NCBI RefSeq assembly: GCF_000383955.1 | Contig: NZ_KB913013.1 | Location: forward strand, 291,694-355,693 | Length of the DNA: 64,000 bases | From: Rudanella lutea DSM 19387 | GTDB taxonomy: Bacteria; Bacteroidota; Bacteroidia; Cytophagales; Spirosomataceae | Direction: 5' to 3' | In this document: piece after piece, positions 1-64,000 of the stretch | Numbering within the stretch: position 1 is the stretch's first letter | How the letters are laid out: the number at the start of each line of letters is the position of its first letter | Made by a program: the position numbers and the translations under genes | The notes under the pieces: model-generated | The model's database searches: none | What the model saw: the letters and a program-made list of their open reading frames with translations, nothing else | What the model was told of the DNA's origin: nothing

Positions 1-844
1 CGACAAGAATGTGTACACCTACCAGACCTTCGATCAGATTGCGAATAACCCCGACATTGACGTCGTGTATGTGGTGTTGCCCCCGTCGATGCACCGGGAG
101 TATGTAGTTAGGGCCGCCAGGGCTGGTAAGCATGTCTGGGTGGAAAAACCGATGGCTGTGACTGCTAAAGAATGTCAGGAGATGATTGACGCCTGCAAAA
201 AAGCCGGCGTCTCCTTGTCAGTGGGGTATCGGCTTCATCATGACCCTAACACGCAGGCGTATGTGAAGTTCCTGCGCGACGGCAAGCTGGGTAAGATCAG
301 CATGGTGAACTGCTCGGCGGCTTACTACGACGGCCGTACTGACCACTGGAAGCAGAAGAAAGAAATGGGTGGGGGTGTCATGTACGATATGGGTGTGTAT
401 GTGCTTCAGGGTGCCCGGCTCGCTACGGGCGAGGAACCCATTGCCGTGACGGCCCAACAATACACAACCCGCCCCGACGTGTACCGAAATGGGCTCGACG
501 AGACCTCGATGATTCAGCTTGAGTTTCCGAGTGGGGCGCGGGCGGTGCTGCAAACAAGTTACGGTATCAACATGAACTTCATGTACGTAATGGGGGAGAA
601 GGGTATTCTGCGCGTGGAACCCTACTCAGCCTACAACGGCGTGAAGGGCAATGGTCCCGGCGGGTTTACGTTTGATACGCCGTATCCGGTGCCCGGTCAG
701 CAGATCCGGCAGATGGACGACGACGCCCTCGCCATCAAAAATAAAAAACCTATGCTGGTTCCTGGCGAAGAAGGGCTGCGGGATATCCGAATCGTGGAGG
801 CTGTGTATGAAGCCGCCCGGACGGGCAAGCGGGTGAAGATATAG
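1..844 (+). CDS. Gfo/Idh/MocA-family oxidoreductase, 5' truncated by window edge
   Basis: The reading frame is already open at base 2, so the true start and the N-terminal Rossmann glycine motif lie outside the window; about 280 residues are visible. The family carries out NAD(P)-dependent oxidation or reduction of sugars and cyclitols. Visible marks are the end of the cofactor domain with WVEKPMAVT, which holds the family EKP lysine, and GGGVMYDMGVY, which resembles the segment of Zymomonas-type glucose-fructose oxidoreductase. The C-terminal half is the alpha/beta substrate domain. The GTG at base 11 is internal and should not be taken as the start. The substrate cannot be told. Family call is firm. 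Confidence 0.88.
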   Translation, partial: DKNVYTYQTFDQIANNPDIDVVYVVLPPSMHREYVVRAARAGKHVWVEKPMAVTAKECQEMIDACKKAGVSLSVGYRLHHDPNTQAYVKFLRDGKLGKISMVNCSAAYYDGRTDHWKQKKEMGGGVMYDMGVYVLQGARLATGEEPIAVTAQQYTTRPDVYRNGLDETSMIQLEFPSGARAVLQTSYGINMNFMYVMGEKGILRVEPYSAYNGVKGNGPGGFTFDTPYPVPGQQIRQMDDDALAIKNKKPMLVPGEEGLRDIRIVEAVYEAARTGKRVKI

Positions 845-943
845 GCGTGCTGTACCATTCGGGCAACTTTCTGGATTAATCGAATTTCCTGCTGCCTGCG
901 CACGCGGATTCCCTATTTTCGTATCCCCAAACCGCATGTGATT

Positions 944-1186
944 ATGCAACCTGCCGAGTTTACGCAACTATCAACCGCTCAACAATTAGACATTCTGTAC
1001 TATCAGGGTGATATTCTGGCCAATCGTTACGAAGAAGAGCACATTTTTTTGCTATACAGTTTGCACAACTTTTATGTTGAGCTTCGGCACGATGCCTACA
1101 CCAATCAATTGCAGGCGGTTTCGGCCTTTAAAGATACCGAACAACTGGAGGCTTACTTACCTTACCTAACAGAGGAGGTGCTTTAA
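944..1186 (+). CDS. small conserved hypothetical protein
   Basis: An 80-residue acidic, soluble, probably helical protein beginning MQPAEF. A second ATG lies six bases upstream and could also serve. It has no signal peptide, no membrane segment and no motif I recognise. Tyrosine- and leucine-rich stretches (LYSLHNFYVELR) look like a compact globular domain. It stands alone, downstream of the oxidoreductase and convergent with the rRNA methyltransferase, and its stop codon is followed within 20 bases by a long hairpin repeat. Coding character looks real, but the function is unknown. Confidence 0.6.
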   Translation: MQPAEFTQLSTAQQLDILYYQGDILANRYEEEHIFLLYSLHNFYVELRHDAYTNQLQAVSAFKDTEQLEAYLPYLTEEVL

Positions 1187-1201
1187 TACGTAATGTACAA
1201 G

Positions 1202-1300
1202 TGGTTAATGCATAATGAATAATGGGCTGACGCCAGCGAAATCCTCGTGCGTCAGCCCATTATTCATTATGCATTAACCATTATGCATTAACCATTATGC
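1202..1300. repeat. heptamer hairpin A1 (31-bp perfect stem)
   Basis: Arms 1202-1232 and 1250-1280 are perfectly complementary over 31 bp around a 17-base loop. The arms are made of 7-bp units ending in AATG (GTTAATG, CATAATG, AATAATG). The right side carries further units to about 1300, so it has six units to the left's three. It lies between two convergent genes and could act as a bidirectional terminator. The unit and layout recur at other junctions in the window. Confidence 0.9.
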
Positions 1301-1312
1301 ACTCAGCATTCC

Positions 1313-2503
1313 TTATTCTACCCAGAGTACTAACCCCTTTAGGTACCCGCCTTCGGGGTGAAACAGGCTAACGGGATGGTCGGCGGGTTGGCTCAGATGG
1401 TGGAGCACCCGCACTTGCCGCCCGGCTTCGATAGCGGCAGCTACCACGGTATTATAAAACAGCTCGCGGTCAACAACCTGTGAGCAAGAGAACGTAAACA
1501 GGATTCCCCCTTTAGCCACTCGTTTCAGCCCTTCGGTATTGAGCCGTTTGTAGCCCTGCACGGCCCGGTGCCGCGCCGAAATATTTTTGGCGTAGGCCGG
1601 TGGGTCGAGCACTACGAGGTCATACTGCTCGGGGTGCGCTTTCAGGTAGGTCATCACATCCTCAGCAATGGCCTCGTGCTTTTCTTCGTTCACCCCGTTG
1701 AGGGCTACGTTACGGTTGGTGAGGTCGATGGCTTTCTGTGACACATCGACCGAGTGCACCTGCTCTGCACCCGCCCCCAGCGCATACACCGAAAAGCCTC
1801 CCGAGTAGCAAAAGGCATTGAGCACGCGTTTGCCGTGTGCGTAGCGAGCCAACAGCTGCCGGTTATCGCGCTGATCGAGGAAAAAGCCGGTTTTTTGGCC
1901 CGTCACCCAATCGACCCAAAAGCTGTGGCCGTTTTCGTGGACCTCGTGTGGCGTTTCGGCCGTACCCAGCAGGTAGCCATTTTGAACGGTTTGGCCGTAG
2001 ATGTCCGGTACAGTATCGGCGCTTTTGTCGTACACGGCAATTAATTGGTCGCCGTACACATTTTTGAGCGCTTCGGCAATCAGGTGCCGTTCCCGGTGCA
2101 TCCCGATGGAGTGAGCCTGCACAACGGCTACTCCGTTATAGTAATCAATAATGAGCCCCGAGCAACCGTCCCCTTCGCCGTGTACGAGCCGGTAACAGTC
2201 CGTTTGTTTGCCGGGGAGAGTGGCAATGATGGCCTCGCGGAAGTGCCGGATGCTGGTTAGTTTCTGTGTCCAGTAGTGAACGTCGGGGATGATGCGTTCG
2301 AACGAAAAAATCCGGACGGCAATGCTTCCATCGTGGTAATGGCCCGTTGCCAGATAATTGCCTTTTTTATCAAAAACTTCAACTACGTCGCCATCCGTCA
2401 GATTACCTTCATAGCGGCTGACAGCTCCGGAAAAAACCCAGGGGTGAAATCGGCGAACGGCTTCATCGCGATTGGCCTGGAGGTATATTTTGGATAATTG
2501 CAT
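1313..2503 (-). CDS. rlmI: class I SAM-dependent rRNA methyltransferase, RlmI-like
   Basis: 396 residues, the same length as E. coli RlmI, which methylates C5 of a cytosine in 23S rRNA. The N-terminal 75 residues form a PUA-type RNA-binding domain (HPWVFSGAV, GDVVEVFD). The SAM-binding loop is FCYSGGFSVYALGAGAE, followed by VLDPPAY and the FTFSCSQ segment, which supplies the catalytic cysteine typical of m5C methyltransferases. It stands alone, convergent with the small upstream gene and divergent from the isomerase-like gene. The exact nucleotide target is inferred from the family. Confidence 0.85.
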   Translation of the reverse strand: MQLSKIYLQANRDEAVRRFHPWVFSGAVSRYEGNLTDGDVVEVFDKKGNYLATGHYHDGSIAVRIFSFERIIPDVHYWTQKLTSIRHFREAIIATLPGKQTDCYRLVHGEGDGCSGLIIDYYNGVAVVQAHSIGMHRERHLIAEALKNVYGDQLIAVYDKSADTVPDIYGQTVQNGYLLGTAETPHEVHENGHSFWVDWVTGQKTGFFLDQRDNRQLLARYAHGKRVLNAFCYSGGFSVYALGAGAEQVHSVDVSQKAIDLTNRNVALNGVNEEKHEAIAEDVMTYLKAHPEQYDLVVLDPPAYAKNISARHRAVQGYKRLNTEGLKRVAKGGILFTFSCSQVVDRELFYNTVVAAAIEAGRQVRVLHHLSQPADHPVSLFHPEGGYLKGLVLWVE

Positions 2504-2724
2504 GATATTGAGTTGTAAGCTACCAAACGGAGCATTGCAGAGAAGCGGGTGGGTACGAAGACCGTTACTTTTTAACCCTCGGTTAAACGCTGTGGCTCGT
2601 TGCGTGTCTCAGAGATGTAGCTCATTTCGGCAGGCGAAATTACGAAGATTTAGCGGGGCAACCCGTAAGTTTGGGGGTAATCTGCCTTTTGGGCATATAC
2701 GTTGTTCCTATTTACCAATTTAAT

Positions 2725-3591
2725 ATGTCGATCAATCGTCGCGATTTTCTCAAGCGTACCGGCGTACTGGCTGCCGGTGCCCTCGCTCTTAACCATACAG
2801 CCGCTCTGGCTGCCAAGAACATAGGTGTTTTTGGGGTACAATTGTACAGCGTTCGGGATGTATTACCCAAAGATCCGAAAGGTATTATGACCCAACTGGC
2901 GCAGATGGGCTATCGTCAGTTTGAAAGCTACCAGGGCAACCAGGGCTTTTTGTGGGGGATGAGTCCGAAAGAGATTAAGTCGTTCCTGAACGACATTAAC
3001 GTGAAGATGGTCAGCACGCACTTCAACTACGGTGGGCAGGCGAATAAACCCGACGAGTTGAAAAAAAGCTTCGACATGGCCGCTGAGGCTGGCCTGACGT
3101 ACGCATTGTGCCCATACATTGGGGCTCAGAAGTCATTTGACGACTGGAAGCGTATTGCTGATGGGTTCAACAAAGCGGGTGAACTGGCCCGGCAGAGTGG
3201 GGTCAAGTTTGGTTACCACAACCACGACTATTCATTCAAGGCGCTCGACGGTAAAATTCCGCAGGAGTACCTGCTGGCTAATACCGATCCGAAAAATGTG
3301 ATGTTTGAACTGGATCTGTGCTGGATTGATGTGGCGGGGCAGAATCCCGTAGAGCACCTGAAAAAGTATGGCAAGCGATATGAGCTGTGCCACATCAAGG
3401 ATTACAAGAAAGAAAACGGCAAACCCGTTCAGAATGACCTCGGCAAGGGGAACGTTGATTTCAAAACAACCCTCAAAACCGCCCGGGACAACGGCATGAA
3501 GTACTTTATCGTGGAGCAGGAAGAATACCCAACCTCGCCTATGGAAAGTATGAAAATGGACGCGGCTTACATGAAGCAGTTGAGTGTATAA
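2725..3591 (+). CDS. exported sugar phosphate isomerase/epimerase-like TIM barrel protein
   Basis: 288 residues. The start chosen at 2725 puts a twin-arginine signal (MSINRRDFLKRTG) at the N-terminus followed by an alanine-rich hydrophobic stretch; an 18-codon upstream in-frame extension looks like leader DNA. The mature part is an AP-endonuclease-2/xylose-isomerase-like barrel with metal-ligand segments YHNHD, FELDLCWID, ELCHIKD and FIVEQEE. The protein is probably folded in the cytoplasm and exported by Tat. Such proteins in this phylum are often near Gfo/Idh/MocA genes and act on keto-sugars or cyclitols, but the substrate here is unknown. Confidence 0.85.
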   Translation: MSINRRDFLKRTGVLAAGALALNHTAALAAKNIGVFGVQLYSVRDVLPKDPKGIMTQLAQMGYRQFESYQGNQGFLWGMSPKEIKSFLNDINVKMVSTHFNYGGQANKPDELKKSFDMAAEAGLTYALCPYIGAQKSFDDWKRIADGFNKAGELARQSGVKFGYHNHDYSFKALDGKIPQEYLLANTDPKNVMFELDLCWIDVAGQNPVEHLKKYGKRYELCHIKDYKKENGKPVQNDLGKGNVDFKTTLKTARDNGMKYFIVEQEEYPTSPMESMKMDAAYMKQLSV

Positions 3592-3605
3592 TAATCATCG
3601 ATGAG

Positions 3606-3682
3606 TGATGAGTTATACGTGATGAACGATGAATGGGCTGCCGCTAAAATTTTACTCATCGTTCATCACGTATAACTCATCA
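3606..3682. repeat. heptamer hairpin A2 (27-bp perfect stem)
   Basis: Arms 3606-3632 and 3656-3682 are perfectly complementary over 27 bp. The left side reads as heptamers ending GATG (AGTGATG, CGTGATG, AACGATG) and runs into ATGGGCTG, which also ends the left arm of hairpin A1. It fills the gap between the convergent isomerase-like gene and menB, starting about 15 bases after one stop and ending about six bases from the other. Confidence 0.9.
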
Positions 3683-3687
3683 TTACA

Positions 3688-4512
3688 TCAGGGGAACTTC
3701 GGGAATTTGCTAAAGTCGGGTTTCCGCTTCTCCAGGAAGGCATTTTTGCCTTCTTTGGCTTCTTCAGACAGGTAATACAACAGAGTGGCATCGCCCGCCA
3801 GTTGCTGAATACCTGCCTGCCCGTCGAGCTCGGCGTTGAATGCCGCTTTGAGCATTCGCAGGGCAATAGGGCTCTTTTCGAGCATCTTCCGGCACCATTC
3901 AATGGTGGTTTCTTCCAGCTTATCCAGGGGCACAACCTTGTTGACCAGCCCCATGTCCAGGGCTTCCTGTGCGTTATACTGATCGCAAAGGAACCAGATT
4001 TCGCGGGCTTTTTTCTGTCCTACCACTCGGGCCAGATACGACGCCCCAAAGCCGCCGTCGAACGAACCCACTTTGGGGCCCGTTTGCCCGAACCGAGCAT
4101 TTTCGGCCGCTATGCTGATGTCGCACACCACGTGCAGTACGTGACCACCGCCAATAGCGTACCCGGCTACCATAGCGACTACTGGCTTCGGAATCCGGCG
4201 GATCTGCATTTGCAGGTCGAGCACGTTCAAGCGAGGCACCTGATCTTCGCCGATATAGCCGCCATGCCCCCGCACCGACTGATCACCGCCTGAGCAGAAG
4301 GCTTCGCCCCCTTCGCCGGTCAGGATAACCACGCCAACGCGCTCATCTTGCCGGGCAATCTCCATGGCTTCCGACATCTCCTTTACCGTCAGCGGGGTAA
4401 AGGCATTCCGCTTGTGCGGGCGGTTAATACTGATCTTGGCGATCCCTTCGTAATACGAGAAAATAATCTCTTTGTACTCCTTAATAACCTCCCAGGGGTA
4501 GTTGCTTTGCAT
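3688..4512 (-). CDS. menB: 1,4-dihydroxy-2-naphthoyl-CoA synthase (MenB)
   Basis: 274 residues, a crotonase-fold enzyme that closes the second ring in menaquinone synthesis. Seen: [11 protein letters not shown] near residue 30, SGGDQ at 74-78, the oxyanion-hole segment AIGGGH at 119-124 and [14 protein letters not shown] from 149, all diagnostic for MenB over other enoyl-CoA hydratases. It lies downstream of a DUF2452 gene in the same direction, with a hairpin repeat between them that abuts the menB start codon. The o-succinylbenzoate ligase gene lies 1.1 kb away, so part of the pathway is grouped here. Confidence 0.96.
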
Positions 4513-4589
4513 ATGAGTGATGAATGATAAGTGATGAACGATGAGTGATCTCGCGTCAGCAAGTTTATCACTTATCGTTCATCACTCAT
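4513..4589. repeat. heptamer hairpin A3, overlapping the end of the DUF2452 gene
   Basis: Arms 4513-4535 and 4567-4589 pair over 23 bp with one mismatch. They read as heptamers AGTGATG, AACGATG, AATGATA. The left arm touches the menB initiation codon, and the right arm contains the last five codons and the stop of the DUF2452 gene. Unlike A1 and A2 it lies between two codirectional genes. Confidence 0.88.
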
Positions 4590-5045
4590 CGTTTCAAAAT
4601 TGGTTTCGTGATACTGTACATCCCACGTATGGTCGGCCATCATCCGGACGGTGGCGAGGCAACGTTCAAAGGGGAACTTGCGCCCCCATTCGTTCGGAGC
4701 TACCATCGACAGCAGGTCTGTACCGTTTTTACGGGTGTAAAAATAATAGGTATGTCCTACAACAGGCTCAAAACTCATTTGGGCGGAGTAAATCCGCTCC
4801 GAAATCTCGACCCGGTTTCGAATCGCTGTGGCCTGTTCGGCCAGCAGTTGCATCTGTTTGTAGAGCTGGGATAGCTGGAGGTCGGTTTGCTCGCGCATGG
4901 CGGTCACAGCCCGCCCGGTTATTTTCCCCTTGTCTTCGGGGCGAATCACTGCACCACCCGCCGTATGGGCGTACTCCATCAGACCGGGGCTTTCGGCTAC
5001 TTTCTCCGGTGCAATGGGGTTAATGATCACTTTGGCTTCTTCCAT
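4572..5045 (-). CDS. DUF2452 family protein
   Basis: 157 residues. The whole protein matches the pattern I recall for DUF2452: [21 protein letters not shown] at the start, [20 protein letters not shown], a basic helical middle with [14 protein letters not shown], then [17 protein letters not shown] and ADHTWDV near the end. No biochemical role is established that I know of. No signal peptide. The last residues (TMSDER) are encoded inside hairpin repeat A3, so the natural C-terminus was probably remodelled by the repeat. It may be co-transcribed with menB. Confidence 0.85.
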
Positions 5046-5152
5046 AATTGATTGATAAACCCTTCGTGAATTGCCTTTGTTTTGGATTTGCAGGGCTACA
5101 GACCTGCGGTTCGCGGTTTATCGTTAGATTAGCGTCAAAGATACAAAGCCAC

Positions 5153-5590
5153 ATGGAAGCTCTTTCAAAAACAATTGATCGACACACGTTTTTTCGGGTA
5201 CTCGGGGCGAGTTTAGGTGTGGTTAGCCTGAGTAGCTGCGAAACCAAAGCGGATGATCTGAGTCCGGCGAGCGATGCGCTCGACCTGACCATTCGGCTCG
5301 ATGATGCCCGGTACGTTGACCTGCTCAAACAGGGTTTCTATGTGGTTGTGAACAACCGCGTGATTGTGGCGCATATCCAACCAAATCAGTACGTAGCGGT
5401 ATCGCCTAAATGCACACACGAGGGCTCTACGCTTGTATATCAGGCGAACAACAACGCTTTTTATTGCCCGTTCGACGGTTCGCGTTTCGACCTCAACGGT
5501 AAGGTAATCTTCGGCCCGGCTACCCAGCCGTTGGTGGTGTATAAAGTCTCTAACGACCAGAAAAGTAATACGTTACGCATTTTTGGATAA
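5153..5590 (+). CDS. Rieske-like (2Fe-2S) lipoprotein with a substituted ligand
   Basis: 145 residues from the ATG at 5153; upstream in-frame codons give no plausible leader. The N-terminus has a hydrophobic stretch and lipobox-like LSSC (Cys29), so a membrane-anchored periplasmic protein is likely. The Rieske fold is recognisable: CTH at 87-89 and a second loop CPFDGSRFD at 105-113, then GPATQPLVVY. In the family the second loop is CPxH; here position 108 is Asp (GAC), so one of the four cluster ligands is changed. It may still bind a modified cluster or be an inactive relative. The gene stands alone, just upstream of menE. Confidence 0.8.
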   Translation: MEALSKTIDRHTFFRVLGASLGVVSLSSCETKADDLSPASDALDLTIRLDDARYVDLLKQGFYVVVNNRVIVAHIQPNQYVAVSPKCTHEGSTLVYQANNNAFYCPFDGSRFDLNGKVIFGPATQPLVVYKVSNDQKSNTLRIFG

Positions 5591-5662
5591 GTTGCACGGG
5601 TGCTGATTACCCACATATCTATTGCCTGACAAACGTGCCTCTGTTCGGGGTATTTTCCCTTT

Positions 5663-6760
5663 ATGTATAGTTTCGACGGTCGGTTACCGGTTGACCAATG
5701 GCCTTTGCCCACCCACACGTACGCCGAGCAGGCGGTAGCGTTTGCACGGGCCTGGCAGTCGGGGCAGGCGACGTTTGTCCTGCATACGTCGGGTTCCACC
5801 GGAACACCCAAGCCCATTACGCTCACCCGCACTCAGATGCAGGCAAGCGCCGAGCTTACGGGGCAAACGTTCGGGTTGCAAGCCGGCGACAGGGCGCTCT
5901 GCTGTCTCAACACGGCCTACGTAGCGGGTACTATGATGCTGGTGCGGGCTTTGACGCTTGGCCTGCGGCTGGTGCTGGTTGAGCCGTCGGGAAATCCGTT
6001 GACGTTGTTTAAGACGGGTACCAACAATTTCGATTTCTTTGCCTTTGTGCCTCTTCAAGTACAGGCAATACTGGGCCAGACGCCCGAGAAAATCGAAATA
6101 CTGAACCAAGCTAAGGCTATTTTGCTGGGGGGGGCAGCTACCTCGCCGGTGCAGGAGGCTCAGTTGCAGGTCATTGCGGCTCCGGTCTATGCTACCTACG
6201 GAATGACCGAAACGGTTTCGCACATTGCCATTCGCCGGTTGAACGGCCCCAACAAATCCGACTTTTTTACCGCGTTGGATGGGGTCGAGTTACGCACTGA
6301 TGCCCGGCACTGTCTGGCAATTCGGGCGGCCGCGAGCAATTTTGCGTGGGTGCAAACCAACGATGTATTTGAGTGGGCCGACGGGACGGAGCCTGGCAAA
6401 CGGTTTCGAATTCTGGGGCGTGCCGATTCGATTATTAATACCGGGGGCGTCAAGGTTCAGCCCGAGCGGGTTGAGCAGATTGTACAGAGGGTTCTGGCTA
6501 TCAATGGGTTGTCGCCCCGGTTGTTTGTGGCTGGAGTGCCCGATGAGCGGTTGGGTGTGCGGATTGTTCTGGTGGTCGAAGGCAAGGCCGAGGCTTTGCC
6601 GGAACTCGAAGCCAGGCGTAGCGAATGGACTGAGCAGGTTCGTCGGGAAATTGGCCCCTACGCTGTGCCGAAAGACATTATCTTTGTGGCCACATTCTGC
6701 GAAACCCCGACCGGTAAAATTGACCGGAGTAAGACGCTGCACTTAGCCATTGGGCAGTAG
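5663..6760 (+). CDS. menE: o-succinylbenzoate-CoA ligase (MenE)
   Basis: 365 residues, an ANL-superfamily adenylating enzyme that activates o-succinylbenzoate with CoA, the step just before MenB. The P-loop-like motif TSGSTGTPK is at 42-50, the A5 segment YGMTET at about 178, and the C-terminal lysine motif PTGKIDRSK near residue 350. It is shorter than proteobacterial acyl-CoA synthetases, as is usual for MenE in this phylum. Proximity to menB (1.1 kb, opposite strand) supports the specific call over other acyl-CoA ligases. Confidence 0.9.
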   Translation: MYSFDGRLPVDQWPLPTHTYAEQAVAFARAWQSGQATFVLHTSGSTGTPKPITLTRTQMQASAELTGQTFGLQAGDRALCCLNTAYVAGTMMLVRALTLGLRLVLVEPSGNPLTLFKTGTNNFDFFAFVPLQVQAILGQTPEKIEILNQAKAILLGGAATSPVQEAQLQVIAAPVYATYGMTETVSHIAIRRLNGPNKSDFFTALDGVELRTDARHCLAIRAAASNFAWVQTNDVFEWADGTEPGKRFRILGRADSIINTGGVKVQPERVEQIVQRVLAINGLSPRLFVAGVPDERLGVRIVLVVEGKAEALPELEARRSEWTEQVRREIGPYAVPKDIIFVATFCETPTGKIDRSKTLHLAIGQ

Positions 6761-6783
6761 TCACGGGCTTCGCCTTATTGTTT

Positions 6784-6830
6784 ATTGGTCATCCAGAGAG
6801 GCTGGGCAACCCCAGGAATCCATGACCAAT
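6784..6830. repeat. inverted repeat in the leader of the 6829 gene
   Basis: Outer arms ATTGGTCAT at 6784-6792 and its complement at 6822-6830, with an inner CTGGG/CCCAG stem at 6802-6806 and 6811-6815. It could be an RNA hairpin terminating menE transcription or covering the downstream start. It overlaps the first possible ATG of the next gene (6829), which argues for the second ATG at 6844. Confidence 0.55.
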
Positions 6831-6843
6831 GACCCCAAGCACT

Positions 6844-7581
6844 ATGTTTAAAAACGTACAGATACGCTTCCAGACGGCCCGGTCACTCCCGGCTCCATAC
6901 GCTTATTTCTTCACCCTGGCGGTTCGCCCGGCGTTTAAAGACTATCTCGCCGTTGACCTGAGCGTGACCTACCCGGATCGCGATGATATCGACGACGATG
7001 AGCTCATTGCCGAAGGCTACACCCGCGACGACGATTTTGCCTGGAATGGTCGGTTTGGGCTTGTGTGGCAACAGGCCATGGCGTCGCTGGTGCAGAAAAC
7101 GAAGCTGGAAACCCTGAATGAAGAAGAGCTTGACGAGGATGATGACTTCTGGGAGGTGTCTCTGACGGCGGAAGACGGCACCCAAAAAACGGGGATGCCC
7201 GCCAATTATGAAGATTGGCAATACCTGATTCAGGAACTGATGCAGGCTACGTACGAAGCGGCCGGCCGCGAACGTCCCTTCGAGCTAACCTACGTTGAAC
7301 CAGGTCGGGAGGGGGATCTGGAGGTGCAGATTACAGCCTCCTTTGCCGAACGAACCATAAACCTGCAAACAACCCAAAACGGACGGTCGAAGACGAAAAC
7401 GTTGCCCTGGAAAACGCTTCAGTCGATTATGAGTACCATTTATGATGTGGATTTCGACCCCGAAGAAGCCGAACTAAAGCGCCCCCGTCGGGCGGGAGCG
7501 TGGCTCAACCTGGGTACTGAAGAATGGTACGACGTTGGGCCTTATGAAGATATTACGGCGATGCTACGGAAGATCGGCTAA
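6844..7581 (+). CDS. conserved hypothetical protein
   Basis: 245 residues starting MFKNVQIRF; an ATG 15 bases upstream is also possible. Strongly acidic patches (DDIDDDE, DEDDDFWE) alternate with what look like beta-rich segments. There is no signal peptide, membrane span or enzyme motif I recognise. Its 3' end overlaps the convergent methyltransferase gene by 29 bases. The coding quality is good and the function is unknown. Confidence 0.7.
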   Translation: MFKNVQIRFQTARSLPAPYAYFFTLAVRPAFKDYLAVDLSVTYPDRDDIDDDELIAEGYTRDDDFAWNGRFGLVWQQAMASLVQKTKLETLNEEELDEDDDFWEVSLTAEDGTQKTGMPANYEDWQYLIQELMQATYEAAGRERPFELTYVEPGREGDLEVQITASFAERTINLQTTQNGRSKTKTLPWKTLQSIMSTIYDVDFDPEEAELKRPRRAGAWLNLGTEEWYDVGPYEDITAMLRKIG

Positions 7582-8188
7582 ACAGCACCGAAAGTACCAT
7601 ACCGTTCACGGCTGCCTCCTGCGCGACAGAGGGCAGCCGTTTTTGTATCAGTGGGAGCCAATCGGGTAGTCGATTGGTGCGTAAGCCTGCCGTCCATTGA
7701 AAAAAAAGAAGCATGGCCCTGACGAGTGCCCGTTGCCACCACACGTTTGTCGGAACAAAGTCGGTGACGAGCCAGAAGCCCCCCAGCGTCAGGTGTTGAA
7801 GGAGCCGGGGAATCATGCGTTCGGCCAGCCACGGCTCCGAAAATAAATCAAGCACAAAGGGAGTCAGAATGACGGTGAACCGTTCCTGCTCTGACAATGA
7901 CGCTTCGGTGCCCTGCATGAATGCTACCCGGTTACGGCCCGGGTGGTGTTGCACCCGTTTCTCTGAAAGTGTGAGCATTTGGCCCGAGGCTTCAAGGTAC
8001 ACAACATGGTCGGGCGCACAACGGTCGAGCACCTGCTTGAGCAACCAGCCGGTGCCGCCCCCCAGAATGAGCCACCGCCCCCCATTCGGTAGCCGGTCCA
8101 GCAAACTTATCTGTGCCCGTTGAAGTGAGCGGCCAAAAACCAGCCGTGCCAGCGGGTCGTAGGTGGATGCGATGGTGTCAAAAGTCAT
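7553..8188 (-). CDS. class I SAM-dependent methyltransferase
   Basis: 211 residues with a Methyltransf_11/25-like fold: N-terminal FDTIASTYDPLARLVFG, the SAM loop ILGGGTGWLLKQVL, an acidic strand end VYLEASG, and LGGFWLVTDFVP as the post-V strand. The substrate is unknown; similar small proteins near quinone genes can be mistaken for UbiE/MenG, but the motifs here are not those of MenG. The C-terminal codons overlap the convergent hypothetical gene. Confidence 0.8.
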   Translation of the reverse strand: MTFDTIASTYDPLARLVFGRSLQRAQISLLDRLPNGGRWLILGGGTGWLLKQVLDRCAPDHVVYLEASGQMLTLSEKRVQHHPGRNRVAFMQGTEASLSEQERFTVILTPFVLDLFSEPWLAERMIPRLLQHLTLGGFWLVTDFVPTNVWWQRALVRAMLLFFQWTAGLRTNRLPDWLPLIQKRLPSVAQEAAVNGMVLSVLFSRSSVASP

Positions 8189-8321
8189 TTAGTTCATCGA
8201 AAATAAAGCGAAACGGGCCAGTTTCTGTTAAGTGTTATCAGGTAATAATATTAAAAAGGTAGAACAAATAGTTTGTTTACCGGGCTCTCGTAAAGCCGCA
8301 CACAACGTAAACAGAAACGGG

Positions 8322-9230
8322 ATGAAAAAGGGATGGATTGTGGCGCTTCTTCTGCTTTTAGTAGGGGCTATTGGAGCTTACGTGTGGTACAGCCGACTCA
8401 AAAACGAAGCGCAGGCCGAAGGGGGGGCTTACGATGATACGCTCAAGCCGCGTCTGGAAATGAGCACTATGGAGATCACAAACATGGACGACGACGTGAT
8501 TACGATGAACGTGAAAATGCTCATTGACAACCCTTTACCGGTTGGGTTCAAAGCGAATAAACTGCGTTACACGGTGTATATGGCCAAAACGCCCATCATT
8601 GAAGAGTCGTACGCCAAAACGATCGAGGTTGAGTCGGGTGATAGCACGTTTATAACGCTACCCATGAAGCTGCAAACCAAAAAAATGATGGCCGTACTAA
8701 ATGCCCTTGACCAAAAGAACATCGACAGTACGACCTATGGGGTCCGGGCCGCGTTTGACCTTGACGTACCAATTTTGGGCGAGCGCACCTTTACGCAGAC
8801 ATTTGAAAAACGGTTACCGACGGTTTATGTCCCCAAAATAAAGATAGAAGACCTCGACTTTGGCAAAATTGGTCTTAAACGTACCGATGTGGCCGCTAAG
8901 GTGAGCATCGAAAATCGCAATAGCTTCCCAATTCAGTTTACGGATACGCACTACCGGGTGTCGATCGACGGTAAGGAGATTGCCGAGGGCCACCAACCCG
9001 AGCCGGTAGTCATCAGAGAGCGAGCCACCACGCCTGTTGTGTTTCCTGTAACCATGAAGCCGGGCAACACGTTGGGCCTGTTGCCCAAAATGCTGTTCAA
9101 CAAAAAGGATACGCCTTTTCTGGTGACTATGCAGAGCAAGTTAATCGCTAAAGGAGGCAACAAAATGCTCAACCAAAGCCAGATGAATACGGTAGTGCGG
9201 GGTACGCTGGCCGATCTGAAAAAGGATTAG
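8322..9230 (+). CDS. LEA type 2/WHy-domain membrane-anchored protein
   Basis: 302 residues from the ATG at 8322. One N-terminal membrane segment (IVALLLLLVGAIGAYVWY) is followed by an extracytoplasmic region with two tandem beta-sandwich units of the LEA_2/WHy type, recognisable by MLIDNPLPVGFKANKLRYTVY and the later SIENRNSFPIQFTDTHYRVS. The family is linked to desiccation or stress tolerance in plants, but in bacteria the role is largely unknown. It stands alone between divergent and convergent neighbours. Confidence 0.78.
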   Translation: MKKGWIVALLLLLVGAIGAYVWYSRLKNEAQAEGGAYDDTLKPRLEMSTMEITNMDDDVITMNVKMLIDNPLPVGFKANKLRYTVYMAKTPIIEESYAKTIEVESGDSTFITLPMKLQTKKMMAVLNALDQKNIDSTTYGVRAAFDLDVPILGERTFTQTFEKRLPTVYVPKIKIEDLDFGKIGLKRTDVAAKVSIENRNSFPIQFTDTHYRVSIDGKEIAEGHQPEPVVIRERATTPVVFPVTMKPGNTLGLLPKMLFNKKDTPFLVTMQSKLIAKGGNKMLNQSQMNTVVRGTLADLKKD

Positions 9231-9266
9231 CGTCAGCACTATTCTGTAATTCGTGTTAAGCTGACT

Positions 9267-10787
9267 TTAACGCGCTGCTTTTGTAAACACGTACGGGTCG
9301 TACTCCACAAAGTCGCTGGCTTTGATTTCGACGCTTTTTACGGTATTCCCATCGACGCTAAACCGGGCCGGAAACACGCCAAATGCCTGATTGGAGTACG
9401 TTAGCCGAAAGGTGTTATCGTCCATATACTCAAGCCGGGCCGTCATGCGTGGGTGATGTTCAAACAGGACATCGAGCCCCGTGCCAGCTGGCTTTAGCGT
9501 AATGGTTCCGTACAGTTCGTTACGGTAGGTTCCGGCAAAAGCCATCAGAGGCAGCGATGGTTTGTTTCCTTTGGCAACCCGGTCGGCCAGAGCTTTGAGC
9601 GTAGCCTGTTCCTCAGCCATGCCCGCGCGGGCTTGCTTTAGAAAAAAGGCGCTGCGGTTTGTGTACGGAACGCCCAGATAGGCATCGAGAATCTGATACC
9701 GCAATGCCTCAAAGAAGCTCTGATTGTCGTTGTTGGTCAGAATGGTAATGGCCAATTTTTCTTCGGGTACAAAGCAGGTATTTGTCACAAAGCCGAAGGC
9801 CCCGCCGGTATGCCAGAAAATCTGCCGCCCGGCATAATCTGCCGATAGCACACCCAGGCCATACGTTTGAAAATGGCGGGGCAATACCGTCGACTTGCGG
9901 CTGCCGACGATTGTGTTGGCGTCGCGAGTACGTTGAACCACACTCCAGGGCAGAATCCGCTGCCCATCGAGCCGACCGCTGTCGAGCTGCATCATGAGCC
10001 ATTTACTCAGGTCTTTCACGCTCGAGACCATGCTGCCTGCCGGTCCTAAATTGTCGACGACGTCGTACGGAATCCGGCGCAGAGGGCCAAAGCTGCTGGT
10101 ATGGGGGCGGGCTACGTTGGAGCGGTTTTCGGCCCCGGCCGTGAGCATGTACGTATTCGTCATGCCCAGCGGTTTGAGCAGGTTCGTTTCAACGTAAGCT
10201 TCCCACGATTGGCCGGTCACCTTCGGAATGATTTCGCCTGCCGTAACGAAAGCCGAGTTGCAGTAGCCGTAATCCTGTCGAAACTGCCCGGTTGGTTTCA
10301 GAAGTCGCATCCGCCGGATTACTTCGGCACGGGGAAGGTCGGTGTTCCAGAAGGTAAAATCGCCCTGAAAGGTCTTGGTCCCCAGCCGGTGGCAGAGCAA
10401 ATCGCGCACGCTAACCAGAGCCGTTGAGGTGGGGTCGAAGAGCTGGTAATCGGGGAAGAACTTGGTCACCTTGTCGTTGAGTGACAGTTTCTTGTCATCT
10501 TCCAGCTTGGCAAGCGCCGTACCCGTAAACAGTTTGGTGTTCGACGCAATCAGAAACAAGGTGTTTTCATCGACGGGCTCACTTTTACCGGCTTCACGCA
10601 CGCCAAACCCTTTCGACACAACTACTTTGCCGTCTTTCACAACTGCAATGGCGAGTCCCGGAATCTGCCAGTCGGCCATGCCACGCTCAATGTAGCGGTC
10701 GAGGCTGTCGGCGATAAACGCGGGTGGTTGGGCGTGGAGGAGACAGGACGAAAGGAGGAGGGAGGAAAGGAGAAGCAGGGGTTTCAT
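9267..10787 (-). CDS. secreted serine hydrolase, class C beta-lactamase/penicillin-binding-protein-like
   Basis: 506 residues from the ATG at 10787, which places a signal peptide (LLLLSSLLLSSC) first; the cysteine could be a lipidation site. The nucleophile motif SNTK is at 82-85, followed by the YCN (Y-x-N) motif, and HTGGAFGF serves as the third box. A C-terminal beta domain of about 110 residues (FAGTYRNELYGTITLKP) resembles DUF3471. Likely an esterase or D-aminopeptidase-like enzyme in the periplasm or on the surface; true antibiotic resistance activity is unlikely. Monocistronic. Confidence 0.87.
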   Translation of the reverse strand: MKPLLLLSSLLLSSCLLHAQPPAFIADSLDRYIERGMADWQIPGLAIAVVKDGKVVVSKGFGVREAGKSEPVDENTLFLIASNTKLFTGTALAKLEDDKKLSLNDKVTKFFPDYQLFDPTSTALVSVRDLLCHRLGTKTFQGDFTFWNTDLPRAEVIRRMRLLKPTGQFRQDYGYCNSAFVTAGEIIPKVTGQSWEAYVETNLLKPLGMTNTYMLTAGAENRSNVARPHTSSFGPLRRIPYDVVDNLGPAGSMVSSVKDLSKWLMMQLDSGRLDGQRILPWSVVQRTRDANTIVGSRKSTVLPRHFQTYGLGVLSADYAGRQIFWHTGGAFGFVTNTCFVPEEKLAITILTNNDNQSFFEALRYQILDAYLGVPYTNRSAFFLKQARAGMAEEQATLKALADRVAKGNKPSLPLMAFAGTYRNELYGTITLKPAGTGLDVLFEHHPRMTARLEYMDDNTFRLTYSNQAFGVFPARFSVDGNTVKSVEIKASDFVEYDPYVFTKAAR

Positions 10788-10850
10788 GGTGAAATTGTCG
10801 TAGCGTGTAGGGGCGTTTCCGGATAAAATGAGACGTTGGACACAAAGAAA

Positions 10851-10880
10851 CAAAAAAGCCCCGCAAGTTGCTGCGGGGCT
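10851..10880 (-). terminator. intrinsic terminator of the MFS transporter gene
   Basis: A 9-bp perfect GC-rich stem (10857-10865 with 10872-10880), a six-base loop and, on the minus strand, a run of six U residues. It lies 28 bases past the stop of the transporter gene. Confidence 0.85.
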
Positions 10881-10907
10881 TTTGTTCGGTGTAAAACCGT
10901 GTTGGTA

Positions 10908-12164
10908 TTACAACTGCGGCTGCTGGGCTACCGTCGACTCATCGACGTGGGTAACCTTGCGGTTGCGCATGAAGAACCACAGCGCCGTGAAGGCCACAAT
11001 CAGGATGATTGGGAAGGTGGTCATCTTGGCCAGTGTCGCCTGACCAGCCGCCAGTTCGAGGGCGTCGCCCGTCAGGCCAGCGGCCGATTTAGCTGCCCGC
11101 TCCGTGTCAATCCAGCCACCGATGATAGGCTGGAAAATAGAGGTTGAGAACATACCAACACCACCCATTACCGACATGCCCAGGGCGCCCGAAGCCGGAA
11201 TCCGCTCGGCTACGAAACCGATCATGGTTGGCCAGAAATAACACACGCCAATAGCGAAGAACACAGCCGCTACGTAAGCCATTGGGCCCGTTACGCTGCT
11301 GAAAAGGTAAACACCGATGGCGGCAAAAACCGCTCCGCCGAGCAGTACACCCGTTTGGTCAAGTTGGTGGATGATAGGCCCACCGAAGTAACGGCCAACG
11401 GCCATCAGACCGGTCACCAGAGCCAGAATCAGCAGCGGGCTTGCTCCCGACTTGCTCATAATCAGACCTACCCACTGCTGCGGACCAAACTCGCTAATTG
11501 CCGTCAGGGCCATGCAGCAGAACATGAAAATGTACAGCGGTGTCAGCATAGCCTGGAAGTTGCTGGCCAACGAGGTTGAACCGGCCACTTTGGCGGTTGG
11601 GAATGTCTGACCAAAGAACAGGAACGCGTAGATGAGGGTCGGAATCATGATCACCCAAATCTGCGCCTGCCAGGGAAGGTTCAGGTTTTCAGGACCCATG
11701 AACAGCGAGATCAGGCTACCTACCACGATACCACCGGGGAACCACATGTGGAATCGGTTGAGCATCTTGTTCATGGTAACGCCCGAGTACATATCGGCAA
11801 TCATGGGGTTACAGGCCGCTTCGGTACAACCATTGCCAATACCAATCAAAAAGGTTGAAATCAGCAGCGTGGTATAGCCCTGTGCGTAGATGGTGAGCAG
11901 AATACCCAGCAGGTGACACACAAACGCAATCTGCATGATCGTCTTGGGGCCAACGGTGTAGTACACCAGACCGCCGATAATCATAGAAATGGGGAAGCCC
12001 AAAAACCACATCGAGTTAATAAAACCCAATTGTTCGGCAGAAAGGCTTAGCTCGGTTCCCAACTGGGCCAGGATACCCGCCCGGATACTGAACGAGAACG
12101 CCGTGGTAATGAGAGCGAAGCAACTGGCGTAAAATAGTCGCGACTGATTGACAGCTTGGTTCAT
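10908..12164 (-). CDS. MFS sugar transporter
   Basis: 418 residues with about twelve hydrophobic segments and a cytoplasmic N-terminus. Features typical of the FucP-like/sugar branch of the major facilitator superfamily are seen, such as GFINSMWFLGFPISMIIGG and GIGNGCTEAACNPMIADMY. It is divergent from a cluster of two Gfo/Idh/MocA oxidoreductases and an isomerase, with a 240-bp shared control region, so it probably imports the substrate of that pathway. The substrate itself cannot be read. A clear terminator follows. Confidence 0.88.
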   Translation of the reverse strand: MNQAVNQSRLFYASCFALITTAFSFSIRAGILAQLGTELSLSAEQLGFINSMWFLGFPISMIIGGLVYYTVGPKTIMQIAFVCHLLGILLTIYAQGYTTLLISTFLIGIGNGCTEAACNPMIADMYSGVTMNKMLNRFHMWFPGGIVVGSLISLFMGPENLNLPWQAQIWVIMIPTLIYAFLFFGQTFPTAKVAGSTSLASNFQAMLTPLYIFMFCCMALTAISEFGPQQWVGLIMSKSGASPLLILALVTGLMAVGRYFGGPIIHQLDQTGVLLGGAVFAAIGVYLFSSVTGPMAYVAAVFFAIGVCYFWPTMIGFVAERIPASGALGMSVMGGVGMFSTSIFQPIIGGWIDTERAAKSAAGLTGDALELAAGQATLAKMTTFPIILIVAFTALWFFMRNRKVTHVDESTVAQQPQL

Positions 12165-12405
12165 TTGGTAGACAATTAGGGGGTTTAGACTGGAGTTAAA
12201 GAAAGATCATCCAAAAAAGTAGGGGATAGGGCAGGATTACCCGCTACACCGTTCTTTTTGGCCAAAATTTTAGAAAAAAATGGATTTACGCTAATTTCCG
12301 GCCGTAAAAATTATCGCACTGTGCAACGGGTAAAGCGGTTCCTTCGGCCACTTTACTACCGTAGTGATTACGTTTCACAGCATCAACTTAAACAGTAGCA
12401 AGTAT

Positions 12406-13557
12406 ATGCATCGCAAATTGCGCATGGGTCAGATCGGGGGTAGCCTCGATGCATTCATAGGAGCTGTTCACCGTCGGGCCGCCACATTTGATAATGAAAT
12501 TGAGTTGGTTTGTGGTGTTTTTAGCCAATCACCCGAAAAATCGAAAGCAACCGGAAAGGCCCTGTACCTGCCCGATAATCGTGTTTATGAAAGCTTCGAG
12601 GAGATGATTCTCCGCGAAAAAGAACTGCCCGAAGGCGAGCGTATGGACTTTGTCAGCATCGTGACGCCTAACCATATGCACTTCCCACCGGCCAAAATGG
12701 CCCTCGAAAATGGGTTCCACGTTATTTGCGACAAGCCCATGACGCTGAACCTGGAGGAGGCCAAAGAGCTGGTTGGCATTGTGGAGAAAAGCGGATTGGT
12801 CTTCGGCCTGACGCACAACTACACGGGCTATCCGATGATTAAAGAGGCCCGCGATATTGTCCGTAACGGTAAGTTGGGGAAAATCCGGAAAGTGGTGGTC
12901 GAGTACCCGCAGGGCTGGCTATCGAAGTACGAAGAAGGCAACAATTACAAGCAGGCGATTTGGCGTACCGACCCGACCAAATCGGGCGCGGCCGGCTGTA
13001 TGGGCGACATTGGCACGCATGCCGAGAATTTGGCTGAATACGTAACGGGTCTGAAAATTGAAGAATTATGCGCTGACCTGAGCACGTTTGTCCCGGGTCG
13101 TTTGCTCGATGACGACGGCAACGTTCTGCTCCGGTTTGAGGGCGGAGCCAAAGGCGTACTGCATGCCAGTCAGATTTCAAATGGCGAAGAGAACGCCCTG
13201 AAAATCTACGTGTACGGCGAACTCGGCGGTCTGGAGTGGCATCAGATGGAGCCCAACACCCTGCACTACAAATCGCAGGAAGGCCACCGACTGTTGCGCC
13301 CGGCCGTAGGTGATCTGAGCGCAGCAGCCAAAGCACACGGCCGGATGCCATCGGGCCACCCCGAAGGATTCTTCGAAGCATTTGCCAATATTTACCGCAA
13401 TTTTGCCTTTGCCGTAAAGGCACACATGAACGGTCAGCAGCCCGATCCGCTGTACGATTTCCCGTCGGTGTACGATGGCGTTCGTGGCCTGGCGTTTATT
13501 GATACGGTACTGGCATCGAACAGCTCTAATGAAAAGTGGACGAAGTTTAAAGAGTGA
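12406..13557 (+). CDS. Gfo/Idh/MocA-family oxidoreductase (first of the operon)
   Basis: 383 residues from the ATG at 12406. N-terminal Rossmann region ([19 protein letters not shown]), [16 protein letters not shown], then the family lysine motif CDKPMTLN near residue 120 and HNYTGYPMI in the catalytic domain. [19 protein letters not shown] carries the conserved histidine. NAD(P)-dependent sugar or cyclitol oxidation is the family activity. The stop codon lies inside the octamer hairpin that separates it from the second oxidoreductase gene. Two different paralogues plus an isomerase suggest successive steps such as oxidation and re-reduction of a sugar. Confidence 0.9.
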
Positions 13558-13631
13558 AAGAGTGAAAGAGTGAAAGAGCGATGTCTGAAAATCCCTTTCA
13601 CTCTTTCGCTCTTTCACTCATTCACTCTTTT
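13549..13631. repeat. octamer hairpin E1 (GTGAAAGA units), empty copy
   Basis: The left arm at about 13549-13580 is tandem GTGAAAGA octamers and includes the stop codon of the preceding gene. The right arm at about 13598-13629 is the complement with a few substitutions. The short loop has no gene. The same unit forms the two arms that surround the four-helix-bundle gene at 14829-15269. Confidence 0.88.
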
Positions 13632-13649
13632 GATAATCTAAATACATAC

Positions 13650-14795
13650 ATGCAAAAAATCCAAGTTGGTGTTGTTGGTACCGGGTTTATCGGCCCCGCT
13701 CACATTGAAGCACTCCGTCGGTTACCCAATGTTGAAGTCGTTGCCCTCTGCGAAGTGACGCAGGAGCTGGCCGAATCGAAAGCCGCTCAACTGGGTATTC
13801 CCCGCGCCTATACATTCGATGAGCTGCTCAAGCAGGACGACATTCAGGCTGTGCATATCTGTACGCCCAACTTCCTGCACTACAGTCAGTCGAAAGCGGC
13901 TCTGCTGGCGGGTAAGCACGTGATCTGCGAAAAACCCTTAGCCAAGGATCTGGCCGAAGCCGAGGAACTTGTCGCTCTGGCGAAGCAAACCGGTCTGGTC
14001 AATGCTGTTCACTTCAACCTGCGGTACTACCCGCTGGTGCGTCAGATGAAGGTGATGCGCGAAAAAGGCGAACTGGGCGAGGTGTACAGCATTATTGGCT
14101 CGTACCTGCAGGACTGGCTCTTTTACGAAACCGACTACAACTGGCGTCTTGAGCCCGATAAGTCGGGTGATTCGCGGGCGATTGCCGACATTGGCTCGCA
14201 CTTGATGGATATTCTGGAGTACGTGACCGGCGTGAAGACCACCGCCGTCATGGCCGACTTCAATACTATCCACAAAACCCGTAAGAAGCCGCTGAAGGCC
14301 GTTGAGACCTATTCGGGTAAGATGCTGCAGCCGGAAGATTACGCCGATGTACCCATCAATACCGAAGACCATGCCAACGTATTGCTTCGTTTCGACAACG
14401 GCAATCGGGGTGTTGTCACGGTGTCGCAGGTGTCGGCTGGCCGGAAGAACCAGCTGAAAATCGAGATTTCGGGCTCGAAGAAAACGTTTGCCTTTGATTC
14501 AGAATCGCCTAACCAACTCTGGATTGGTAACCGCGACGGCTACAACCAAACCATGACCGACGACCCGTCGCTCGTACATGCCGAAACGCGCTCGGTGATC
14601 AGCTTCCCCGGCGGGCACAATGAGGGTTTTCCGGATACGTCGAAGCAGATGTTCAAGGAAGTGTACGCAGCTATCGAAGCCGGTAAGCAACCTGAGAACC
14701 CCACGTACCCAACATTTGAAGACGGCTACCGCGAACTACTCATCTGCGAGCGGATTCTGGAAAGCAGCCGTAAGCAGGCGTGGGTGGAGGTGTAA
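13650..14795 (+). CDS. Gfo/Idh/MocA-family oxidoreductase (second of the operon)
   Basis: 381 residues starting MQKIQVGVVGTGFIGPAHIE, a textbook Rossmann start, so an in-frame 23-codon extension through the upstream hairpin is rejected. Visible: ICTPNFLHYSQSK, ICEKPLAKD with the family lysine near 97, and IADIGSHLMDILEYVTG with the conserved histidine. It differs clearly from its neighbour, so the two are old paralogues and not a recent duplication. The stop is followed within a few bases by the left arm of the hairpin containing the four-helix-bundle gene. Confidence 0.92.
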   Translation: MQKIQVGVVGTGFIGPAHIEALRRLPNVEVVALCEVTQELAESKAAQLGIPRAYTFDELLKQDDIQAVHICTPNFLHYSQSKAALLAGKHVICEKPLAKDLAEAEELVALAKQTGLVNAVHFNLRYYPLVRQMKVMREKGELGEVYSIIGSYLQDWLFYETDYNWRLEPDKSGDSRAIADIGSHLMDILEYVTGVKTTAVMADFNTIHKTRKKPLKAVETYSGKMLQPEDYADVPINTEDHANVLLRFDNGNRGVVTVSQVSAGRKNQLKIEISGSKKTFAFDSESPNQLWIGNRDGYNQTMTDDPSLVHAETRSVISFPGGHNEGFPDTSKQMFKEVYAAIEAGKQPENPTYPTFEDGYRELLICERILESSRKQAWVEV

Positions 14796-14824
14796 AGGTG
14801 AAAGAGCGAAAGAGTGAATGAGCG
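14792..14824. repeat. octamer hairpin E2, left arm
   Basis: GYGAAWGA octamers starting at the stop codon of the second oxidoreductase gene. It pairs over about 30 bp, with roughly four mismatches, with 15294-15328, leaving the four-helix-bundle gene in the intervening loop of about 470 bases. Confidence 0.85.
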
Positions 14825-14828
14825 AGTT

Positions 14829-15269
14829 ATGACAACCGACGACAAAGACGAAACGAATATGGATTGGTCTGTTGAGGAGTATATTGTTGACTATTCAGGC
14901 CATTCTAAAAGTGAGTTTTTGGACGATATTCAAGGGCGATTGAAGAAATTTATGCTCCGTTGTCTGTCGGTTTGCCGGGCATTGCCGACTGCGTATGAAG
15001 CACAACACTTCAGTCGGCAGCTAATTCGTTCATCGTCCTCGGCTACTGCTAATTTTCGTGCCGTCCGGCGTGGGCGCAGCGAGAAAGAGTATTATGCAAA
15101 ATTGAGTGTCGTTATTGAAGAACTCGATGAATCACTCTTTTGGCTCGAAACACTGGTGGATGCCAATTTGGTAGCATCGTCTCGATTAGCAGGCCTTCTC
15201 GACGAGGGCTATCAAATCCTCAAAATCTTGTCCAAATCACGTAAAACAGCAACAAAACAGAGAGAGTGA
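14829..15269 (+). CDS. four-helix-bundle protein (23S rRNA IVS-encoded/Avd-like family)
   Basis: 146 residues from the ATG at 14829; ATG 14859 (MDWSVEEY) is an alternative. Four amphipathic helices are visible, with the family signature FSRQLIRSSSSATANFRAV followed by SEKEYYAKLSVVIEELDES and LFWLETLVDANL. Members are encoded inside intervening sequences of bacterial 23S rRNA genes and are relatives of the Avd accessory protein of diversity-generating retroelements; their function is poorly known. Here the gene interrupts a sugar-oxidation operon and sits in the loop of an octamer inverted repeat whose empty counterpart lies one gene upstream. It has no metabolic link to its neighbours and looks like a passenger of a hairpin element. 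Confidence 0.87.
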   Translation: MTTDDKDETNMDWSVEEYIVDYSGHSKSEFLDDIQGRLKKFMLRCLSVCRALPTAYEAQHFSRQLIRSSSSATANFRAVRRGRSEKEYYAKLSVVIEELDESLFWLETLVDANLVASSRLAGLLDEGYQILKILSKSRKTATKQRE

Positions 15270-15293
15270 ACGTGCGGAAGAGCGCTCAACCGG

Positions 15294-15328
15294 CACTCTT
15301 TCACTCTTTCACTCTTTCACTCTTTACA
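15294..15328. repeat. octamer hairpin E2, right arm
   Basis: Tandem complement of GTGAAAGA (CACTCTTT read on the plus strand), ending three bases before the start codon of the isomerase gene. Partner of 14792-14824. Any translation signal of the isomerase must lie within the repeat. Confidence 0.87.
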
Positions 15329-15330
15329 TC

Positions 15331-16383
15331 ATGAAAACAATGAAAGGGCCAGGTGTTTTTCTGGCACAATTTCTCGGAGATACAGCCCCTTTTAACTCTC
15401 TCGATACCATCGCCCGTTATATGGCCGACCTCGGCTACAAGGGCATTCAGCTTCCGACCTGGGACCCACGGGTAATTGACCTGAAGCAGGCTTCGGAAAG
15501 CAAAACGTATTGCGACGAGCTGAAAGGCAAACTCGCCGATATTGGCGTCGAAATCACCGAACTATCGACCCACCTGCAAGGGCAGTTGGTAGCCGTTCAC
15601 CCATCGTACGCAGCCATGTTCGATGGATTCGGGCCGGCCGAACTGGCGGGTAAGCCGAAAGATCAACAGGCGTGGGCCGTGAATCAGCTGATGATGGCGG
15701 CCAAGGCGAGCCAAAATCTGGGGCTCACCTCACACGTTTCGTTTACGGGGGCCCTGTTGTGGCCGTTTATGTACCCGTGGCCGCAGCGCCCGGCAGGCCT
15801 GGTTGAAACGGGCTTCACCGAACTCGCCAATCGTTGGAAACCAATCCTGGATGCGTTCGACGAAGCAGGTGTGAACGTCGGGTACGAACTGCACCCCGGC
15901 GAAGACGTGCACGATGGTGTCACGTTTGAAATGTTCCTCGAAAAGCTGAACAACCACCCCCGGGCCGGTATCAACTACGACCCGAGCCACTTTGTGTTGC
16001 AGTGCCTCGACTATCTGCAGTTTATCGATTTCTACCACGAGCGTATCTACGCATACCACGTGAAAGATGCCGAGTTTAACCCAACGGGCAAGCAAGGTGT
16101 GTACGGTGGCTTCCAGGGCTGGGTTGAGCGGGCCGGTCGGTTCCGTTCGCTCGGCGACGGTCAGGTTGATTTCGGCGGTATTTTCTCCAAACTGGCGCAG
16201 TACGACTACGACGGCTGGGCGGTGTTGGAGTGGGAGTGTGCCCTGAAGCACCCTGAGCAGGGAGCCGCCGAAGGCGCGCCCTTCATCGAAAGCCACATTA
16301 TCCGGGTTACGGAACGTGCTTTCGACGACTTCGCCGGTACGGGTGCCGATGAGGCTTTTAACAAGAAGGTTCTGGGGCTGTAA
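15331..16383 (+). CDS. sugar phosphate isomerase/epimerase, xylose-isomerase-like TIM barrel
   Basis: 350 residues, no signal peptide. Metal-binding segments of the AP-endonuclease-2 fold are seen: TELSTHLQGQ, VGYELHPGED, INYDPSHFV, YAYHVKDAEF and VLEWECALKHPEQG. Together with the two upstream oxidoreductases and the divergent MFS permease it forms a likely pathway for a sugar or inositol derivative. Oxidation to a keto-sugar followed by isomerisation or elimination is plausible by analogy with known Bacteroidota clusters, but this is inference. The gene immediately follows the right arm of the repeat carrying the four-helix-bundle gene. Confidence 0.88.
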   Translation: MKTMKGPGVFLAQFLGDTAPFNSLDTIARYMADLGYKGIQLPTWDPRVIDLKQASESKTYCDELKGKLADIGVEITELSTHLQGQLVAVHPSYAAMFDGFGPAELAGKPKDQQAWAVNQLMMAAKASQNLGLTSHVSFTGALLWPFMYPWPQRPAGLVETGFTELANRWKPILDAFDEAGVNVGYELHPGEDVHDGVTFEMFLEKLNNHPRAGINYDPSHFVLQCLDYLQFIDFYHERIYAYHVKDAEFNPTGKQGVYGGFQGWVERAGRFRSLGDGQVDFGGIFSKLAQYDYDGWAVLEWECALKHPEQGAAEGAPFIESHIIRVTERAFDDFAGTGADEAFNKKVLGL

Positions 16384-16402
16384 TTGGTGCTCCTCCCAAA
16401 TA

Positions 16403-16675
16403 AACATGCATGAGTCATCCCGAATTTTAGGGTAGTCTAGGCCTCGACCCAACCCAACGCCCCGTAAGGGGCCCGATGTTGGTAGAAAAGACGTCTCCCA
16501 AGAGAACCCGAGCCCCGAAGGGGCGTAACTTAATTCGAGTTACGCCCCTTTGGGGCTCGGCTATTTGGATCATTTTCCCCGTTAGCTACAGATATTAGGC
16601 CTCTAACGGGGCATCCTGGGGGAACGTGGGCCTGAACCATCAAGATGTTGAAAATTCGGGATGCCTCATGTTTTG
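16403..16675. repeat. family C palindromic element C1, MITE-like
   Basis: About 270 bp with imperfect terminal inverted repeats (AACATG..CATCCCGAATTTT at 16403-16428 and its complement at 16651-16672). Inside are a 23-bp stem (16508-16530 with 16538-16560) containing GCCCCGAAGGGGCGTAAC, a nested GCCCCGTAAGGGGC stem near 16460, and a CCCGTTAG/CTAACGGG stem near 16580-16612. No coding capacity. It lies in the long gap downstream of the isomerase gene; the remainder of the gap to 16909 shows nothing further that I can support. Confidence 0.8.
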
Positions 16676-16909
16676 TGTTACGTACTGAGGGTAGGACTGC
16701 CAAAAATCAGGTTAGATAGAGAGTAAGGAGACCAGTAAGTAAGGTTAGCGGGGCATAGAAAAACTTTTTCGGGCCTGTGCCGTATTTTGTTCTAAATCAA
16801 ACGTGTCAGCAAGGCGAGGTAGCAAGGCATGAAAACTTGCAGCCTGACATATCTTAACGCTACTGGCGCACGTAACCCCATATTGAGCTTCATATTGCCT
16901 AATTCCATC

Positions 16910-19900
16910 ATGACAGGAGCCGAAACGTCGAATCATTTTTTGGCGGGCGGTGGTGAAATGGGTGCCTTGATTCGGTCGATGGATTGGTCAAAAACCGCTC
17001 TTGGACCCGTCGACACCTGGCCACAAAGTTTACGCACATCCGTTAGCCTATGTTTATCCTCTACCTTTCCCATTCTGATTGCCTGGGGGCCTGAAACAAT
17101 CCAGATTTATAACGATAGTTACCGGCCGATCTGCGGAGCTAAACACCCCGAATCTATGGGGCAAAACTTTCGAATCTGCTGGGAAACCGCCTTGCCCGTT
17201 GTGGGCGACGCCTTTACGCGTGGGCAAGAGGGCGAGGGAACGTACATCAAAGATCAGCGGATGTTTCTGGATCGCTACGGTTATCTGGAAGAGGCTTTTA
17301 TGACCTTTTCGTTTGCGCCCATCCGCGACGAGTCGGGGCAGGTTGGTGGTATTTTTCACCCCATCACCGAAACCACCGATAAGATGCTCAGCGCCCGCCG
17401 TACGCAGGTGCTACGCGATGTAGCTGCCTTGACCGGGCAAGCCAAAACGAAAGAGGCCATTTATGAAAACCTGGCCACGGCCGACGCCGATTTTGCTCTC
17501 GACCTCCCTTTTTTGCTCTTCTACGAGTTTGACGAAGACGCTACCTGTGGCCGTTTAGTAAATACATTCGGGTTATCTCAGCAGTACCCGATACCCACAC
17601 ATCTGTTGGAGCTGAACGTAGCCGAAACCGACTGGCTGTCTGATTTATCCAACACGCTGGTAATAGAAGATTTGTCGGATAAACTGGCCCCGTTGGAGGC
17701 TGGCCCCTATCCCGAAGCGCCCCATACGGCCGTACGGTTACCCATTCTCCTTTCAACCCGTTCGGAGCCGGTGGGCTTTCTGGTGGCTGGAGTGAGCCCA
17801 CGCCGGGCGCTCGACCCCGAGTACCTCACGTTTTACGCCCTGTTGGCCAACACGATTAGTACGGCCTTCTCGAATGTATATGCCTATCAGGAGGAGCAGA
17901 AACGGGCCGAAGCCCTGGCGGCCATCGACCGGGCCAAGACGGCCTTTTTCAGCAATGTAAGCCACGAGTTTCGGACGCCCCTCACGCTCATGCTGGGTCC
18001 ATTGGAGGAGCTTTTACAACGAACTGATGTACAGGCGTCAGACGTGAAAGAACCCATCGAAACCACGCATCGGAATGCGCTTCGGCTACTCAAACTGGTT
18101 AATAATCTACTTGATTTTAGCCGCACTGAAGCCGGGCGTACGCGGGCTACCTACCGGCCGGTTGATCTGGTTGGGCTAACGGTTGATCTGGCCAGTAGCT
18201 TCCGCTCACTCATTGAGCGGGCGGGTTTAAAGTACACCGTCGATTGTCAGCCCCTGCCCTCGGTGGTGTATGCCGATGCCGAAATGTGGGAGAAAATAGT
18301 CTTGAACCTCTTGTCCAATGCCTTCAAATACACGCTGGAAGGGGAAATTGAGGTAACCCTGACGGCAGAAGGAACTGAAGCCATACTTCGGGTATCCGAC
18401 ACGGGTATTGGGATACCGGCGCACGAGCTTCCGCACATGTTTGAACGATTTCACCGGGTAGAGCAGGCCGGTGGGCGTACCTACGAGGGTAGTGGTATCG
18501 GGTTGTCGCTGGTGCATGAGCTGGTGCAGATGCACGGGGGCACAATCGCCGTAACCAGTGTCGAAGGCGAAGGCAGTACGTTTACCGTTCGATTGCCGCT
18601 TGGCAAAGCGCATCTGCCGACTGTGCAGGTTGTAGAAGAAGTACGCGCCAATGGCTTGAGCCCCCTGGCTGAATCGTTTCTGAAAGAGGCTGGCACGATG
18701 CTGGGCGAAACGCCTTTACCAGCTGATTTAGGTGAGCAGGATGCAACCGCACCCAAAATCCACGTCCTGGTTGTCGACGATAACCCTGATATGCGGGGCT
18801 ACCTGACCCGGTTGCTCCAGCCCTCGTTTGAGGTGCAGACTGCCGTAAACGGAGTCGATGCGCTCGAACAACTGAAAACGTTTGAACCTCAGCTGATTCT
18901 GAGCGACATCATGATGCCCGTAATGGACGGTAAAGCCCTGCTCCAAAACCTGCGCCAGAACCCCGCAACGGCTCAAATTCCGCTTATTTTTCTGTCGGCG
19001 CGGGCGGGGCAGGAAGCTCGGATCGACGGGCTGGAAGCCGGTGCCGACGATTATCTCGTTAAGCCGTTTTCGGCCCAGGAGCTGTTGACTAAAGTCCGGG
19101 TGCAGATTGCCCTCAACCAGTCGCGCCGACAGAGCGAAACCCAATTGCGGAATCTGGTCGAACACGCACCGGTAGCCATGCTGCTGGTGAAAGGTGAAAA
19201 GATGGTGGTAGAGCTCATCAACCAGGCTATGCTCGAACTGGTGCAGCGCGAGGACGGCGTACTCGGCAAGCCCCTGTTGGAAGCCCTTCCCGAACTGGCA
19301 GGGCAGTCGTTTGTGGACCGTTGCCTGCAGGTGTTTCAAACCGGTGTGCCCGATCAGGGTTGGGCGGTGCCTATACCCGTACACCGACATGGTCAATTGG
19401 AAACGGGGTACTTCAACCTGCTGCTGACGCCCTACTACGAAGGAAACACCCGTACGGGCGTACTCGAAATATGTACCGAGGTTACCGAGCTGGTGCTGGC
19501 GAGTCAGGCACTGGCGGGTAGCGAAGCGCGATACCGGCAGCTTTCGGCCGAGCTCGACCTGCAGGTGCAGCAGCGTACGGCTGAGTTGCAGGCATCGGTG
19601 TACGACCTGCAACGCTCCAACGAAAACCTGCAGCAGTTTGCTTATGTGGCCTCGCACGATTTGCAGGAACCCCTGCGCAAAATCCAGTCGTTCGGGGATC
19701 TGATTCAGAAACAGTACGCCGATCAACTGGGCGAGGGGAGTGAGCACCTCAACCGGATGCAAGCCGCTGCGAGCCGGATGTCGACACTGATTCGGGACTT
19801 GCTCAGCTTCTCCCGCATTTCGACCCGGCAAGAGGCCGTATCCCCCGTTTCCCTGGCCCATATTTTACAGGATGTGCTGGCCGATCTGGAAGTGACGATT

Positions 19901-20329
19901 CATGAAACGGGCGCACGGGTGCACATTGAGCCGTTGCCCACCGTTCCCGGCGACTGGTCGCAGTTGCGGCAACTTTTTCAGAACCTGATTGCTAACGCGC
20001 TTAAGTTTCAGGCGCCCGGCACGGCACCGGAAATTTGGGTACGCGAGGCACGGATAGAAGCCGCCGATTTGCCGCCTGCGGTGAAGCCCGTGCGCCGTGC
20101 GTCGGCATTCCACCGAATCGACGTAAAGGACAACGGGATCGGCTTCGATGAAAAGTATGTTGACCGCATTTTTCAGGTTTTTCAACGCCTGCACGGGCGC
20201 AATCAGTTTTCGGGAACCGGTATTGGGCTGGCCATCTGTCAGAAAGTAGCCAGTAATCATGGTGGAGCTATTACCGCAAGTAGTCGGCCGGGGGAGGGGA
20301 GCACGTTTAGTCTGTATTTGCCTGTCTGA
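16910..20329 (+). CDS. hybrid sensor histidine kinase/response regulator with two kinase cores
   Basis: 1139 residues from the ATG at 16910. No membrane segment, so probably cytoplasmic. Order: an N-terminal PAS-like domain (MDWSKTALGPVDTWPQSL), a GAF-like region to about 320, HisKA with SHEFRTPL (His352), HATPase with DTGIGIP, a receiver domain with VVDDNPDMRG and Asp666 in SDIMMPVMDG, a PAS domain, then a coiled linker and a second HisKA (ASHDLQEPL, His916) with its own HATPase (DNGIGFDE, GTGIGLAIC). Two complete kinase cores around an internal receiver suggest an internal phosphorelay. The signal is unknown and no output regulator is adjacent. Confidence 0.9.
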   Translation: MTGAETSNHFLAGGGEMGALIRSMDWSKTALGPVDTWPQSLRTSVSLCLSSTFPILIAWGPETIQIYNDSYRPICGAKHPESMGQNFRICWETALPVVGDAFTRGQEGEGTYIKDQRMFLDRYGYLEEAFMTFSFAPIRDESGQVGGIFHPITETTDKMLSARRTQVLRDVAALTGQAKTKEAIYENLATADADFALDLPFLLFYEFDEDATCGRLVNTFGLSQQYPIPTHLLELNVAETDWLSDLSNTLVIEDLSDKLAPLEAGPYPEAPHTAVRLPILLSTRSEPVGFLVAGVSPRRALDPEYLTFYALLANTISTAFSNVYAYQEEQKRAEALAAIDRAKTAFFSNVSHEFRTPLTLMLGPLEELLQRTDVQASDVKEPIETTHRNALRLLKLVNNLLDFSRTEAGRTRATYRPVDLVGLTVDLASSFRSLIERAGLKYTVDCQPLPSVVYADAEMWEKIVLNLLSNAFKYTLEGEIEVTLTAEGTEAILRVSDTGIGIPAHELPHMFERFHRVEQAGGRTYEGSGIGLSLVHELVQMHGGTIAVTSVEGEGSTFTVRLPLGKAHLPTVQVVEEVRANGLSPLAESFLKEAGTMLGETPLPADLGEQDATAPKIHVLVVDDNPDMRGYLTRLLQPSFEVQTAVNGVDALEQLKTFEPQLILSDIMMPVMDGKALLQNLRQNPATAQIPLIFLSARAGQEARIDGLEAGADDYLVKPFSAQELLTKVRVQIALNQSRRQSETQLRNLVEHAPVAMLLVKGEKMVVELINQAMLELVQREDGVLGKPLLEALPELAGQSFVDRCLQVFQTGVPDQGWAVPIPVHRHGQLETGYFNLLLTPYYEGNTRTGVLEICTEVTELVLASQALAGSEARYRQLSAELDLQVQQRTAELQASVYDLQRSNENLQQFAYVASHDLQEPLRKIQSFGDLIQKQYADQLGEGSEHLNRMQAAASRMSTLIRDLLSFSRISTRQEAVSPVSLAHILQDVLADLEVTIHETGARVHIEPLPTVPGDWSQLRQLFQNLIANALKFQAPGTAPEIWVREARIEAADLPPAVKPVRRASAFHRIDVKDNGIGFDEKYVDRIFQVFQRLHGRNQFSGTGIGLAICQKVASNHGGAITASSRPGEGSTFSLYLPV

Positions 20330-20405
20330 CAGTTTTTTTGTGGTTGGGGGAGCGTGAACCGCTGCTGGCTTCGTGAGGCAGGCCATCGTTCGGGCTGAAC
20401 CCTAT

Positions 20406-20442
20406 GGGTAGTTTGACCGTTAACCGTACGGTCAAACTACCC
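20406..20442. promoter_or_regulatory. perfect inverted repeat just upstream of cobS
   Basis: Arms 20406-20420 and 20428-20442, 15 bp each with no mismatch, around a seven-base loop, ending three bases before the cobS start codon. It could be an operator, or an RNA hairpin masking initiation. It does not resemble the conserved core of a cobalamin riboswitch. Confidence 0.75.
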
Positions 20443-20445
20443 ACT

Positions 20446-21225
20446 ATGAAGCTACTTTTTACCGCCCTGATGTTTTATACCCGCTTGCCGGTGCCTAAGG
20501 GCATCGACCATTCGGAAGACTTGCTGAACCGATCGACCATTTTTTTTCCGCTCATCGGCTGGATTGTTGGCCTAATTGGGGTAGGGGTGTACTGGATTGG
20601 TACCGTGCTGTTTCCGCCCGAGTTGGCGGTTCTGTTCAGCATGATTGCTACCGTCTGGGTCACTGGGGCTTTTCACGAAGATGGTTTTGCGGATGTGTGC
20701 GATGGCTTCGGCGGAGGCTGGTCAGCTGAGCAGATTCTGACCATCATGAAAGACAGCCGGCTCGGTACGTTCGGGGCCGTGGGGCTGGGGTTGCTGCTGG
20801 CGGTCAAGTTCTTTGCCCTCAAAACCATGCTGACGGTCGAAGCCTTTGGCGTGGCCGTAGCCCTCAAATACGTAGCTGCGCATAGCCTGAGCCGCTTACT
20901 GGCCACCTCCATGATGCGGGCTTTACCCTACGCCCGGCTCGACGAAACGAGCAAAGTAAAACCTATTGCCAAAGGCATTACCGACGGTCAACTGGCCATT
21001 GCTGCCCTGTTTGGCCTCCTGCCCCTGCTGGTGTTGTCGGTGTACACGGGTCTCTGGATTTACCTGACCTTCCTCATCCCGTTATGGCTTGTACGCTGGC
21101 GGCTGGCGTCGTTTTTCGGGAAATGGCTTGGTGGCTATACCGGCGATTGCCTCGGCGCTACACAGCAATTGGCCGAAGTAGTTGTGTACCTGTCGTTTGT
21201 GTCGCTGCTCTGGGTTAGTGTCTGA
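20446..21225 (+). CDS. cobS: adenosylcobinamide-GDP ribazoletransferase (cobalamin synthase)
   Basis: 259 residues, polytopic. It joins adenosylcobinamide-GDP with alpha-ribazole (phosphate) at the membrane to complete the lower ligand of vitamin B12. The diagnostic FHEDGFADVCDGFGGGW segment is near residue 75, followed by MKDSRLGTFGAVGL and GDCLGATQQLAE near the C-terminus. cobC follows after 20 bases and a DUF6580 membrane gene after that, consistent with an operon. The start at 20446 was chosen because an earlier in-frame ATG lies inside the inverted repeat region. Confidence 0.95.
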   Translation: MKLLFTALMFYTRLPVPKGIDHSEDLLNRSTIFFPLIGWIVGLIGVGVYWIGTVLFPPELAVLFSMIATVWVTGAFHEDGFADVCDGFGGGWSAEQILTIMKDSRLGTFGAVGLGLLLAVKFFALKTMLTVEAFGVAVALKYVAAHSLSRLLATSMMRALPYARLDETSKVKPIAKGITDGQLAIAALFGLLPLLVLSVYTGLWIYLTFLIPLWLVRWRLASFFGKWLGGYTGDCLGATQQLAEVVVYLSFVSLLWVSV

Positions 21226-21245
21226 AACAAATTTCAACCCCACAC

Positions 21246-21839
21246 ATGGAAATTTACTTGATTCGGCATACCGAAGTAGCCGTAGGGCGGTCGGTTAGCT
21301 ATGGGCAGAGTGACGTCGAGCTGGCAGTTAATTATGAGGAGCAACGGGACCGGATTCTGCCCCATCTGCCCACCGAGACACCGGCTTACCTGTTTAGTAG
21401 TCCCCTGAGCCGGTGCCGGTTGCTGGCCAACGATCTGGCAACCTCGGCCGACGTTGATCTGCAACAGGTGCAGTTTGACGACCGGCTCAAAGAACTCCAT
21501 TTTGGCGATTGGGAAATGGTGCCCTGGGCCGATATTCCCCGGTCATCACTCGATCCCTGGATGGCCGATTACGTCAACGTAGGCCCGCCCAATGGCGAGT
21601 CATTCGGGGCATTGTTTGAACGCGTTACGGCCTTTTGGCAGGAAAAAATAAGCCCGTTGGCGGCCGAAAACACCGGTTCGGCCTACATTATCACGCATGG
21701 CGGGGTGATTCGAGCTTTGCTGTGTCTGTTTCTGGATTTATCTTTGCAAAACGCCTACCGGATTCACCTCGACTACGGTTCGCTCACCAAACTAACCACA
21801 AACGGTCAACACTTTACTATTCAATACATTAACCGCTGA
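21246..21839 (+). CDS. cobC: histidine phosphatase, probable alpha-ribazole phosphatase
   Basis: 197 residues. The phosphoglycerate-mutase-like motif LIRHTE has the catalytic His8; LKELHFGDWE near residue 85 is the CobC-like acid segment, and ITHGGVIRALL carries the second catalytic histidine. Placement directly behind cobS supports dephosphorylation of alpha-ribazole-5-phosphate or adenosylcobalamin-phosphate. By sequence alone a general phosphatase cannot be excluded. Confidence 0.9.
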   Translation: MEIYLIRHTEVAVGRSVSYGQSDVELAVNYEEQRDRILPHLPTETPAYLFSSPLSRCRLLANDLATSADVDLQQVQFDDRLKELHFGDWEMVPWADIPRSSLDPWMADYVNVGPPNGESFGALFERVTAFWQEKISPLAAENTGSAYIITHGGVIRALLCLFLDLSLQNAYRIHLDYGSLTKLTTNGQHFTIQYINR

Positions 21840-21849
21840 CCGTTATTTT

Positions 21850-22407
21850 ATGGCTTCCAATCGAATGAATGCTTTAACCATCCGCCTGACCACACTGCTC
21901 ACCATCGTGCTGGCTACGGCCCTGTTTCGTTTAGTACCGCATTGGCCCAACTTTACGCCCGTAGCCGCACTGGCTCTGTTTGGGGCGGCCACCTTCGATC
22001 GGAAGTGGCTGGGTCTGGTTGCGCCGTTCGGAGCTATGCTCCTGAGCGACGCCATTCTGGGTTTTCACGGAAGCATGGGGGCGGTTTACATTAGTTTCGG
22101 CCTGACCTGGCTCATCGGAGCGCTGGCCCTGCGTCGGCCTACAGCCGGTCGGGTAGCGGGTGCTGCGTTGGCATCGTCTACCCTGTTTTTTCTCATCACC
22201 AACTTTGCCGTTTGGTACGGTAGCACGTTTTATCCGCAAACCCTGGCTGGCCTGATGGGCTGCTACGCGGCTGGCCTTGCCTTTTACGACGGCCAATCAT
22301 TTTTCCTGAACGGCGTGCTGGGTGATCTGTTTTTTAGCGGTGCCCTCTTCGGCGGATATTACCTGTTGCAGCAGCGGTTTACGGTTCTCCGTCCCGCCCG
22401 CGCTTAA
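21850..22407 (+). CDS. DUF6580 family membrane protein, possible cobalamin-precursor uptake
   Basis: 185 residues with about five hydrophobic segments. The pattern RLVPHWPNFTPVAALALFGAATF with later LLSDAILGFH, VYISFGLTWLIG and GCYAAGLAFY fits DUF6580. The family resembles substrate-binding components of ECF transporters and is often found beside cobalamin genes. Third gene after cobS-cobC, spaced by 10 bases, so transport of a corrinoid or base precursor is a fair inference. Not proven by anything in the sequence. Confidence 0.75.
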   Translation: MASNRMNALTIRLTTLLTIVLATALFRLVPHWPNFTPVAALALFGAATFDRKWLGLVAPFGAMLLSDAILGFHGSMGAVYISFGLTWLIGALALRRPTAGRVAGAALASSTLFFLITNFAVWYGSTFYPQTLAGLMGCYAAGLAFYDGQSFFLNGVLGDLFFSGALFGGYYLLQQRFTVLRPARA

Positions 22408-22528
22408 CTGACACTTCATTTTATTCGGGTCATCGGGTTGTCGTTGCTTGTCTGCGTAGTTTAGGTTTGTCACGCGATGAACGGCTATGAACGACAGGCA
22501 ACACAGGCCCGATGACTTTTTCTTTTGT

Positions 22529-23053
22529 ATGCTAAAACCAAAACTCGCCCGCGACTCACACACCATCATGACGGAGATGGTGCTTCCTAATGACACCAAT
22601 ACGCTCAACAACCTGATGGGCGGCCGACTGCTTCACTTCATGGATATTGCCGCGGCTATTGCGGCACAAAAGCATTCCAACCGTACTGTGGTGACGGCCT
22701 CTGTCGATAATGTTTCGTTTTCGGAACCTATTCGGCTGGGTAACATTGTGACCATGAAAGCGCAGGTGACCCGGGCTTTCAACTCGTCGATGGAGGTGTT
22801 TATCGAAGTGTGGGCCGAGGATATTCCGGCCGGAGTGCGGGTGAGCACCAACAGCGCTTACTACACGTTTGTAGCAGTCGACCAGAATGGCCGGCCTATC
22901 GAGGTGCCTGCTGTTGTTCCCGAATCGGACGAGGAAAAAGCCCGTTTCGACAGTGCCTTACGCCGTCGGCAGTTACGGCTGGTGCTGGCCGGGCGGATGC
23001 AGCCGCAAGAAGCCACCGAACTACGGGCGCTGTTGCTCGGCGAGGGAGCTTAA
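22529..23053 (+). CDS. acyl-CoA thioesterase, hotdog fold
   Basis: 174 residues from the ATG at 22529. DTNTLNNLMGGRLLHFMDIAAAIAA is the substrate and dimer helix of the YciA/BACH-type hotdog thioesterases, followed by VTASVDNVSFSEPIRLGNIV and the SMEVFIEVWAEDI strand. It hydrolyses acyl-CoA to free acid and CoA; chain length is not predictable. It is separated from the cobalamin genes by about 120 bases and is probably independent. Confidence 0.9.
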   Translation: MLKPKLARDSHTIMTEMVLPNDTNTLNNLMGGRLLHFMDIAAAIAAQKHSNRTVVTASVDNVSFSEPIRLGNIVTMKAQVTRAFNSSMEVFIEVWAEDIPAGVRVSTNSAYYTFVAVDQNGRPIEVPAVVPESDEEKARFDSALRRRQLRLVLAGRMQPQEATELRALLLGEGA

Positions 23054-23072
23054 CACTTGCCTGGACATTTGG

Positions 23073-23753
23073 CTATTTAGCCAGCCCGCCAATAATATTC
23101 GATACGGTGTTGATGCTCAGGGCAATAATGCTCGTGTTGAAGAAGAATGCCAGAAAGCCATGCAGAAGCGCGAGCCGACGCATGGCTTTTGATTGTATTG
23201 CCACGTCGGAAACCTGACTCGTCATGCCGATTACGAACGAGAAATAGGCGAAGTCGAGATAATCGGGCTCATCGTCGCCCGGAAAGTCCAGTTTTTTAGG
23301 GGTAGACCCGGCTTTTGTGTGTCCCTCATAATAGAGCCGGGCGTAATGCAGGGTAAAAACGGTATGGACCAGCATCCATGAACAAACTACCACCATAGCC
23401 GAGAGGAGAATATGCAGCTGCTGATGGCTGCCCCGCCCGTCGGTTCCGGACCGGAACAAGAGAACGATGGCAAACAGACTGGAGAACGAAGCCAGAATAA
23501 CAAACAGAAACGATACTGTACGGCCCAGATCCTGCGTCCGGGTGAGGGTGTTCAGATGCCGGGGGTGAGCGGTTGTCAGGGTAATCCAGCAAAGGATCAG
23601 GTAGCTGAGCGAATAGGCTAGCCATACCGCAATTACGCGCGTGGCCGGGTCGAGGGCGTAGGGCAGGGCCAAAGCCGTCAGCCCGGCTACGCCCAGACTA
23701 AGCAGGAGTCGCCGGTGGGCGTTCAGGCGGTTGATGGCGTGTAAGACAGACAT
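23073..23753 (-). CDS. DUF1345 family membrane protein
   Basis: 226 residues with about five or six hydrophobic segments. The C-terminal signature DYLDFAYFSFVIGMTSQVSDV followed by a last span (LLHGFLAFFFNTSIIALSIN) is characteristic of DUF1345. No function is established for the family. Monocistronic and convergent with the thioesterase gene, 20 bases apart. Confidence 0.85.
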   Translation of the reverse strand: MSVLHAINRLNAHRRLLLSLGVAGLTALALPYALDPATRVIAVWLAYSLSYLILCWITLTTAHPRHLNTLTRTQDLGRTVSFLFVILASFSSLFAIVLLFRSGTDGRGSHQQLHILLSAMVVVCSWMLVHTVFTLHYARLYYEGHTKAGSTPKKLDFPGDDEPDYLDFAYFSFVIGMTSQVSDVAIQSKAMRRLALLHGFLAFFFNTSIIALSINTVSNIIGGLAK

Positions 23754-23911
23754 GGAGGATAACGTATAAAACTACTGTATAGCCAAACCGGTAAGTCGTA
23801 AGGATGGATAAGCCGGTTGAATAGCTTTAACCGTGTTTTCATCTGACAAACCGATAATAAGCCGCTATTTTACCTAAAAACCGCGTTTTTGCCCTAAAAC
23901 CGGAATAGGTT

Positions 23912-24586
23912 ATGCGTATTTTGCTGGTTGAAGATGAGCCTAAGTTGGCCCGTTTTGTGCGTAAGGGCCTGGTCGAACAGTCGTTTCAGGTCGACGTAGC
24001 GACGGACGGACTGGCTGGGCATGAGTTGGCCCGGTCGAACCCGTACGATGTACTGGTAATCGACGTGAACCTCCCCAAACTCAATGGTATAGAACTGATT
24101 CGGCGGCTTCGGGCAGAAAGTAACAATACTCCCGTGCTGGTGCTGACGGCCCTGGATCGTACGGATGATAAAGTAAGCGGATTTGAGGCTGGCGCCGACG
24201 ATTACCTCGTGAAGCCGTTTGTGTTTCGGGAGTTGCTGGCGCGGTTACGCTCGCTGCATCGGCGCGGCACGAATAGCGGCAGTAGTAATCCCCTGATTCG
24301 GGTGGGGGACCTGGAACTGGATGTGACGCACAAGACCGTTTCGCGGGCGGGTATGCCAATCAGCCTGACCTCTCGTGAATTTCAGATGCTGCAGTACCTC
24401 ATGGAGCACACGGGGCAGGTGGTTTCAAAATTCGACATTGCCGAGCACGTGCTGAACCAGAAAGCCGAGTCGTCGACAAATGCAGTGGAAGTGTATATCA
24501 ATCTCCTGCGTCGAAAGATCGACAAGACCTTTCCGAGCCCGCTCATTCATACCGTTGTCGGGATGGGTTACGTACTACGCACCTGA
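23912..24586 (+). CDS. OmpR/CusR-family response regulator
   Basis: 224 residues. Receiver domain with acidic pocket VEDE, phospho-acceptor Asp51 in VIDVNLPKLNG, switch Thr in VLTALD and Lys in YLVKPF; C-terminal winged helix with SLTSREFQMLQYLMEH and YINLLRRKID. It resembles copper-response regulators (CusR/CopR). No kinase gene is adjacent, although an equally orphan CusS-like kinase lies 28 kb away at 52338; pairing is only a possibility. Confidence 0.92.
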   Translation: MRILLVEDEPKLARFVRKGLVEQSFQVDVATDGLAGHELARSNPYDVLVIDVNLPKLNGIELIRRLRAESNNTPVLVLTALDRTDDKVSGFEAGADDYLVKPFVFRELLARLRSLHRRGTNSGSSNPLIRVGDLELDVTHKTVSRAGMPISLTSREFQMLQYLMEHTGQVVSKFDIAEHVLNQKAESSTNAVEVYINLLRRKIDKTFPSPLIHTVVGMGYVLRT

Positions 24587-24588
24587 TA

Positions 24589-24607
24589 CACGGCACCGTG
24601 CTTTTTT
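24589..24607 (+). terminator. possible short terminator after the response regulator gene
   Basis: A 5-bp stem CACGG/CCGTG with a two-base loop, one C and then six T residues, six bases after the stop codon. The stem is short for a terminator. Confidence 0.4.
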
Positions 24608-24749
24608 AATGAGATTTTTAGTTTTTCGTAAGATGAAAACCGGGCTATTCCACGTTGTGTAAAAATAGGATGACCTCGTTGACACCTGAATTCGGGGGCT
24701 TTTTTTCTCGTACCGACCTGTAACGTATACTATTTTAACCACCTTTTCC

Positions 24750-25142
24750 ATGAAAGCCAACCCTTGGGTCTGGTTAGTTGATGATGACAGCGACGATCAA
24801 CTGCTTGTAAAAGCGGCCTTCAAACAGACCAACCCGGATGTGAAGGTGCACACGATCGATGATGGCGATCAGTTGCTGCCACAGCTGAACACAACGACCC
24901 ATTTGCCAAAACTGGTTTTGCTTGACCTCAATATGGCACGCATGGGTGGTTTCGAAACGCTGAAGGCTGTGCGATTGGCACTCCCCGAGGTGCACATTCC
25001 TATTGTTATCCTGACCACGTCGATCAGTGTAACCGATCGGCAGCAGGCTATCCAGCACGGAGCCAATGCCTTTATCTCAAAGCCAAGCGAATACAATAAG
25101 CTGGTTGAGCTAACCCGAAACCTGGCCAGTCAGTGGTTGTAA
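24750..25142 (+). CDS. stand-alone receiver protein (Rcp1-like)
   Basis: 130 residues, a receiver domain only. WLVDDDSDDQ forms the acidic pocket, Asp59 lies in LLDLNMARMGG, the threonine in VILTTS and Lys111 in FISKPSEY. Proteins of this type in Bacteroidota usually pair with hybrid kinases or phytochromes and have no DNA-binding output. It ends five bases before the convergent TonB receptor gene. Confidence 0.9.
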   Translation: MKANPWVWLVDDDSDDQLLVKAAFKQTNPDVKVHTIDDGDQLLPQLNTTTHLPKLVLLDLNMARMGGFETLKAVRLALPEVHIPIVILTTSISVTDRQQAIQHGANAFISKPSEYNKLVELTRNLASQWL

Positions 25143-25147
25143 GTTGC

Positions 25148-27340
25148 TCAGAATGCGCTTCGAACTGTTAGGGTTAGGTTGCGGCCGGGGGCGCTGATTC
25201 CGCTGGCGAAGTAGCGATAATTTCTATCCAGAATATTTTCTAACGCGGCCTGTACCGTCAGGTAAGGCCCTGCTTTAAACGAGCCCCGTACGTTCAGTGT
25301 CGTCCAGGCCGGCATACCGTCGGGGGTGGCATATTGGGCGTTATCTTCTCCTTCCGGGTTGTAGTCTGCAATTCGCTTCCATCCGTTATAAAGAGCCCAG
25401 ACTTCAGCCTGCACCCGTCCATTCTGATAGGTCAGGGCAGTTCGGCCAAAGGTCGGCGGAATGTGGTCGAGTGGGGTCTTTTTAGCGTCTTTGATCCGTC
25501 CCTGCGTGCCGTTGAGCGTACTGCTCAGCGTGAGCTGGTTGGTCAGACGGAGTTGAGCCGCCACGTTCCAGCCCTGAATGACAGCCTGCCGTTTGTTTTG
25601 AGCGGCCAGTACGGAGCTCATCTGCCCGCCATAGAGCACACTCGTTTGGCCATTCAGGCTAAACGCATCCACGACAATGGCATTGGTAAACAGGGTGTAG
25701 TAATACGTAGCGTCGAGCCGCAGCCGATTGCCCAGCCACTGCGAAACCGAAAGCTCTCCGTTGTACGTGTATTCTGGCTTGATACCGGGGTTCGGCACAA
25801 CGAGAACGCCCGCCCGCGAATCGAATACTTTGGTCAGATCGTCGACGTTGGGCGCGCGGAAACCCGTAGACCCCAGGAGGGACACGCGCGTCCGGTCGGT
25901 AGGGCGGTACAGCAAACTAAGGTTACCTGTGAGGGCTGCCGGCCGCTGCCGGATGCTATTAAACGGGAACGGGAAGAACGTTTTGTCGGTAAATTGAGCT
26001 TCTAACTGCGACCAGCCGTACCGGATACCTCCGTTCAGGGTCAGGGCTTTGCTGAGTGAAACCGCATCGCTCACGTACAGGCCGAGGGTCTGAAGGGTAC
26101 TACCTCCATCGGGATAGCGGGTGTTGAATGGGCCAGGAGCCCCCGTTAAGGCGTTGACTGTCTGGGCGTTGGAGTGTACGCCGTTGTGCGTAAGTTCCAG
26201 TCCGTACTGGATCAGATGCCGACCGGCCTGTTTCTGTAAATCGGCATTCACCGACCAAACGCCGACTCGCTCCAGTTGCTCATTCCGGGCTGCTGCGCCC
26301 AGTCGACGACTGATACGGCTCTCTTCAATGTGCTGGAAAGCTGCCGTCAGCATGGCCCGGTCGTACAGGCGCGTTGGCCGCGAGAGGGTCAGGTTGTACG
26401 ACGTCAACAGGCGTTTTTCAGGGCCGTAGTACCATTCTGCAAACCGAAGCCGACCCGAGGCCATTTCAGTAAGCCGGTCGTAACGAGGAACATCGCCTGT
26501 GGTCGAATACTGTACGTTGAGCGTATGCTGAACGCCCTCTGAGGGCTTAAACAAAACTTTTTGCAGGATATCGAGCTGTTGGTACGCTGACCCGATCTGC
26601 TTATTTGGGTTGGCGTTTTTTACCGGTACATCTTCATTATTGTGGCGCTCCACGTACATAAAGCGCTTACCAAAGTCGGGGTAAGCGTCCCGGCGTCGGT
26701 TACCCTGAACAATATCACCAAATGATCCGTAGGTCACGCTCGTCAGAAAACCAAGCCGGCGGTTGCCGAGGCTTACATCAGCATGCGCCGTCCGTTCGCC
26801 GGTGGCGGAGCCGTATCGGATATAAGCTGAGGGCTTGACAAGCCAGTTTTTTGCGCCCGAGAGCTCTGGGTTGCGGCTCTGAAAGTACATGACCCCGCCC
26901 AGGGCATCGCTGCCGTAGATAAGCGACGACGGGCCAAACAGGACTTCAGCCCGTTCGAGCATTGAAGGGTCAATTCGCAACACGTTCTGTAAATGCCCGG
27001 CCCGGTAAATGGCGTTGTTCATCCGAACCCCATCAACCACAATCAGGACCCGGCTTGCTTCAAAGCCGCGCAATACGGGGCTACCTCCTCCGCCCTGACT
27101 CTTCTGCACAAATACGTTACCGGTTTGCTGCAACAAATCGGCCGAATTCATGGGGTTGCGTTGGGCAATCTGACTCCCGGTTATGGTCTCGGTTTGAAAC
27201 GGAACGGGGCCTTTGGTCTGAAACTTTTGCGCTACTACCCGCACCTCGTCGAGGTCAATTGACCGGCGGGTACTGTCTGCTGTCTGTGCAGGGGCGTTCA
27301 GAACAGCAAGACTAAAAAAAAAGGGTAAAAAATAGCGCAT
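25148..27340 (-). CDS. TonB-dependent receptor, heme/hemoglobin-type
   Basis: 730 residues from the ATG at 27340, which begins a clean signal peptide (FLPFFFSLAVLNAPAQ). A plug domain follows with DEVRVVAQKF as the TonB-box region, VQKSQGGGGSPVLRGFEASRVLIVVDGVRMNNAIYR split over the plug loops, and SSLIYGSDALGGVMYF; the rest is a 22-strand barrel ending in a terminal phenylalanine (LTVRSAF). The plug sequence is typical of hemin, hemoglobin or lactoferrin receptors. There is no carboxypeptidase-like N-terminal domain, unlike the receptor at 38022. The ligand is not settled by the sequence. Confidence 0.88.
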   Translation of the reverse strand: MRYFLPFFFSLAVLNAPAQTADSTRRSIDLDEVRVVAQKFQTKGPVPFQTETITGSQIAQRNPMNSADLLQQTGNVFVQKSQGGGGSPVLRGFEASRVLIVVDGVRMNNAIYRAGHLQNVLRIDPSMLERAEVLFGPSSLIYGSDALGGVMYFQSRNPELSGAKNWLVKPSAYIRYGSATGERTAHADVSLGNRRLGFLTSVTYGSFGDIVQGNRRRDAYPDFGKRFMYVERHNNEDVPVKNANPNKQIGSAYQQLDILQKVLFKPSEGVQHTLNVQYSTTGDVPRYDRLTEMASGRLRFAEWYYGPEKRLLTSYNLTLSRPTRLYDRAMLTAAFQHIEESRISRRLGAAARNEQLERVGVWSVNADLQKQAGRHLIQYGLELTHNGVHSNAQTVNALTGAPGPFNTRYPDGGSTLQTLGLYVSDAVSLSKALTLNGGIRYGWSQLEAQFTDKTFFPFPFNSIRQRPAALTGNLSLLYRPTDRTRVSLLGSTGFRAPNVDDLTKVFDSRAGVLVVPNPGIKPEYTYNGELSVSQWLGNRLRLDATYYYTLFTNAIVVDAFSLNGQTSVLYGGQMSSVLAAQNKRQAVIQGWNVAAQLRLTNQLTLSSTLNGTQGRIKDAKKTPLDHIPPTFGRTALTYQNGRVQAEVWALYNGWKRIADYNPEGEDNAQYATPDGMPAWTTLNVRGSFKAGPYLTVQAALENILDRNYRYFASGISAPGRNLTLTVRSAF

Positions 27341-27477
27341 GCAGTAATGTTGGAGGATGAAATGCGTTGCCAAAACAGGCCCGAAATTAGCTAAAAAAGC
27401 AATGGTGCCTGCCCGGTTATAGGTATAGGTATGTAAAGCCCGATTTTGGCAATAAAATGAGGGGTTTAGGGCCGATG

Positions 27478-29817
27478 TCAGAACGTCGGGCAACGCGTGC
27501 TGCCCCAGCGGGTGCTTCGGCGGGGCCGGGCTGGTTTGGGCATCCGACTTCGTTTGGCGGGTGTGCCCGCCACGGCGGGGCGCGTAGCTACCGGCGGGGT
27601 ACTTATTTCGGGAGCTGTTGCCGGACCTGGCTTCACGGCCGATGGGGCTACGGTAGCCGTCGTCGGCGCGGGGTCGGCCGGTTCGGGCATGGTCACAAAA
27701 TCGTCAATGGCCAACAGGTCGGGTGGGCGGGGCGGCTCCATGGCCAACGGAAACCGATGGTCAGGCGGGTAGTCGTACACATCGAAATCGTAATCGTACA
27801 GGTAGATATTGATGTAGCCATCCCGACTGTACTTGGCACTGATCGACTGCGTGGGCAACCGTCGTTCGGCCGCCAGAAGGTTCGGTTTGCGGTTAAGCGA
27901 GTCGGGGTAGAAAGTCCGGTACAATTTCACCCGGTTGTACTGGTAAATGAGGTTGTTGGAGTCGAGCTCGATAGCCAGATTGAGGTAGTAGCGCGAAAAA
28001 TCGGGTTTTCGGTTGGCAGCGTACAGCACGCCCATGTTATTGATGGCACTGCGGCTCATATAGGCCTGATAACTCTTCACGGCCTCATCGTAGAGGTTCA
28101 GGTTCTTCAGCACATTCCCCAGATTATTCTGGTAAAACCGGCGCGAGGTGTCCATTTGCTGGGCTTTTTCGTAGTCCTGCCGGGCCAGAGCGTAATACTT
28201 TCGGGCTTCCTCGATCTGTTTTTTCTTGTCGAGCTGTAGAGCCATGTATGAGCGAACAATCCCCCGGTTATTGAGCAAAAATGCCCGGCGGTGGCCCCGG
28301 TTAATCAGGCTGTCATAAAGGCCATGCGCTTTGTCGAGCTGATCCATTTCCAGCAGACTCACAGCCACCCCGTTGAGGGCGTTGAGGTTGGATGGATCAT
28401 CTTTCAGAGCCTCGCGAAACACCGGATACGCCTGATCCATCAGGTTCAGTTTCAGGAGCAAACTGCCCCGGTTGGCCTGCATCCGGGCACGGGTTTTGGC
28501 CGAAAGCTCCGGGGGCGGCTGAGCGCCCGGCCAATGGTGTTCGGCCGTTTTGTTGATAGCCTGTTGTAGCATTTCGAGGGCCTGCCCGTATAAATCCTGC
28601 CGCCGGTACACTTCGCTCAGGCCCGAGAAAGCCGATGGGTCGCCGGGGCGCAGCCGGGACACAATTTCAAGGGCACGCCGGGCCGTATCGAACCGGCTGA
28701 TACTGAGCGAAGCCAGTCCCTGATGCAGATAAGCGTCGGCATGGTCGGGGTTTGTCGGGTCGAGCCGGGCCGTAATCTGCCGCAGATGCCCCATTGACTC
28801 AGGTAGGTTCCCTTGCCGGAAGGCCACCACGCCCAGCCCCATGCGGGCGTTCAGGCTGGCGGGGTCTTGCCGAAGTACCGTTTCGTACTGGACCCGTGCA
28901 CTGCGGTAGTCACGGTTGCTGGCCAGTGCATTGGCCAGTCCGGTGCGGGCTGCCGTCGACTGGGGCATGAGCTGCAGGGCGGCCCGGTACTCCGCGGCTG
29001 CCCGACCAAACTCGCGCTGCCCGTAGCGGGCGTTGGCCATGCCCAGCCGGGCGGCCCCGTGCGCCGAGCGGTCGTTGCCCGTCAGGTACTGCTCAAATAA
29101 GGCGACCGCATCATCGAATTTACGCATTCCCAGCAAGGCATTGCCCATCCGGACAGGCATAACGGGTCCGTAGGTCTCGTCGTTTTCCAACGCTTTGTAG
29201 GCTTTCAGGGCGTCGGCATAAAAGCCCTGTACCAGAGCCAGATCAGCGCGAAGCAGCTGGGCCGTAGACCCTGCTGCGCCCGATAGCGTACGTTCGGCTT
29301 CCTTGAATTGACCTAACTGATATTGCGCCAGGGCGATGTTTACGGCCTTTTCGTCGGCCCACTCCCGGGTGGCCGGGGCTGCCTGCAACGTTTTCAGACC
29401 GCCTGCCCAGTCGCCCTGTCGGCATTGCAGACCGCCGAGGTTGAGTTGTGCGTGTGCAAAGGTGTTGGCTTTCTGGAGGGCGGCCGCTGCTTCGTCGAAG
29501 CGTTTGAGTTTGAGTAGTACTAACGCCCGGTTATAGGTCAGCGTGTCGGAAGGGCGTGTCTGACCAGCTTTGGTGAGCAGGCCAAGTGCCTGCGCCTGTT
29601 TGCCAGCTTTGCTGAACAGTATCGCCGTGTTGTTTTGGCCCGGTACCGGATCTTTGCGGGTGGGTGCTGAGGCCGCTACCCGTACGGGCGCGGGACTCTT
29701 GAGCGAGTCGGTACGGGTAGGCTTGGAAGAAGAAAAAAGCCCCCGTTCTGCGCCCCCAAACAGAGGACAGATACTCACCAAACAAGCCGACAACCACACG
29801 CACCAACTTCCCTTCAT
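27478..29817 (-). CDS. tetratricopeptide-repeat protein, exported
   Basis: 779 residues. An N-terminal signal-like segment (WLSACLVSICPLFGG) is followed by at least twelve TPR units from about residue 80 to 600, for example RFDEAAAALQKAN, YGQREFGRAAAEYRAALQLMP and LNALNGVAVSLLEMDQLDKAHGLY. A region rich in proline, alanine and threonine forms the C-terminal 100 residues and ends in an unusually basic tail. Probably a periplasmic or outer-membrane scaffold. The tail could result from a late frameshift, which I could not establish. Confidence 0.85.
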   Translation of the reverse strand: MKGSWCVWLSACLVSICPLFGGAERGLFSSSKPTRTDSLKSPAPVRVAASAPTRKDPVPGQNNTAILFSKAGKQAQALGLLTKAGQTRPSDTLTYNRALVLLKLKRFDEAAAALQKANTFAHAQLNLGGLQCRQGDWAGGLKTLQAAPATREWADEKAVNIALAQYQLGQFKEAERTLSGAAGSTAQLLRADLALVQGFYADALKAYKALENDETYGPVMPVRMGNALLGMRKFDDAVALFEQYLTGNDRSAHGAARLGMANARYGQREFGRAAAEYRAALQLMPQSTAARTGLANALASNRDYRSARVQYETVLRQDPASLNARMGLGVVAFRQGNLPESMGHLRQITARLDPTNPDHADAYLHQGLASLSISRFDTARRALEIVSRLRPGDPSAFSGLSEVYRRQDLYGQALEMLQQAINKTAEHHWPGAQPPPELSAKTRARMQANRGSLLLKLNLMDQAYPVFREALKDDPSNLNALNGVAVSLLEMDQLDKAHGLYDSLINRGHRRAFLLNNRGIVRSYMALQLDKKKQIEEARKYYALARQDYEKAQQMDTSRRFYQNNLGNVLKNLNLYDEAVKSYQAYMSRSAINNMGVLYAANRKPDFSRYYLNLAIELDSNNLIYQYNRVKLYRTFYPDSLNRKPNLLAAERRLPTQSISAKYSRDGYINIYLYDYDFDVYDYPPDHRFPLAMEPPRPPDLLAIDDFVTMPEPADPAPTTATVAPSAVKPGPATAPEISTPPVATRPAVAGTPAKRSRMPKPARPRRSTRWGSTRCPTF

Positions 29818-29949
29818 GCCGTAAAACTAATGGATAGGAGCACAGATTTCACCGAGGCAGCCGATTTTCGCCCGTATGGCTTATATGAAACGGGTTAAAT
29901 GTATACTAGGCGTGGTCGGGTCACAAAAAATAGAGTAACTTTGACTATC

Positions 29950-30660
29950 ATGGCTGCTAAAACCGTAACCAAGGCCGTTTTGACGGCACCCACGCTCCAG
30001 TTCATGCGTGACCTGGCTCAGAATAACAACCGCGAATGGTTTCAGCTCAACCGCAAACGCTATGACGCTGCAAAGGCCGAATTTGTCACGTTTGTCCATC
30101 AGGTATTGCAAAATGTATCTGGGTTTGAGCCCCTTCCAAACACCGACGCAAAAGACTGTATCTTCCGAATCAACCGCGACATCCGTTTTTCAAAAGATAA
30201 AGCCCCTTATAAACTTAATCTGGCTGCGGCTATCGGGCCGGGCGGGCGGCATTCGGGGCGGATTGATTATTACATCCATATTCAGCCCGGCAATGAGTCG
30301 TTTATCGGTGCGGGTATGTGGCAGCCCACCCCCGAACATCTGGCCAAATTCCGGCAGGAGATCGACTACAATGTGGAGTCGCTGACGGATATTATCGAGG
30401 CTCAGCCGTTTCGGTCGTACTTTCCCGAAATCTGGGGAGAGACCATGAAAACGGCCCCAAAAGGCTACACCGCCGACCATCCGCATATTCATCTGCTCCG
30501 GCGTAAGCAACTGTTTTTTATGCACCGGTACACAGATAAAGACGTACTAAAACCGGGCTTTGTTGACGAAATAACGCAGGCCTGCCAGTTGCTGAAACCT
30601 TATTGCGACTATCTGAATTACCTCTTTTTTGAAGAAAAAGACGAAGCCATTACCCTCTGA
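29950..30660 (+). CDS. DUF2461 family protein
   Basis: 236 residues from the ATG at 29950. FMRDLAQNNNREWFQLNRKRYDAAK, IFRINRDIRFSKDKAPYK and GGRHSGRIDYYIHIQPGNESFIGAGMW are the hallmarks of DUF2461 (TIGR02453), a cytoplasmic family of unknown function widespread in Bacteroidota. The RidA-like gene follows after six bases, so the two are probably co-transcribed. Confidence 0.9.
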   Translation: MAAKTVTKAVLTAPTLQFMRDLAQNNNREWFQLNRKRYDAAKAEFVTFVHQVLQNVSGFEPLPNTDAKDCIFRINRDIRFSKDKAPYKLNLAAAIGPGGRHSGRIDYYIHIQPGNESFIGAGMWQPTPEHLAKFRQEIDYNVESLTDIIEAQPFRSYFPEIWGETMKTAPKGYTADHPHIHLLRRKQLFFMHRYTDKDVLKPGFVDEITQACQLLKPYCDYLNYLFFEEKDEAITL

Positions 30661-30666
30661 TCTGGA

Positions 30667-31143
30667 ATGAAACACTGCCTGAACCGCTGGCTGATGGTGG
30701 GGGTGCTGAGCCTCTCGGGGCTTATGGGTCATGCCCAAAGTACGCCCACCGCCAAACTGCTGCCTACGTACCTGTACCCGGTTGAAACCACGGTGCCGAA
30801 CCGGAAAATCTACATTTGTGGCCAACGGCCCGTAGATGATCAGGGGCAGGTAGTGAGCCGGGGCAACCTCAATGCGCAATTGGCGCTCATTTTTGTGAAC
30901 CTCACCCAGACCCTCCGCACCGTTGGGATGGGTCCAAACAATATCCGCCAGATTTCGTATCGAATTACCAATTCGGATGAAAAATCTAACAGTGATAACC
31001 AACAGGTAGTCAGAGGATTGGCGAATAGGTATTTCTCTGAGAATAAAGCGAATCTGCCCACTATTTCCGACATTAAAAACGTGCCGCAACAGGTAGATAA
31101 AGACGTGATGATTGAGGTCGAGGTGGTGGCTGTCAAGGATTAA
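30667..31143 (+). CDS. exported RidA-family (YjgF/L-PSP) protein
   Basis: 158 residues. A signal peptide (MVGVLSLSGLMGHAQ) precedes a RidA fold: ICGQRPVDDQGQVVSRGNLNAQLALIFVNL, then LRTVGMGPNNIRQISYRIT and a C-terminal VMIEVEVVAVKD. Cytoplasmic RidA deaminates reactive enamines; the conserved catalytic arginine region is altered and the protein is exported, so another role is likely. It ends at a junction occupied by a heptamer hairpin of family B. Confidence 0.8.
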   Translation: MKHCLNRWLMVGVLSLSGLMGHAQSTPTAKLLPTYLYPVETTVPNRKIYICGQRPVDDQGQVVSRGNLNAQLALIFVNLTQTLRTVGMGPNNIRQISYRITNSDEKSNSDNQQVVRGLANRYFSENKANLPTISDIKNVPQQVDKDVMIEVEVVAVKD

Positions 31144-31223
31144 CCAAACCGGGGGCCATTCGTAGCGAACATATGGCCCCCGGTTTGGGCTTCCGTGCGT
31201 ACACTGGCAGGGGAGGAAAGTTT

Positions 31224-31324
31224 TCAGTGCTGGCCATTCGGACTTCAGATACCAGACGTTAGACCCACTACCCTTCTGCAGAGAAGTTTAACGTCTGGTG
31301 TCCAACATCTCATATCAGTACTGA
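31224..31324. repeat. heptamer hairpin B1
   Basis: About 100 bp, imperfect palindrome of two 39-40 bp arms with TCAGTRCTG at both ends. The arms read as heptamers AGATACC, AGACGTT, AGACCCA. The centre contains CTACCCTTCTG, shared with B3 and, inverted, with B2. It sits between the convergent RidA and cobT genes. Confidence 0.87.
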
Positions 31325-31332
31325 GAGGAAAG

Positions 31333-32367
31333 TTATTCTTTCCCGGATACGCCCGCCGAGGCAAACGAGGCCATGTCGGAGAGCATGGCAGCTGCACTTT
31401 TCAGCAACGGGTATGCCAGCGCACAACCTGACCCTTCGCCCAGCCGCATTCCGAGGCTCAGCAGCGGTTCGGCATTGAGGTGCCCCAGCATGAGGTGATG
31501 CCCCGCTTCGTTCGACTCGTGGCAGAATACGCAATAGTCTACAACCGCCGGGTCGATAGCCTGCGCCACGAGCAGGGCCGCCGTGGCAATGAACCCATCC
31601 ACCAGAATCACCATCTGGTTTTCGGCCGCCCGGAGCATACCACCCACGATGGCCGCAATCTCAAACCCGCCGAGTGTAGCCAGCAGCTCGATTGGCGAGT
31701 GGCCCACTTCAGCGTGCCGATCCGACACCGCCTGTAGCACCTGAAGCTTGTGAGCCAGGGCCGAATCATTGAGGCCAGTACCGCGCCCCACGCATTGGTC
31801 GAGCGGCAGGCCCGTGAGCCGTTGCATGAGCAAACTGGCCGACGACGTATTGCCAATCCCCATTTCACCAAAACCCACTACCGTGCAGTCGCGGTACACG
31901 AGCCCATCTACCAGAATCCGACCTGCATCCATAGCGGCTTCGCATTCGTCGAGCGTCATGGCGGGTTCATAGCGCATATTGCGCGTACCGGGTGCCACTT
32001 TGTATTTCACAAAACCGGGTGCGTTTTCGGCAAAAGTGCCGTTCACACCCACATCGCATACCACAAGCTGAAGCCCGTTGGTCTGGCAAAAAACGTTCAC
32101 GGCTGCCCCGCCATTCAGAAAGTTGTGTACCATCTGATAGGTCACGGCTGAGGGGTACGCACTGACGCCCTCGGCCGTCAGGCCGTGGTCGCCCGCAAAT
32201 ACGAGCAGGTGCGGATGGGTGAGGGTAGGGGTGGGCGTTTGCTGAATGAGGGCGAGTTGCAGGGCCAGGCGTTCGAGTTGCCCCAATGCCCCAAGAGGCT
32301 TGGTTTTCTGGTCGATGAGTTGCTGAAACTCGGCCTGACGAGTGCGATTGATGGGTGTAATAGGCAT
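31333..32367 (-). CDS. cobT: nicotinate-nucleotide--dimethylbenzimidazole phosphoribosyltransferase
   Basis: 344 residues from the ATG at 32367; about 50 upstream in-frame codons have no family similarity. It forms alpha-ribazole-5-phosphate from the lower-ligand base. Seen: KTKPLGALGQLE, LVFAGDHGLTAEGVSAYP, GIGNTSSAS and the catalytic glutamate in LGEGSG near residue 311. With cobS and cobC 10 kb upstream it completes lower-ligand assembly; cobU/cobP is not in the window. Confidence 0.95.
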   Translation of the reverse strand: MPITPINRTRQAEFQQLIDQKTKPLGALGQLERLALQLALIQQTPTPTLTHPHLLVFAGDHGLTAEGVSAYPSAVTYQMVHNFLNGGAAVNVFCQTNGLQLVVCDVGVNGTFAENAPGFVKYKVAPGTRNMRYEPAMTLDECEAAMDAGRILVDGLVYRDCTVVGFGEMGIGNTSSASLLMQRLTGLPLDQCVGRGTGLNDSALAHKLQVLQAVSDRHAEVGHSPIELLATLGGFEIAAIVGGMLRAAENQMVILVDGFIATAALLVAQAIDPAVVDYCVFCHESNEAGHHLMLGHLNAEPLLSLGMRLGEGSGCALAYPLLKSAAAMLSDMASFASAGVSGKE

Positions 32368-32528
32368 TTCCTGTGTGAGCAAATAGGCTGCAAAGATGCG
32401 CAAAAAGGGGATAGAGCCGGTTGTAGAGCATCGGTCAAATACAATTGAAATACCGAATGCTAAACCATTCAGACAGGGGGTGTCTATTTTCGATAGGTTT
32501 GATACACAAAACAACACGCTTGAACACG

Positions 32529-33188
32529 ATGAAACTCCTATCCGCTTTACTCATTTGGCTCGCATCGGCAACGGTTGCCCTGGCTCAGATAGAAAACAAC
32601 AATACGCTCTCGGTGCAAATCGACGGCAAAGAGTACAAAACCGCACCCCGGCGGGTCATGATTGGCAACGTGTGGTGGATCACAGCGAATACCGACAAGC
32701 CCGACCGCTCCTTACGGATCTGGCTGGGTGGCAACACCAACGTTGATCAGTTGCAGGAAGGAACCTATCTTGTGGTTGATGCCGACCGACCCGACACCCG
32801 CGAAAACCGGCAGAAGGTAGAAAGCATGGGTAAATACACCGGTTTGGCCGCGATCAAATATGTAGAAGAAACACGGGCACCCCGCATGGAGTATCATGTG
32901 GGCAAATCGCAGAATAACGACGAAGTTATCACTGTGAAAAAAGGAGCCGATGGATCCCTTACGGCTACGTTTAGTGGTAATTTGGCCGGTAGCTACTGGA
33001 AAGAGAAAGCCGGGGCTACGGTGTTTGGCGGTGTGGGTCGTTTGATGAATAAAATGGAGGATAAAGTGATTACCAAGGCATCGGGCTACGATTCGGGTAT
33101 CGACCCCGAAGGCAATGGCTACCGCCGGGGTGACAAAACCGATCAGATTGTGCTCACCAATGGTACGTTTATGCTCAAGATGAAGTAG
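32529..33188 (+). CDS. exported conserved hypothetical protein
   Basis: 219 residues from the ATG at 32529. Signal peptide LLSALLIWLASATVALAQ. The mature part appears beta-rich and contains a repeated pattern around SVQIDGKEYKTAPRRVMIG, similar in feel to Bacteroidota periplasmic proteins with a DUF6252-like or C2-like sandwich, but I cannot assign a family. Monocistronic, followed by a good terminator. Confidence 0.7.
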   Translation: MKLLSALLIWLASATVALAQIENNNTLSVQIDGKEYKTAPRRVMIGNVWWITANTDKPDRSLRIWLGGNTNVDQLQEGTYLVVDADRPDTRENRQKVESMGKYTGLAAIKYVEETRAPRMEYHVGKSQNNDEVITVKKGADGSLTATFSGNLAGSYWKEKAGATVFGGVGRLMNKMEDKVITKASGYDSGIDPEGNGYRRGDKTDQIVLTNGTFMLKMK

Positions 33189-33210
33189 GGGCCGCTACGG
33201 AATCCAGCAC

Positions 33211-33239
33211 AGGCACAGCAGGTTGTTGTGCCTTTTTTT
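33211..33239 (+). terminator. intrinsic terminator
   Basis: A 7-bp perfect stem (33211-33217 with 33227-33233) and a T run to 33239, about 22 bases after the stop of the exported hypothetical gene. Confidence 0.8.
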
Positions 33240-33355
33240 GTGCCATAATGGTTTGTCTTTACCGTTCATCAGACACTATAGCCGCCCAACATGCGGGCAT
33301 TTGATTAGAATCTTAAATAATTAGATAATTGTCTAACTGTTTAATCGGCTTTACA

Positions 33356-33697
33356 TTGAACACCTTATTCAAAGCCCTGAACGACCCAACCCGTCGGCAA
33401 ATGCTGGACATGCTACGCGGGGGCGACCTGACAGCCGGTGAGATTGCCGATCGGTTTGCCATGACTAAACCGAGTATTTCGCACCATCTTGATCTGCTGC
33501 GGCAGGCCGGGCTGGTTGAGTCGACCCGGCAGGGGCAGTTCATTTATTATTCACTCAATACATCGGTACTCGATGAGTTGCTGGGTTGGTTACTCAGTTT
33601 GGGTCAACCGGGCCTCTCGCGCCCAGACTCAGTAGGGCTGGGCGGCTCGTCCGCAGAAACCGGTGTTCAAACCCCCCAAAACCATGAAAAAGATTAA
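33356..33697 (+). CDS. ArsR-type repressor, SdpR family
   Basis: 113 residues if the TTG at 33356 is the start, giving MNTLFKALNDPTRRQMLDML, the usual N-terminus of SdpR-like autorepressors; an upstream TTG adds nine unlikely residues. Winged helix with the recognition region FAMTKPSISHHLDLLRQAGLV and wing TRQGQFIYYSL. In Bacillus SdpR represses its own operon with the immunity protein SdpI and is sequestered at the membrane. It overlaps the SdpI-like gene by 14 bases, pointing to translational coupling. Confidence 0.88.
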   Translation: MNTLFKALNDPTRRQMLDMLRGGDLTAGEIADRFAMTKPSISHHLDLLRQAGLVESTRQGQFIYYSLNTSVLDELLGWLLSLGQPGLSRPDSVGLGGSSAETGVQTPQNHEKD

Positions 33698-34343
33698 CAC
33701 CACCGATGTAATGATTTGGATCGCCATTGTGACTCCGTTTATCTATGCGGCATTCGTTTGGGATCAGTTGCCGCCCCGGCTGGTATCGCACTATGGTATG
33801 AATGGTAAGCCCGACGATACAATGCCCAAAGCTACGTTCCTACTGTTGATGGGGGGCATTCAGGTATTTGTCTATGCCCTTACCCGATATATGCCGGGGG
33901 CTGGCGTGTTCTCAAATGAACAATCGGGTAACTACCACCGGCTCCGGCTGGTAGTCAGCTTCTTCCTGTCAGGGCTGATGGGCTGGACGTTATACGCATC
34001 TACGCAGGCCGGTTTAGCCGAAGATAGTTCGCCGATCATGTTCATTGTCATGGTTTTAGTAGCAGCTATCGGCAACTACATGACTACGGTAAAGCCCAAT
34101 TTTTTTGTCGGTATCCGAACGCCCTGGACGTTGTTTAGCGAAACCGTTTGGCGTAAAACGCACCAAATGGCGGGTCGACTGTGGGTAGGAGGGGGCGTGA
34201 CTGGTGCCATTCTGTTGCTGTTGGTACCCAAGCCGTGGCAGATGCCGATTGTTGGGACCATAGCCGTCGTGCTGGCGGTGGTTCCCCTGGTGTATTCGTA
34301 CTGGGCGTATCGTAACGAAAAACGGCGCGCCGGCCTCCTGTAA
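33684..34343 (+). CDS. SdpI family membrane protein
   Basis: 219 residues with about six hydrophobic segments. DQLPPRLVSHYGMNGKPDDTMPK is the DUF1648-like loop and FFVGIRTPWTLFSETVWRKTHQMAGRLWV the SdpI signature. In Bacillus the family gives immunity against the SdpC toxin and signals to SdpR; no SdpC-like gene is in the window, so a general stress role is also possible. The start codon lies inside the sdpR-like gene. Confidence 0.9.
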   Translation: MKKINTTDVMIWIAIVTPFIYAAFVWDQLPPRLVSHYGMNGKPDDTMPKATFLLLMGGIQVFVYALTRYMPGAGVFSNEQSGNYHRLRLVVSFFLSGLMGWTLYASTQAGLAEDSSPIMFIVMVLVAAIGNYMTTVKPNFFVGIRTPWTLFSETVWRKTHQMAGRLWVGGGVTGAILLLLVPKPWQMPIVGTIAVVLAVVPLVYSYWAYRNEKRRAGLL

Positions 34344-34365
34344 TCAATCCAACCGACACATCTCT

Positions 34366-35349
34366 ATGAAATTCTTCGCTTTATTTTTCCTGTTAATGGG
34401 TAGTCTGATTGGGCCGGTTACATCCGACTCAAGTAAGGTAAAAGCGCAGGCTTCAGAGCCAGTTTCGCTGACTACCGCCGAAGGGCTCGTGCTCGAAGGG
34501 ACGCTGACCCTACCCGCTGGTAGCGCCGGCCCGGTACCGGTGGTGCTGCTGATTGCGGGCTCGGGCCCTACCGACCGAAATGGCAATAGCGGACCGGCCT
34601 TGCAATCCAACGCGTACAGGTTGCTGGCGGATAGCCTTGCCCAACGCGGGGTGGCAATGCTGCGGTACGACAAACGGTTTAGCGGTGCAAACGTCAAAAC
34701 GGCCTTGAAACTGATTAAACCCGAGGCTATTCTGTTTGATTCGTACGTGGCTGATGCCGTCGGTTTTGCCCGACTGCTACAGGCTGATAGCCGATTTAGC
34801 CGGGTGTACGTAGCCGGGCATAGCGAAGGGTCGCTGGTGGGTATGCTGGCCGCCCGTCAATTGGGGGCGGCTGGGTTTATTTCGCTGGCCGGGGCGGGCC
34901 GAAACATTGCCGATGTGCTCAAAGCGCAATTTGAAACAGCAGTACCGGCGGGTGATCGACCCGCTGCGGGCCTGATGCTCGACACCCTGCGGATGAACCG
35001 GCCGGTCAGTGTGGTGCCTATGTCGCTGCTCATGATGGGGTTTGGTCCGATGAACCAACCGTTTTTGCGGTCGTGGATGCAATACGACCCAGCCGTAGAG
35101 ATCACCCGGTACAAAGGGCCAGTGCTGATTATCCAGGGCGACCGCGATGTTCAGGTGGCTGTGAGCGAAGCCGAACGGCTGCGTGCGGCCCGTCCCGACG
35201 CCCGATACGAGCTGGTACCCGGCATGAGCCACATTTTGAAAGAGGGACCCACCGACCGGGCTGCCAACATCAAAACGTACAGCGAACCCAACCGCCCACT
35301 AATGCCGGGCCTGGCTCAGACAATAGTCTCGTTTGTTGGGAAAGAATAG
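34366..35349 (+). CDS. secreted alpha/beta hydrolase
   Basis: 327 residues with a signal peptide (FFLLMGSLIGPVTS). Catalytic elements: nucleophile Ser153 in AGHSEGS, oxyanion region LLIAGSGPTDRNGNSG, aspartate in IIQGDRDVQV and histidine in PGMSHILK. Similar to the YqiA/DUF1100-like periplasmic esterases of Bacteroidota. It follows sdpI-like by 22 bases, so it may be in that operon. The stop codon is directly followed by a heptamer hairpin. Confidence 0.88.
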   Translation: MKFFALFFLLMGSLIGPVTSDSSKVKAQASEPVSLTTAEGLVLEGTLTLPAGSAGPVPVVLLIAGSGPTDRNGNSGPALQSNAYRLLADSLAQRGVAMLRYDKRFSGANVKTALKLIKPEAILFDSYVADAVGFARLLQADSRFSRVYVAGHSEGSLVGMLAARQLGAAGFISLAGAGRNIADVLKAQFETAVPAGDRPAAGLMLDTLRMNRPVSVVPMSLLMMGFGPMNQPFLRSWMQYDPAVEITRYKGPVLIIQGDRDVQVAVSEAERLRAARPDARYELVPGMSHILKEGPTDRAANIKTYSEPNRPLMPGLAQTIVSFVGKE

Positions 35350-35497
35350 ATAATAGATAATGGATAATGTAGAATGAATAATGTAAAATGGATAATGAAC
35401 AATGTAGAATGGATAATTATTGAACCGGCTAAGAGTCAAGCTATCACAATTCTACATTATCCATTACACATTGCCCATTCTCCATTACCCATTATTT
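35349..35497. repeat. heptamer hairpin A4, longest copy
   Basis: The left side (35349-35418) is almost perfectly phased in heptamers of form NNNAATG: GATAATG, TAGAATG, AATAATG, TAAAATG, AACAATG. The right side (about 35451-35497) holds the complement with substitutions. It begins at one stop codon and ends three bases from the next, between two convergent genes, so it fills the whole junction. Confidence 0.9.
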
Positions 35498-35499
35498 AT

Positions 35500-36096
35500 T
35501 TAAAACAACTTCGGGCACCGGGCAGGGTTGCGGTATCGGCGCGCTTTGGGCGACCGCAGGGGCGGATTTGGGTTCGGAATGAACGCATACCCAATGGAAG
35601 GCTGCACCGCAAAGCCCCGGTCCTGAAACTGCCGGGTAGTGTACAAGCCCATGCTAAGCTCAATGGAGTGGTTATCGCCCAGAAAATAAGCCAGCCCCGT
35701 GCTCAAAAATGTGCCGCTCGAACGCTCACGCTCGGGTGGCCCTACACGGTCTTTTACGTAAGGGGTGCTCAGAAATAAATCGATAAATGGCTTCAGGCTT
35801 CCCCGTTCGCCAAACCCATTGGCCGAGTAAACCCGGTAGCCTACCCCAAACGCCTGATTCTGGTTAGTACCCTCCGCCCGACCATAAAACCAGAGAGCAA
35901 TGCTCGGCTTTTCGAGCATGAATACCCGGCCAAGCGACACACTCACGGGAGCGGCCATCGGGGCCTTAGGTTCGTTGCGAAAGGGTTGCCGCACGTTTTG
36001 TACACCACTGCCAATTCCTACCCCCCATCGGTCCTGCCCACGGGCAAGCGAAGCTGTAAAAACCAGAAATAGTACAAAACGATAAAAGCCAACCAT
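35500..36096 (-). CDS. putative outer-membrane beta-barrel protein
   Basis: 198 residues. Signal peptide (RFVLFLVFTASLARG) and alternating strands with glycine and aromatic residues (WGVGIGSGVQNVRQPF, IALWFYGRAEGT, SIELSMGLYTTRQF) suggest a small barrel of about eight strands. The C-terminal 20 residues are basic and proline-rich, unlike a typical barrel end. No family assigned. Confidence 0.65.
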   Translation of the reverse strand: MVGFYRFVLFLVFTASLARGQDRWGVGIGSGVQNVRQPFRNEPKAPMAAPVSVSLGRVFMLEKPSIALWFYGRAEGTNQNQAFGVGYRVYSANGFGERGSLKPFIDLFLSTPYVKDRVGPPERERSSGTFLSTGLAYFLGDNHSIELSMGLYTTRQFQDRGFAVQPSIGYAFIPNPNPPLRSPKARRYRNPARCPKLF

Positions 36097-36215
36097 AACG
36101 TAGTGAGTAACTCCGGAACAACCGGATATATGACTAACGTTAAGTTGGCTTATTTGTCCATAGAACTACCCGATTTTTGAGCAAATGACCCATTTTTTGG
36201 CCTGAGCTCATAAAC

Positions 36216-37028
36216 CTAGGCCGCTTGCTGGCTAAATACGCCGGGCGTAAGCCGAAATGTGGTGAGCGGTGCCGGGTTCAGGTAGGATGAATAGTCGTTA
36301 GGGCGCGAAAATAACTCCTTATACAACAACACCCGGTACAAATAATAGCGAGTCTCGCGGGGGAGCTTCATCTTGTAATAATCTAAATTAGGCTGTCGTT
36401 TCAACTGACTTTTAATATAGCCCGGCCCTACATTGTAGGCAGCCGCTACGAGCGACCACGACCCCAGCTGATCGTACAGCTTACGGAGGTACCGGCAAGC
36501 GGCCTCGGTTGCCTTCCTAACATGAAACCGCTCATCGTTTTTACCGCCAACTTTCAGGCCAAGCTCACGGGCTGTAGCGGGCATCAGTTGCCAGTATCCA
36601 CCGGCCCCTTTCGGCGATACCGCCTTGGGGTTCAGACCACTTTCGGCTAAGGGTACATACCGGAAATCGGGCGGAATATCGTACTTATCCAATATCTCAT
36701 CAACGATCGGGAACACCGAATCGGCTCGTCGGCGGAGGTCGCTTATTTGCCTGGATTGGGGGCGAAACGTTGTGAATACGTGCTTCCAGCGGCTGATAAC
36801 CACCTCCTGATCGAGGGGCATATCTTCTCCGCAAAAGTTTACATCCAGCAGAGGCAGTTCGGCCTCAGCGGGAGCCGTCATCAGCGTGTTCATGTCCGTT
36901 GACAGAACAACCGGCTGACTGTGATTGATCAATTTTGGCGCTACAGAAAGAGGATTGATTTTTACCGCAGCCATCACGGCTGGACGAACAAGCGCAAAGA
37001 AAAAGGAGATTCCAACTCGTTTGAGCAA
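36216..37028 (-). CDS. lytic transglycosylase, MltD/Slt-like
   Basis: 270 residues. Hydrophobic N-terminus, then a linker and an SLT domain: FRYVPLAESGLNPKAVSPKG with the catalytic glutamate, GGYWQLMPATARELGL, and AAAYNVGPGYI. Cleaves peptidoglycan with anhydromuramic acid formation. LysM repeats found in MltD are absent. Monocistronic; the 262 bases upstream to 37291 are AT-rich with nothing I can support. Confidence 0.88.
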   Translation of the reverse strand: MLKRVGISFFFALVRPAVMAAVKINPLSVAPKLINHSQPVVLSTDMNTLMTAPAEAELPLLDVNFCGEDMPLDQEVVISRWKHVFTTFRPQSRQISDLRRRADSVFPIVDEILDKYDIPPDFRYVPLAESGLNPKAVSPKGAGGYWQLMPATARELGLKVGGKNDERFHVRKATEAACRYLRKLYDQLGSWSLVAAAYNVGPGYIKSQLKRQPNLDYYKMKLPRETRYYLYRVLLYKELFSRPNDYSSYLNPAPLTTFRLTPGVFSQQAA

Positions 37029-37291
37029 AACATAAAACTACTTGGTGATAGAGAAGTAACGCTGGCGCGTAACGGATTAGTTTATTGATTATGAATCGAT
37101 TGTAAGTAGATACTTTATATGAAAGAAGGCTATGTTTAAATAATCTATCCTTTTAATAGATAAAACAGTCGCCCTCAGTCAGATAGAGATTAAAAACCTT
37201 CTGGACCGTGCGGACGAAAAAAATGTTAAAAAATGCTAAAACTAAAATGGTTGATCCGGTAACCGTCTGATATATTGGTGGTTGAGGATAG

Positions 37292-37933
37292 TTAGTTCAT
37301 TGAATAGTGCAATAAAAAGGCAACCAGCCGCTCGAAGTTAAGTTGCTCATAGGGGTTGCGGGTTTGCACGTTCAATTGATGACGGTACCGGTCGATGAGC
37401 CCGTCGAAATGGGGGTTGTTCGTGAGTCGGGCAGCAATAATCGCTTTGTAGCAACGGTGGGTCTGGTTGTACACATACCGGCTCGGTTGCCCCGGCGATT
37501 CGTTGAGCAGCGTGTCGATACCACTAAGGCTCTCGGCCGATTGCAGAAACGAAAAACCCGACTCAGTCATGAAGGCCTCGATTGTACGGCAGGTGTCGGC
37601 CAGTTGGGCGTCGGAGGCAATTTTGTACCGGAAATACGGGAGCCCCTGCAACTTTCCAATCGACAAAATAAGGGTGTTTGCATCGGGCCGGAAATCGGGG
37701 AGGTTGTTTAAAAATTGTTGCCCGATTTGCTCAATCTGTTCATTTCGAGTGCCCAGGTTTACTTCCAGCCAGGTTTCGTCGCCATAAAAAGCGGGCGACA
37801 GAATAACATTTTGAAAGCCGGTTGCCGTAGTTTTGCGGTATTGTTTTTTCTCTGCCATCAGGGTAAACCCCTGAGCGGTGAAGAAGGGCGATAGGTGCCG
37901 GTATAAGTCTATTTCGAAGGGTGTCAGGATCAT
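37292..37933 (-). CDS. conserved hypothetical protein
   Basis: 213 residues, soluble, no signal peptide. Begins MILTPFEIDLYRHLSPFFTAQGF and contains WLEVNLGTRNEQIEQIGQQF, reminiscent of DUF4304-like proteins, although I cannot confirm the family. Divergent from the TonB receptor at 38022. Confidence 0.6.
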   Translation of the reverse strand: MILTPFEIDLYRHLSPFFTAQGFTLMAEKKQYRKTTATGFQNVILSPAFYGDETWLEVNLGTRNEQIEQIGQQFLNNLPDFRPDANTLILSIGKLQGLPYFRYKIASDAQLADTCRTIEAFMTESGFSFLQSAESLSGIDTLLNESPGQPSRYVYNQTHRCYKAIIAARLTNNPHFDGLIDRYRHQLNVQTRNPYEQLNFERLVAFLLHYSMN

Positions 37934-38021
37934 TGCGTTACCAGCCTGACCGGGTAGCGGTTAGCTGCCTACTTAACGACGAACCGGCTAATATGTTTAG
38001 GAATGCCTAACCCACCGTTGT

Positions 38022-40430
38022 ATGTCTTTTTTTTACCGATTCGTTTGCCTTTGTCTACTGACTTCTGCGGCCTCTGCACAGGTTAATTACTCAGCTGCTC
38101 CTGCTTCTTCACAAATTATCCGGGGCACGGTTTTCGATGCCGATACCGACAAGCCTCTGCCCAACGCGACGCTCCAACTCGAAGATGCGTTGCAGGTGTA
38201 CGGTGCTACTGCCGACCGCAACGGGGCGTTTTCGTTTGGTCGCGTGCCGGTAGGCCGCTATCAGCTGGTGGCCCGCTTCCTGGGCTACGAAACCCAGGTA
38301 ATCACTGAAATCCTGCTCGAATCGGGTAAGGAACAGGTTATCGACGTACAGCTGCGGGCCGGAGCCGAGACCCTCGTCGAAACGGTTGTGAAAGGCCGCC
38401 GTCCCGACAATGTTCTGGGCAGTGTGCAGACCATTACGCCGGAGCAGGTGTTGCGGTTTCCGGCTACGTACCTCGACCCGGCCCGGCTCGCAACGGCTTA
38501 TGCCGGGGTCATCAATACCAACGATCAGGCCAATAACCTGTCGGTGCGGGGTAATGCCCCAAGCGGGTTGGTCTGGCGGCTCGAAGGGGTCGAAATTGTG
38601 AATCCGAATCATCTGAGCAACGCCGGCACAATTGGCGACCGCCCCCTGCCATCGGGTGGCGGGGTGAACCTGCTCAGTGCGCAGTTGCTCAACTCAACCC
38701 GGTTTCTGTCGGGTGCCTTCACGCCCGAGTACGGCAACGCGCTGGGGGGGATTATGGACATGCGATTCCGGGAAGGTAACAATCAGAAACACGAGTACAC
38801 CGCACAGGTGGGTGTTATTGGCCTCGATATGGCCGCTGAGGGTCCGTTGAACCGACGCACGGGTGCTTCTTACCTTGTCAATCTCCGGTACTCCTTTACA
38901 GGCTTACTGGGGCTTATGGGTGTTTCATTTGGCGGAGAAGACATCCGATTCGGCGATTTGTCGGTGAACCTCGCCCTACCTACCCGCCGGGGTAAGCTCA
39001 CCCTGTTCGGTGTGATGGGCAAAAGCAGTAACGATTTCACGGCCAAGGCCGATTCGCTCCGTGAGGAAGATAAAGATCGGTTCTCGATCCGTTTCGATTC
39101 ATGGATGAGCGCGGGTGGCCTTACCTACACGCAGATGCTGGGCGGGCGTTGGCAATGGCGATTGTCGGCCGTAGCCTCGGCCAATAAGAACGACCGCGAT
39201 CAGTCCCCCGGTTCATTAACGGGCACCCTGCCTGTAGGCAACCCCTTTCAGTACGACCGCAGCACCAATGCCCGCGCTACGCTCCACAACCAGTTTAACT
39301 ACCGCCTGCGCGACGATCGGCGGCTCCAACTAGGTCTTTATCTGACGCGCTGGTATGGGTCGGTGGGTGTCTGGCGCGACCGGGCTCCGCTGGGCTTCCC
39401 CCGGTCGGGTCGGGTGCAGGAAGGCATCCTGTGGTCGTGGCTTGTGCAGCCCTACGCCAACTATATCTGGACGCCCTCCGAAAAACTGACCCTCAACGTA
39501 GGGGTACACGGTAATCTGTTCACAGTCAACAAAAAGAGTGTTGCTCTGGAACCCCGTGCTTCGGTGCGCTGGCAACCCGTTGAGCGGCATGCGTTTACGC
39601 TCGCTTACGGACTGCATAGTCAGACTCAGCAGCCGGTGACGTATCTGACAGAAGCCCTGCGGGGAAGTGGCGAGTCGTTTCGGAATCTGGGCGTGGGGCT
39701 GACCCGGTCGCATCATCTGGTGTTGGGGCACACGTTCCAGATCGACGAATCGTCGTCGGTGCGGACCGAAGCATATTACCAAAGTCTGTTCAACGTGCCC
39801 GTTTCGAGCCGGTTGGTGGGCGGGGTGCCCGTTGGGTATTCGGTACTTAATCTGATTGATATCAACGAATTGGCCGAACGCCCTGAGCCGTTGGTGAACA
39901 AGGGTAAAGGCCGTAATGCGGGTCTCGAATTGACGTACCAGAAATTGCTCGTGAAGAATTACTACCTGCTTGTGAGTGGCTCACTGTACGATTCACGGTA
40001 CCAGGCACTGGATGGTGTTTGGCGCGATACTCGCTTCAATGGTCGGCACGCCATCAATCTGACCGGGGGCAAGGAGTACGTGACTCAACGCAATACGTAC
40101 ACCCGCATTTGGGGTTTCAACGGACGGGTAACGCAATTAGGTGGTTTCCGCGATCGGCCCATCAAGGTTGAGGCTTCTCGGCAGGCGGGGGCTACCGTCT
40201 ACGCCGGATCTGATTTTAGTGTGCAGCTGCCCGATTACTTCCGCGCCGATTTGCGGGTGTACTGGAAAAAGAATCGGGCCCGGTACAGCCGCACCCTTTC
40301 GCTCGACCTGATGAACGTAACCGGGGCTAAAAACCGGGCGTACAGTTACTACGATGCCGTTCAGCGCAAAGTAGTCGAGAAGTTTCAGCTTGGTTTGCTG
40401 CCTATCCTGAATTACCGCTGGGAGTTTTGA
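38022..40430 (+). CDS. TonB-dependent receptor with carboxypeptidase-like N-domain
   Basis: 802 residues. Signal peptide (FVCLCLLTSAASAQ), then a CarboxypepD_reg domain (IIRGTVFDADTDKPLPNATLQLEDA, FSFGRVPVGRYQLVARFLGYETQ), a plug with NNLSVRGNAPSGLVWRLEGV and GGIMDMRFREG, and a large barrel ending in phenylalanine. No SusD partner is adjacent, so it is not a classical Sus pair. The substrate is unknown; proximity to the GH106/GH105 genes is suggestive only, since they are convergent. Confidence 0.85.
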   Translation: MSFFYRFVCLCLLTSAASAQVNYSAAPASSQIIRGTVFDADTDKPLPNATLQLEDALQVYGATADRNGAFSFGRVPVGRYQLVARFLGYETQVITEILLESGKEQVIDVQLRAGAETLVETVVKGRRPDNVLGSVQTITPEQVLRFPATYLDPARLATAYAGVINTNDQANNLSVRGNAPSGLVWRLEGVEIVNPNHLSNAGTIGDRPLPSGGGVNLLSAQLLNSTRFLSGAFTPEYGNALGGIMDMRFREGNNQKHEYTAQVGVIGLDMAAEGPLNRRTGASYLVNLRYSFTGLLGLMGVSFGGEDIRFGDLSVNLALPTRRGKLTLFGVMGKSSNDFTAKADSLREEDKDRFSIRFDSWMSAGGLTYTQMLGGRWQWRLSAVASANKNDRDQSPGSLTGTLPVGNPFQYDRSTNARATLHNQFNYRLRDDRRLQLGLYLTRWYGSVGVWRDRAPLGFPRSGRVQEGILWSWLVQPYANYIWTPSEKLTLNVGVHGNLFTVNKKSVALEPRASVRWQPVERHAFTLAYGLHSQTQQPVTYLTEALRGSGESFRNLGVGLTRSHHLVLGHTFQIDESSSVRTEAYYQSLFNVPVSSRLVGGVPVGYSVLNLIDINELAERPEPLVNKGKGRNAGLELTYQKLLVKNYYLLVSGSLYDSRYQALDGVWRDTRFNGRHAINLTGGKEYVTQRNTYTRIWGFNGRVTQLGGFRDRPIKVEASRQAGATVYAGSDFSVQLPDYFRADLRVYWKKNRARYSRTLSLDLMNVTGAKNRAYSYYDAVQRKVVEKFQLGLLPILNYRWEF

Positions 40431-40454
40431 TAAAACGCGAACGCTGAGATTTTT

Positions 40455-40613
40455 GCCCCGAAGGAGCGTAACTGCGGACATGGTTACGCCCCTTCGGGAC
40501 TTTGCCAGTGAATTTGTTTCCGGGCTGGCTGCCGATGTTACGCCCCTAATGGAGCATCAAAACGGGGTGTTGAGTCACAAACAACCAGACCTCAATCTGG
40601 GGTGACTCATGTT
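40455..40613. repeat. family C palindromic element C2
   Basis: An 18-bp stem (40455-40472 with 40483-40500) with the GCCCCGAAGGAGCGTAAC core of C1, and a second hairpin made of GAGTCA/TGACTC and CCAGA/TCTGG between 40571 and 40609, ending in the ACATGAGTCA motif also present at the end of C1. Between convergent genes. Confidence 0.8.
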
Positions 40614-40644
40614 TTTTGTTGCCCGCGAATTATGGGAAATGGAT

Positions 40645-43233
40645 TTACCTCGAGCCCTCAACCGGTGTTTGGGCGAGTAGCCTGACTGGCCCCAACAAGC
40701 CCGAAGGCTGAGCCTCCCAGCGCGTAGCATCGAAGGGCCGATACTGAATATCGACAATGTTGATGTCGTAAAATTTCTTCCAGCCGGGTGGTTGGTTGCC
40801 CGGATGCTGCTTGTCGAACAGCCGCATGTAATTGGCCGACAGGTTGGTAACGGCTACTTCCAGCGTATTCCCCCTTGATTTGAGCCGGTTTGCCTGAATG
40901 CTGAGCCGAAACGGCAGACACCAGGCGGTGCCCAGTGGTTGCCCGTTGAGCCGTACCTCGGCTACCTCCCGCACATCGCCCAGGTCGAGTTCGTAGATAG
41001 TGTTAGTTGCGGCCCCGGTCGGTAAATCGAAGGTGGTTTGGTACAGGCCCGTACCCCAAAAATATCCTGCCGAGTCGGTGGTGCTTGTCCAGGAAACGAG
41101 CTTTGGCAACGTAGCCGACCCGCTTAGCGACGGCCGACCCGCTCCGAACCGAAACTGCCAGGGGGTAGCTAGCTCAAGCACAGCCGCACCGTCGGCCCGC
41201 ACGGCTGTGGCCGATTGCCGGGTAACCGCCCGGCCGGGCGAAATCTCCAGAAAACACGATTGACCCGGTTCAAGGGCCAGAAACAGTTCGGCCTGCCCCG
41301 CACGGCCTGCCCGCACTGCTACCGGTTCGGTTTGGTCGGTGAGCGGGTTGTACCGCCGAACCGAGCCGGTGACTGCGGGCGTTATCCAGCCGGGCCGGAA
41401 GGTATTGCCGAGGTTCGTAATGAAATACAAAACGGTGCCATCAGCCCGCCGTTTGCGTAAAAATGACAGTCCCTGTTCGGCCCAGCTTTCGGCCCGGACA
41501 CCCTGTTGGCGCAACGTTTGGAACACATCATTACTCACCCGTACAGAAGGTAGCTTGCTCACTTGTGCGCCCAACTGTCTTACCTCGGCCGACCGTTTGT
41601 CGTGCTCAAAAAAGCCCGATGCTGTAGTTGGTACAGCCCCCTCAAACACAATGCGAGCCCCTTGTCGGGCCAGATTGGCCAGTTGCCGAAGCGTGCTCTC
41701 AGGGAAGTAGGTGGTACGTGGAATCACAATGGCCTGGTACGTGGTGCCAGCCGGTGTCCGAACGCCATCAGGGCTTACCGTTAACTGCTTGAGCCATTCG
41801 TCGGAGATGAAATCATAGGCAAATCCCCGCCGAAGCAATTGCTCACCCAGCTGCCCAACGGCCTGAGGCAGGAGCCAGCGTTCAACGTGGTGAACCTCCA
41901 GCTGATGGATGCCCCCGCCCGACCGCGCCCGCGTAGCCCACAGGTCATGAATGGGGAAATAAACGAGCACATCAGGGTCGGGTTTGCTTGCTTGCAGGCG
42001 TGACTGACACCGCTCTACGTACCTGTTGAGTTGAGGGAGGTGGGGCCAGAAATGCGACTGCGGACCATAATGGGTAGAGGCATAAAACAGCCAGCCCGGC
42101 CAGGGTTCAGACGGGGGCGAGTAGGGGATACCGTGGTAAAAAACGTGGTTGATACCCGATGCAAACAGCTCGTCGATCTGCGGTTTGAGCTGCGAGAGCG
42201 AAACCTGAAAATGGTTGGCAAGCCAGGTGCCCGTTTCGGAACTGACCAGCTTTTTGCCCGCCAGATGCGCGGCCGACGAGGCCAGTTTCATGGCCAGCGG
42301 GTTAGGTGTCCCAAATCGATCTACTTCGTAATTCGCATCGACCCGGAGCCCCGGAATCGGGAACCGGCTTGACCCAAACGATTCAGTTTCGGGAATGTCG
42401 GCCAGGGTGTAGAGGTCGATCAGGTTGCCCGGCGAACCGTGGGCCTGATGCCGGGTGAGGTATTTTTGCCGACGGGCCCAATCGGTCCATTGGCGGGTAA
42501 AGCCGTCGTGCAGCAGTTCGGAAAGCGTCTGATGGTAATCCTGATGCACCCGAATACCGGCATCAGTCCCGGTGGTGTCCAGAAAAGCAGCCAGCTGACT
42601 CTGCAAGTCGTACCCGCGCCGTTTCTGGAACTGCGCCAGAAAATCGTCGGACCAGTTAGCGCCAAATACCTCGTACGAGTCGTTGTAAACAGCCCGGGGC
42701 CGCTGCGGCAGGTTGTTCAGCGTCGAGTCGAAACGGACCAGATACGCGTCGATAGCGGCCCGGCTGAAATAATCGATTACGGGTCCGGCTCCGCCCGGTG
42801 CGGGTCGTTTCACCTGTTGGCGGGTGGGCACGGCGGTCAGTTTCCCGTCGATTAGTTTCCAGGCTTTGGCTGCGTGGGCCTCCGAAACGCCCGGCCCGCC
42901 AAAGGGCCAACCGGTGCCGGTGGTCAGGTCGACGCCCAGCCCCAGCCGTTTTCCTTCGCGAACGGTATGGGCAAATACGTCGAGCCAGCGTTTGCTCAAA
43001 AACGGAATAAACGCCGACTCGGCTCCTTTCACGCCGTAAATCGGAATGATATGTACACCGCCCAGGCCCGCTTTGGCAAACTGTTCGAGCTGACCCGTAA
43101 TGTCTTTCTCGTTGGCCGCGCTACCCAGCCACCACCAGTACGTCCAAGGTTTGGCGGTTTGCCCCGGTGCCGGGCCAGGTTGGGCAAAGGCAAGCGTAGA
43201 ACTCAACAGGCAAAACAGTAGAAACCGGGTCAT
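40645..43233 (-). CDS. GH106-like alpha-L-rhamnosidase
   Basis: 862 residues with a signal peptide (FLLFCLLSSTLAFAQ). N-terminal PWTYWWWLGSAANEKDITGQL, GLGGVHIIPIYG and VDLTTGTGWPFGGP match glycoside hydrolase family 106 (glycosyl hydrolase with TIM barrel); ETGTWLANHF and FYHGIPYSPP follow. The C-terminal 150 residues are a galactose-binding-like sandwich (YELDLGDVREVAEVRLNG). Likely removes terminal rhamnose from rhamnogalacturonan, outside the cytoplasm. Next to a GH105 gene. Confidence 0.9.
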   Translation of the reverse strand: MTRFLLFCLLSSTLAFAQPGPAPGQTAKPWTYWWWLGSAANEKDITGQLEQFAKAGLGGVHIIPIYGVKGAESAFIPFLSKRWLDVFAHTVREGKRLGLGVDLTTGTGWPFGGPGVSEAHAAKAWKLIDGKLTAVPTRQQVKRPAPGGAGPVIDYFSRAAIDAYLVRFDSTLNNLPQRPRAVYNDSYEVFGANWSDDFLAQFQKRRGYDLQSQLAAFLDTTGTDAGIRVHQDYHQTLSELLHDGFTRQWTDWARRQKYLTRHQAHGSPGNLIDLYTLADIPETESFGSSRFPIPGLRVDANYEVDRFGTPNPLAMKLASSAAHLAGKKLVSSETGTWLANHFQVSLSQLKPQIDELFASGINHVFYHGIPYSPPSEPWPGWLFYASTHYGPQSHFWPHLPQLNRYVERCQSRLQASKPDPDVLVYFPIHDLWATRARSGGGIHQLEVHHVERWLLPQAVGQLGEQLLRRGFAYDFISDEWLKQLTVSPDGVRTPAGTTYQAIVIPRTTYFPESTLRQLANLARQGARIVFEGAVPTTASGFFEHDKRSAEVRQLGAQVSKLPSVRVSNDVFQTLRQQGVRAESWAEQGLSFLRKRRADGTVLYFITNLGNTFRPGWITPAVTGSVRRYNPLTDQTEPVAVRAGRAGQAELFLALEPGQSCFLEISPGRAVTRQSATAVRADGAAVLELATPWQFRFGAGRPSLSGSATLPKLVSWTSTTDSAGYFWGTGLYQTTFDLPTGAATNTIYELDLGDVREVAEVRLNGQPLGTAWCLPFRLSIQANRLKSRGNTLEVAVTNLSANYMRLFDKQHPGNQPPGWKKFYDINIVDIQYRPFDATRWEAQPSGLLGPVRLLAQTPVEGSR

Positions 43234-43269
43234 AGTGGTGAGTTTGTAGTTTTTGGTTTACGGTTTTAT

Positions 43270-43480
43270 GGTTACGTGAATGGACAATGAATAATGTACA
43301 GTGTAGAATAGACAATCAAGCGATTGATTTGGCCAATCGATGACAATTGAACGCGGATTACGCGGATTACGCGGATCGAGCCGATATGCGCCGATTACCA
43401 ATCCGCAAAAATTAGCTTAATCCGTTTCATCTGCGTGCCAATTCGTTTGTACTGTACATTATCCATTGATTTTGACTCAG
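43270..43480. repeat. heptamer hairpin A5 with a nested palindrome
   Basis: Outer arms 43285-43302 and 43451-43468 pair over 18 bp and read as heptamers GACAATG, AATAATG, TACAGTG. The loop of about 150 bases contains tandem CGCGGATTA units (from 43353) and a partial complement, forming a second imperfect palindrome. Fills most of the 293-base gap between the two codirectional glycosidase genes. Confidence 0.8.
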
Positions 43481-43526
43481 TACGTATTGGTGTTATGTTC
43501 TCCCTTTCTCCTTTCCTCCTTTTTCC

Positions 43527-44669
43527 CTATTTCCCCTTATACAACTCCGTGCCGGCCAGCAGGAAGCAGCCTAAGCCATAATCTTCAAAATCGGGCATGC
43601 TGGTGTACGTAACGGGCTGCCCATCTTTAGGTTCTTTGCCCGTACCCTGCACGTAGCCCAGAAAACCTGTTGGGTGCACGCAGGTATTGGTCATGGCGTT
43701 CCAGGCTTTGACCGCTGCGGGTCCGTAGGTTTTGCGGTTCAGCAAGCCGTGATTGATGCCCCAGGCCATGCCATACACAAACAGGGACGTGCCCGTCAGT
43801 TCGGGGCCACCAAAGTGGGTAGGGTCGTGCAGACTTACGTTCCAGAACCCGTCGGGCCGTTGGAGCGGCAGCAGGGCCCCCATCATGTCGAGATACATTT
43901 TCTCGTATTCGGCGCGGTGCGGAGCGTTTTTGGGCATGATGTCGAGCACCCGTACCAGCGCAGCTACAATCCAGCCATTCCCCCGCGACCAGTAGCAGTC
44001 TTGTCCGTTGGGTTCGGTGTAGGGCGGTACAAAGTCTTTATCGCGCCACCAGAGCCGGTCGGCGGGATTGTACAGACCCTTGCCCCCATGTACGTCGCGG
44101 GTGAATCGGTACATATCGTACATTTTCTCAAAATAACGGGGCTCATTGTAGAGCACTCCCATCTTGGCGAAAATCGGCATGGCCATCTGGAGCGCGTCGA
44201 TCCAGTCCCAATCGTCGGCTTTGTCGGCTTTGAGCATGTTATCGATGCTCGACTTGATAGCTTCGATGCGCTCGGGATGTTTACGGCCGTCGAGTTCGTA
44301 GAGGTCGAGATAGGTTTGGCCGCAGCACTGATCGTCGGCGTTGCGGGTCAGCGGACCGCTGCGCATACCCCATTTGTGTTTGGTGCCCCACTCAATGGCG
44401 TAGTCGTAGTAACGTTTTTGGCGGTCGACACCGTAAAGGGCCATCAACCCTTCGTAATACACGGCGCGGGTCCAGATATTGCTCGGCCTGACCTTATTCG
44501 TAACGGTTTCTTTTCCCGCGTCGGGCCATTTGGCCATGAAATAATCGTTGGCGAGGGTCATGGTCGCCAGCAACGTCTTTTTGGAGGGCATGGGCTGGCT
44601 CCGGGCGTTGGTGGCCAGCAACAGGAGGCCGGCCAGAAGCCGAACGGTCCAGAAATAACTACAAGACAT
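43527..44669 (-). CDS. GH105-like unsaturated rhamnogalacturonyl hydrolase
   Basis: 380 residues with a signal peptide (LAGLLLLATNARSQ). (alpha/alpha)6 barrel features of GH88/GH105: NIWTRAVYYEGLMALYG, RNADDQCCGQTYLDLY with a catalytic-type aspartate, and YWSRGNGWIVAALVRVLD. Cleaves the unsaturated uronic residue left by rhamnogalacturonan lyases. With the GH106 gene it suggests rhamnogalacturonan-I side-chain or backbone degradation; no lyase or SusCD genes are in the window. Confidence 0.9.
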   Translation of the reverse strand: MSCSYFWTVRLLAGLLLLATNARSQPMPSKKTLLATMTLANDYFMAKWPDAGKETVTNKVRPSNIWTRAVYYEGLMALYGVDRQKRYYDYAIEWGTKHKWGMRSGPLTRNADDQCCGQTYLDLYELDGRKHPERIEAIKSSIDNMLKADKADDWDWIDALQMAMPIFAKMGVLYNEPRYFEKMYDMYRFTRDVHGGKGLYNPADRLWWRDKDFVPPYTEPNGQDCYWSRGNGWIVAALVRVLDIMPKNAPHRAEYEKMYLDMMGALLPLQRPDGFWNVSLHDPTHFGGPELTGTSLFVYGMAWGINHGLLNRKTYGPAAVKAWNAMTNTCVHPTGFLGYVQGTGKEPKDGQPVTYTSMPDFEDYGLGCFLLAGTELYKGK

Positions 44670-44805
44670 AGGTGAGCAGAAATGCGCAGGTTGGGTAATG
44701 CGTCAACAAAATGGCAGCCGGTTGGCGGTTCTACTCATACCCAGTATTGAGCATTTGTATGAATAGTGGCGGTTTTGGGGTTGACAGAGGCATAAAACCA
44801 GGCCT

Positions 44806-44861
44806 CTAAGGAATTTCTAAGGTCTGATTAAGCCCCATCTAAGCCTCGCGGGCGTTATTTG
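44806..44861 (+). promoter_or_regulatory. four 11-bp-phased CTAAG boxes and -7-like box upstream of the TreZ-like gene
   Basis: CTAAG at 44806, CTAAG at 44817, TTAAG at 44828 and CTAAG at 44839: four boxes spaced exactly 11 bp, then GTTATTTG at 44854-44861. Box order and the 15-base distance to GTTATTTG are the same as upstream of otsAB. Same-face direct repeats are typical of OmpR/PhoB-type regulators. An in-frame TTG at 44859 overlaps the -7 box, which supports translation start at 44919. Confidence 0.85.
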
Positions 44862-44918
44862 ATTAGATCAACCAATCCTCAGTCGGCCCAACCTGGGCAG
44901 TCCGAGGCTACTCAACGT

Positions 44919-46001
44919 ATGTCTGACCCTACTTTTATTCACAACCGCACGCTGGGGGTTACCTTCAGCACCGAGGGCCAGGCGGCCGTTACGGTATGGC
45001 ATCCCGGTGCCCGTCAGGTGGCTCTGCTGGTGGTGGGCGGTTTGGGACCCGTACCCTTGTCGCGCCAGCCGAATGGCTACTGGCATACCGAAACAAACGC
45101 CATTTGCCCCGGCGATGAATACCTGATTCTGGTCGACGACGAGCGCGAATACCCTGATACGGCATCACTGGCCCAACCGCAGGGGCCTTTCGGACCGTCG
45201 CTTGCGGTCGATACCGGGCAGTTTTATTGGGAAGATACCTGCTGGGTGAATCACCCCTTTGAACAGTACTGCGTTGCTGAACTTGACCTGCGCACGTTTA
45301 CCGGCGAGGGCACGCTGGCTGCGGCTACGGGCCGGGTGGCGCGACTCAAAACGGAGGGCATTAATGCGGTAGCTATAAACCCGACACTTTCTGCCCTGCA
45401 CTCGCCCGACCGGCCCGACGATACCGCTTTTTTATACGCCGTACAGCCTGCTTTTGGCTCGCCCCGGCAGTTGCAGCAGTTTATTAACGTCTGCCATTTT
45501 GAGGGAATTGCCGTTTGCCTGGACCTGGACTATAGTTTTCTGGGCGGGCCATCGAACCATACGCTGGCTGGCGGTTGGGGGAAAATGCCCGCCATGCGCA
45601 CCGGCAGCCGTGACCGGCCGTTGGGTGTAGGGCATCCCGATGCCCTGCAACGGTACTGCCTGGAAAATGCCCTGCTCTGGTGGCGCGATTTCCATGTGGA
45701 TGCCCTCCGGCTCAATGGTCTCCCGTTTTTGCCTGATGCCGACGAAACAATACAGCTCATGCGCGAGGCCGCCAATCAGTTGGCGCAGGTTACCGGGCAT
45801 CAGTATTATCTGCTGGTCGACTGCGATGCCTCGCCCGCGACCCTGACCGGCCCCTCGGGGCAGCGGTTTCTGTGCCGGGCCGATACCGACCGGGTTACCG
45901 CAGCCGAAGCGTTGTCAACCGACCTGCCCAGCCGCACCTACCGCAGCGACTATGTGTACGACCGCCAGTATGCGGCCGTACTGCATAGTTTGTTTGGGTA
46001 A
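44919..46001 (+). CDS. TreZ-like GH13 pseudoenzyme, C-terminally short
   Basis: 360 residues. Residues 10-95 resemble the CBM48-like N-domain of malto-oligosyltrehalose trehalohydrolase, and 115-305 resemble the first half of its GH13 barrel (DLRTFTGEGTLAAATGRVARL, FHVDALRL). Catalytic features are lost: the nucleophile Asp of DxxRLD is Asn266 (DALRLNG), the YNH motif reads DYSFLG, and the general-acid segment reads LLVDCDAS. The protein ends where the last barrel strands and C-domain of TreZ (about 600 residues) would begin. A binding or regulatory role in trehalose or glycogen metabolism fits the neighbours. It shares its promoter design with otsAB. Confidence 0.8.
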   Translation: MSDPTFIHNRTLGVTFSTEGQAAVTVWHPGARQVALLVVGGLGPVPLSRQPNGYWHTETNAICPGDEYLILVDDEREYPDTASLAQPQGPFGPSLAVDTGQFYWEDTCWVNHPFEQYCVAELDLRTFTGEGTLAAATGRVARLKTEGINAVAINPTLSALHSPDRPDDTAFLYAVQPAFGSPRQLQQFINVCHFEGIAVCLDLDYSFLGGPSNHTLAGGWGKMPAMRTGSRDRPLGVGHPDALQRYCLENALLWWRDFHVDALRLNGLPFLPDADETIQLMREAANQLAQVTGHQYYLLVDCDASPATLTGPSGQRFLCRADTDRVTAAEALSTDLPSRTYRSDYVYDRQYAAVLHSLFG

Positions 46002-46026
46002 TAAGTAAAGCAGCATTCAATGTATG

Positions 46027-46108
46027 ATGAATCATGTAAAATGTATAATGAAATGGCTGATTGTCAGTAGGTAGACCAATCGTTCGTTGTACATTTTACA
46101 TGGTTCAT
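46027..46108. repeat. heptamer hairpin A6
   Basis: Arms 46027-46052 and 46083-46108 pair over 26 bp with three mismatches and read as heptamers TATGATG, AATCATG, TAAAATG, TATAATG. Between the convergent TreZ-like and treS genes, 25 bases after one stop and 12 before the other. Confidence 0.88.
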
Positions 46109-46119
46109 TTACGTATTAC

Positions 46120-49100
46120 TTAGTCGGAAATAGGCTGTTCAGCGGCTGGTTCGGGAGCCAGCAGGCTGCTTATCAGGTGCAGGGGTACCCACGCCTGTTC
46201 GGGGTTTTGTCCTAAATCAATCAGGGCTTTTTCGAGCAAATAGGTGTCGAGCATGAGCTGAATATCAGCTTTGTCGGTCGGGATGAGTGCCCCCGGCCGT
46301 ACGGTGTCGAGGTAGGCACGGAGAAAAAAGCCACTCATGTAATACGCCCAAGTGTCGGCAAGGTGTAGCATCGACTCGGCGGTATCGGGAGCCAGTTGAT
46401 TGCTGGTCAGGAACCCCTCGTAAGCCACGTCGTAAAACGACCGGATCAGGCCCGCCACGTCGCGCAGGGGCGACCGTTTGAGCCGTCGCTCGCTGTAACT
46501 GCGGGCCGGGTCGCCCCCGAAGTCCCGGATAGCAATATCGCGGCCGGTGAGCAAAATATTTTCCAGTTGTAAATCGCCATGAATTCGGATTTTGAGGGCA
46601 TCCAGTTTATGGCTGTAAATACGCCGGAGGGTTTGCAGGAGTTCTTTTTTTCCGCCCAGCACCCGACTGGCCAGGGGCTGTAGGGTAGGCGGTACCTGCG
46701 AAAGTTGCCCGTTCAGCCGCCCGAAACTCTCGCGTACGAGTGACTGCATCCCCGAAAACAACGAACGCTGGTAATGCAGGGAAAACGGTTCGGGCGCAAA
46801 CGAGGGGCCGTTGCCCGAGGCCAGGGCCAGGTGCATCTCGCCGATACGAATCGCCAGTAATCGGACTTGCTCGGCCCCCCGGCTGCCGAGCAGCATTTGG
46901 GTTTCATCGGGGAGGCCATCGAAGGTCGGAGCCTCCGTCAGAGGTGCTTGGGGTTTTGCCAGAGCTTCGTCCACACGGGTTCGGTCGCGGGCCAGAATCC
47001 GCTCAATTACGTTGCCCACCCGATCCTGCACGTACTGCCGGGCATTGCCAAACCGGCCGGTTTGGGTCTCGAGCATCCCAAGCTGCACGGGTTCCCCGCC
47101 AACCGTCAGGCCAAACGTACCGAGTGGGGTAGGCACATGCCCAAAATGAGCCTCCTCGGCCAGGAACCGGGCAATTTCGGCATCGGGGTTCTCCGAACGG
47201 TCTACTTTCCGGTACAGCTTCAGCAAAAACCGGTTGTCGTAGCTTATGGTCGTATCATGAGGTCCTGCCCGTTCGAGCTTAGGGCGCGGGTTGGCGTTTT
47301 CGGCGGTGTAGGCCCGCAAGGTGTCTAAGCCGCTGAAGTACAAAGATGCGGGGCTGTCCTGTTCCCCGGTCATTGGTTGTAACAGGGCCTGCTGTACATG
47401 GGTCAGGTAGAGTCCATCGACCAGAACGCCCGGTTGGGTGCCTATCTCTGCCGTTGCCAGCACCGCCTGGGGGCAGTTGCGCATTAGTTTATCGGCCCTA
47501 TCGGTCGGCACAAACGCCAGTACCAGCTGAAACCACTCGGGTAAGCCACGCTCGTAGGTCACCTCCAGCAAGAGAAGCCATGCCGGACCCTCGGTTGTCG
47601 GAATCGCCACCTGGGTGGGAATACGTACCTCCCGCAGGGCCGTCTTCTGGTCGCCAAGCCAGTCGGCACGGTGTAGGTAAGCGGGTAGCACGCTCCGTTC
47701 CAGCGCGGTTCGGTTGGCACTACTCAGCTGCTCGCTCCATTCGGCCAGTTGTACCTGCGGCAACGTAGCCGTATCGACGGGGCCGACGGCCGGTTTTTCG
47801 AGAATGAACCAGGCGTAATCGTGCGGGGCCAGGGTGAAAAAATACCGCTCGTCGTCGCCCACGGCCGGAAACGGGTTCTGGCTAAACGCTTCGACCGGTA
47901 CGTAACCCGCAAAACCCTGTAAGTCAATGTGCACGGGTTGCGCGTACTTCGACAGGTTGACCACAATCAGCAGGGTTTCGTCCTGATACGACCGGGTAAA
48001 GGCAAGCACTTTAGGGTTTTCGACGGCCAGAAACTGCATGTCGCCCCGCCCGAAGGCCGGGTGCCGCCGACGCAGCCCAATCATCCGTTTCATGAACCAG
48101 AACAGCGAAGAAGTATTCCGGCGCCCGGTTTCCACATTCACCGACTCGTAATGGTACTCTGGGTCGAGAATGGTGGGCAGATACAGCTTATGCGGATTAG
48201 CAGCCGAAAAGCCGGCGTTACGGTCGGGTGACCACTGCATGGGTGTACGCACCCCATCGCGGTCGCCAAGGTACACGTTGTCGCCCATTCCGATTTCGTC
48301 ACCGTAGTAAATAACGGGTGTGCCGGGTAGCGAAAACAGCAGACTGTTGAGCAGTTCAATCTTTTTCCGGTTGTTGTCCATGAGTGGGGCCAACCGGTGC
48401 CTAATGCCGAGGTTTATGCGCGCCTTGGGGTCTTTGGCGTATGTTCGGTACATGTAGTCGCGTTCTTCGTCGGTCACCATTTCGAGGGTCAGCTCGTCGT
48501 GATTCCGCAGAAATATAGCCCACTGGCAGGTGTCGGGAATGGCCGGTGTCTGATCAAAAATGTCGGTAATGGGGTACCGGTCTTCCATTTGCAGGGCCAT
48601 AAACATGCGGGGCATAACCGGGAAATGGTAGTTCATGTGGCACTCGTCGCCGTTGCCGAAGTACGAAGCCGAATCTTCGGGCCACATATTGGCCTCGGCC
48701 AGAAACGCCACACCGGGGTAATGCTCGTCGATATGCCGACGGAGTTTTTTGAGAAACTCATGGGTTTCGGGCAGGTTTTCGCCGTTGGTGCCTTCACGTT
48801 CGTAGAGGTAGGGCACGGCGTCGAGCCGGAACCCATCCACACCCAGCTCACACCAGTAGTCGATAACCCGAAAAACCTCTTCCTGCACCAGCGGGTTGTC
48901 ATAATTGAGGTCGGGCTGGTGATGGAAAAACCGGTGCCAGTAATATTGCTGCGCCTGATGATCCCAGGTCCAGTTGGAGTTTTCGAAGTCCTGAAAGATA
49001 ATTCGGACGTCGCTGTACTGAGTTGGGTCGTCGGTCCAGACGTAATAATCGCGTTCGGGTGAGCCTTTGGGGGCGTTGCGGGCGCGCTGAAACCAGGGGT

Positions 49101-49449
49101 GTGTATCAGAGGTGTGGTTGATGACGAGTTCGGTAATCACCTTCAGGTTGCGCTCGTGGGCCTCCTGGAGCAGGGTCTTAAACTGCTCAATAGTGCCGTA
49201 AGAGGGGTTTATGCGGTAGTAATCCGCAATGTCGTAGCCGTCGTCGCGCAGGGGAGAGGGGTAAAACGGCAAGAGCCAGATGGCGGTCACGCCCAATTCC
49301 TGTAAGTAATCGAGTTTGGTCAGCAGGCCTTCGAAGTCGCCGATACCGTCGCCATTGCCATCGCAAAAGGCTTTAATGTGCAGTTCGTAAATGATGGCGT
49401 CTTTGTACCAGAGGTCGTTCGCAGGGCTGTTTTTTGGGATGTTCGGCAT
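46120..49449 (-). CDS. treS: trehalose synthase fused to maltokinase (TreS-Mak/Pep2)
   Basis: 1109 residues. Residues 1-570 are a GH13 maltose alpha-D-glucosyltransferase: nucleophile Asp210 in DGFRLDAV, acid/base Glu252 in [10 protein letters not shown] and Asp318 in RNHDE. From about 640 to 1109 lies a maltokinase-type domain with [25 protein letters not shown], the aminoglycoside-phosphotransferase-like catalytic loop. It interconverts trehalose and maltose and would phosphorylate maltose to maltose-1-phosphate, the GlgE substrate; GlgE itself is not in the window. Divergent from otsAB. Confidence 0.94.
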
Positions 49450-49639
49450 AACGTTGAGGTTGTTTTTGGAAGGTTCGGGCCGGTAAACCCGTCGTTTTTC
49501 GTGTCGACCAACCGACGCCCGCGAGTGAGGGAACGGGGAAGATCAACGGACGAAAAACAGAGGGAAATGACCCGGAGAGTCTTTTAAAAAGACCCGCAGG
49601 TGGCCCTTATGTTTCAAAAACTAATCGCTTTGCCTACTT

Positions 49640-49695
49640 CTAATGAATTTCTAAGATTTGGTTAAGGCCACTCTAAGTGGCTTCGTTGTTATTTG
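49640..49695 (+). promoter_or_regulatory. four 11-bp-phased CTAAG boxes and -7-like box upstream of otsAB
   Basis: CTAAT at 49640, CTAAG at 49651, TTAAG at 49662, CTAAG at 49673, each 11 bp apart, then GTTATTTG at 49688-49695, 15 bases after the start of the last box. The order and spacing match the array at 44806. Lies in the divergent region shared with treS but is oriented towards otsAB. Confidence 0.87.
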
Positions 49696-49735
49696 TCTAT
49701 TCACACTCAGCGTTCAGCTCAGACGCGTCACTTGT

Positions 49736-51958
49736 ATGACCACATCTAAAACGCCGTTCAACCGGTTGCTTATTGTTTCGTATCGGCTCCCGTTTACGAT
49801 TCATCAGACCCCTGAGGGGCTCACCCTCAAACAGAATGCCGGCGGGCTGGTGTCGGCCGTGCTCTCGATGGCCGAACGACTGGGGCAACCCGGTGCGCCC
49901 GTGGCCTCCAAAATTCATTGGGTAGGCCATGCCGACCCGGCCCTGCAATCGGTCGACCCGGCGGTGTTTGAAAACGAAACCTTTGTGGCGCACCCGGTTT
50001 TTCTCGATGAGGCCGTGAATAAAGGTTTTTACGAGGGTTTCAGTAACGATCTACTCTGGCCTTTGTTTCACTATTTCCCCTCGTACGCATCGTTTCGGGA
50101 AAGCGACTTTACCTGTTACCAGCAGGCCAACGCCCGGTTTCTGGATGAGGTACTGGCCCTGATCGAACCGGGCGATCTTGTCTGGATTCACGATTTTCAG
50201 CTCATGCTGTTGCCCAATCTGGTGCGCGAGGCCCGGCCCGACACCCATATTGGTTATTTCTTCCATATCCCGTTTCCGAACTATGAGATTGTAAAGTTAC
50301 TGCCCCGTGCCTGGCGGCAACAGCTCATTCAGGGCGTGCTGGGGGCCGATGTGCTCGGATTCCACACGCCCGACTACGTGCAGCATTTTCTGCAAAGTGT
50401 GTCGGAAGTGCTGGCCCTGCCCATCATCGGCAATCGGGTGGTGTTTCCCGACCGGTCGGCGGTGGTGCGCGACTTCCCGATCAGTGTTGACTTTGCGAAG
50501 TTTAACAATAGCGGGCAGGAAGATGCCGTGGTGGCCATGCGGCACGGGTACCTTTCGTTGTTGCGGCACCCGAAACTGATTTTCTCCGTCGATCGACTCG
50601 ATTACACCAAAGGCATTACCTCCCGGTTACAGGGTTTTGAGCGGTTTCTGCACCAGCACCCCGAATGGCGCGATACCGTCACGTTTGTGATGACGGTGGT
50701 ACCTTCGCGCGACAACATCCCGCAGTATCAGGAGATCAAGCGCGAAATCGAAGAAACCGTTGGCCGGATCAATGGCCTATTTGGGTCGATTGGCTGGCGG
50801 CCGGTGGTGTACCTGTATTCATCGCTCACGTTTACCGAGTTACTGGCCCTGTACACGGCCTGTGATGTGGCCCTGATTACCCCTCTGCGCGACGGCATGA
50901 ATCTGGTCTGCAAGGAGTTTGTGGCCAGTCGGGAAGACGGCCGGGGGGTGCTGATCCTGAGCGAACTGGCCGGGGCTGCGCAGGAGCTGCCCGACGCCCT
51001 TATTATCAACCCCACCGATACGCAGGAGGTGGCCGATGCCATTCACAAAGCCCTGGTGATGACGCCCCGCGAGCAGGAAGGGCGGATGCGAAAAATGCGG
51101 GACCGCGTGCAGAATTACAGTGTGTTCCGCTGGAGTCATGATTTTCTGAAAGCCTTCGATGAGATGATGAACAACCCCGTTGAACTGGAAACAGACCTCT
51201 CGGTGCCCTCGTTTGTGGCGGCCTTTGCCGACGCAAGCCGTCGGCTGATGCTCGTTGATTTCGACGGGACACTCGCCCCGCTTGTCAACAACCCGGCCGA
51301 CGCCCGCCCGTCCGATGCCCTCAAAGGCGTGTTGCATGGGCTGGCTGAACAAAGCGATATGGTGGTAATCAGCGGCCGAAACCGGGTCTTTCTGGAGAAA
51401 ACATTTGCCGGTATTCCGGTTTATCTGGTGGCTGAGCACGGCGCATTTCTGAAAAAGCCCGACAGCCCCTGGGAGCGGCTCGACCTCTCGACCGATGACT
51501 GGCAGGAGACCGTCCGGGAGCAGATGCAGGCCTACGTCGACCAGTTTCCCGGCTCGTTTGTTGAGGAGAAAGAAACCGCCATTGCGTGGCATTATCGAAT
51601 GGCCGAGGCTGAGGATGTAGAAGCACAGGCTGTTGAGTTGGCGGCAAGCTTACGCGAGACCAATGCCCTGGTGCCGCTCGCGGTGATTCAGGGAAGTAAA
51701 GTGGTGGAGGTGAAGCCTGCACACCATAGCAAAGGCACGGTGGCACTCGCTATCGCGGAACAAAAGCCGTACGATTTTATTGTGAGCATCGGCGACGATA
51801 CCACCGACGAGGATATGTTTCGGCAGTTGCCTAATTGGGCCTACACGCTCAAAGTTGGGTCGGGAGCCTCGAATGCCCGGTATCGGCTGGCTCGTCAACG
51901 CGATGTGGAGGCCTTGCTGACGCAGATGAACGAAGCAATTGCGCCTGTAACTGGTTAA
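49736..51958 (+). CDS. otsAB: bifunctional trehalose-6-phosphate synthase/phosphatase
   Basis: 740 residues from the ATG at 49736, 41 bases past the -7-like box. Residues 1-475 are a GT20 domain (NRLLIVSYRLPFTI, DLVWIHDFQLMLLPNLVRE, VDRLDYTKGI, LITPLRDGMNLVCKE). From about 500 to 740 lies a HAD-type trehalose phosphatase with LVDFDGTLAP near 508, VISGRNR, KETAIAWHYR and SIGDDTTDEDMF. It makes trehalose from UDP-glucose and glucose-6-phosphate. Fusion of OtsA and OtsB is common in Bacteroidota. Confidence 0.95.
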   Translation: MTTSKTPFNRLLIVSYRLPFTIHQTPEGLTLKQNAGGLVSAVLSMAERLGQPGAPVASKIHWVGHADPALQSVDPAVFENETFVAHPVFLDEAVNKGFYEGFSNDLLWPLFHYFPSYASFRESDFTCYQQANARFLDEVLALIEPGDLVWIHDFQLMLLPNLVREARPDTHIGYFFHIPFPNYEIVKLLPRAWRQQLIQGVLGADVLGFHTPDYVQHFLQSVSEVLALPIIGNRVVFPDRSAVVRDFPISVDFAKFNNSGQEDAVVAMRHGYLSLLRHPKLIFSVDRLDYTKGITSRLQGFERFLHQHPEWRDTVTFVMTVVPSRDNIPQYQEIKREIEETVGRINGLFGSIGWRPVVYLYSSLTFTELLALYTACDVALITPLRDGMNLVCKEFVASREDGRGVLILSELAGAAQELPDALIINPTDTQEVADAIHKALVMTPREQEGRMRKMRDRVQNYSVFRWSHDFLKAFDEMMNNPVELETDLSVPSFVAAFADASRRLMLVDFDGTLAPLVNNPADARPSDALKGVLHGLAEQSDMVVISGRNRVFLEKTFAGIPVYLVAEHGAFLKKPDSPWERLDLSTDDWQETVREQMQAYVDQFPGSFVEEKETAIAWHYRMAEAEDVEAQAVELAASLRETNALVPLAVIQGSKVVEVKPAHHSKGTVALAIAEQKPYDFIVSIGDDTTDEDMFRQLPNWAYTLKVGSGASNARYRLARQRDVEALLTQMNEAIAPVTG

Positions 51959-52206
51959 CAAACAGGTTGTTCGTTGGGTTCGGGAACGGAGCCGTCGGTG
52001 TCATTGGGGGATTGGTCGGTGTTGTTGCCGACTGATGAGGCATAGTGCGGGGGCAAAGGCCCCATTCCCGACGATTGGCATCCAAACCAGGCGCTCGTGA
52101 AGTACGCGACGGCTCCGAGGGCGGCTATTCCGATCAAAAAAAGCATACACCGTTGAGTTGAGAGTAAGTAGGTAAGAGTTTTGGCAAGCGGCCAGTGATT
52201 ACTCAA
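51955..52206 (-). CDS. small membrane protein, probable member of the trehalose regulon
   Basis: 83 residues if the ATG at 52206 is used, or 63 from the ATG at 52146. One membrane segment (MLFLIGIAALGAVAYFTSAWF) is followed by a polar Asn/Pro/Ser-rich tail. The stop overlaps the otsAB stop region by four bases. Coding evidence alone is weak, but the CTAAG array at 52243-52280 read on the minus strand, followed by TACTTTTC at the same distance as in the other two promoters, points at this gene. Function unknown. Confidence 0.55.
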   Translation of the reverse strand: MSNHWPLAKTLTYLLSTQRCMLFLIGIAALGAVAYFTSAWFGCQSSGMGPLPPHYASSVGNNTDQSPNDTDGSVPEPNEQPVC

Positions 52207-52224
52207 ACCCTTTAAAGAATACCT

Positions 52225-52280
52225 GAAAAGTAGGCTGTAGTTTTAAGAAACGACTTAACTTATCCTTAGAATGTGCTTAG
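52225..52280 (-). promoter_or_regulatory. third 11-bp-phased CTAAG array, pointing to the small membrane-protein gene
   Basis: On the minus strand: CTAAG (52280-52276), CTAAG (52269-52265), TTAAG (52258-52254) and CTTAA (52247-52243), all 11 bp apart and in the same box order as the other arrays, then TACTTTTC (52232-52225) 15 bases after the start of the fourth box. The fourth box is degenerate. It lies between the small gene and the divergent sensor kinase gene. Confidence 0.75.
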
Positions 52281-52337
52281 AAGGCAGATATCTAACAGCG
52301 TTAAGGCTAACTCATACCTTCCAACTTCTCACCAGCG

Positions 52338-53744
52338 ATGACCATCCGTAATCGGTTGACACTACGCTTTACCGGGCTGGTATCCAGTATTTTGCTGCTG
52401 GTTTTTGTGAGTATTTACGCCTTCTGCTGGTTTTTTATTTCGGCTGATTTTTACCGGCGACTCGACCGAAAAGCGAGTACAACGGGCGATATGCTTATCC
52501 GGCACCGGCTCGATGCCGACTTGATTCGGCAATTGGGGCGACTCCGAAAAGATCAGTTGCCCAGCCAAAAAATCATGGTATTCGATGCCCGTGATTCGCT
52601 CATTTTTACGACAAACGAAGCCCTCACGGTACCCATTCCGGCCACGACGCTGGCTAAGATCAGGGTGGGCGAGCAAACCGATTTCCGGCAGGGAATCTAT
52701 TACCTGTCGGGGAGCCGTTACACCACCGATTCGGGTGGGTATGTGGTGATAGCGAGTGCGCAAAATACCGATGGCGACGATTTCCTAAGTCGGTTGCTAC
52801 TGGCCCTCTTGTGCTTGTTTATCCTGATTGTGGGCGTTACAACCCTGGCGGGCTGGGTCTTTGCGGGCGATGCCCTGCGGCCTATGCAACGGCTGGACCA
52901 GACCCTGAGCCATATTTTTCCGCACAACCGGGAGGAGCGTCTGCCGGTTGGTCCCGAAAGCGACGAGATTAGCCGATTGTCGATGACCATTAATAGCTTG
53001 CTCGATCGGGTGGGGGAGTCGTTTCGGGTACAGCGCATGTTTGTGGCCAACGTCTCCCACGAACTGAGAAACCCCCTGACCCAAATCAGCTCCCAGCTCG
53101 AAGTAAGTTTGCTCAACCGGCGTGACCCCGATGCGTATCAGAAAACCATTCGGTCGGTGCTCGAAGACGTGACCGAACTGACGGCCCTCACCCGTGAATT
53201 GCTTCAGCTCTCGCAGGTGAGTGGCGATGGTACGGTCGGTTTGCTCACGGGCCGCATCCGTATCGATGAGATTGTTTGGGACGTGCGCGATCAGGTCAAT
53301 GCGTTACAACCCGGCTATCGCGTGCAGGTCGAATGGGGGGATTTACCCGACGATCCAGACCTGCTTACCATACAGGGCAACAAGACCCTGCTCCGCACGG
53401 CCCTGAAAAATCTGACCGAAAACGCCTGTAAATTCTCCGACGACCGCCGGGCTTTACTACGGGTACGGGTTCAGCCCGAACAGGTTCAGATTGATGTGCA
53501 GAATACGGGTACGCCTATTCCGGCCTCTGATCTGCCGTATATTTTTGAGCCGTTCTACCGGAGTCGGCAAACGGCCGATGTGCGGGGGTATGGCGTCGGC
53601 CTGTCGCTTGTCGAACGCATTGCACGGGTACACGGAGGGCAGGTCACGGTTAGCTCTGAAGCGGGCCGGCCAACGATATTCACCGTGGCTTTGCCGCGTC
53701 CCGATGCCGGGTTGAACCATCATCAGGCAGCTGAGCAATCGTAG
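52338..53744 (+). CDS. orphan sensor histidine kinase, CusS-like
   Basis: 468 residues. Two membrane segments (about 13-35 and 155-178) flank a periplasmic sensor domain of about 120 residues; HAMP follows to about 235, then HisKA with NVSHELRNPL (His241) and HATPase (ALKNLTENACKFS, IFEPFYRS, GYGVGLSLVERI). No response regulator gene is adjacent. It sits beside the CTAAG arrays, so a role upstream of that regulator is attractive but unproven. Confidence 0.9.
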   Translation: MTIRNRLTLRFTGLVSSILLLVFVSIYAFCWFFISADFYRRLDRKASTTGDMLIRHRLDADLIRQLGRLRKDQLPSQKIMVFDARDSLIFTTNEALTVPIPATTLAKIRVGEQTDFRQGIYYLSGSRYTTDSGGYVVIASAQNTDGDDFLSRLLLALLCLFILIVGVTTLAGWVFAGDALRPMQRLDQTLSHIFPHNREERLPVGPESDEISRLSMTINSLLDRVGESFRVQRMFVANVSHELRNPLTQISSQLEVSLLNRRDPDAYQKTIRSVLEDVTELTALTRELLQLSQVSGDGTVGLLTGRIRIDEIVWDVRDQVNALQPGYRVQVEWGDLPDDPDLLTIQGNKTLLRTALKNLTENACKFSDDRRALLRVRVQPEQVQIDVQNTGTPIPASDLPYIFEPFYRSRQTADVRGYGVGLSLVERIARVHGGQVTVSSEAGRPTIFTVALPRPDAGLNHHQAAEQS

Positions 53745-53748
53745 TAGT

Positions 53749-53850
53749 CTTAGTACTGGACATTAGATGTTGGCTCCTAAACGTTAGACCTCCCTACAGA
53801 ATAGTAGTAAGTCTAACATCTGGTGTCTGAAGCCCAATGATCAGTACTGA
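53749..53850. repeat. heptamer hairpin B2 (inverted orientation)
   Basis: About 100 bp, imperfect palindrome with TTAGTACTG/CAGTACTGA ends. Heptamers AGATGTT, AAACGTT, AGACACC are seen, and the central CTACAGAATAGTAG is the reverse complement of the centre of B1/B3. Begins five bases after the kinase stop codon. Confidence 0.85.
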
Positions 53851-53981
53851 GGTATTAGGTGTCGATATTGATAAAATGGTTATTAAGTAGCTTGTTCTGA
53901 GCTTATTTGCTCTAAAAATGGGCTGTTGTATGTATTAATTAAGTACATTTATACTGCATTTTTAAATGGTGTGGAAATGGG

Positions 53982-54020
53982 AAAGCCGAACGCTTCTGGC
54001 GCTCGGCTTTTTTGTTTTTT
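53982..54020 (+). terminator. intrinsic terminator
   Basis: A 12-bp stem with one mismatch (53982-53993 with 53999-54010) and a five-base loop, followed by TTTGTTTTTT on the plus strand. It lies about 240 bases after the kinase gene. Confidence 0.75.
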
Positions 54021-54072
54021 CGTAACTGTCTGGTAGCCAAAAAACTGTCAGCAGTTTGGTGTACAGTGTATG

Positions 54073-54315
54073 CTACGGCATACGAAGCAGCCCCCCACCG
54101 GGTCTGCGACGTAGGTAAAGAAATGATATACCCCAAAAACCCCAGCCCAGGTAAACTCCATATCCGCGTTGGTTCTGCTCAATGGGTTCAACCGTCCAAA
54201 TCCACTTAAAATCGGGGCTCAGATTAAACTCCCCCTTGTCGTATGCCCAAAGCAAATCACAGAATACGCCAAAGTACGGCTTAATGATACAGGCTATGGT
54301 CTTTGTTTTTGTCAT
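54073..54315 (-). CDS. small hypothetical protein in AT-rich segment
   Basis: 80 residues, starting MTKTKTIACIIKPYFGVFCD. The second half is aromatic- and glycine-rich (GYGVYLGWGFWGISFLYLRR). It looks more protein-like than other frames here, but no family is recognised. It lies in a lower-GC stretch between the kinase and acyltransferase genes and could be a remnant of transferred DNA. Confidence 0.42.
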   Translation of the reverse strand: MTKTKTIACIIKPYFGVFCDLLWAYDKGEFNLSPDFKWIWTVEPIEQNQRGYGVYLGWGFWGISFLYLRRRPGGGLLRMP

Positions 54316-54706
54316 AATGGATTTAACCTATCGATTAAATTGATTAAAAAGGCCTGACAACCAGATGATTGGCTGTGGGTCTGTTTACACTTCAGTTTAG
54401 GTAAGCAGCTCAAAAACAATTCATTGCTTAATGAAAAGAATGGAATGGAGACTGCTGTAAAATGGCGGGCTGCGTACTTGAGGGGGCAAAACTACAGTAC
54501 AAATGACAAACGCTACAACATTCATGTATGTAAAATAGGTTAAAATATGCGTTGGAATGTAGGTGAAAACTTAAAAAGTGTATATTGAAGGCGGCCATCT
54601 GGCTAACCGATTCATGTGACCCGAACGGGTTTGGGACAGTCATTACTCAGAAGTCTTTACCTGCACTACCAGTGTGGGATATACGCTCTACTCGTTACTG
54701 TCATCC
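54316..54706. other. intergenic stretch, nothing supported
   Basis: About 390 bases, AT-rich by eye. I see no coding frame, RNA gene or strong hairpin. It must contain the acyltransferase promoter. Confidence 0.5.
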
Positions 54707-55909
54707 ATGAAATTGGACCTACAAGCCAAGCCTATCCGTTACTACGAACTCGATCTGCTACGTTTACTAGCGGCCCTCAGTGTGCTCCTTTTTCACTTTG
54801 CGTTTCGGGGGTATGCAGCCGACCATCTGAATCCGGTACGGTACCCGGCCCTGGAACCGGTGGCGAAATACGGTTATCTGGGCGTCGAGCTGTTTTTTAT
54901 CATCAGCGGTTTTGTCGTACTCATGTCGGCGGAGCATAAAACCGTGCGGCAGTTTGTGGTGTCGCGCGTAGTGCGGCTGTACCCGGCGTTCTGGGTGGCC
55001 TGTACCCTTACGTTTGTCGTGCTGAAGGTGTTTGGCCCGCATCCGGGTGGCCCGCATCAGGGTGGCCTTCCTGCGTCGCCGTACATGGAGGTATATGGGC
55101 GGCAGTACCTGTTCAATCTGACAATGCTTCAGTATTTTTTCGGGCAGCGCGACATCGACGGGGTGTACTGGACCCTTACTTACGAGATGCTGTTCTACGG
55201 ACTGGTGGTTTTGCTCATTGCGTTGCGGGGGATGCCCCGGTTGCCTTTACTAATAGGATGCTGGCTGGCCTACGGGGTACTGTCGGAAACCACGGCCCCC
55301 GATGCTCCGCTCAACACCCTGCTGTTTCCGAAGTACAGCCCCTTGTTTTGTGCGGGTATGCTCTTTTTTCGGTTAGCCCAGCATCGGATGGCGCACCATC
55401 GGTTGCCGCAACGTCGGTTGCCGCACCATCCCGCTCCGATTTGGCAACTTTACGCCCTGTTGTTGTTTTCGTGGGTAATGGCGCTGCGCAACGCCCTCGC
55501 GTATGCCGAAGAGCAACAAGCTTATTTTCACACGTACTTTTCGCCGGAGGTAGTTGGGGGAGCCATAACGGGGTTTTACCTCATTTTCTGGGCCATTGCC
55601 CGCCGAAAAGTTGATTTAGGTCGATTTCCGGGGCTCGCCGTAGCGGGGGCACTCACGTACCCGCTCTACCTGTTGCATCACAACATTGGCTATGTTTTGT
55701 TTGGGCGACTGGGCCATCTGGTAGAGCCCTACCCACTGCTGATGGGGCTCACCGTTGGGATGCTTTTGATGGCCTACGCCCTACATCGGCTGGTCGAGAA
55801 ACCCATGAGCCGGTGGTTGCGTAGCCGGTTAGAAGGGCGGGGTGAAAAGTCAATACTACTTAAAAAGGATAAAGAAACGGAGATGAATGCCGTGAACCCA
55901 GTCTCCTAA
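54707..55909 (+). CDS. membrane acyltransferase, acyltransferase-3 family
   Basis: 400 residues from the ATG at 54707. About ten hydrophobic segments. IRYYELDLLRLLAALSVLLFHF is the family N-terminus with the catalytic-type histidine, and LGVELFFIISGFVVLMS and VVRLYPAFWVA follow. It probably O-acetylates an exported or surface glycan. Two low-complexity inserts are unusual: a GGPHQGG loop near residue 118 and a His/Arg/Leu/Pro loop (HHRLPQRRLPHH) near 230, the latter apparently built by short DNA duplications. Confidence 0.88.
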   Translation: MKLDLQAKPIRYYELDLLRLLAALSVLLFHFAFRGYAADHLNPVRYPALEPVAKYGYLGVELFFIISGFVVLMSAEHKTVRQFVVSRVVRLYPAFWVACTLTFVVLKVFGPHPGGPHQGGLPASPYMEVYGRQYLFNLTMLQYFFGQRDIDGVYWTLTYEMLFYGLVVLLIALRGMPRLPLLIGCWLAYGVLSETTAPDAPLNTLLFPKYSPLFCAGMLFFRLAQHRMAHHRLPQRRLPHHPAPIWQLYALLLFSWVMALRNALAYAEEQQAYFHTYFSPEVVGGAITGFYLIFWAIARRKVDLGRFPGLAVAGALTYPLYLLHHNIGYVLFGRLGHLVEPYPLLMGLTVGMLLMAYALHRLVEKPMSRWLRSRLEGRGEKSILLKKDKETEMNAVNPVS

Positions 55910-55936
55910 ATAAGCAATCGAGATGATTCTATGTAT

Positions 55937-56010
55937 AATGAACAGTGTAAAATGTATAATGGAGGTGGCAGCTAAACCAATTATTCATTATCCATTTTAC
56001 ATTATTCATT
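55937..56010. repeat. heptamer hairpin A7, overlapping the esterase stop codon
   Basis: Arms 55937-55962 and 55985-56010 pair over 26 bp with four mismatches; heptamers TATAATG, AACAGTG, TAAAATG. The right arm contains the stop codon of the convergent carbohydrate esterase gene. Confidence 0.87.
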
Positions 56011-56809
56011 TACTTTTTAGCACCATTTGCATCGCCCTGGCGTACCGTTTGCCTAACTCGCGGGCCGAGGGTGTGTCGAAGTGAGTTTGATCGCCCTTGT
56101 GCGTAAGCCCCGTAGACTCGATGCAGGTTACTCGCGGTTCCCGACGGGCTACCTGTTGAAGGGCGTTGTTGATCTGCACGGCGTATGGGTTTTTGCTCGT
56201 GTGAAAATCGCCGAGGGTGCCTACCACGACGGGTACGTTGGTTGCATTCAGGTCATTACGGAAACGACGAATCAGCTGACTCAGCTTATCGGCATACGCG
56301 GGAGCCAGTTCGGCTTTGGCGTCGCTTTCGCCCTGATGCCACAGAATGCCCCGGAGCGTTCCTGATTTGAGCGCGATTCGGGCGCGGGCAAGGGCGTCGT
56401 CGTACGGATGACTTTGGGTCTGCTCGTGAAACCCGCCCGGTTGCCAGCTGTCGATGGGCGATCCACCCACAGCCACCGGAATTAGGGCAATGATGGCGTT
56501 AGTATCCGCTTCGGCCATGACCCGCGCAAAGGCCATTCCGGGGCCCACACCCACTACCGCTGGCTTGTCGAAGTGAAGCGGATCGGCGGCCGGTACCCAG
56601 GTATTTGTTTTGTCGAGCACCCAGATGCGCGGATGCGTTTGGCGATCAGCCGCTTCGACGGTCCCGCGGCCTGCCATGTTCGACTGCCCTGCGAGCAGGT
56701 ACAGGTGAACGCGGCCCGGCGGGAAGGGGCTTACCTGTGCGTGGCCTGTGTGGGTCCCGATAAACGACACGAACGCGAGTAGCAGGCGACTGAGGGTAGT
56801 TAGCTTCAT
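56006..56809 (-). CDS. secreted carbohydrate acetylesterase (SASA/CE6-like)
   Basis: 267 residues with a signal peptide (LLLAFVSFIGTHTGHAQ). Catalytic blocks: LLAGQSNMAGRG with Ser43, GILWHQGESD near 175 and DQTHFDTPSARELGKRYA with the catalytic Asp-x-x-His. Removes acetyl groups from plant or own polysaccharides. The nearby acyltransferase is convergent, and a functional link is possible but not shown. Confidence 0.9.
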   Translation of the reverse strand: MKLTTLSRLLLAFVSFIGTHTGHAQVSPFPPGRVHLYLLAGQSNMAGRGTVEAADRQTHPRIWVLDKTNTWVPAADPLHFDKPAVVGVGPGMAFARVMAEADTNAIIALIPVAVGGSPIDSWQPGGFHEQTQSHPYDDALARARIALKSGTLRGILWHQGESDAKAELAPAYADKLSQLIRRFRNDLNATNVPVVVGTLGDFHTSKNPYAVQINNALQQVARREPRVTCIESTGLTHKGDQTHFDTPSARELGKRYARAMQMVLKSK

Positions 56810-56961
56810 GAAGAGCTCGTTTGGGCTGTATACCGATCTTTACCGTATAAGCAAAAAAGCCCGTTGGTTTACGCACAGCGGCTAACCGATTCGCCTAACT
56901 ACGGCTTGCCATTCGGGCCTCCGATTTTACCTTTGCGTAACAATTCAGACCCAATTCATTC

Positions 56962-57067
56962 TTCAGAACTGGACACATTAGATGTTAGACACCAGACGTT
57001 AGACGTACTACCATTCTGTGGGGCAGTCTATGGGCTAGTGTATGATGCCCGAATGTCCAGTGCTGAG
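56962..57067. repeat. heptamer hairpin B3
   Basis: About 105 bp. The left arm is phased in AGATGTT, AGACACC, AGACGTT heptamers; the right arm is its degenerate complement; the centre holds CTACCATTCTG. Unlike B1 and B2 it lies in a divergent junction, ending 30 bases before the DUF3347 start codon, so it would be in that gene's leader or promoter. Confidence 0.85.
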
Positions 57068-57096
57068 AATTTACCCCTCAAAAACGGACTAAATGC

Positions 57097-57573
57097 ATGA
57101 GAACCATTCGATTAGCCATCACGGCCCTTAGCCTGACATTCTGTTCATTGGCCCTTTCGGCCCAGAGCCTGACCCCCGCCTTGTCGGCGTACTATTCGGT
57201 GAAAGATGCGTTGGTGGCGACCAATGCAGGCAAGGCGAAAGCCGAGGCCCAAAGCCTTATTGCTGCCCTGGGTAAAGTGGATGCGGCCGCGCTGCCCGCT
57301 TCGGCCCGGCCCCTATTGTCGACCGCCAAAACGCAGGCGGCCGCCATTGCCAAAACCTCGGATGTTGAAGTCCAGCGGAAACAGTTCGAAGGGCTGTCGA
57401 CCAACATGATTACCCTCACCAAAGCGACCAAGCCCGGTAAGGCCTATGTGCAATACTGCCCCATGGCAGCCGGGGGCAAAGGGGCCTCGTGGCTCAGCGA
57501 CAAGCGGGAAGTTCGCAACCCCTACTACGGCGACAAGATGCTCAAGTGCGGCACCGTGAAGGAAGAGATTTAG
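57097..57573 (+). CDS. DUF3347 periplasmic protein, copper-related
   Basis: 158 residues. Signal peptide (LSLTFCSLALSAQ), helical middle (YYSVKDALVATNAGKAKAEAQ), and C-terminal YVQYCPMAAGGKGASWLSDKR with NPYYGDKMLKCG, the hallmark of DUF3347. The Cys-Pro-Met segment is thought to bind copper in related CusB/CopB-associated proteins. Single gene. Confidence 0.9.
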   Translation: MRTIRLAITALSLTFCSLALSAQSLTPALSAYYSVKDALVATNAGKAKAEAQSLIAALGKVDAAALPASARPLLSTAKTQAAAIAKTSDVEVQRKQFEGLSTNMITLTKATKPGKAYVQYCPMAAGGKGASWLSDKREVRNPYYGDKMLKCGTVKEEI

Positions 57574-57667
57574 TGCTGTCTTCGAGTAATGGCTCGTCAG
57601 GGGTGTAGTTGCTTAGGTTTATATTCTGTAGTTATGGGGGATACTCAAGCACGTCCCAAACGAATAT

Positions 57668-57689
57668 TCCGGTTTAACAGGAAACCGGA
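57668..57689. promoter_or_regulatory. inverted repeat upstream of mcrB
   Basis: TCCGGTTT (57668-57675) and AAACCGGA (57682-57689) around six bases, then TAGTTGAATTTTTTT. It could be the DUF3347 terminator or an operator for mcrBC, whose start is 48 bases on. Confidence 0.5.
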
Positions 57690-57736
57690 TAGTTGAATTT
57701 TTTTGATTAACCCTTCCAAGTTTCCTAGTCCGCCCC

Positions 57737-60634
57737 ATGAACATTACAGATTACCACCGTGCGATTTTTGAGTTTCTGGAACAATACCGCAAGGACCACC
57801 CCGAAGCAAACCTTACCTACTCTCTTCGCAATAACAACTCTGCGAAACGTCCGAAGCATCTTTATCTGTTTACGGGGAACGACTTCTACATCTTCGTGGG
57901 GATGTATGCTCCTCACAATGGAAACAATAAAACGCGAAGTGTCGGATTTGAAGTAGGTTATGATACCGCTCAACAGAAAGTTACATACTGTGCTCTGGAG
58001 ATTGTATTTAACGATCCTAAACTGGACCATCAGTATCCGGTTTACAAGCAGGTTATCGATCAAATTGGGTGGGATCAATTCAAAACAATCGGCACTCAGA
58101 AATTTCAATACTTTTATAAGAGTACGGATTGGAAAGCAGCCCTGCTAACCTACCTCACAGAGCACAAACCAATCATCGATCAGGCTATTAAGGACCACGG
58201 GATGAACCATGAGTTTTTTATTCCCGTCGAAAAGCTTGAAACAGCTATTGAAGAGTTGGAGCAAACAATTGACCAGCTATTCGAACCTGACGAAAAATCG
58301 GATAGGGGAGATTATTCGTGGATTCCCTTCTATAGCGAACTATGCACTAAACTAAATGGCCTTACTTCCTCCCAATTGACCGATCTGACCCAAAAAGTGT
58401 TAATGGTTCAGAAACTGCGGGGATTAGTTGATCAGGACGCTCATCAGAATGAGTTTCCCCTGACCAAAATGGACCCGTATACATTTCTATCGTTTACAGG
58501 AATTGGAAGGAAAGAAAAACAGCTTGCTGTGCTGGCCCGGTTAAAAGAATGGTTGTCGATCAGCACCGCTTTACCAACGGGCTTATCAGGGCTCTACTTT
58601 CAACAGAACCAACGGGTCTGGTTGTTTGGATATTCATACGAACGACAATCGGAGGACATAGATAAACTACGCAATCTGTACCAACAGGTTGAAACGAATA
58701 CCGTTACCGAGGATGTGTTCAATTCTGTACTTACCATCAAGCGGACCAGCATGGGTAAGGTATCCGAATCACTCTTCAAGCATCGCCCCGAGCTCTATTT
58801 CCCGATCAATGGTAAAACCCGATCCTGGCTACAGAAGCGAAAGTTACCCAATCAGTTTACTACCTGGAATGAGTACCGACAGCTGCTCGAAGCAATCCGC
58901 GAGTTTGACAAGAGGCCCTTCTACAAAATTGTGGATGAAGCGTACTGGGAAGGACCTGCAACCGTTAATTTACCCTCGGAAGAACAAACCAATTACTGGA
59001 TATTTCAGGGTAATCCCGCTCAATTCAGGATTGTCGATTCATTGAAGGACAACGCGCTCCGAACGTGGCGGGTAGCGGCTCACGCACAAACGATAAAACC
59101 CGGGGATAAAATCATTCTTTGGGTTGTGGGTAAGCAATCGGGCTGTTATGCACTGGCACAGGTTGCTTCGGAGATTTACACAGGTACGGATGAATCCGGA
59201 GAACAATACTACCAAACCGCCCAGGTACTAACGGAACCTACCCAACGGGTAAAGATCAATATTGAACATAACCTCTGGGACAAACCCATTCTGAAACCTC
59301 AGTTGCAGGACTTACCCGCTTTTACGGGGTTTAATGGGGGCAATCAAGGCACCAACTTCACCGCTACCCGCTACCAATACGAACTTATCCTCAAAATGGC
59401 TCAAGCTCAACCAGAATCCACCCATCCCAAAAATATCATCCTCTACGGTCCACCGGGTACAGGAAAAACCTATACAACCATCGAGTTAGCGGTTGAAATA
59501 ATTGATGGTGCTTTAAGTGGGAACCACCAACAGTACAAACAGCGCTTTGATGTACTGCGAAAGGACGGACAAATCGAGTTTGTTACCTTCCACCAGAACT
59601 ACACCTACGAAGATTTCGTAGTGGGCATAAGACCGGAACTCAACTCATCAACGAATGGCCTAAGTTTCAAAGACCATCAAGGTGTATTTCTGAAAATTGC
59701 AAAAAGGGCAACCAGCAATTTTTTAGGAAGTTTTCAGCAAGCAAGCGTAGTCGAGTTAATCCCGTTTGAAGAATTATTTTCGGACTTTATTACACCCGTT
59801 ACATCTGGAAAAGAGCTTCCGATCTACGTAGATGAAGAAATTGCTTTTTATCTAATTGATTACCAACAGAAATACAAAGCTCTCTACTTTCGTGAATCAG
59901 CGAAGAAGGAACATCAGTCCCCCAAGAAAGACGCTCGGTATCTCTCTGTACAAACATTAAAAGAATTATATCTGGAAGAGAAAGAGGTCGATAAAGAAGG
60001 GCCGTATTATGAAGCTCTTGTTAATACATTACATCGCATTGGTAGAAGGAAGGTTGAAAGACCACCCGCCCCATTAAAGAACTTTGTGCTTATTATCGAT
60101 GAAATCAACCGAGCAAACATCTCCCGTGTATTTGGTGAGTTGATTACTCTGTTAGAAGAGGATAAACGATTGGGGGAGCCCAACGAGCTTACCGTTACCC
60201 TACCCAATGGAGAACCCTTCTCGGTCCCGCCCAACCTGTACCTCATCGGTACGATGAACACTGCCGATAAATCGCTGGCTCTGCTGGACATTGCGCTCCG
60301 CAGACGCTTCGAGTTCGTGGGTAAATACCCTAACTCCGAGCTGCTACATGCTACCCCGCAAGCGAAAGCCCTAATGGAACGGTTGAACAAGGTGATCCTC
60401 AACCATAAGAAATCAGCGGATTTCCTCATTGGTCATGCTTACTTCATAGGTAAAACGGATGCTCAACTTAAATCGGTCATGGATAACCGGGTGATACCTC
60501 TGCTGATGGAATACTTTAATGGCCGTACGGATCTGGTGTTACAGGTACTCAAGGAAGCGGGTACAAACTGCACCATCAACGAGCTTACTTATCAGATCGA
60601 GTATACCAATGAGACAGCTAATCAACCTGGTTGA
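57737..60634 (+). CDS. mcrB: McrB-like AAA+ GTPase with EVE domain, type IV restriction
   Basis: 965 residues, about twice E. coli McrB. Residues 1-180 are an N-terminal domain I do not recognise; 240-410 resemble a region found in long McrB homologues (MDPYTFLSFTGIGRKEKQLA); 417-545 form an EVE domain (TNYWIFQGNPAQFRIVDSL, GDKIILWVVGKQSGCYAL), a modified-base reader fold. The AAA+ module has Walker A GPPGTGKT at 571-578, FVTFHQNYTYEDFVVGIRPE, Walker B LIIDEINR with Asp788, sensor GTMNTADKS and the arginine region ALRRRFEF. It presumably recognises modified cytosine in foreign DNA and drives translocation. It overlaps mcrC by 26 bases. Local GC looks lower than in flanking genes. Confidence 0.92.
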   Translation: MNITDYHRAIFEFLEQYRKDHPEANLTYSLRNNNSAKRPKHLYLFTGNDFYIFVGMYAPHNGNNKTRSVGFEVGYDTAQQKVTYCALEIVFNDPKLDHQYPVYKQVIDQIGWDQFKTIGTQKFQYFYKSTDWKAALLTYLTEHKPIIDQAIKDHGMNHEFFIPVEKLETAIEELEQTIDQLFEPDEKSDRGDYSWIPFYSELCTKLNGLTSSQLTDLTQKVLMVQKLRGLVDQDAHQNEFPLTKMDPYTFLSFTGIGRKEKQLAVLARLKEWLSISTALPTGLSGLYFQQNQRVWLFGYSYERQSEDIDKLRNLYQQVETNTVTEDVFNSVLTIKRTSMGKVSESLFKHRPELYFPINGKTRSWLQKRKLPNQFTTWNEYRQLLEAIREFDKRPFYKIVDEAYWEGPATVNLPSEEQTNYWIFQGNPAQFRIVDSLKDNALRTWRVAAHAQTIKPGDKIILWVVGKQSGCYALAQVASEIYTGTDESGEQYYQTAQVLTEPTQRVKINIEHNLWDKPILKPQLQDLPAFTGFNGGNQGTNFTATRYQYELILKMAQAQPESTHPKNIILYGPPGTGKTYTTIELAVEIIDGALSGNHQQYKQRFDVLRKDGQIEFVTFHQNYTYEDFVVGIRPELNSSTNGLSFKDHQGVFLKIAKRATSNFLGSFQQASVVELIPFEELFSDFITPVTSGKELPIYVDEEIAFYLIDYQQKYKALYFRESAKKEHQSPKKDARYLSVQTLKELYLEEKEVDKEGPYYEALVNTLHRIGRRKVERPPAPLKNFVLIIDEINRANISRVFGELITLLEEDKRLGEPNELTVTLPNGEPFSVPPNLYLIGTMNTADKSLALLDIALRRRFEFVGKYPNSELLHATPQAKALMERLNKVILNHKKSADFLIGHAYFIGKTDAQLKSVMDNRVIPLLMEYFNGRTDLVLQVLKEAGTNCTINELTYQIEYTNETANQPG

Positions 60635-61961
60635 GTACCAGACCTACACTCTCCCAACGGATTCAGCGATCAATGTGGTTTCGTTGAGTGCTTACCTGAA
60701 CGGAGTGTGGCATACCCGTACCCAGTTTGATGAGAACCCCGATGTAAAACAGTCCTCCGAACAGCAGTTTTTAACCATTGGGTATGATCCCAAACTGGGG
60801 CAACCCACCCTTAAAGCGGGTAAGTACGTTGGCTTTATTCAGTTTGAGGATACTACCATTCAGATCATTCCCAAGCTCTTTAAGCCTGAACAGAGTGATA
60901 AAGCGTTTAGACACCTGTTATGGTGGTTATCATACTGCAAACGGGTCCGGTTCCCCTTTACAGACCTGTTGAGTGATACCCAATCTATCGATGAGTTCCC
61001 CGAAGCACTCATTCACTATTTCGCTCAGTTCACCCACCAGCTGGTTGGTTCAGCTCCCTACCACCAGTACGAGGAGGTTACCGACACGATTCCCTACATG
61101 CGGGGGCGTTTGAATACCCAGCAGTACATTAACACCAGTGTGAGCCGGGGTAACTGGCACCAGCTGGTGTGTGATTACGAACCCTTCGTATTTAATAACC
61201 GGCTGAACCAGATCATCAAATACGTGGCTCGTTCGCTGAGTCAGGTGTGCCGGTTTACTGATACGCACCGGGCTCTGGAGAAGCTCATCTTTATCTTAGA
61301 TGAGGTAGATGATGTTCCCGCTATTGCCCGGGATTGCGATACCCTGCACCTGAACCGCTACTTTGCAGATTATGAGGTATGTGTGGACATGTGCCGGTTC
61401 TTTCTCTCTGATAGCTACCTGTCCCAACCCGAAACCCACCATCGGCATTTCTGCTTTTTGCTCCCTATGGATTATGTGTTCGAGGACTTCATCCTGGGCG
61501 TATCCGAAACGTACCTTGGCCATAAGGTGAGCGTCTCTCCTCAAAAAACTGAGTGGCTCACCCAGGAAAAAATATTCCAGGTAAAAAGCGATCTCGTGCT
61601 GACCTACCCCGATAAAACACGGTTAGTGGCTGATACCAAGTACAAAGTACGGGGGAGCACATTACCCGATAAGAAAGCGGGAATTAGCCAAAGCGATCTG
61701 TACCAGATGGTCAGCTACGGGTTACGGCAGGAAACCCGGGATGTACTACTTTTGTACCCCCTCAGCTACGGCCAGGAACAAACGGGGGGAGAAACATTTC
61801 ATGTTAATTCTGTCCTCCTCAACAACATCCCCATTTGTATTCGAGCCGTTGACTTACCCATTACTGGTGAGTTAACGAGTGACATTCAATCAAGACAGCT
61901 CCTGGTAAGCAAGCTGGTATCTCAATTATTGCAAGCGTTTAATCTGAAGCTACTTGAATAG
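60609..61961 (+). CDS. mcrC: McrC-like nuclease subunit
   Basis: 450 residues from the ATG at 60609, inside the mcrB end. An N-terminal beta-rich DUF2357-like region (FIQFEDTTIQIIPKLF, VTDTIPYMRGRLNTQQYI, FVFNNRLNQIIKYVAR) is followed by a PD-(D/E)xK nuclease core: SDLVLTYP with Asp328 and ADTKYK with Asp342 and Lys344. McrC binds the McrB hexamer and cuts DNA. Expression coupled to mcrB by overlap. Confidence 0.93.
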   Translation: MRQLINLVEYQTYTLPTDSAINVVSLSAYLNGVWHTRTQFDENPDVKQSSEQQFLTIGYDPKLGQPTLKAGKYVGFIQFEDTTIQIIPKLFKPEQSDKAFRHLLWWLSYCKRVRFPFTDLLSDTQSIDEFPEALIHYFAQFTHQLVGSAPYHQYEEVTDTIPYMRGRLNTQQYINTSVSRGNWHQLVCDYEPFVFNNRLNQIIKYVARSLSQVCRFTDTHRALEKLIFILDEVDDVPAIARDCDTLHLNRYFADYEVCVDMCRFFLSDSYLSQPETHHRHFCFLLPMDYVFEDFILGVSETYLGHKVSVSPQKTEWLTQEKIFQVKSDLVLTYPDKTRLVADTKYKVRGSTLPDKKAGISQSDLYQMVSYGLRQETRDVLLLYPLSYGQEQTGGETFHVNSVLLNNIPICIRAVDLPITGELTSDIQSRQLLVSKLVSQLLQAFNLKLLE

Positions 61962-61974
61962 CTACACATAACAA

Positions 61975-62004
61975 AAAGCCTGTAAGTCAAAACTTACAGG
62001 CTTT
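61975..62004 (-). terminator. terminator shared by tmRNA and mcrC ends
   Basis: A 13-bp perfect stem (61975-61987 with 61992-62004) and a four-base loop. On the minus strand it is followed by TTTTTG and lies just past the tmRNA 3' end, so it mainly terminates ssrA; it may also serve mcrC. Confidence 0.82.
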
Positions 62005-62009
62005 CGCGG

Positions 62010-62380
62010 GGTGGAGTCGGAGGGATTTGAACCCTCGTCCAGTCAAGGAACCCGTCGTGCTTTCTACATGCTTAGATTCGATTGGATTGTCGGGCAAAAG
62101 GCTGGTTCGGATCAGACCGACCAATCGCCGTAGGTACTTGGATCTCGTTGGGTGTTAATACCATTAGACCAACCAGCGCTGCGGTTCGACGCCCCCTGAT
62201 CCAGCCAGCAGCACGTAGGCCGGGGAGACGATGGCTAGTGCTTAATCCTCCGGATTAGGCAGCCATGGCGTAGTTATACTCGCCAGTTATTGTTTTGACG
62301 ATTTGTTTGGGCGGGAAATTCCGTCAACTCCCGGCATGCTTACACGCGACCTCAGCAAGCTGTCAATTCCGGTCGACCCC
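62010..62380 (-). ncRNA. ssrA: transfer-messenger RNA (tmRNA)
   Basis: About 371 bases on the minus strand. The 5' end GGGGUCG pairs with CGACUCC near the 3' end to form the acceptor stem, and the 3' part has the T-arm GGTTCAAATCC. The tag frame at 62255-62284 reads GEYNYAMAA followed by TAA, matching the Bacteroidota pattern of tags ending NYALAA-like. CCA is not encoded. It rescues stalled ribosomes. Its 3' end faces mcrC, the side where integrative elements usually enter. Confidence 0.95.
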
Positions 62381-62455
62381 AGATGACACACCTTGGGCGT
62401 GCATAGTAGAAACCCGGCTGTAGGTCGGAAAGTTCGCCCGTTGGCTCTTTTTTGT

Positions 62456-62477
62456 ATGCGTCAGGCGCCTGACGCAT
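62456..62477. repeat. 22-bp perfect palindrome over the P-type ATPase stop codon
   Basis: ATGCGTCAGGC and its exact complement with no loop, covering the last codons and the stop of the ATPase gene, 76 bases upstream of the tmRNA 5' end. Could be a protein-binding site in the ssrA promoter region. It has no T run in either direction. Confidence 0.7.
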
Positions 62478-63999
62478 GCCCCCGGCGCTGCCACCATTTG
62501 AACAACTCCATCACCACGAGGACGATTGCCGCCGTGGGCACCAGCTTAGCCCAGTCGTTGAGCGATACGGGGGCAATTTTCAGCAGTTCCTGCATAAACG
62601 GAATGTGCATCACCCCGATATGAAGCGCCTGTAGGGCCAGTACCCCCAGCACCAGCACGTAGTTGTTGCGCAACGGAATACCAAAGGCCGAGCGGGTTTC
62701 GGAGCGACAGTTGAACACGTGGAAGTTCTGGAGCAACACCATCAGGAGCAGAATAAGGTTGCGGGCTTCGAATTCGGAGCGGCCGAGGTTGTTGAGCAGG
62801 TGGTACCAGAGACCAAACGTGAGTAGCGTCATGACGCCCCCCGCCAGCAGGTTCTGCCGGATCATGAGCGGATTAAACACGCCCTCCGAAGGCTTGCGGG
62901 GCGATTGCTGCATGGGGCCGGGCTCACCAGCTTCAAATGCCAGGGCGACGTCCTGAATGCCGTTGGTGACTAGGTTGAGCCACAAAAGCTGCACCGGTAA
63001 AAACGGGATTGGCTGACCGAAAATCAGCGCCAGGGCTACGAGCATGATCTCGGCGGCCCCGGTCGAAATGGCGAGGTAAATAATTTTGCGGAGGTTGCTG
63101 TAGGTGTTCCGGCCTTCCTCAATACCCGCCACAATCGACGCAAAATTATTGTCGGTAATAATCATCGAGGCTGTTTCCTTGGCTACATCGGTACCGTAGC
63201 CCATCGCAATCCCGATATGGGCTGTTTTGAGGGCCGGAGCATCGTTGACCCCGTCGCCGGTAACGGCCACAAAATGCCCCGACTCCTGCAGGGTTTCCAC
63301 AATCTGCTGTTTTTGCTGGGGCGACACCCGCGCAAACACCCGCCGACTGTTTACGGTCTCGACGAAGTCGGTAAACGATCCCTGCCGGGCGGCTTCGGCC
63401 AGTTCGGCCCCCGTAATGAGTTGCTCTTTGTGTTCGGCAAGGCCCAGTTCGCGTGCAATGTAGAGGGCCGTAGCCGGGTGGTCGCCGGTGACCATAGCTA
63501 CGGTTACGCCAGCCTCCTGACAGGTCTGCACGGCGGCTTTGGCCTCAGGGCGCAGCGGGTCGATGAGGGCGAGCAAACCGAGAAGTTGCAGAGGTGGTAA
63601 TGTCGTTTCGTCGATTGTGTCGACCGGCCCACCCGCTACCACCAGTACCCGGAATCCGTTAGCAGCCAGGGCGTCGTGCCGGGTCACAAGGGCGTCGGCG
63701 TCTTCGGTTTGCAGGGCGGGCAATAGAGTTTCGAGGGCACCTTTTACGGCAATACGCAGCGACCCGGCGCGCCGATAGTACACGGCCGCGTACTTCCGCT
63801 CCGACTCAAACGGAATTTGCTGCACCCGCTCAACCGACTGGAGCAGGTCGCCGGGCGAAAGGCCCGCTTTGTACGACAAGGCCATCAGAGCCACATCGAC
63901 GGCATCACCCTGATAGTGCCAGCCATCGGCCCGGTGTTCGAGCTTACTTTCGTTGCAAACAGTTACAGCTTCGAGCAATTCGCCCAGGCTGCCCTGCAC
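62461..63999 (-). CDS. cation-transporting P-type ATPase (calcium-type), 5' truncated by window edge
   Basis: The visible 512 residues are the C-terminal part; the N-terminal half with the DKTGT phosphorylation site lies beyond base 64000. Seen: the nucleotide-binding region (IPFESERKYAAVYYR, KGALETLL), MVTGDHPATALYIARELGL, VTGDGVNDAPALK and the PVQLLWLNLVTNGIQDVALAFE membrane segment typical of P2-type Ca2+/cation pumps. Ends within the 22-bp palindrome. The ion is inferred from family likeness only. Confidence 0.9.
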   Translation of the reverse strand: MQGSLGELLEAVTVCNESKLEHRADGWHYQGDAVDVALMALSYKAGLSPGDLLQSVERVQQIPFESERKYAAVYYRRAGSLRIAVKGALETLLPALQTEDADALVTRHDALAANGFRVLVVAGGPVDTIDETTLPPLQLLGLLALIDPLRPEAKAAVQTCQEAGVTVAMVTGDHPATALYIARELGLAEHKEQLITGAELAEAARQGSFTDFVETVNSRRVFARVSPQQKQQIVETLQESGHFVAVTGDGVNDAPALKTAHIGIAMGYGTDVAKETASMIITDNNFASIVAGIEEGRNTYSNLRKIIYLAISTGAAEIMLVALALIFGQPIPFLPVQLLWLNLVTNGIQDVALAFEAGEPGPMQQSPRKPSEGVFNPLMIRQNLLAGGVMTLLTFGLWYHLLNNLGRSEFEARNLILLLMVLLQNFHVFNCRSETRSAFGIPLRNNYVLVLGVLALQALHIGVMHIPFMQELLKIAPVSLNDWAKLVPTAAIVLVVMELFKWWQRRGHASGA

Positions 64000-64000
64000 G

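Follow-up and report, generated by a model that had tools for sequence, protein, structure and literature searches.

Why should a gene of the S23 (IVP) four-helix-bundle family lie in the loop of a hairpin between two genes of a protein-coding operon, and how is that hairpin related to a second one, built from the same octamer but lacking a gene, a single gene upstream? In Coxiella, the 23S rRNA intervening sequence (IVS) is a hairpin that has a stem of 28 bp, encodes S23p and is excised by RNase III; a tandem heptamer, GACAGAT, occurs upstream of the ORF in strain-variable number, and S23p is reported as probably not expressed (PMC4990558). IVP ORFs are also located within 16S and 23S insertions of CPR bacteria (PMC11270868), and the function of S23/IVP proteins is called unknown in the portions of both accounts that deal with it (PMC4990558, PMC11270868). 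A sequence-only reading of the Rudanella lutea DSM 19387 DNA considered here, a window of 64,000 nucleotides (the whole stretch that was analysed), proposed that the two hairpins are the protein-bearing and the empty form of a mobile element.

Organization of the locus

The operon runs on the forward strand in the order gene 2, empty octamer hairpin (site A), gene 3, gene-bearing hairpin (site B), and gene 4. According to the ORF list and profile matches, gene 2 (12364 to 13557) and gene 3 (13650 to 14795), the latter lying between both hairpins, encode GFO/IDH/MocA oxidoreductases, and gene 4 (15331 to 16383) encodes a xylose-isomerase-like TIM barrel. An inverted-repeat search placed the left and right arms of site A at 13549 to 13581 and 13598 to 13630; these arms are 33 nt long, 91% complementary and separated by a loop of 16 nt, and the TGA stop codon of gene 2 (13555 to 13557) falls within the first unit of the left arm. 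At site B (14791 to 15328), arm alignment gave a G-rich left arm (14791 to 14822), which contains the TAA stop codon of gene 3 (14793 to 14795), and a C-rich right arm (15296 to 15328), which pair with one gap and two mismatches. Between them lies the TIGR02436/PF05635 gene (14829 to 15269), with an ATG start codon at 14829 and a GTG at 14814 that is also open. The site B element is flanked by protein-coding genes and is not within an rRNA gene. Two hairpins of the GTGAAAGA octamer, one with the gene and its left arm at the preceding stop codon and one without a gene at a stop codon upstream, are therefore present as the sequence-only reading described them. The pattern GTGAAAGAGTGAAAGA, which spans two octamers, matches the window 10 times when at most two mismatches are allowed, where 0.04 matches would be expected; this excludes chance. 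The octamer also extends beyond this operon, with 204 genome-wide matches at no more than one mismatch and 0 for the reversed control pattern.

The assignment of the gene to the S23-IVS-like four-helix-bundle family also held, since the cut-offs of both profiles were passed (TIGR02436, 61.7 bits, cut-off 24; PF05635, 36.8 bits, cut-off 33.8). The structure predicted for the protein as a monomer has a mean pLDDT of 86.7, and the best Foldseek matches of this model are S23 proteins, namely 2RLD (TM by target up to 0.90) and 2GSC (0.86-0.87), while phmmer aligned the protein with 2rld at an E-value of 6.5e-9.

Inverted arrays around S23 genes

The R. lutea genome contains five TIGR02436 genes, all of which sit between inverted arrays, each of a different unit (AGTTGTA, AGTTTTC, GAACAAC, and AATGCGT types and GTGAAAGA), with arm scores of 21, 18, 27.5, 20, and 24, respectively. 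To obtain the arm score, the 250 nt upstream of the gene were aligned locally with the downstream flank in reverse complement and the highest-scoring alignment was kept; a score of at least 14 was taken as the threshold. A TIGR02436 match was found in 137 of 150 genomes of the host's taxonomic family, from which 102 loci were taken (5 from the own genome, 7 from the genus, 30 from the family search, and 60 hand-picked from its score-ranked list, so that the sample leans to high-scoring members); one locus (L076) was dropped because of a short flank, leaving 101. The threshold was reached at 75 of these 101 loci compared with 2 of 982 windows shifted within the same loci, and the remaining 26 had no clear arms by score. 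With equal windows, 77 of 101 TIGR02436 loci scored positive against 0 of 25 DUF433 genes of the same taxonomic family (30 fetched, 5 on short contigs dropped), and widening one DUF433 flank to 800 nt gave 1 of 25, so the explanation that any accessory gene looks this way was rejected. When left flanks were paired with the right flanks of other loci, 50 of 1010 combinations scored at least 14, which may reflect units or sites common to several loci.

The same design is found in other phyla. In a scan with one genome per species, the best 80 of 585 relatives were taken, of which 77 were testable (L220, L228, and L247 were dropped), and 59 of these 77 scored at least 14 compared with 9 of 721 control windows. 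By record title, members of the Bacteroidota, Pseudomonadota, Acidobacteriota, Bacillota, Planctomycetota, Chloroflexota, Cyanobacteriota, Patescibacteria, and other phyla are represented among these best 80 of 585, as are archaeal relatives from the Methanophagales, whose sole testable locus had a score of 14.5. Within this set, with phylum labels taken from record titles, arms were present in Acidobacteriota (7/7), Bacteroidota (22/29), Pseudomonadota (8/10), Planctomycetota (4/4), Desulfobacterota (3/3), Bacillota (4/7), and Chloroflexota (2/4). Phyla are mixed in the tree of these relatives (38 changes, with a minimum of 21 and a shuffled mean of 49.7), which is poorly resolved and has too few columns for transfer to be provable. 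Most of the sampled family members carry flanking short-unit inverted repeats, both in the taxonomic family (75/101) and among the best 80 of 585 cross-phylum relatives (59/77), so the finding that would have counted against the sequence-only reading, a majority without such repeats, did not occur. On balance, it is probable that the gene and its two arms form a single hairpin element of the IVS type, located outside rRNA and behind stop codons in protein-coding operons.

Prevailing step and polarity with changing units

The sequence of the unit varies from locus to locus. Among 134 loci with clear arms, the arm period is 7 nt in 104, 8 nt in 22, 9 nt in 2, and another value in 6; the median arm length is 32 nt and the median element length is ∼0.5 kb. 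The 5' arm of these loci has more G than C in 104, more C than G in 1, and no clear skew in 29, so that it is G-rich in 104 of the 105 loci with clear skew. Both strands of an inverted repeat read alike, so this polarity belongs to the hairpin and not to the direction of the gene, and the G-rich strand runs toward the loop.

Concerted evolution of the arms was examined at site B. In 17 of 22 cases, the two arms of a locus resembled each other more closely than a left arm resembled the right arm of another locus (p = 0.001), but the same test against left-left and right-right comparisons gave only 14 of 22 each (p = 0.02 and 0.16, respectively).

Position in operons and distribution between species

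The neighbors of the 101 family loci are both oriented in the direction of the S23 gene in 75, both opposite in 17, mixed in 6, and undecided in 3. Position between codirectional genes accounts for 92 of 98 loci compared with 126 of 193 ORF pairs of the own genome (p = 2e-11). Measured from the upstream stop codon, the left arm has its start within -12 to +21 nt in 48 of the 58 loci that combine clear arms with an upstream gene on the same strand. For the 14 antisense elements whose arms are clear, the outer end falls -6 to +35 nt from the stop codon of the gene that is upstream in the operon. Placement at stop codons in both orientations implies that position follows the host gene and not the direction of the element.

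At site B, the S23 element is present in R. lutea (G000), a DUF433 gene (with a profile match in both genomes) plus a second small gene in G001 and G003, and a gap of ∼22 nt in G002, which resembles the outer end of a right arm and may be a scar. At site A, G000 and G001 both have an empty octamer hairpin and G002 has a hairpin built of a 9-nt unit, whereas in G003, where the contig ends, the last part of an S23 gene and an arm are seen. In several genera, orthologues of the window gene with arms of the octamer type occupy site B or the site upstream of it. The pair in the window is therefore no evidence of a recent move, and the possibility that the element jumped recently from site A to site B was rejected. 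Mobility as the sequence-only reading stated it gains no support from this pair, since the gene is old at its site. With orthologues at these sites and the end of an S23 gene still present at site A of G003, loss of the gene is a likelier origin for the empty copy in the window than a new insertion without a gene.

Orthologous operons, whose comparison the sequence-only reading had suggested, were also compared at other sites. The own genome and two well-assembled genus mates contain eight gene-bearing sites beside the window's own, of which three are common to two species (L032/L039, L034/L042, and L033/L037, paired by eye). The other five, which were chosen because they were apparently unshared, have the gene in one species only; across four genomes, 19 of 20 cases were found and 18 were readable, and the gene names used here are our own, from translated context. 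At the prmC-like|moxR-like site, the gene is present in G000 only, with none in G001, two array units in G002, and an unreadable site in G003. In an RND operon, the gene is present in G001, while G000 has an empty hairpin of another unit, G002 an unrelated palindrome, and G003 nothing. At the uppP-like|truB-like site, the gene is found in G002 only, with arms less regular than most, and the other three genomes have short spacers. A second RND operon has the gene in G001 only, with other inserts in G000 and G002 (the site was not found in G003), and a fifth site has the gene in G002, empty hairpins and another gene in G000 and G001, and something else in G003. Such presence and absence can also be due to loss, with apparent arm scars in G002 at two sites, and gain and loss are not separable at every compared site. 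No target duplication was evident by eye at the sites compared with relatives, where boundaries are blurred by divergence, and neither a transposition event nor a transposition enzyme was seen in this analysis. Of the proposed mobile element, the protein-bearing and the empty form are both found in operons, and its mobility is what we infer.

Position in operons, proximity to stop codons and orthologues at the same sites across genera would also fit a non-mobile RNA module, in which the hairpin serves as a device for mRNA processing or stability, binding of the S23 protein to it controls the operon or the protein's own expression, and the gene is inherited vertically. Strong RNA folds point the same way (the empty hairpin of site A folds at -47.4 kcal/mol with z -8.4, and the whole site B element has z -4.45), as do the mostly basic S23 proteins (pI >8 in 64/101) and the cutting of the rRNA IVS by RNase III (PMC4990558). 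It is nevertheless an unlikely explanation, given the 17 of 101 elements that are antisense to both neighbors, the five sites with the gene in one species only, and the tendency of dispersed gene-less copies to match the resident unit.

Gene-less hairpins and their link to the resident gene

A census of periodic inverted repeats in 284 contiguous kb of the own genome, limited to arms <400 nt apart and thus leaving out gene-sized loops by design, gave 31, and hairpins greatly outnumber gene-bearing ones. The periods of these empty hairpins are 7 nt in 22, 8 nt in 5, and 9 nt in 4, and their polarity is the same as in gene-bearing elements in 25 and opposite in 2; in other genomes the corresponding figures are 21 and 2 of 30 empty hairpins, against 3 and 3 of 13 non-periodic inverted repeats. 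By neighboring genes, 19 of the 31 are codirectional, 9 convergent, 2 divergent, and 1 inside an ORF, against a background of 126 codirectional, 35 convergent, and 32 divergent adjacent ORF pairs from heuristic ORF calls of the own genome. When loops of up to 3 kb were allowed in the same 284 kb, three arm pairs enclosed gene-sized stretches, two of them periodic (853 and 1717 nt) and one weaker (891 nt). All three are arms of neighboring hairpins, so no gene other than S23 was found inside arms of its own in this stretch.

Several empty hairpins of 7-nt units, none with an assigned strand, could be followed between the window and its genus mate G001, which align at 83-92% identity in long blocks. 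Those at 1202 to 1280 and 55937 to 56010 are common to both, with diverged arms, and the one at 35352 to 35500 is also common, with a right arm shorter in G001 by 14 nt (two units). At the G001 site equivalent to 3606 to 3682 there is a hairpin with largely different arms, and at that equivalent to 4513 to 4589 a hairpin of another unit, of AGTGAGG type. The hairpin at 46027 to 46108 is missing from the equivalent G001 site, and a long-loop inverted repeat of 7-nt units at 43285 to 43468 is without its left arm in G001.

Gene-less hairpins are associated with the presence of an S23 gene. Stretches were chosen by their position and were mostly of 20 kb, the shortest being 1.2 kb. Those from 8 family genomes that lack a TIGR02436 match gave a single periodic hairpin in 401 kb compared with 21 in 340 kb of 10 genomes that have a match; 8 of the 21 come from 80 kb of G001 chosen for synteny (the rest being 13 in 260 kb), and a few look doubtful by eye. 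Within one genus (g32), the densities were 9 in 400 kb with the gene and 1 in 161 kb without, a difference that is not significant (p = 0.30). Close relatives of the window gene have octamer arms of two kinds, assigned by eye, GAGTGAAA in 18 genomes and GAGTGATT in 12, including one (G066) with a third kind of unit and a high reversed-pattern control, and 26 of 30 loci of these relatives score at least 14. The matching kind of array dominates genome-wide in 17 of 18 and 10 of 12 of these genomes, respectively (p = 2e-5, with genome relatedness not fully controlled); GAAAG-armed genomes are richer in the GAAAG array in 17 of 18 cases and GATTG-armed genomes in 2 of 12, and the match of arm type and array within genus g4 has p = 0.003. 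Furthermore, all 18 of 18 genomes with a relative of the window gene at an E-value of 1e-50 or better hold at least 10 GTGAAAGA array matches, and 20 of 204 genomes without a close relative still reach this number. The dispersed units thus tend to match the arms of the resident gene.

Arrays might also have come first, with slippage of the host's replication producing neutral intergenic palindromes and the S23 gene as a passenger that was captured, or survives best, inside them. Heptanucleotide repeats are described as the commonest 5-11-nt class in most surveyed genomes and blamed on polymerase slippage in the survey concerned, as far as its account bears on this (PMC4679880). The excess of hairpins over gene-bearing ones and the persistence of arrays in genomes without the cognate gene agree with such an origin, which we nonetheless consider distinctly doubtful in view of the prevailing polarity, the rarity of hairpins in genomes without a TIGR02436 match (1 in 401 kb), and the lack of arms around DUF433 (0/25), another small accessory family.

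Comparison with known systems

The 23S rRNA IVS of Coxiella, Leptospira, and others resembles the window element in its protein family, in the location of the gene in the loop of a hairpin, and in the terminal complementary arms around the ORF. It differs in that window-type elements lie between protein-coding genes, both arms are arrays, and gene-less copies are dispersed. A 23S motif scan returned only matches to a 15-base motif at up to three mismatches, which were taken as chance. Literature searches limited to open PMC papers gave no account of arrays around S23 genes outside rRNA. Relative to the parts of the rRNA IVS literature available to this comparison, the non-rRNA location, the arrays in both arms, the dispersed gene-less copies, and the turnover of units go beyond what is described.

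The REPIN/RAYT systems also combine dispersed short hairpins with a gene flanked by inverted copies of that repeat. The window genome likewise has dispersed gene-less hairpins of the gene's repeat family, but the flanked gene is TIGR02436 and not a Y1 transposase, the unit varies by locus, and each arm consists of tandemly repeated units of 7-8 nt. Intergenic palindromes and empty copies are also features of MITEs and other palindromic repeats, whereas no target duplication is evident by eye at the compared sites of the hairpins described here, and their arms can switch unit at a shared site yet stay paired.

The predicted four-helix-bundle fold also resembles that of Avd from diversity-generating retroelements (DGRs). 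An Avd-like role, with a reverse transcriptase partner acting in trans and movement by reverse transcription as in DGRs, would fit this resemblance (4DWL and 8UB7, TM by query 0.62-0.63, with insignificant Foldseek E-values of 0.3-0.5) and the occurrence of PF05635 in DGR neighborhoods noted in one report, in its part on these (PMC10053308), but is highly improbable because no RVT_1 match exists in G000, G001, G002, and G019, which hold 5, 4, 3, and 10 family genes, respectively. A reverse transcriptase partner was rejected for the window genome on that ground. As a separate observation, RVT_1 matches occur in the gene-bearing genomes G028 and G102 and in 3 of 3 genomes without the gene.

Possible mechanism and significance

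If the gene and its arms form one IVS-type hairpin element, as we favor, the S23 protein would recognize the array hairpin, as DNA or RNA, and help hairpins to spread or persist. One arm may be copied from the other within the hairpin, which would keep the arms alike and allow the unit to drift while pairing is kept; units would then differ between loci and agree within one, a pattern that is partly supported by the comparisons of arms at site B. The transcribed hairpin may be cut from the mRNA by a double-strand RNase, as in the rRNA version, making an insertion in an operon tolerable, and the gene-less hairpins would be either dependent copies or remnants after gene loss.

A wider reading can be entertained tentatively, at somewhat less than even confidence, in which S23/IVP genes are the hallmark of a mobile element that is a class of its own and very widespread in prokaryotes. 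Its only constant DNA features would be physical, namely inverted arrays with a step of 7-8 nt, a G-rich strand toward the loop, and a place behind a stop codon, and the rRNA IVS, without an explanation for decades, would be the same element landed in rRNA. A Xanthomonas S23 protein is described as a ring-shaped homopentamer in the relevant part of one account (PMC4990558), and under the wider reading such a ring protein would recognize step and polarity rather than sequence, so that each lineage could re-invent its unit. The arms might be rebuilt by mutual copying or by stepwise addition of G-rich units to 3' ends, the latter in a telomere-like manner that needs no reverse transcriptase. Many of the short palindromic repeats in bacterial genomes would then be gene-less progeny. 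There is a real chance that the element found here is the general form and the rRNA insert its special case.

The relatives of the window protein among the best 80 of 585 span many bacterial phyla and an archaeon, and the presence of the hairpin design around S23 genes in very different bacteria, together with gene-less copies dispersed in their genomes, suggests an overlooked class of genetic element. A tie between the S23/IVP gene and a DNA structure outside rRNA would give this family a testable function, the recognition of hairpins of 7-8-nt arrays; it would also offer an origin for the intervening sequences of rRNA and account for many short-unit palindromes dispersed in genomes. Genetic identity would take an unusual form in a hairpin that keeps its pairing, step, and polarity while its sequence can change.

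Variation of the Insert Behind the Oxidoreductase Gene

Comparison of site B, the spot behind the GFO/IDH/MocA oxidoreductase gene (gene 3), among the genus mates of R. lutea DSM 19387 indicates that the insert differs from species to species. The S23 element held there in the window, an S23/IVP family gene between inverted short-unit arrays (14791-15328), is replaced in two genus mates (G001 and G003) by a DUF433 gene, assigned by profile match, together with a second small gene (L154, ~2660-3300, and L156, ~1260-1950, both on the reverse complement), which are perhaps a toxin-antitoxin pair.

S23 Elements in Other Operons and Apparent Decay

S23 elements with differing units were found repeatedly, in several genera, in an operon that by eye looks like the leucine biosynthesis operon (L058, L059, L060, L062, L064, L100, L101, L106, and L110). 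Two such elements lie ~2.7 kb from each other in G019, G039, G054, and G077. Among the five S23 genes in the R. lutea genome, the one at L033 (match 1501-1824) carries an in-frame TGA and looks like a decaying copy, with both arms still present around it.

Other Hairpin Families

A single palindrome, made of TTTTTGTCATCCCGACGCAGGAGGGATCTAG and its complement, occurs immediately behind the flank gene at two sites of a third genus mate, G002 (L339 and L343), where S23 elements stand in G001; it is a separate hairpin family using the same type of location as the S23 elements. Several hairpins of the R. lutea genome are built from 9-nt arrays of the ACAGGATTN type (L137, ~7090-7500 and 19750; L142, ~6500 and 15430), and the usual polarity, with a G-rich 5' arm, is reversed in at least one of them. 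The cas1 genes at two places of the same genome have GTGAAAGA-type hairpins on either side (L143, 4293-5790; L144, 6841-9240; Pfam Cas1 and Cas2).

Short-Unit Arrays and Their Growth

In work on CRISPR-linked proteins (PMC10910872), the legend of one figure mentions the 23S rRNA IVP, and we infer that short-unit arrays beside IVP genes might have been mistaken for CRISPR arrays. Arms of 7-nt units reach more than 200 nt around an S23 gene of a planctomycete (L203) and more than 100 nt around one in genome G098 (L131), and these long arms are good material for the study of array growth.
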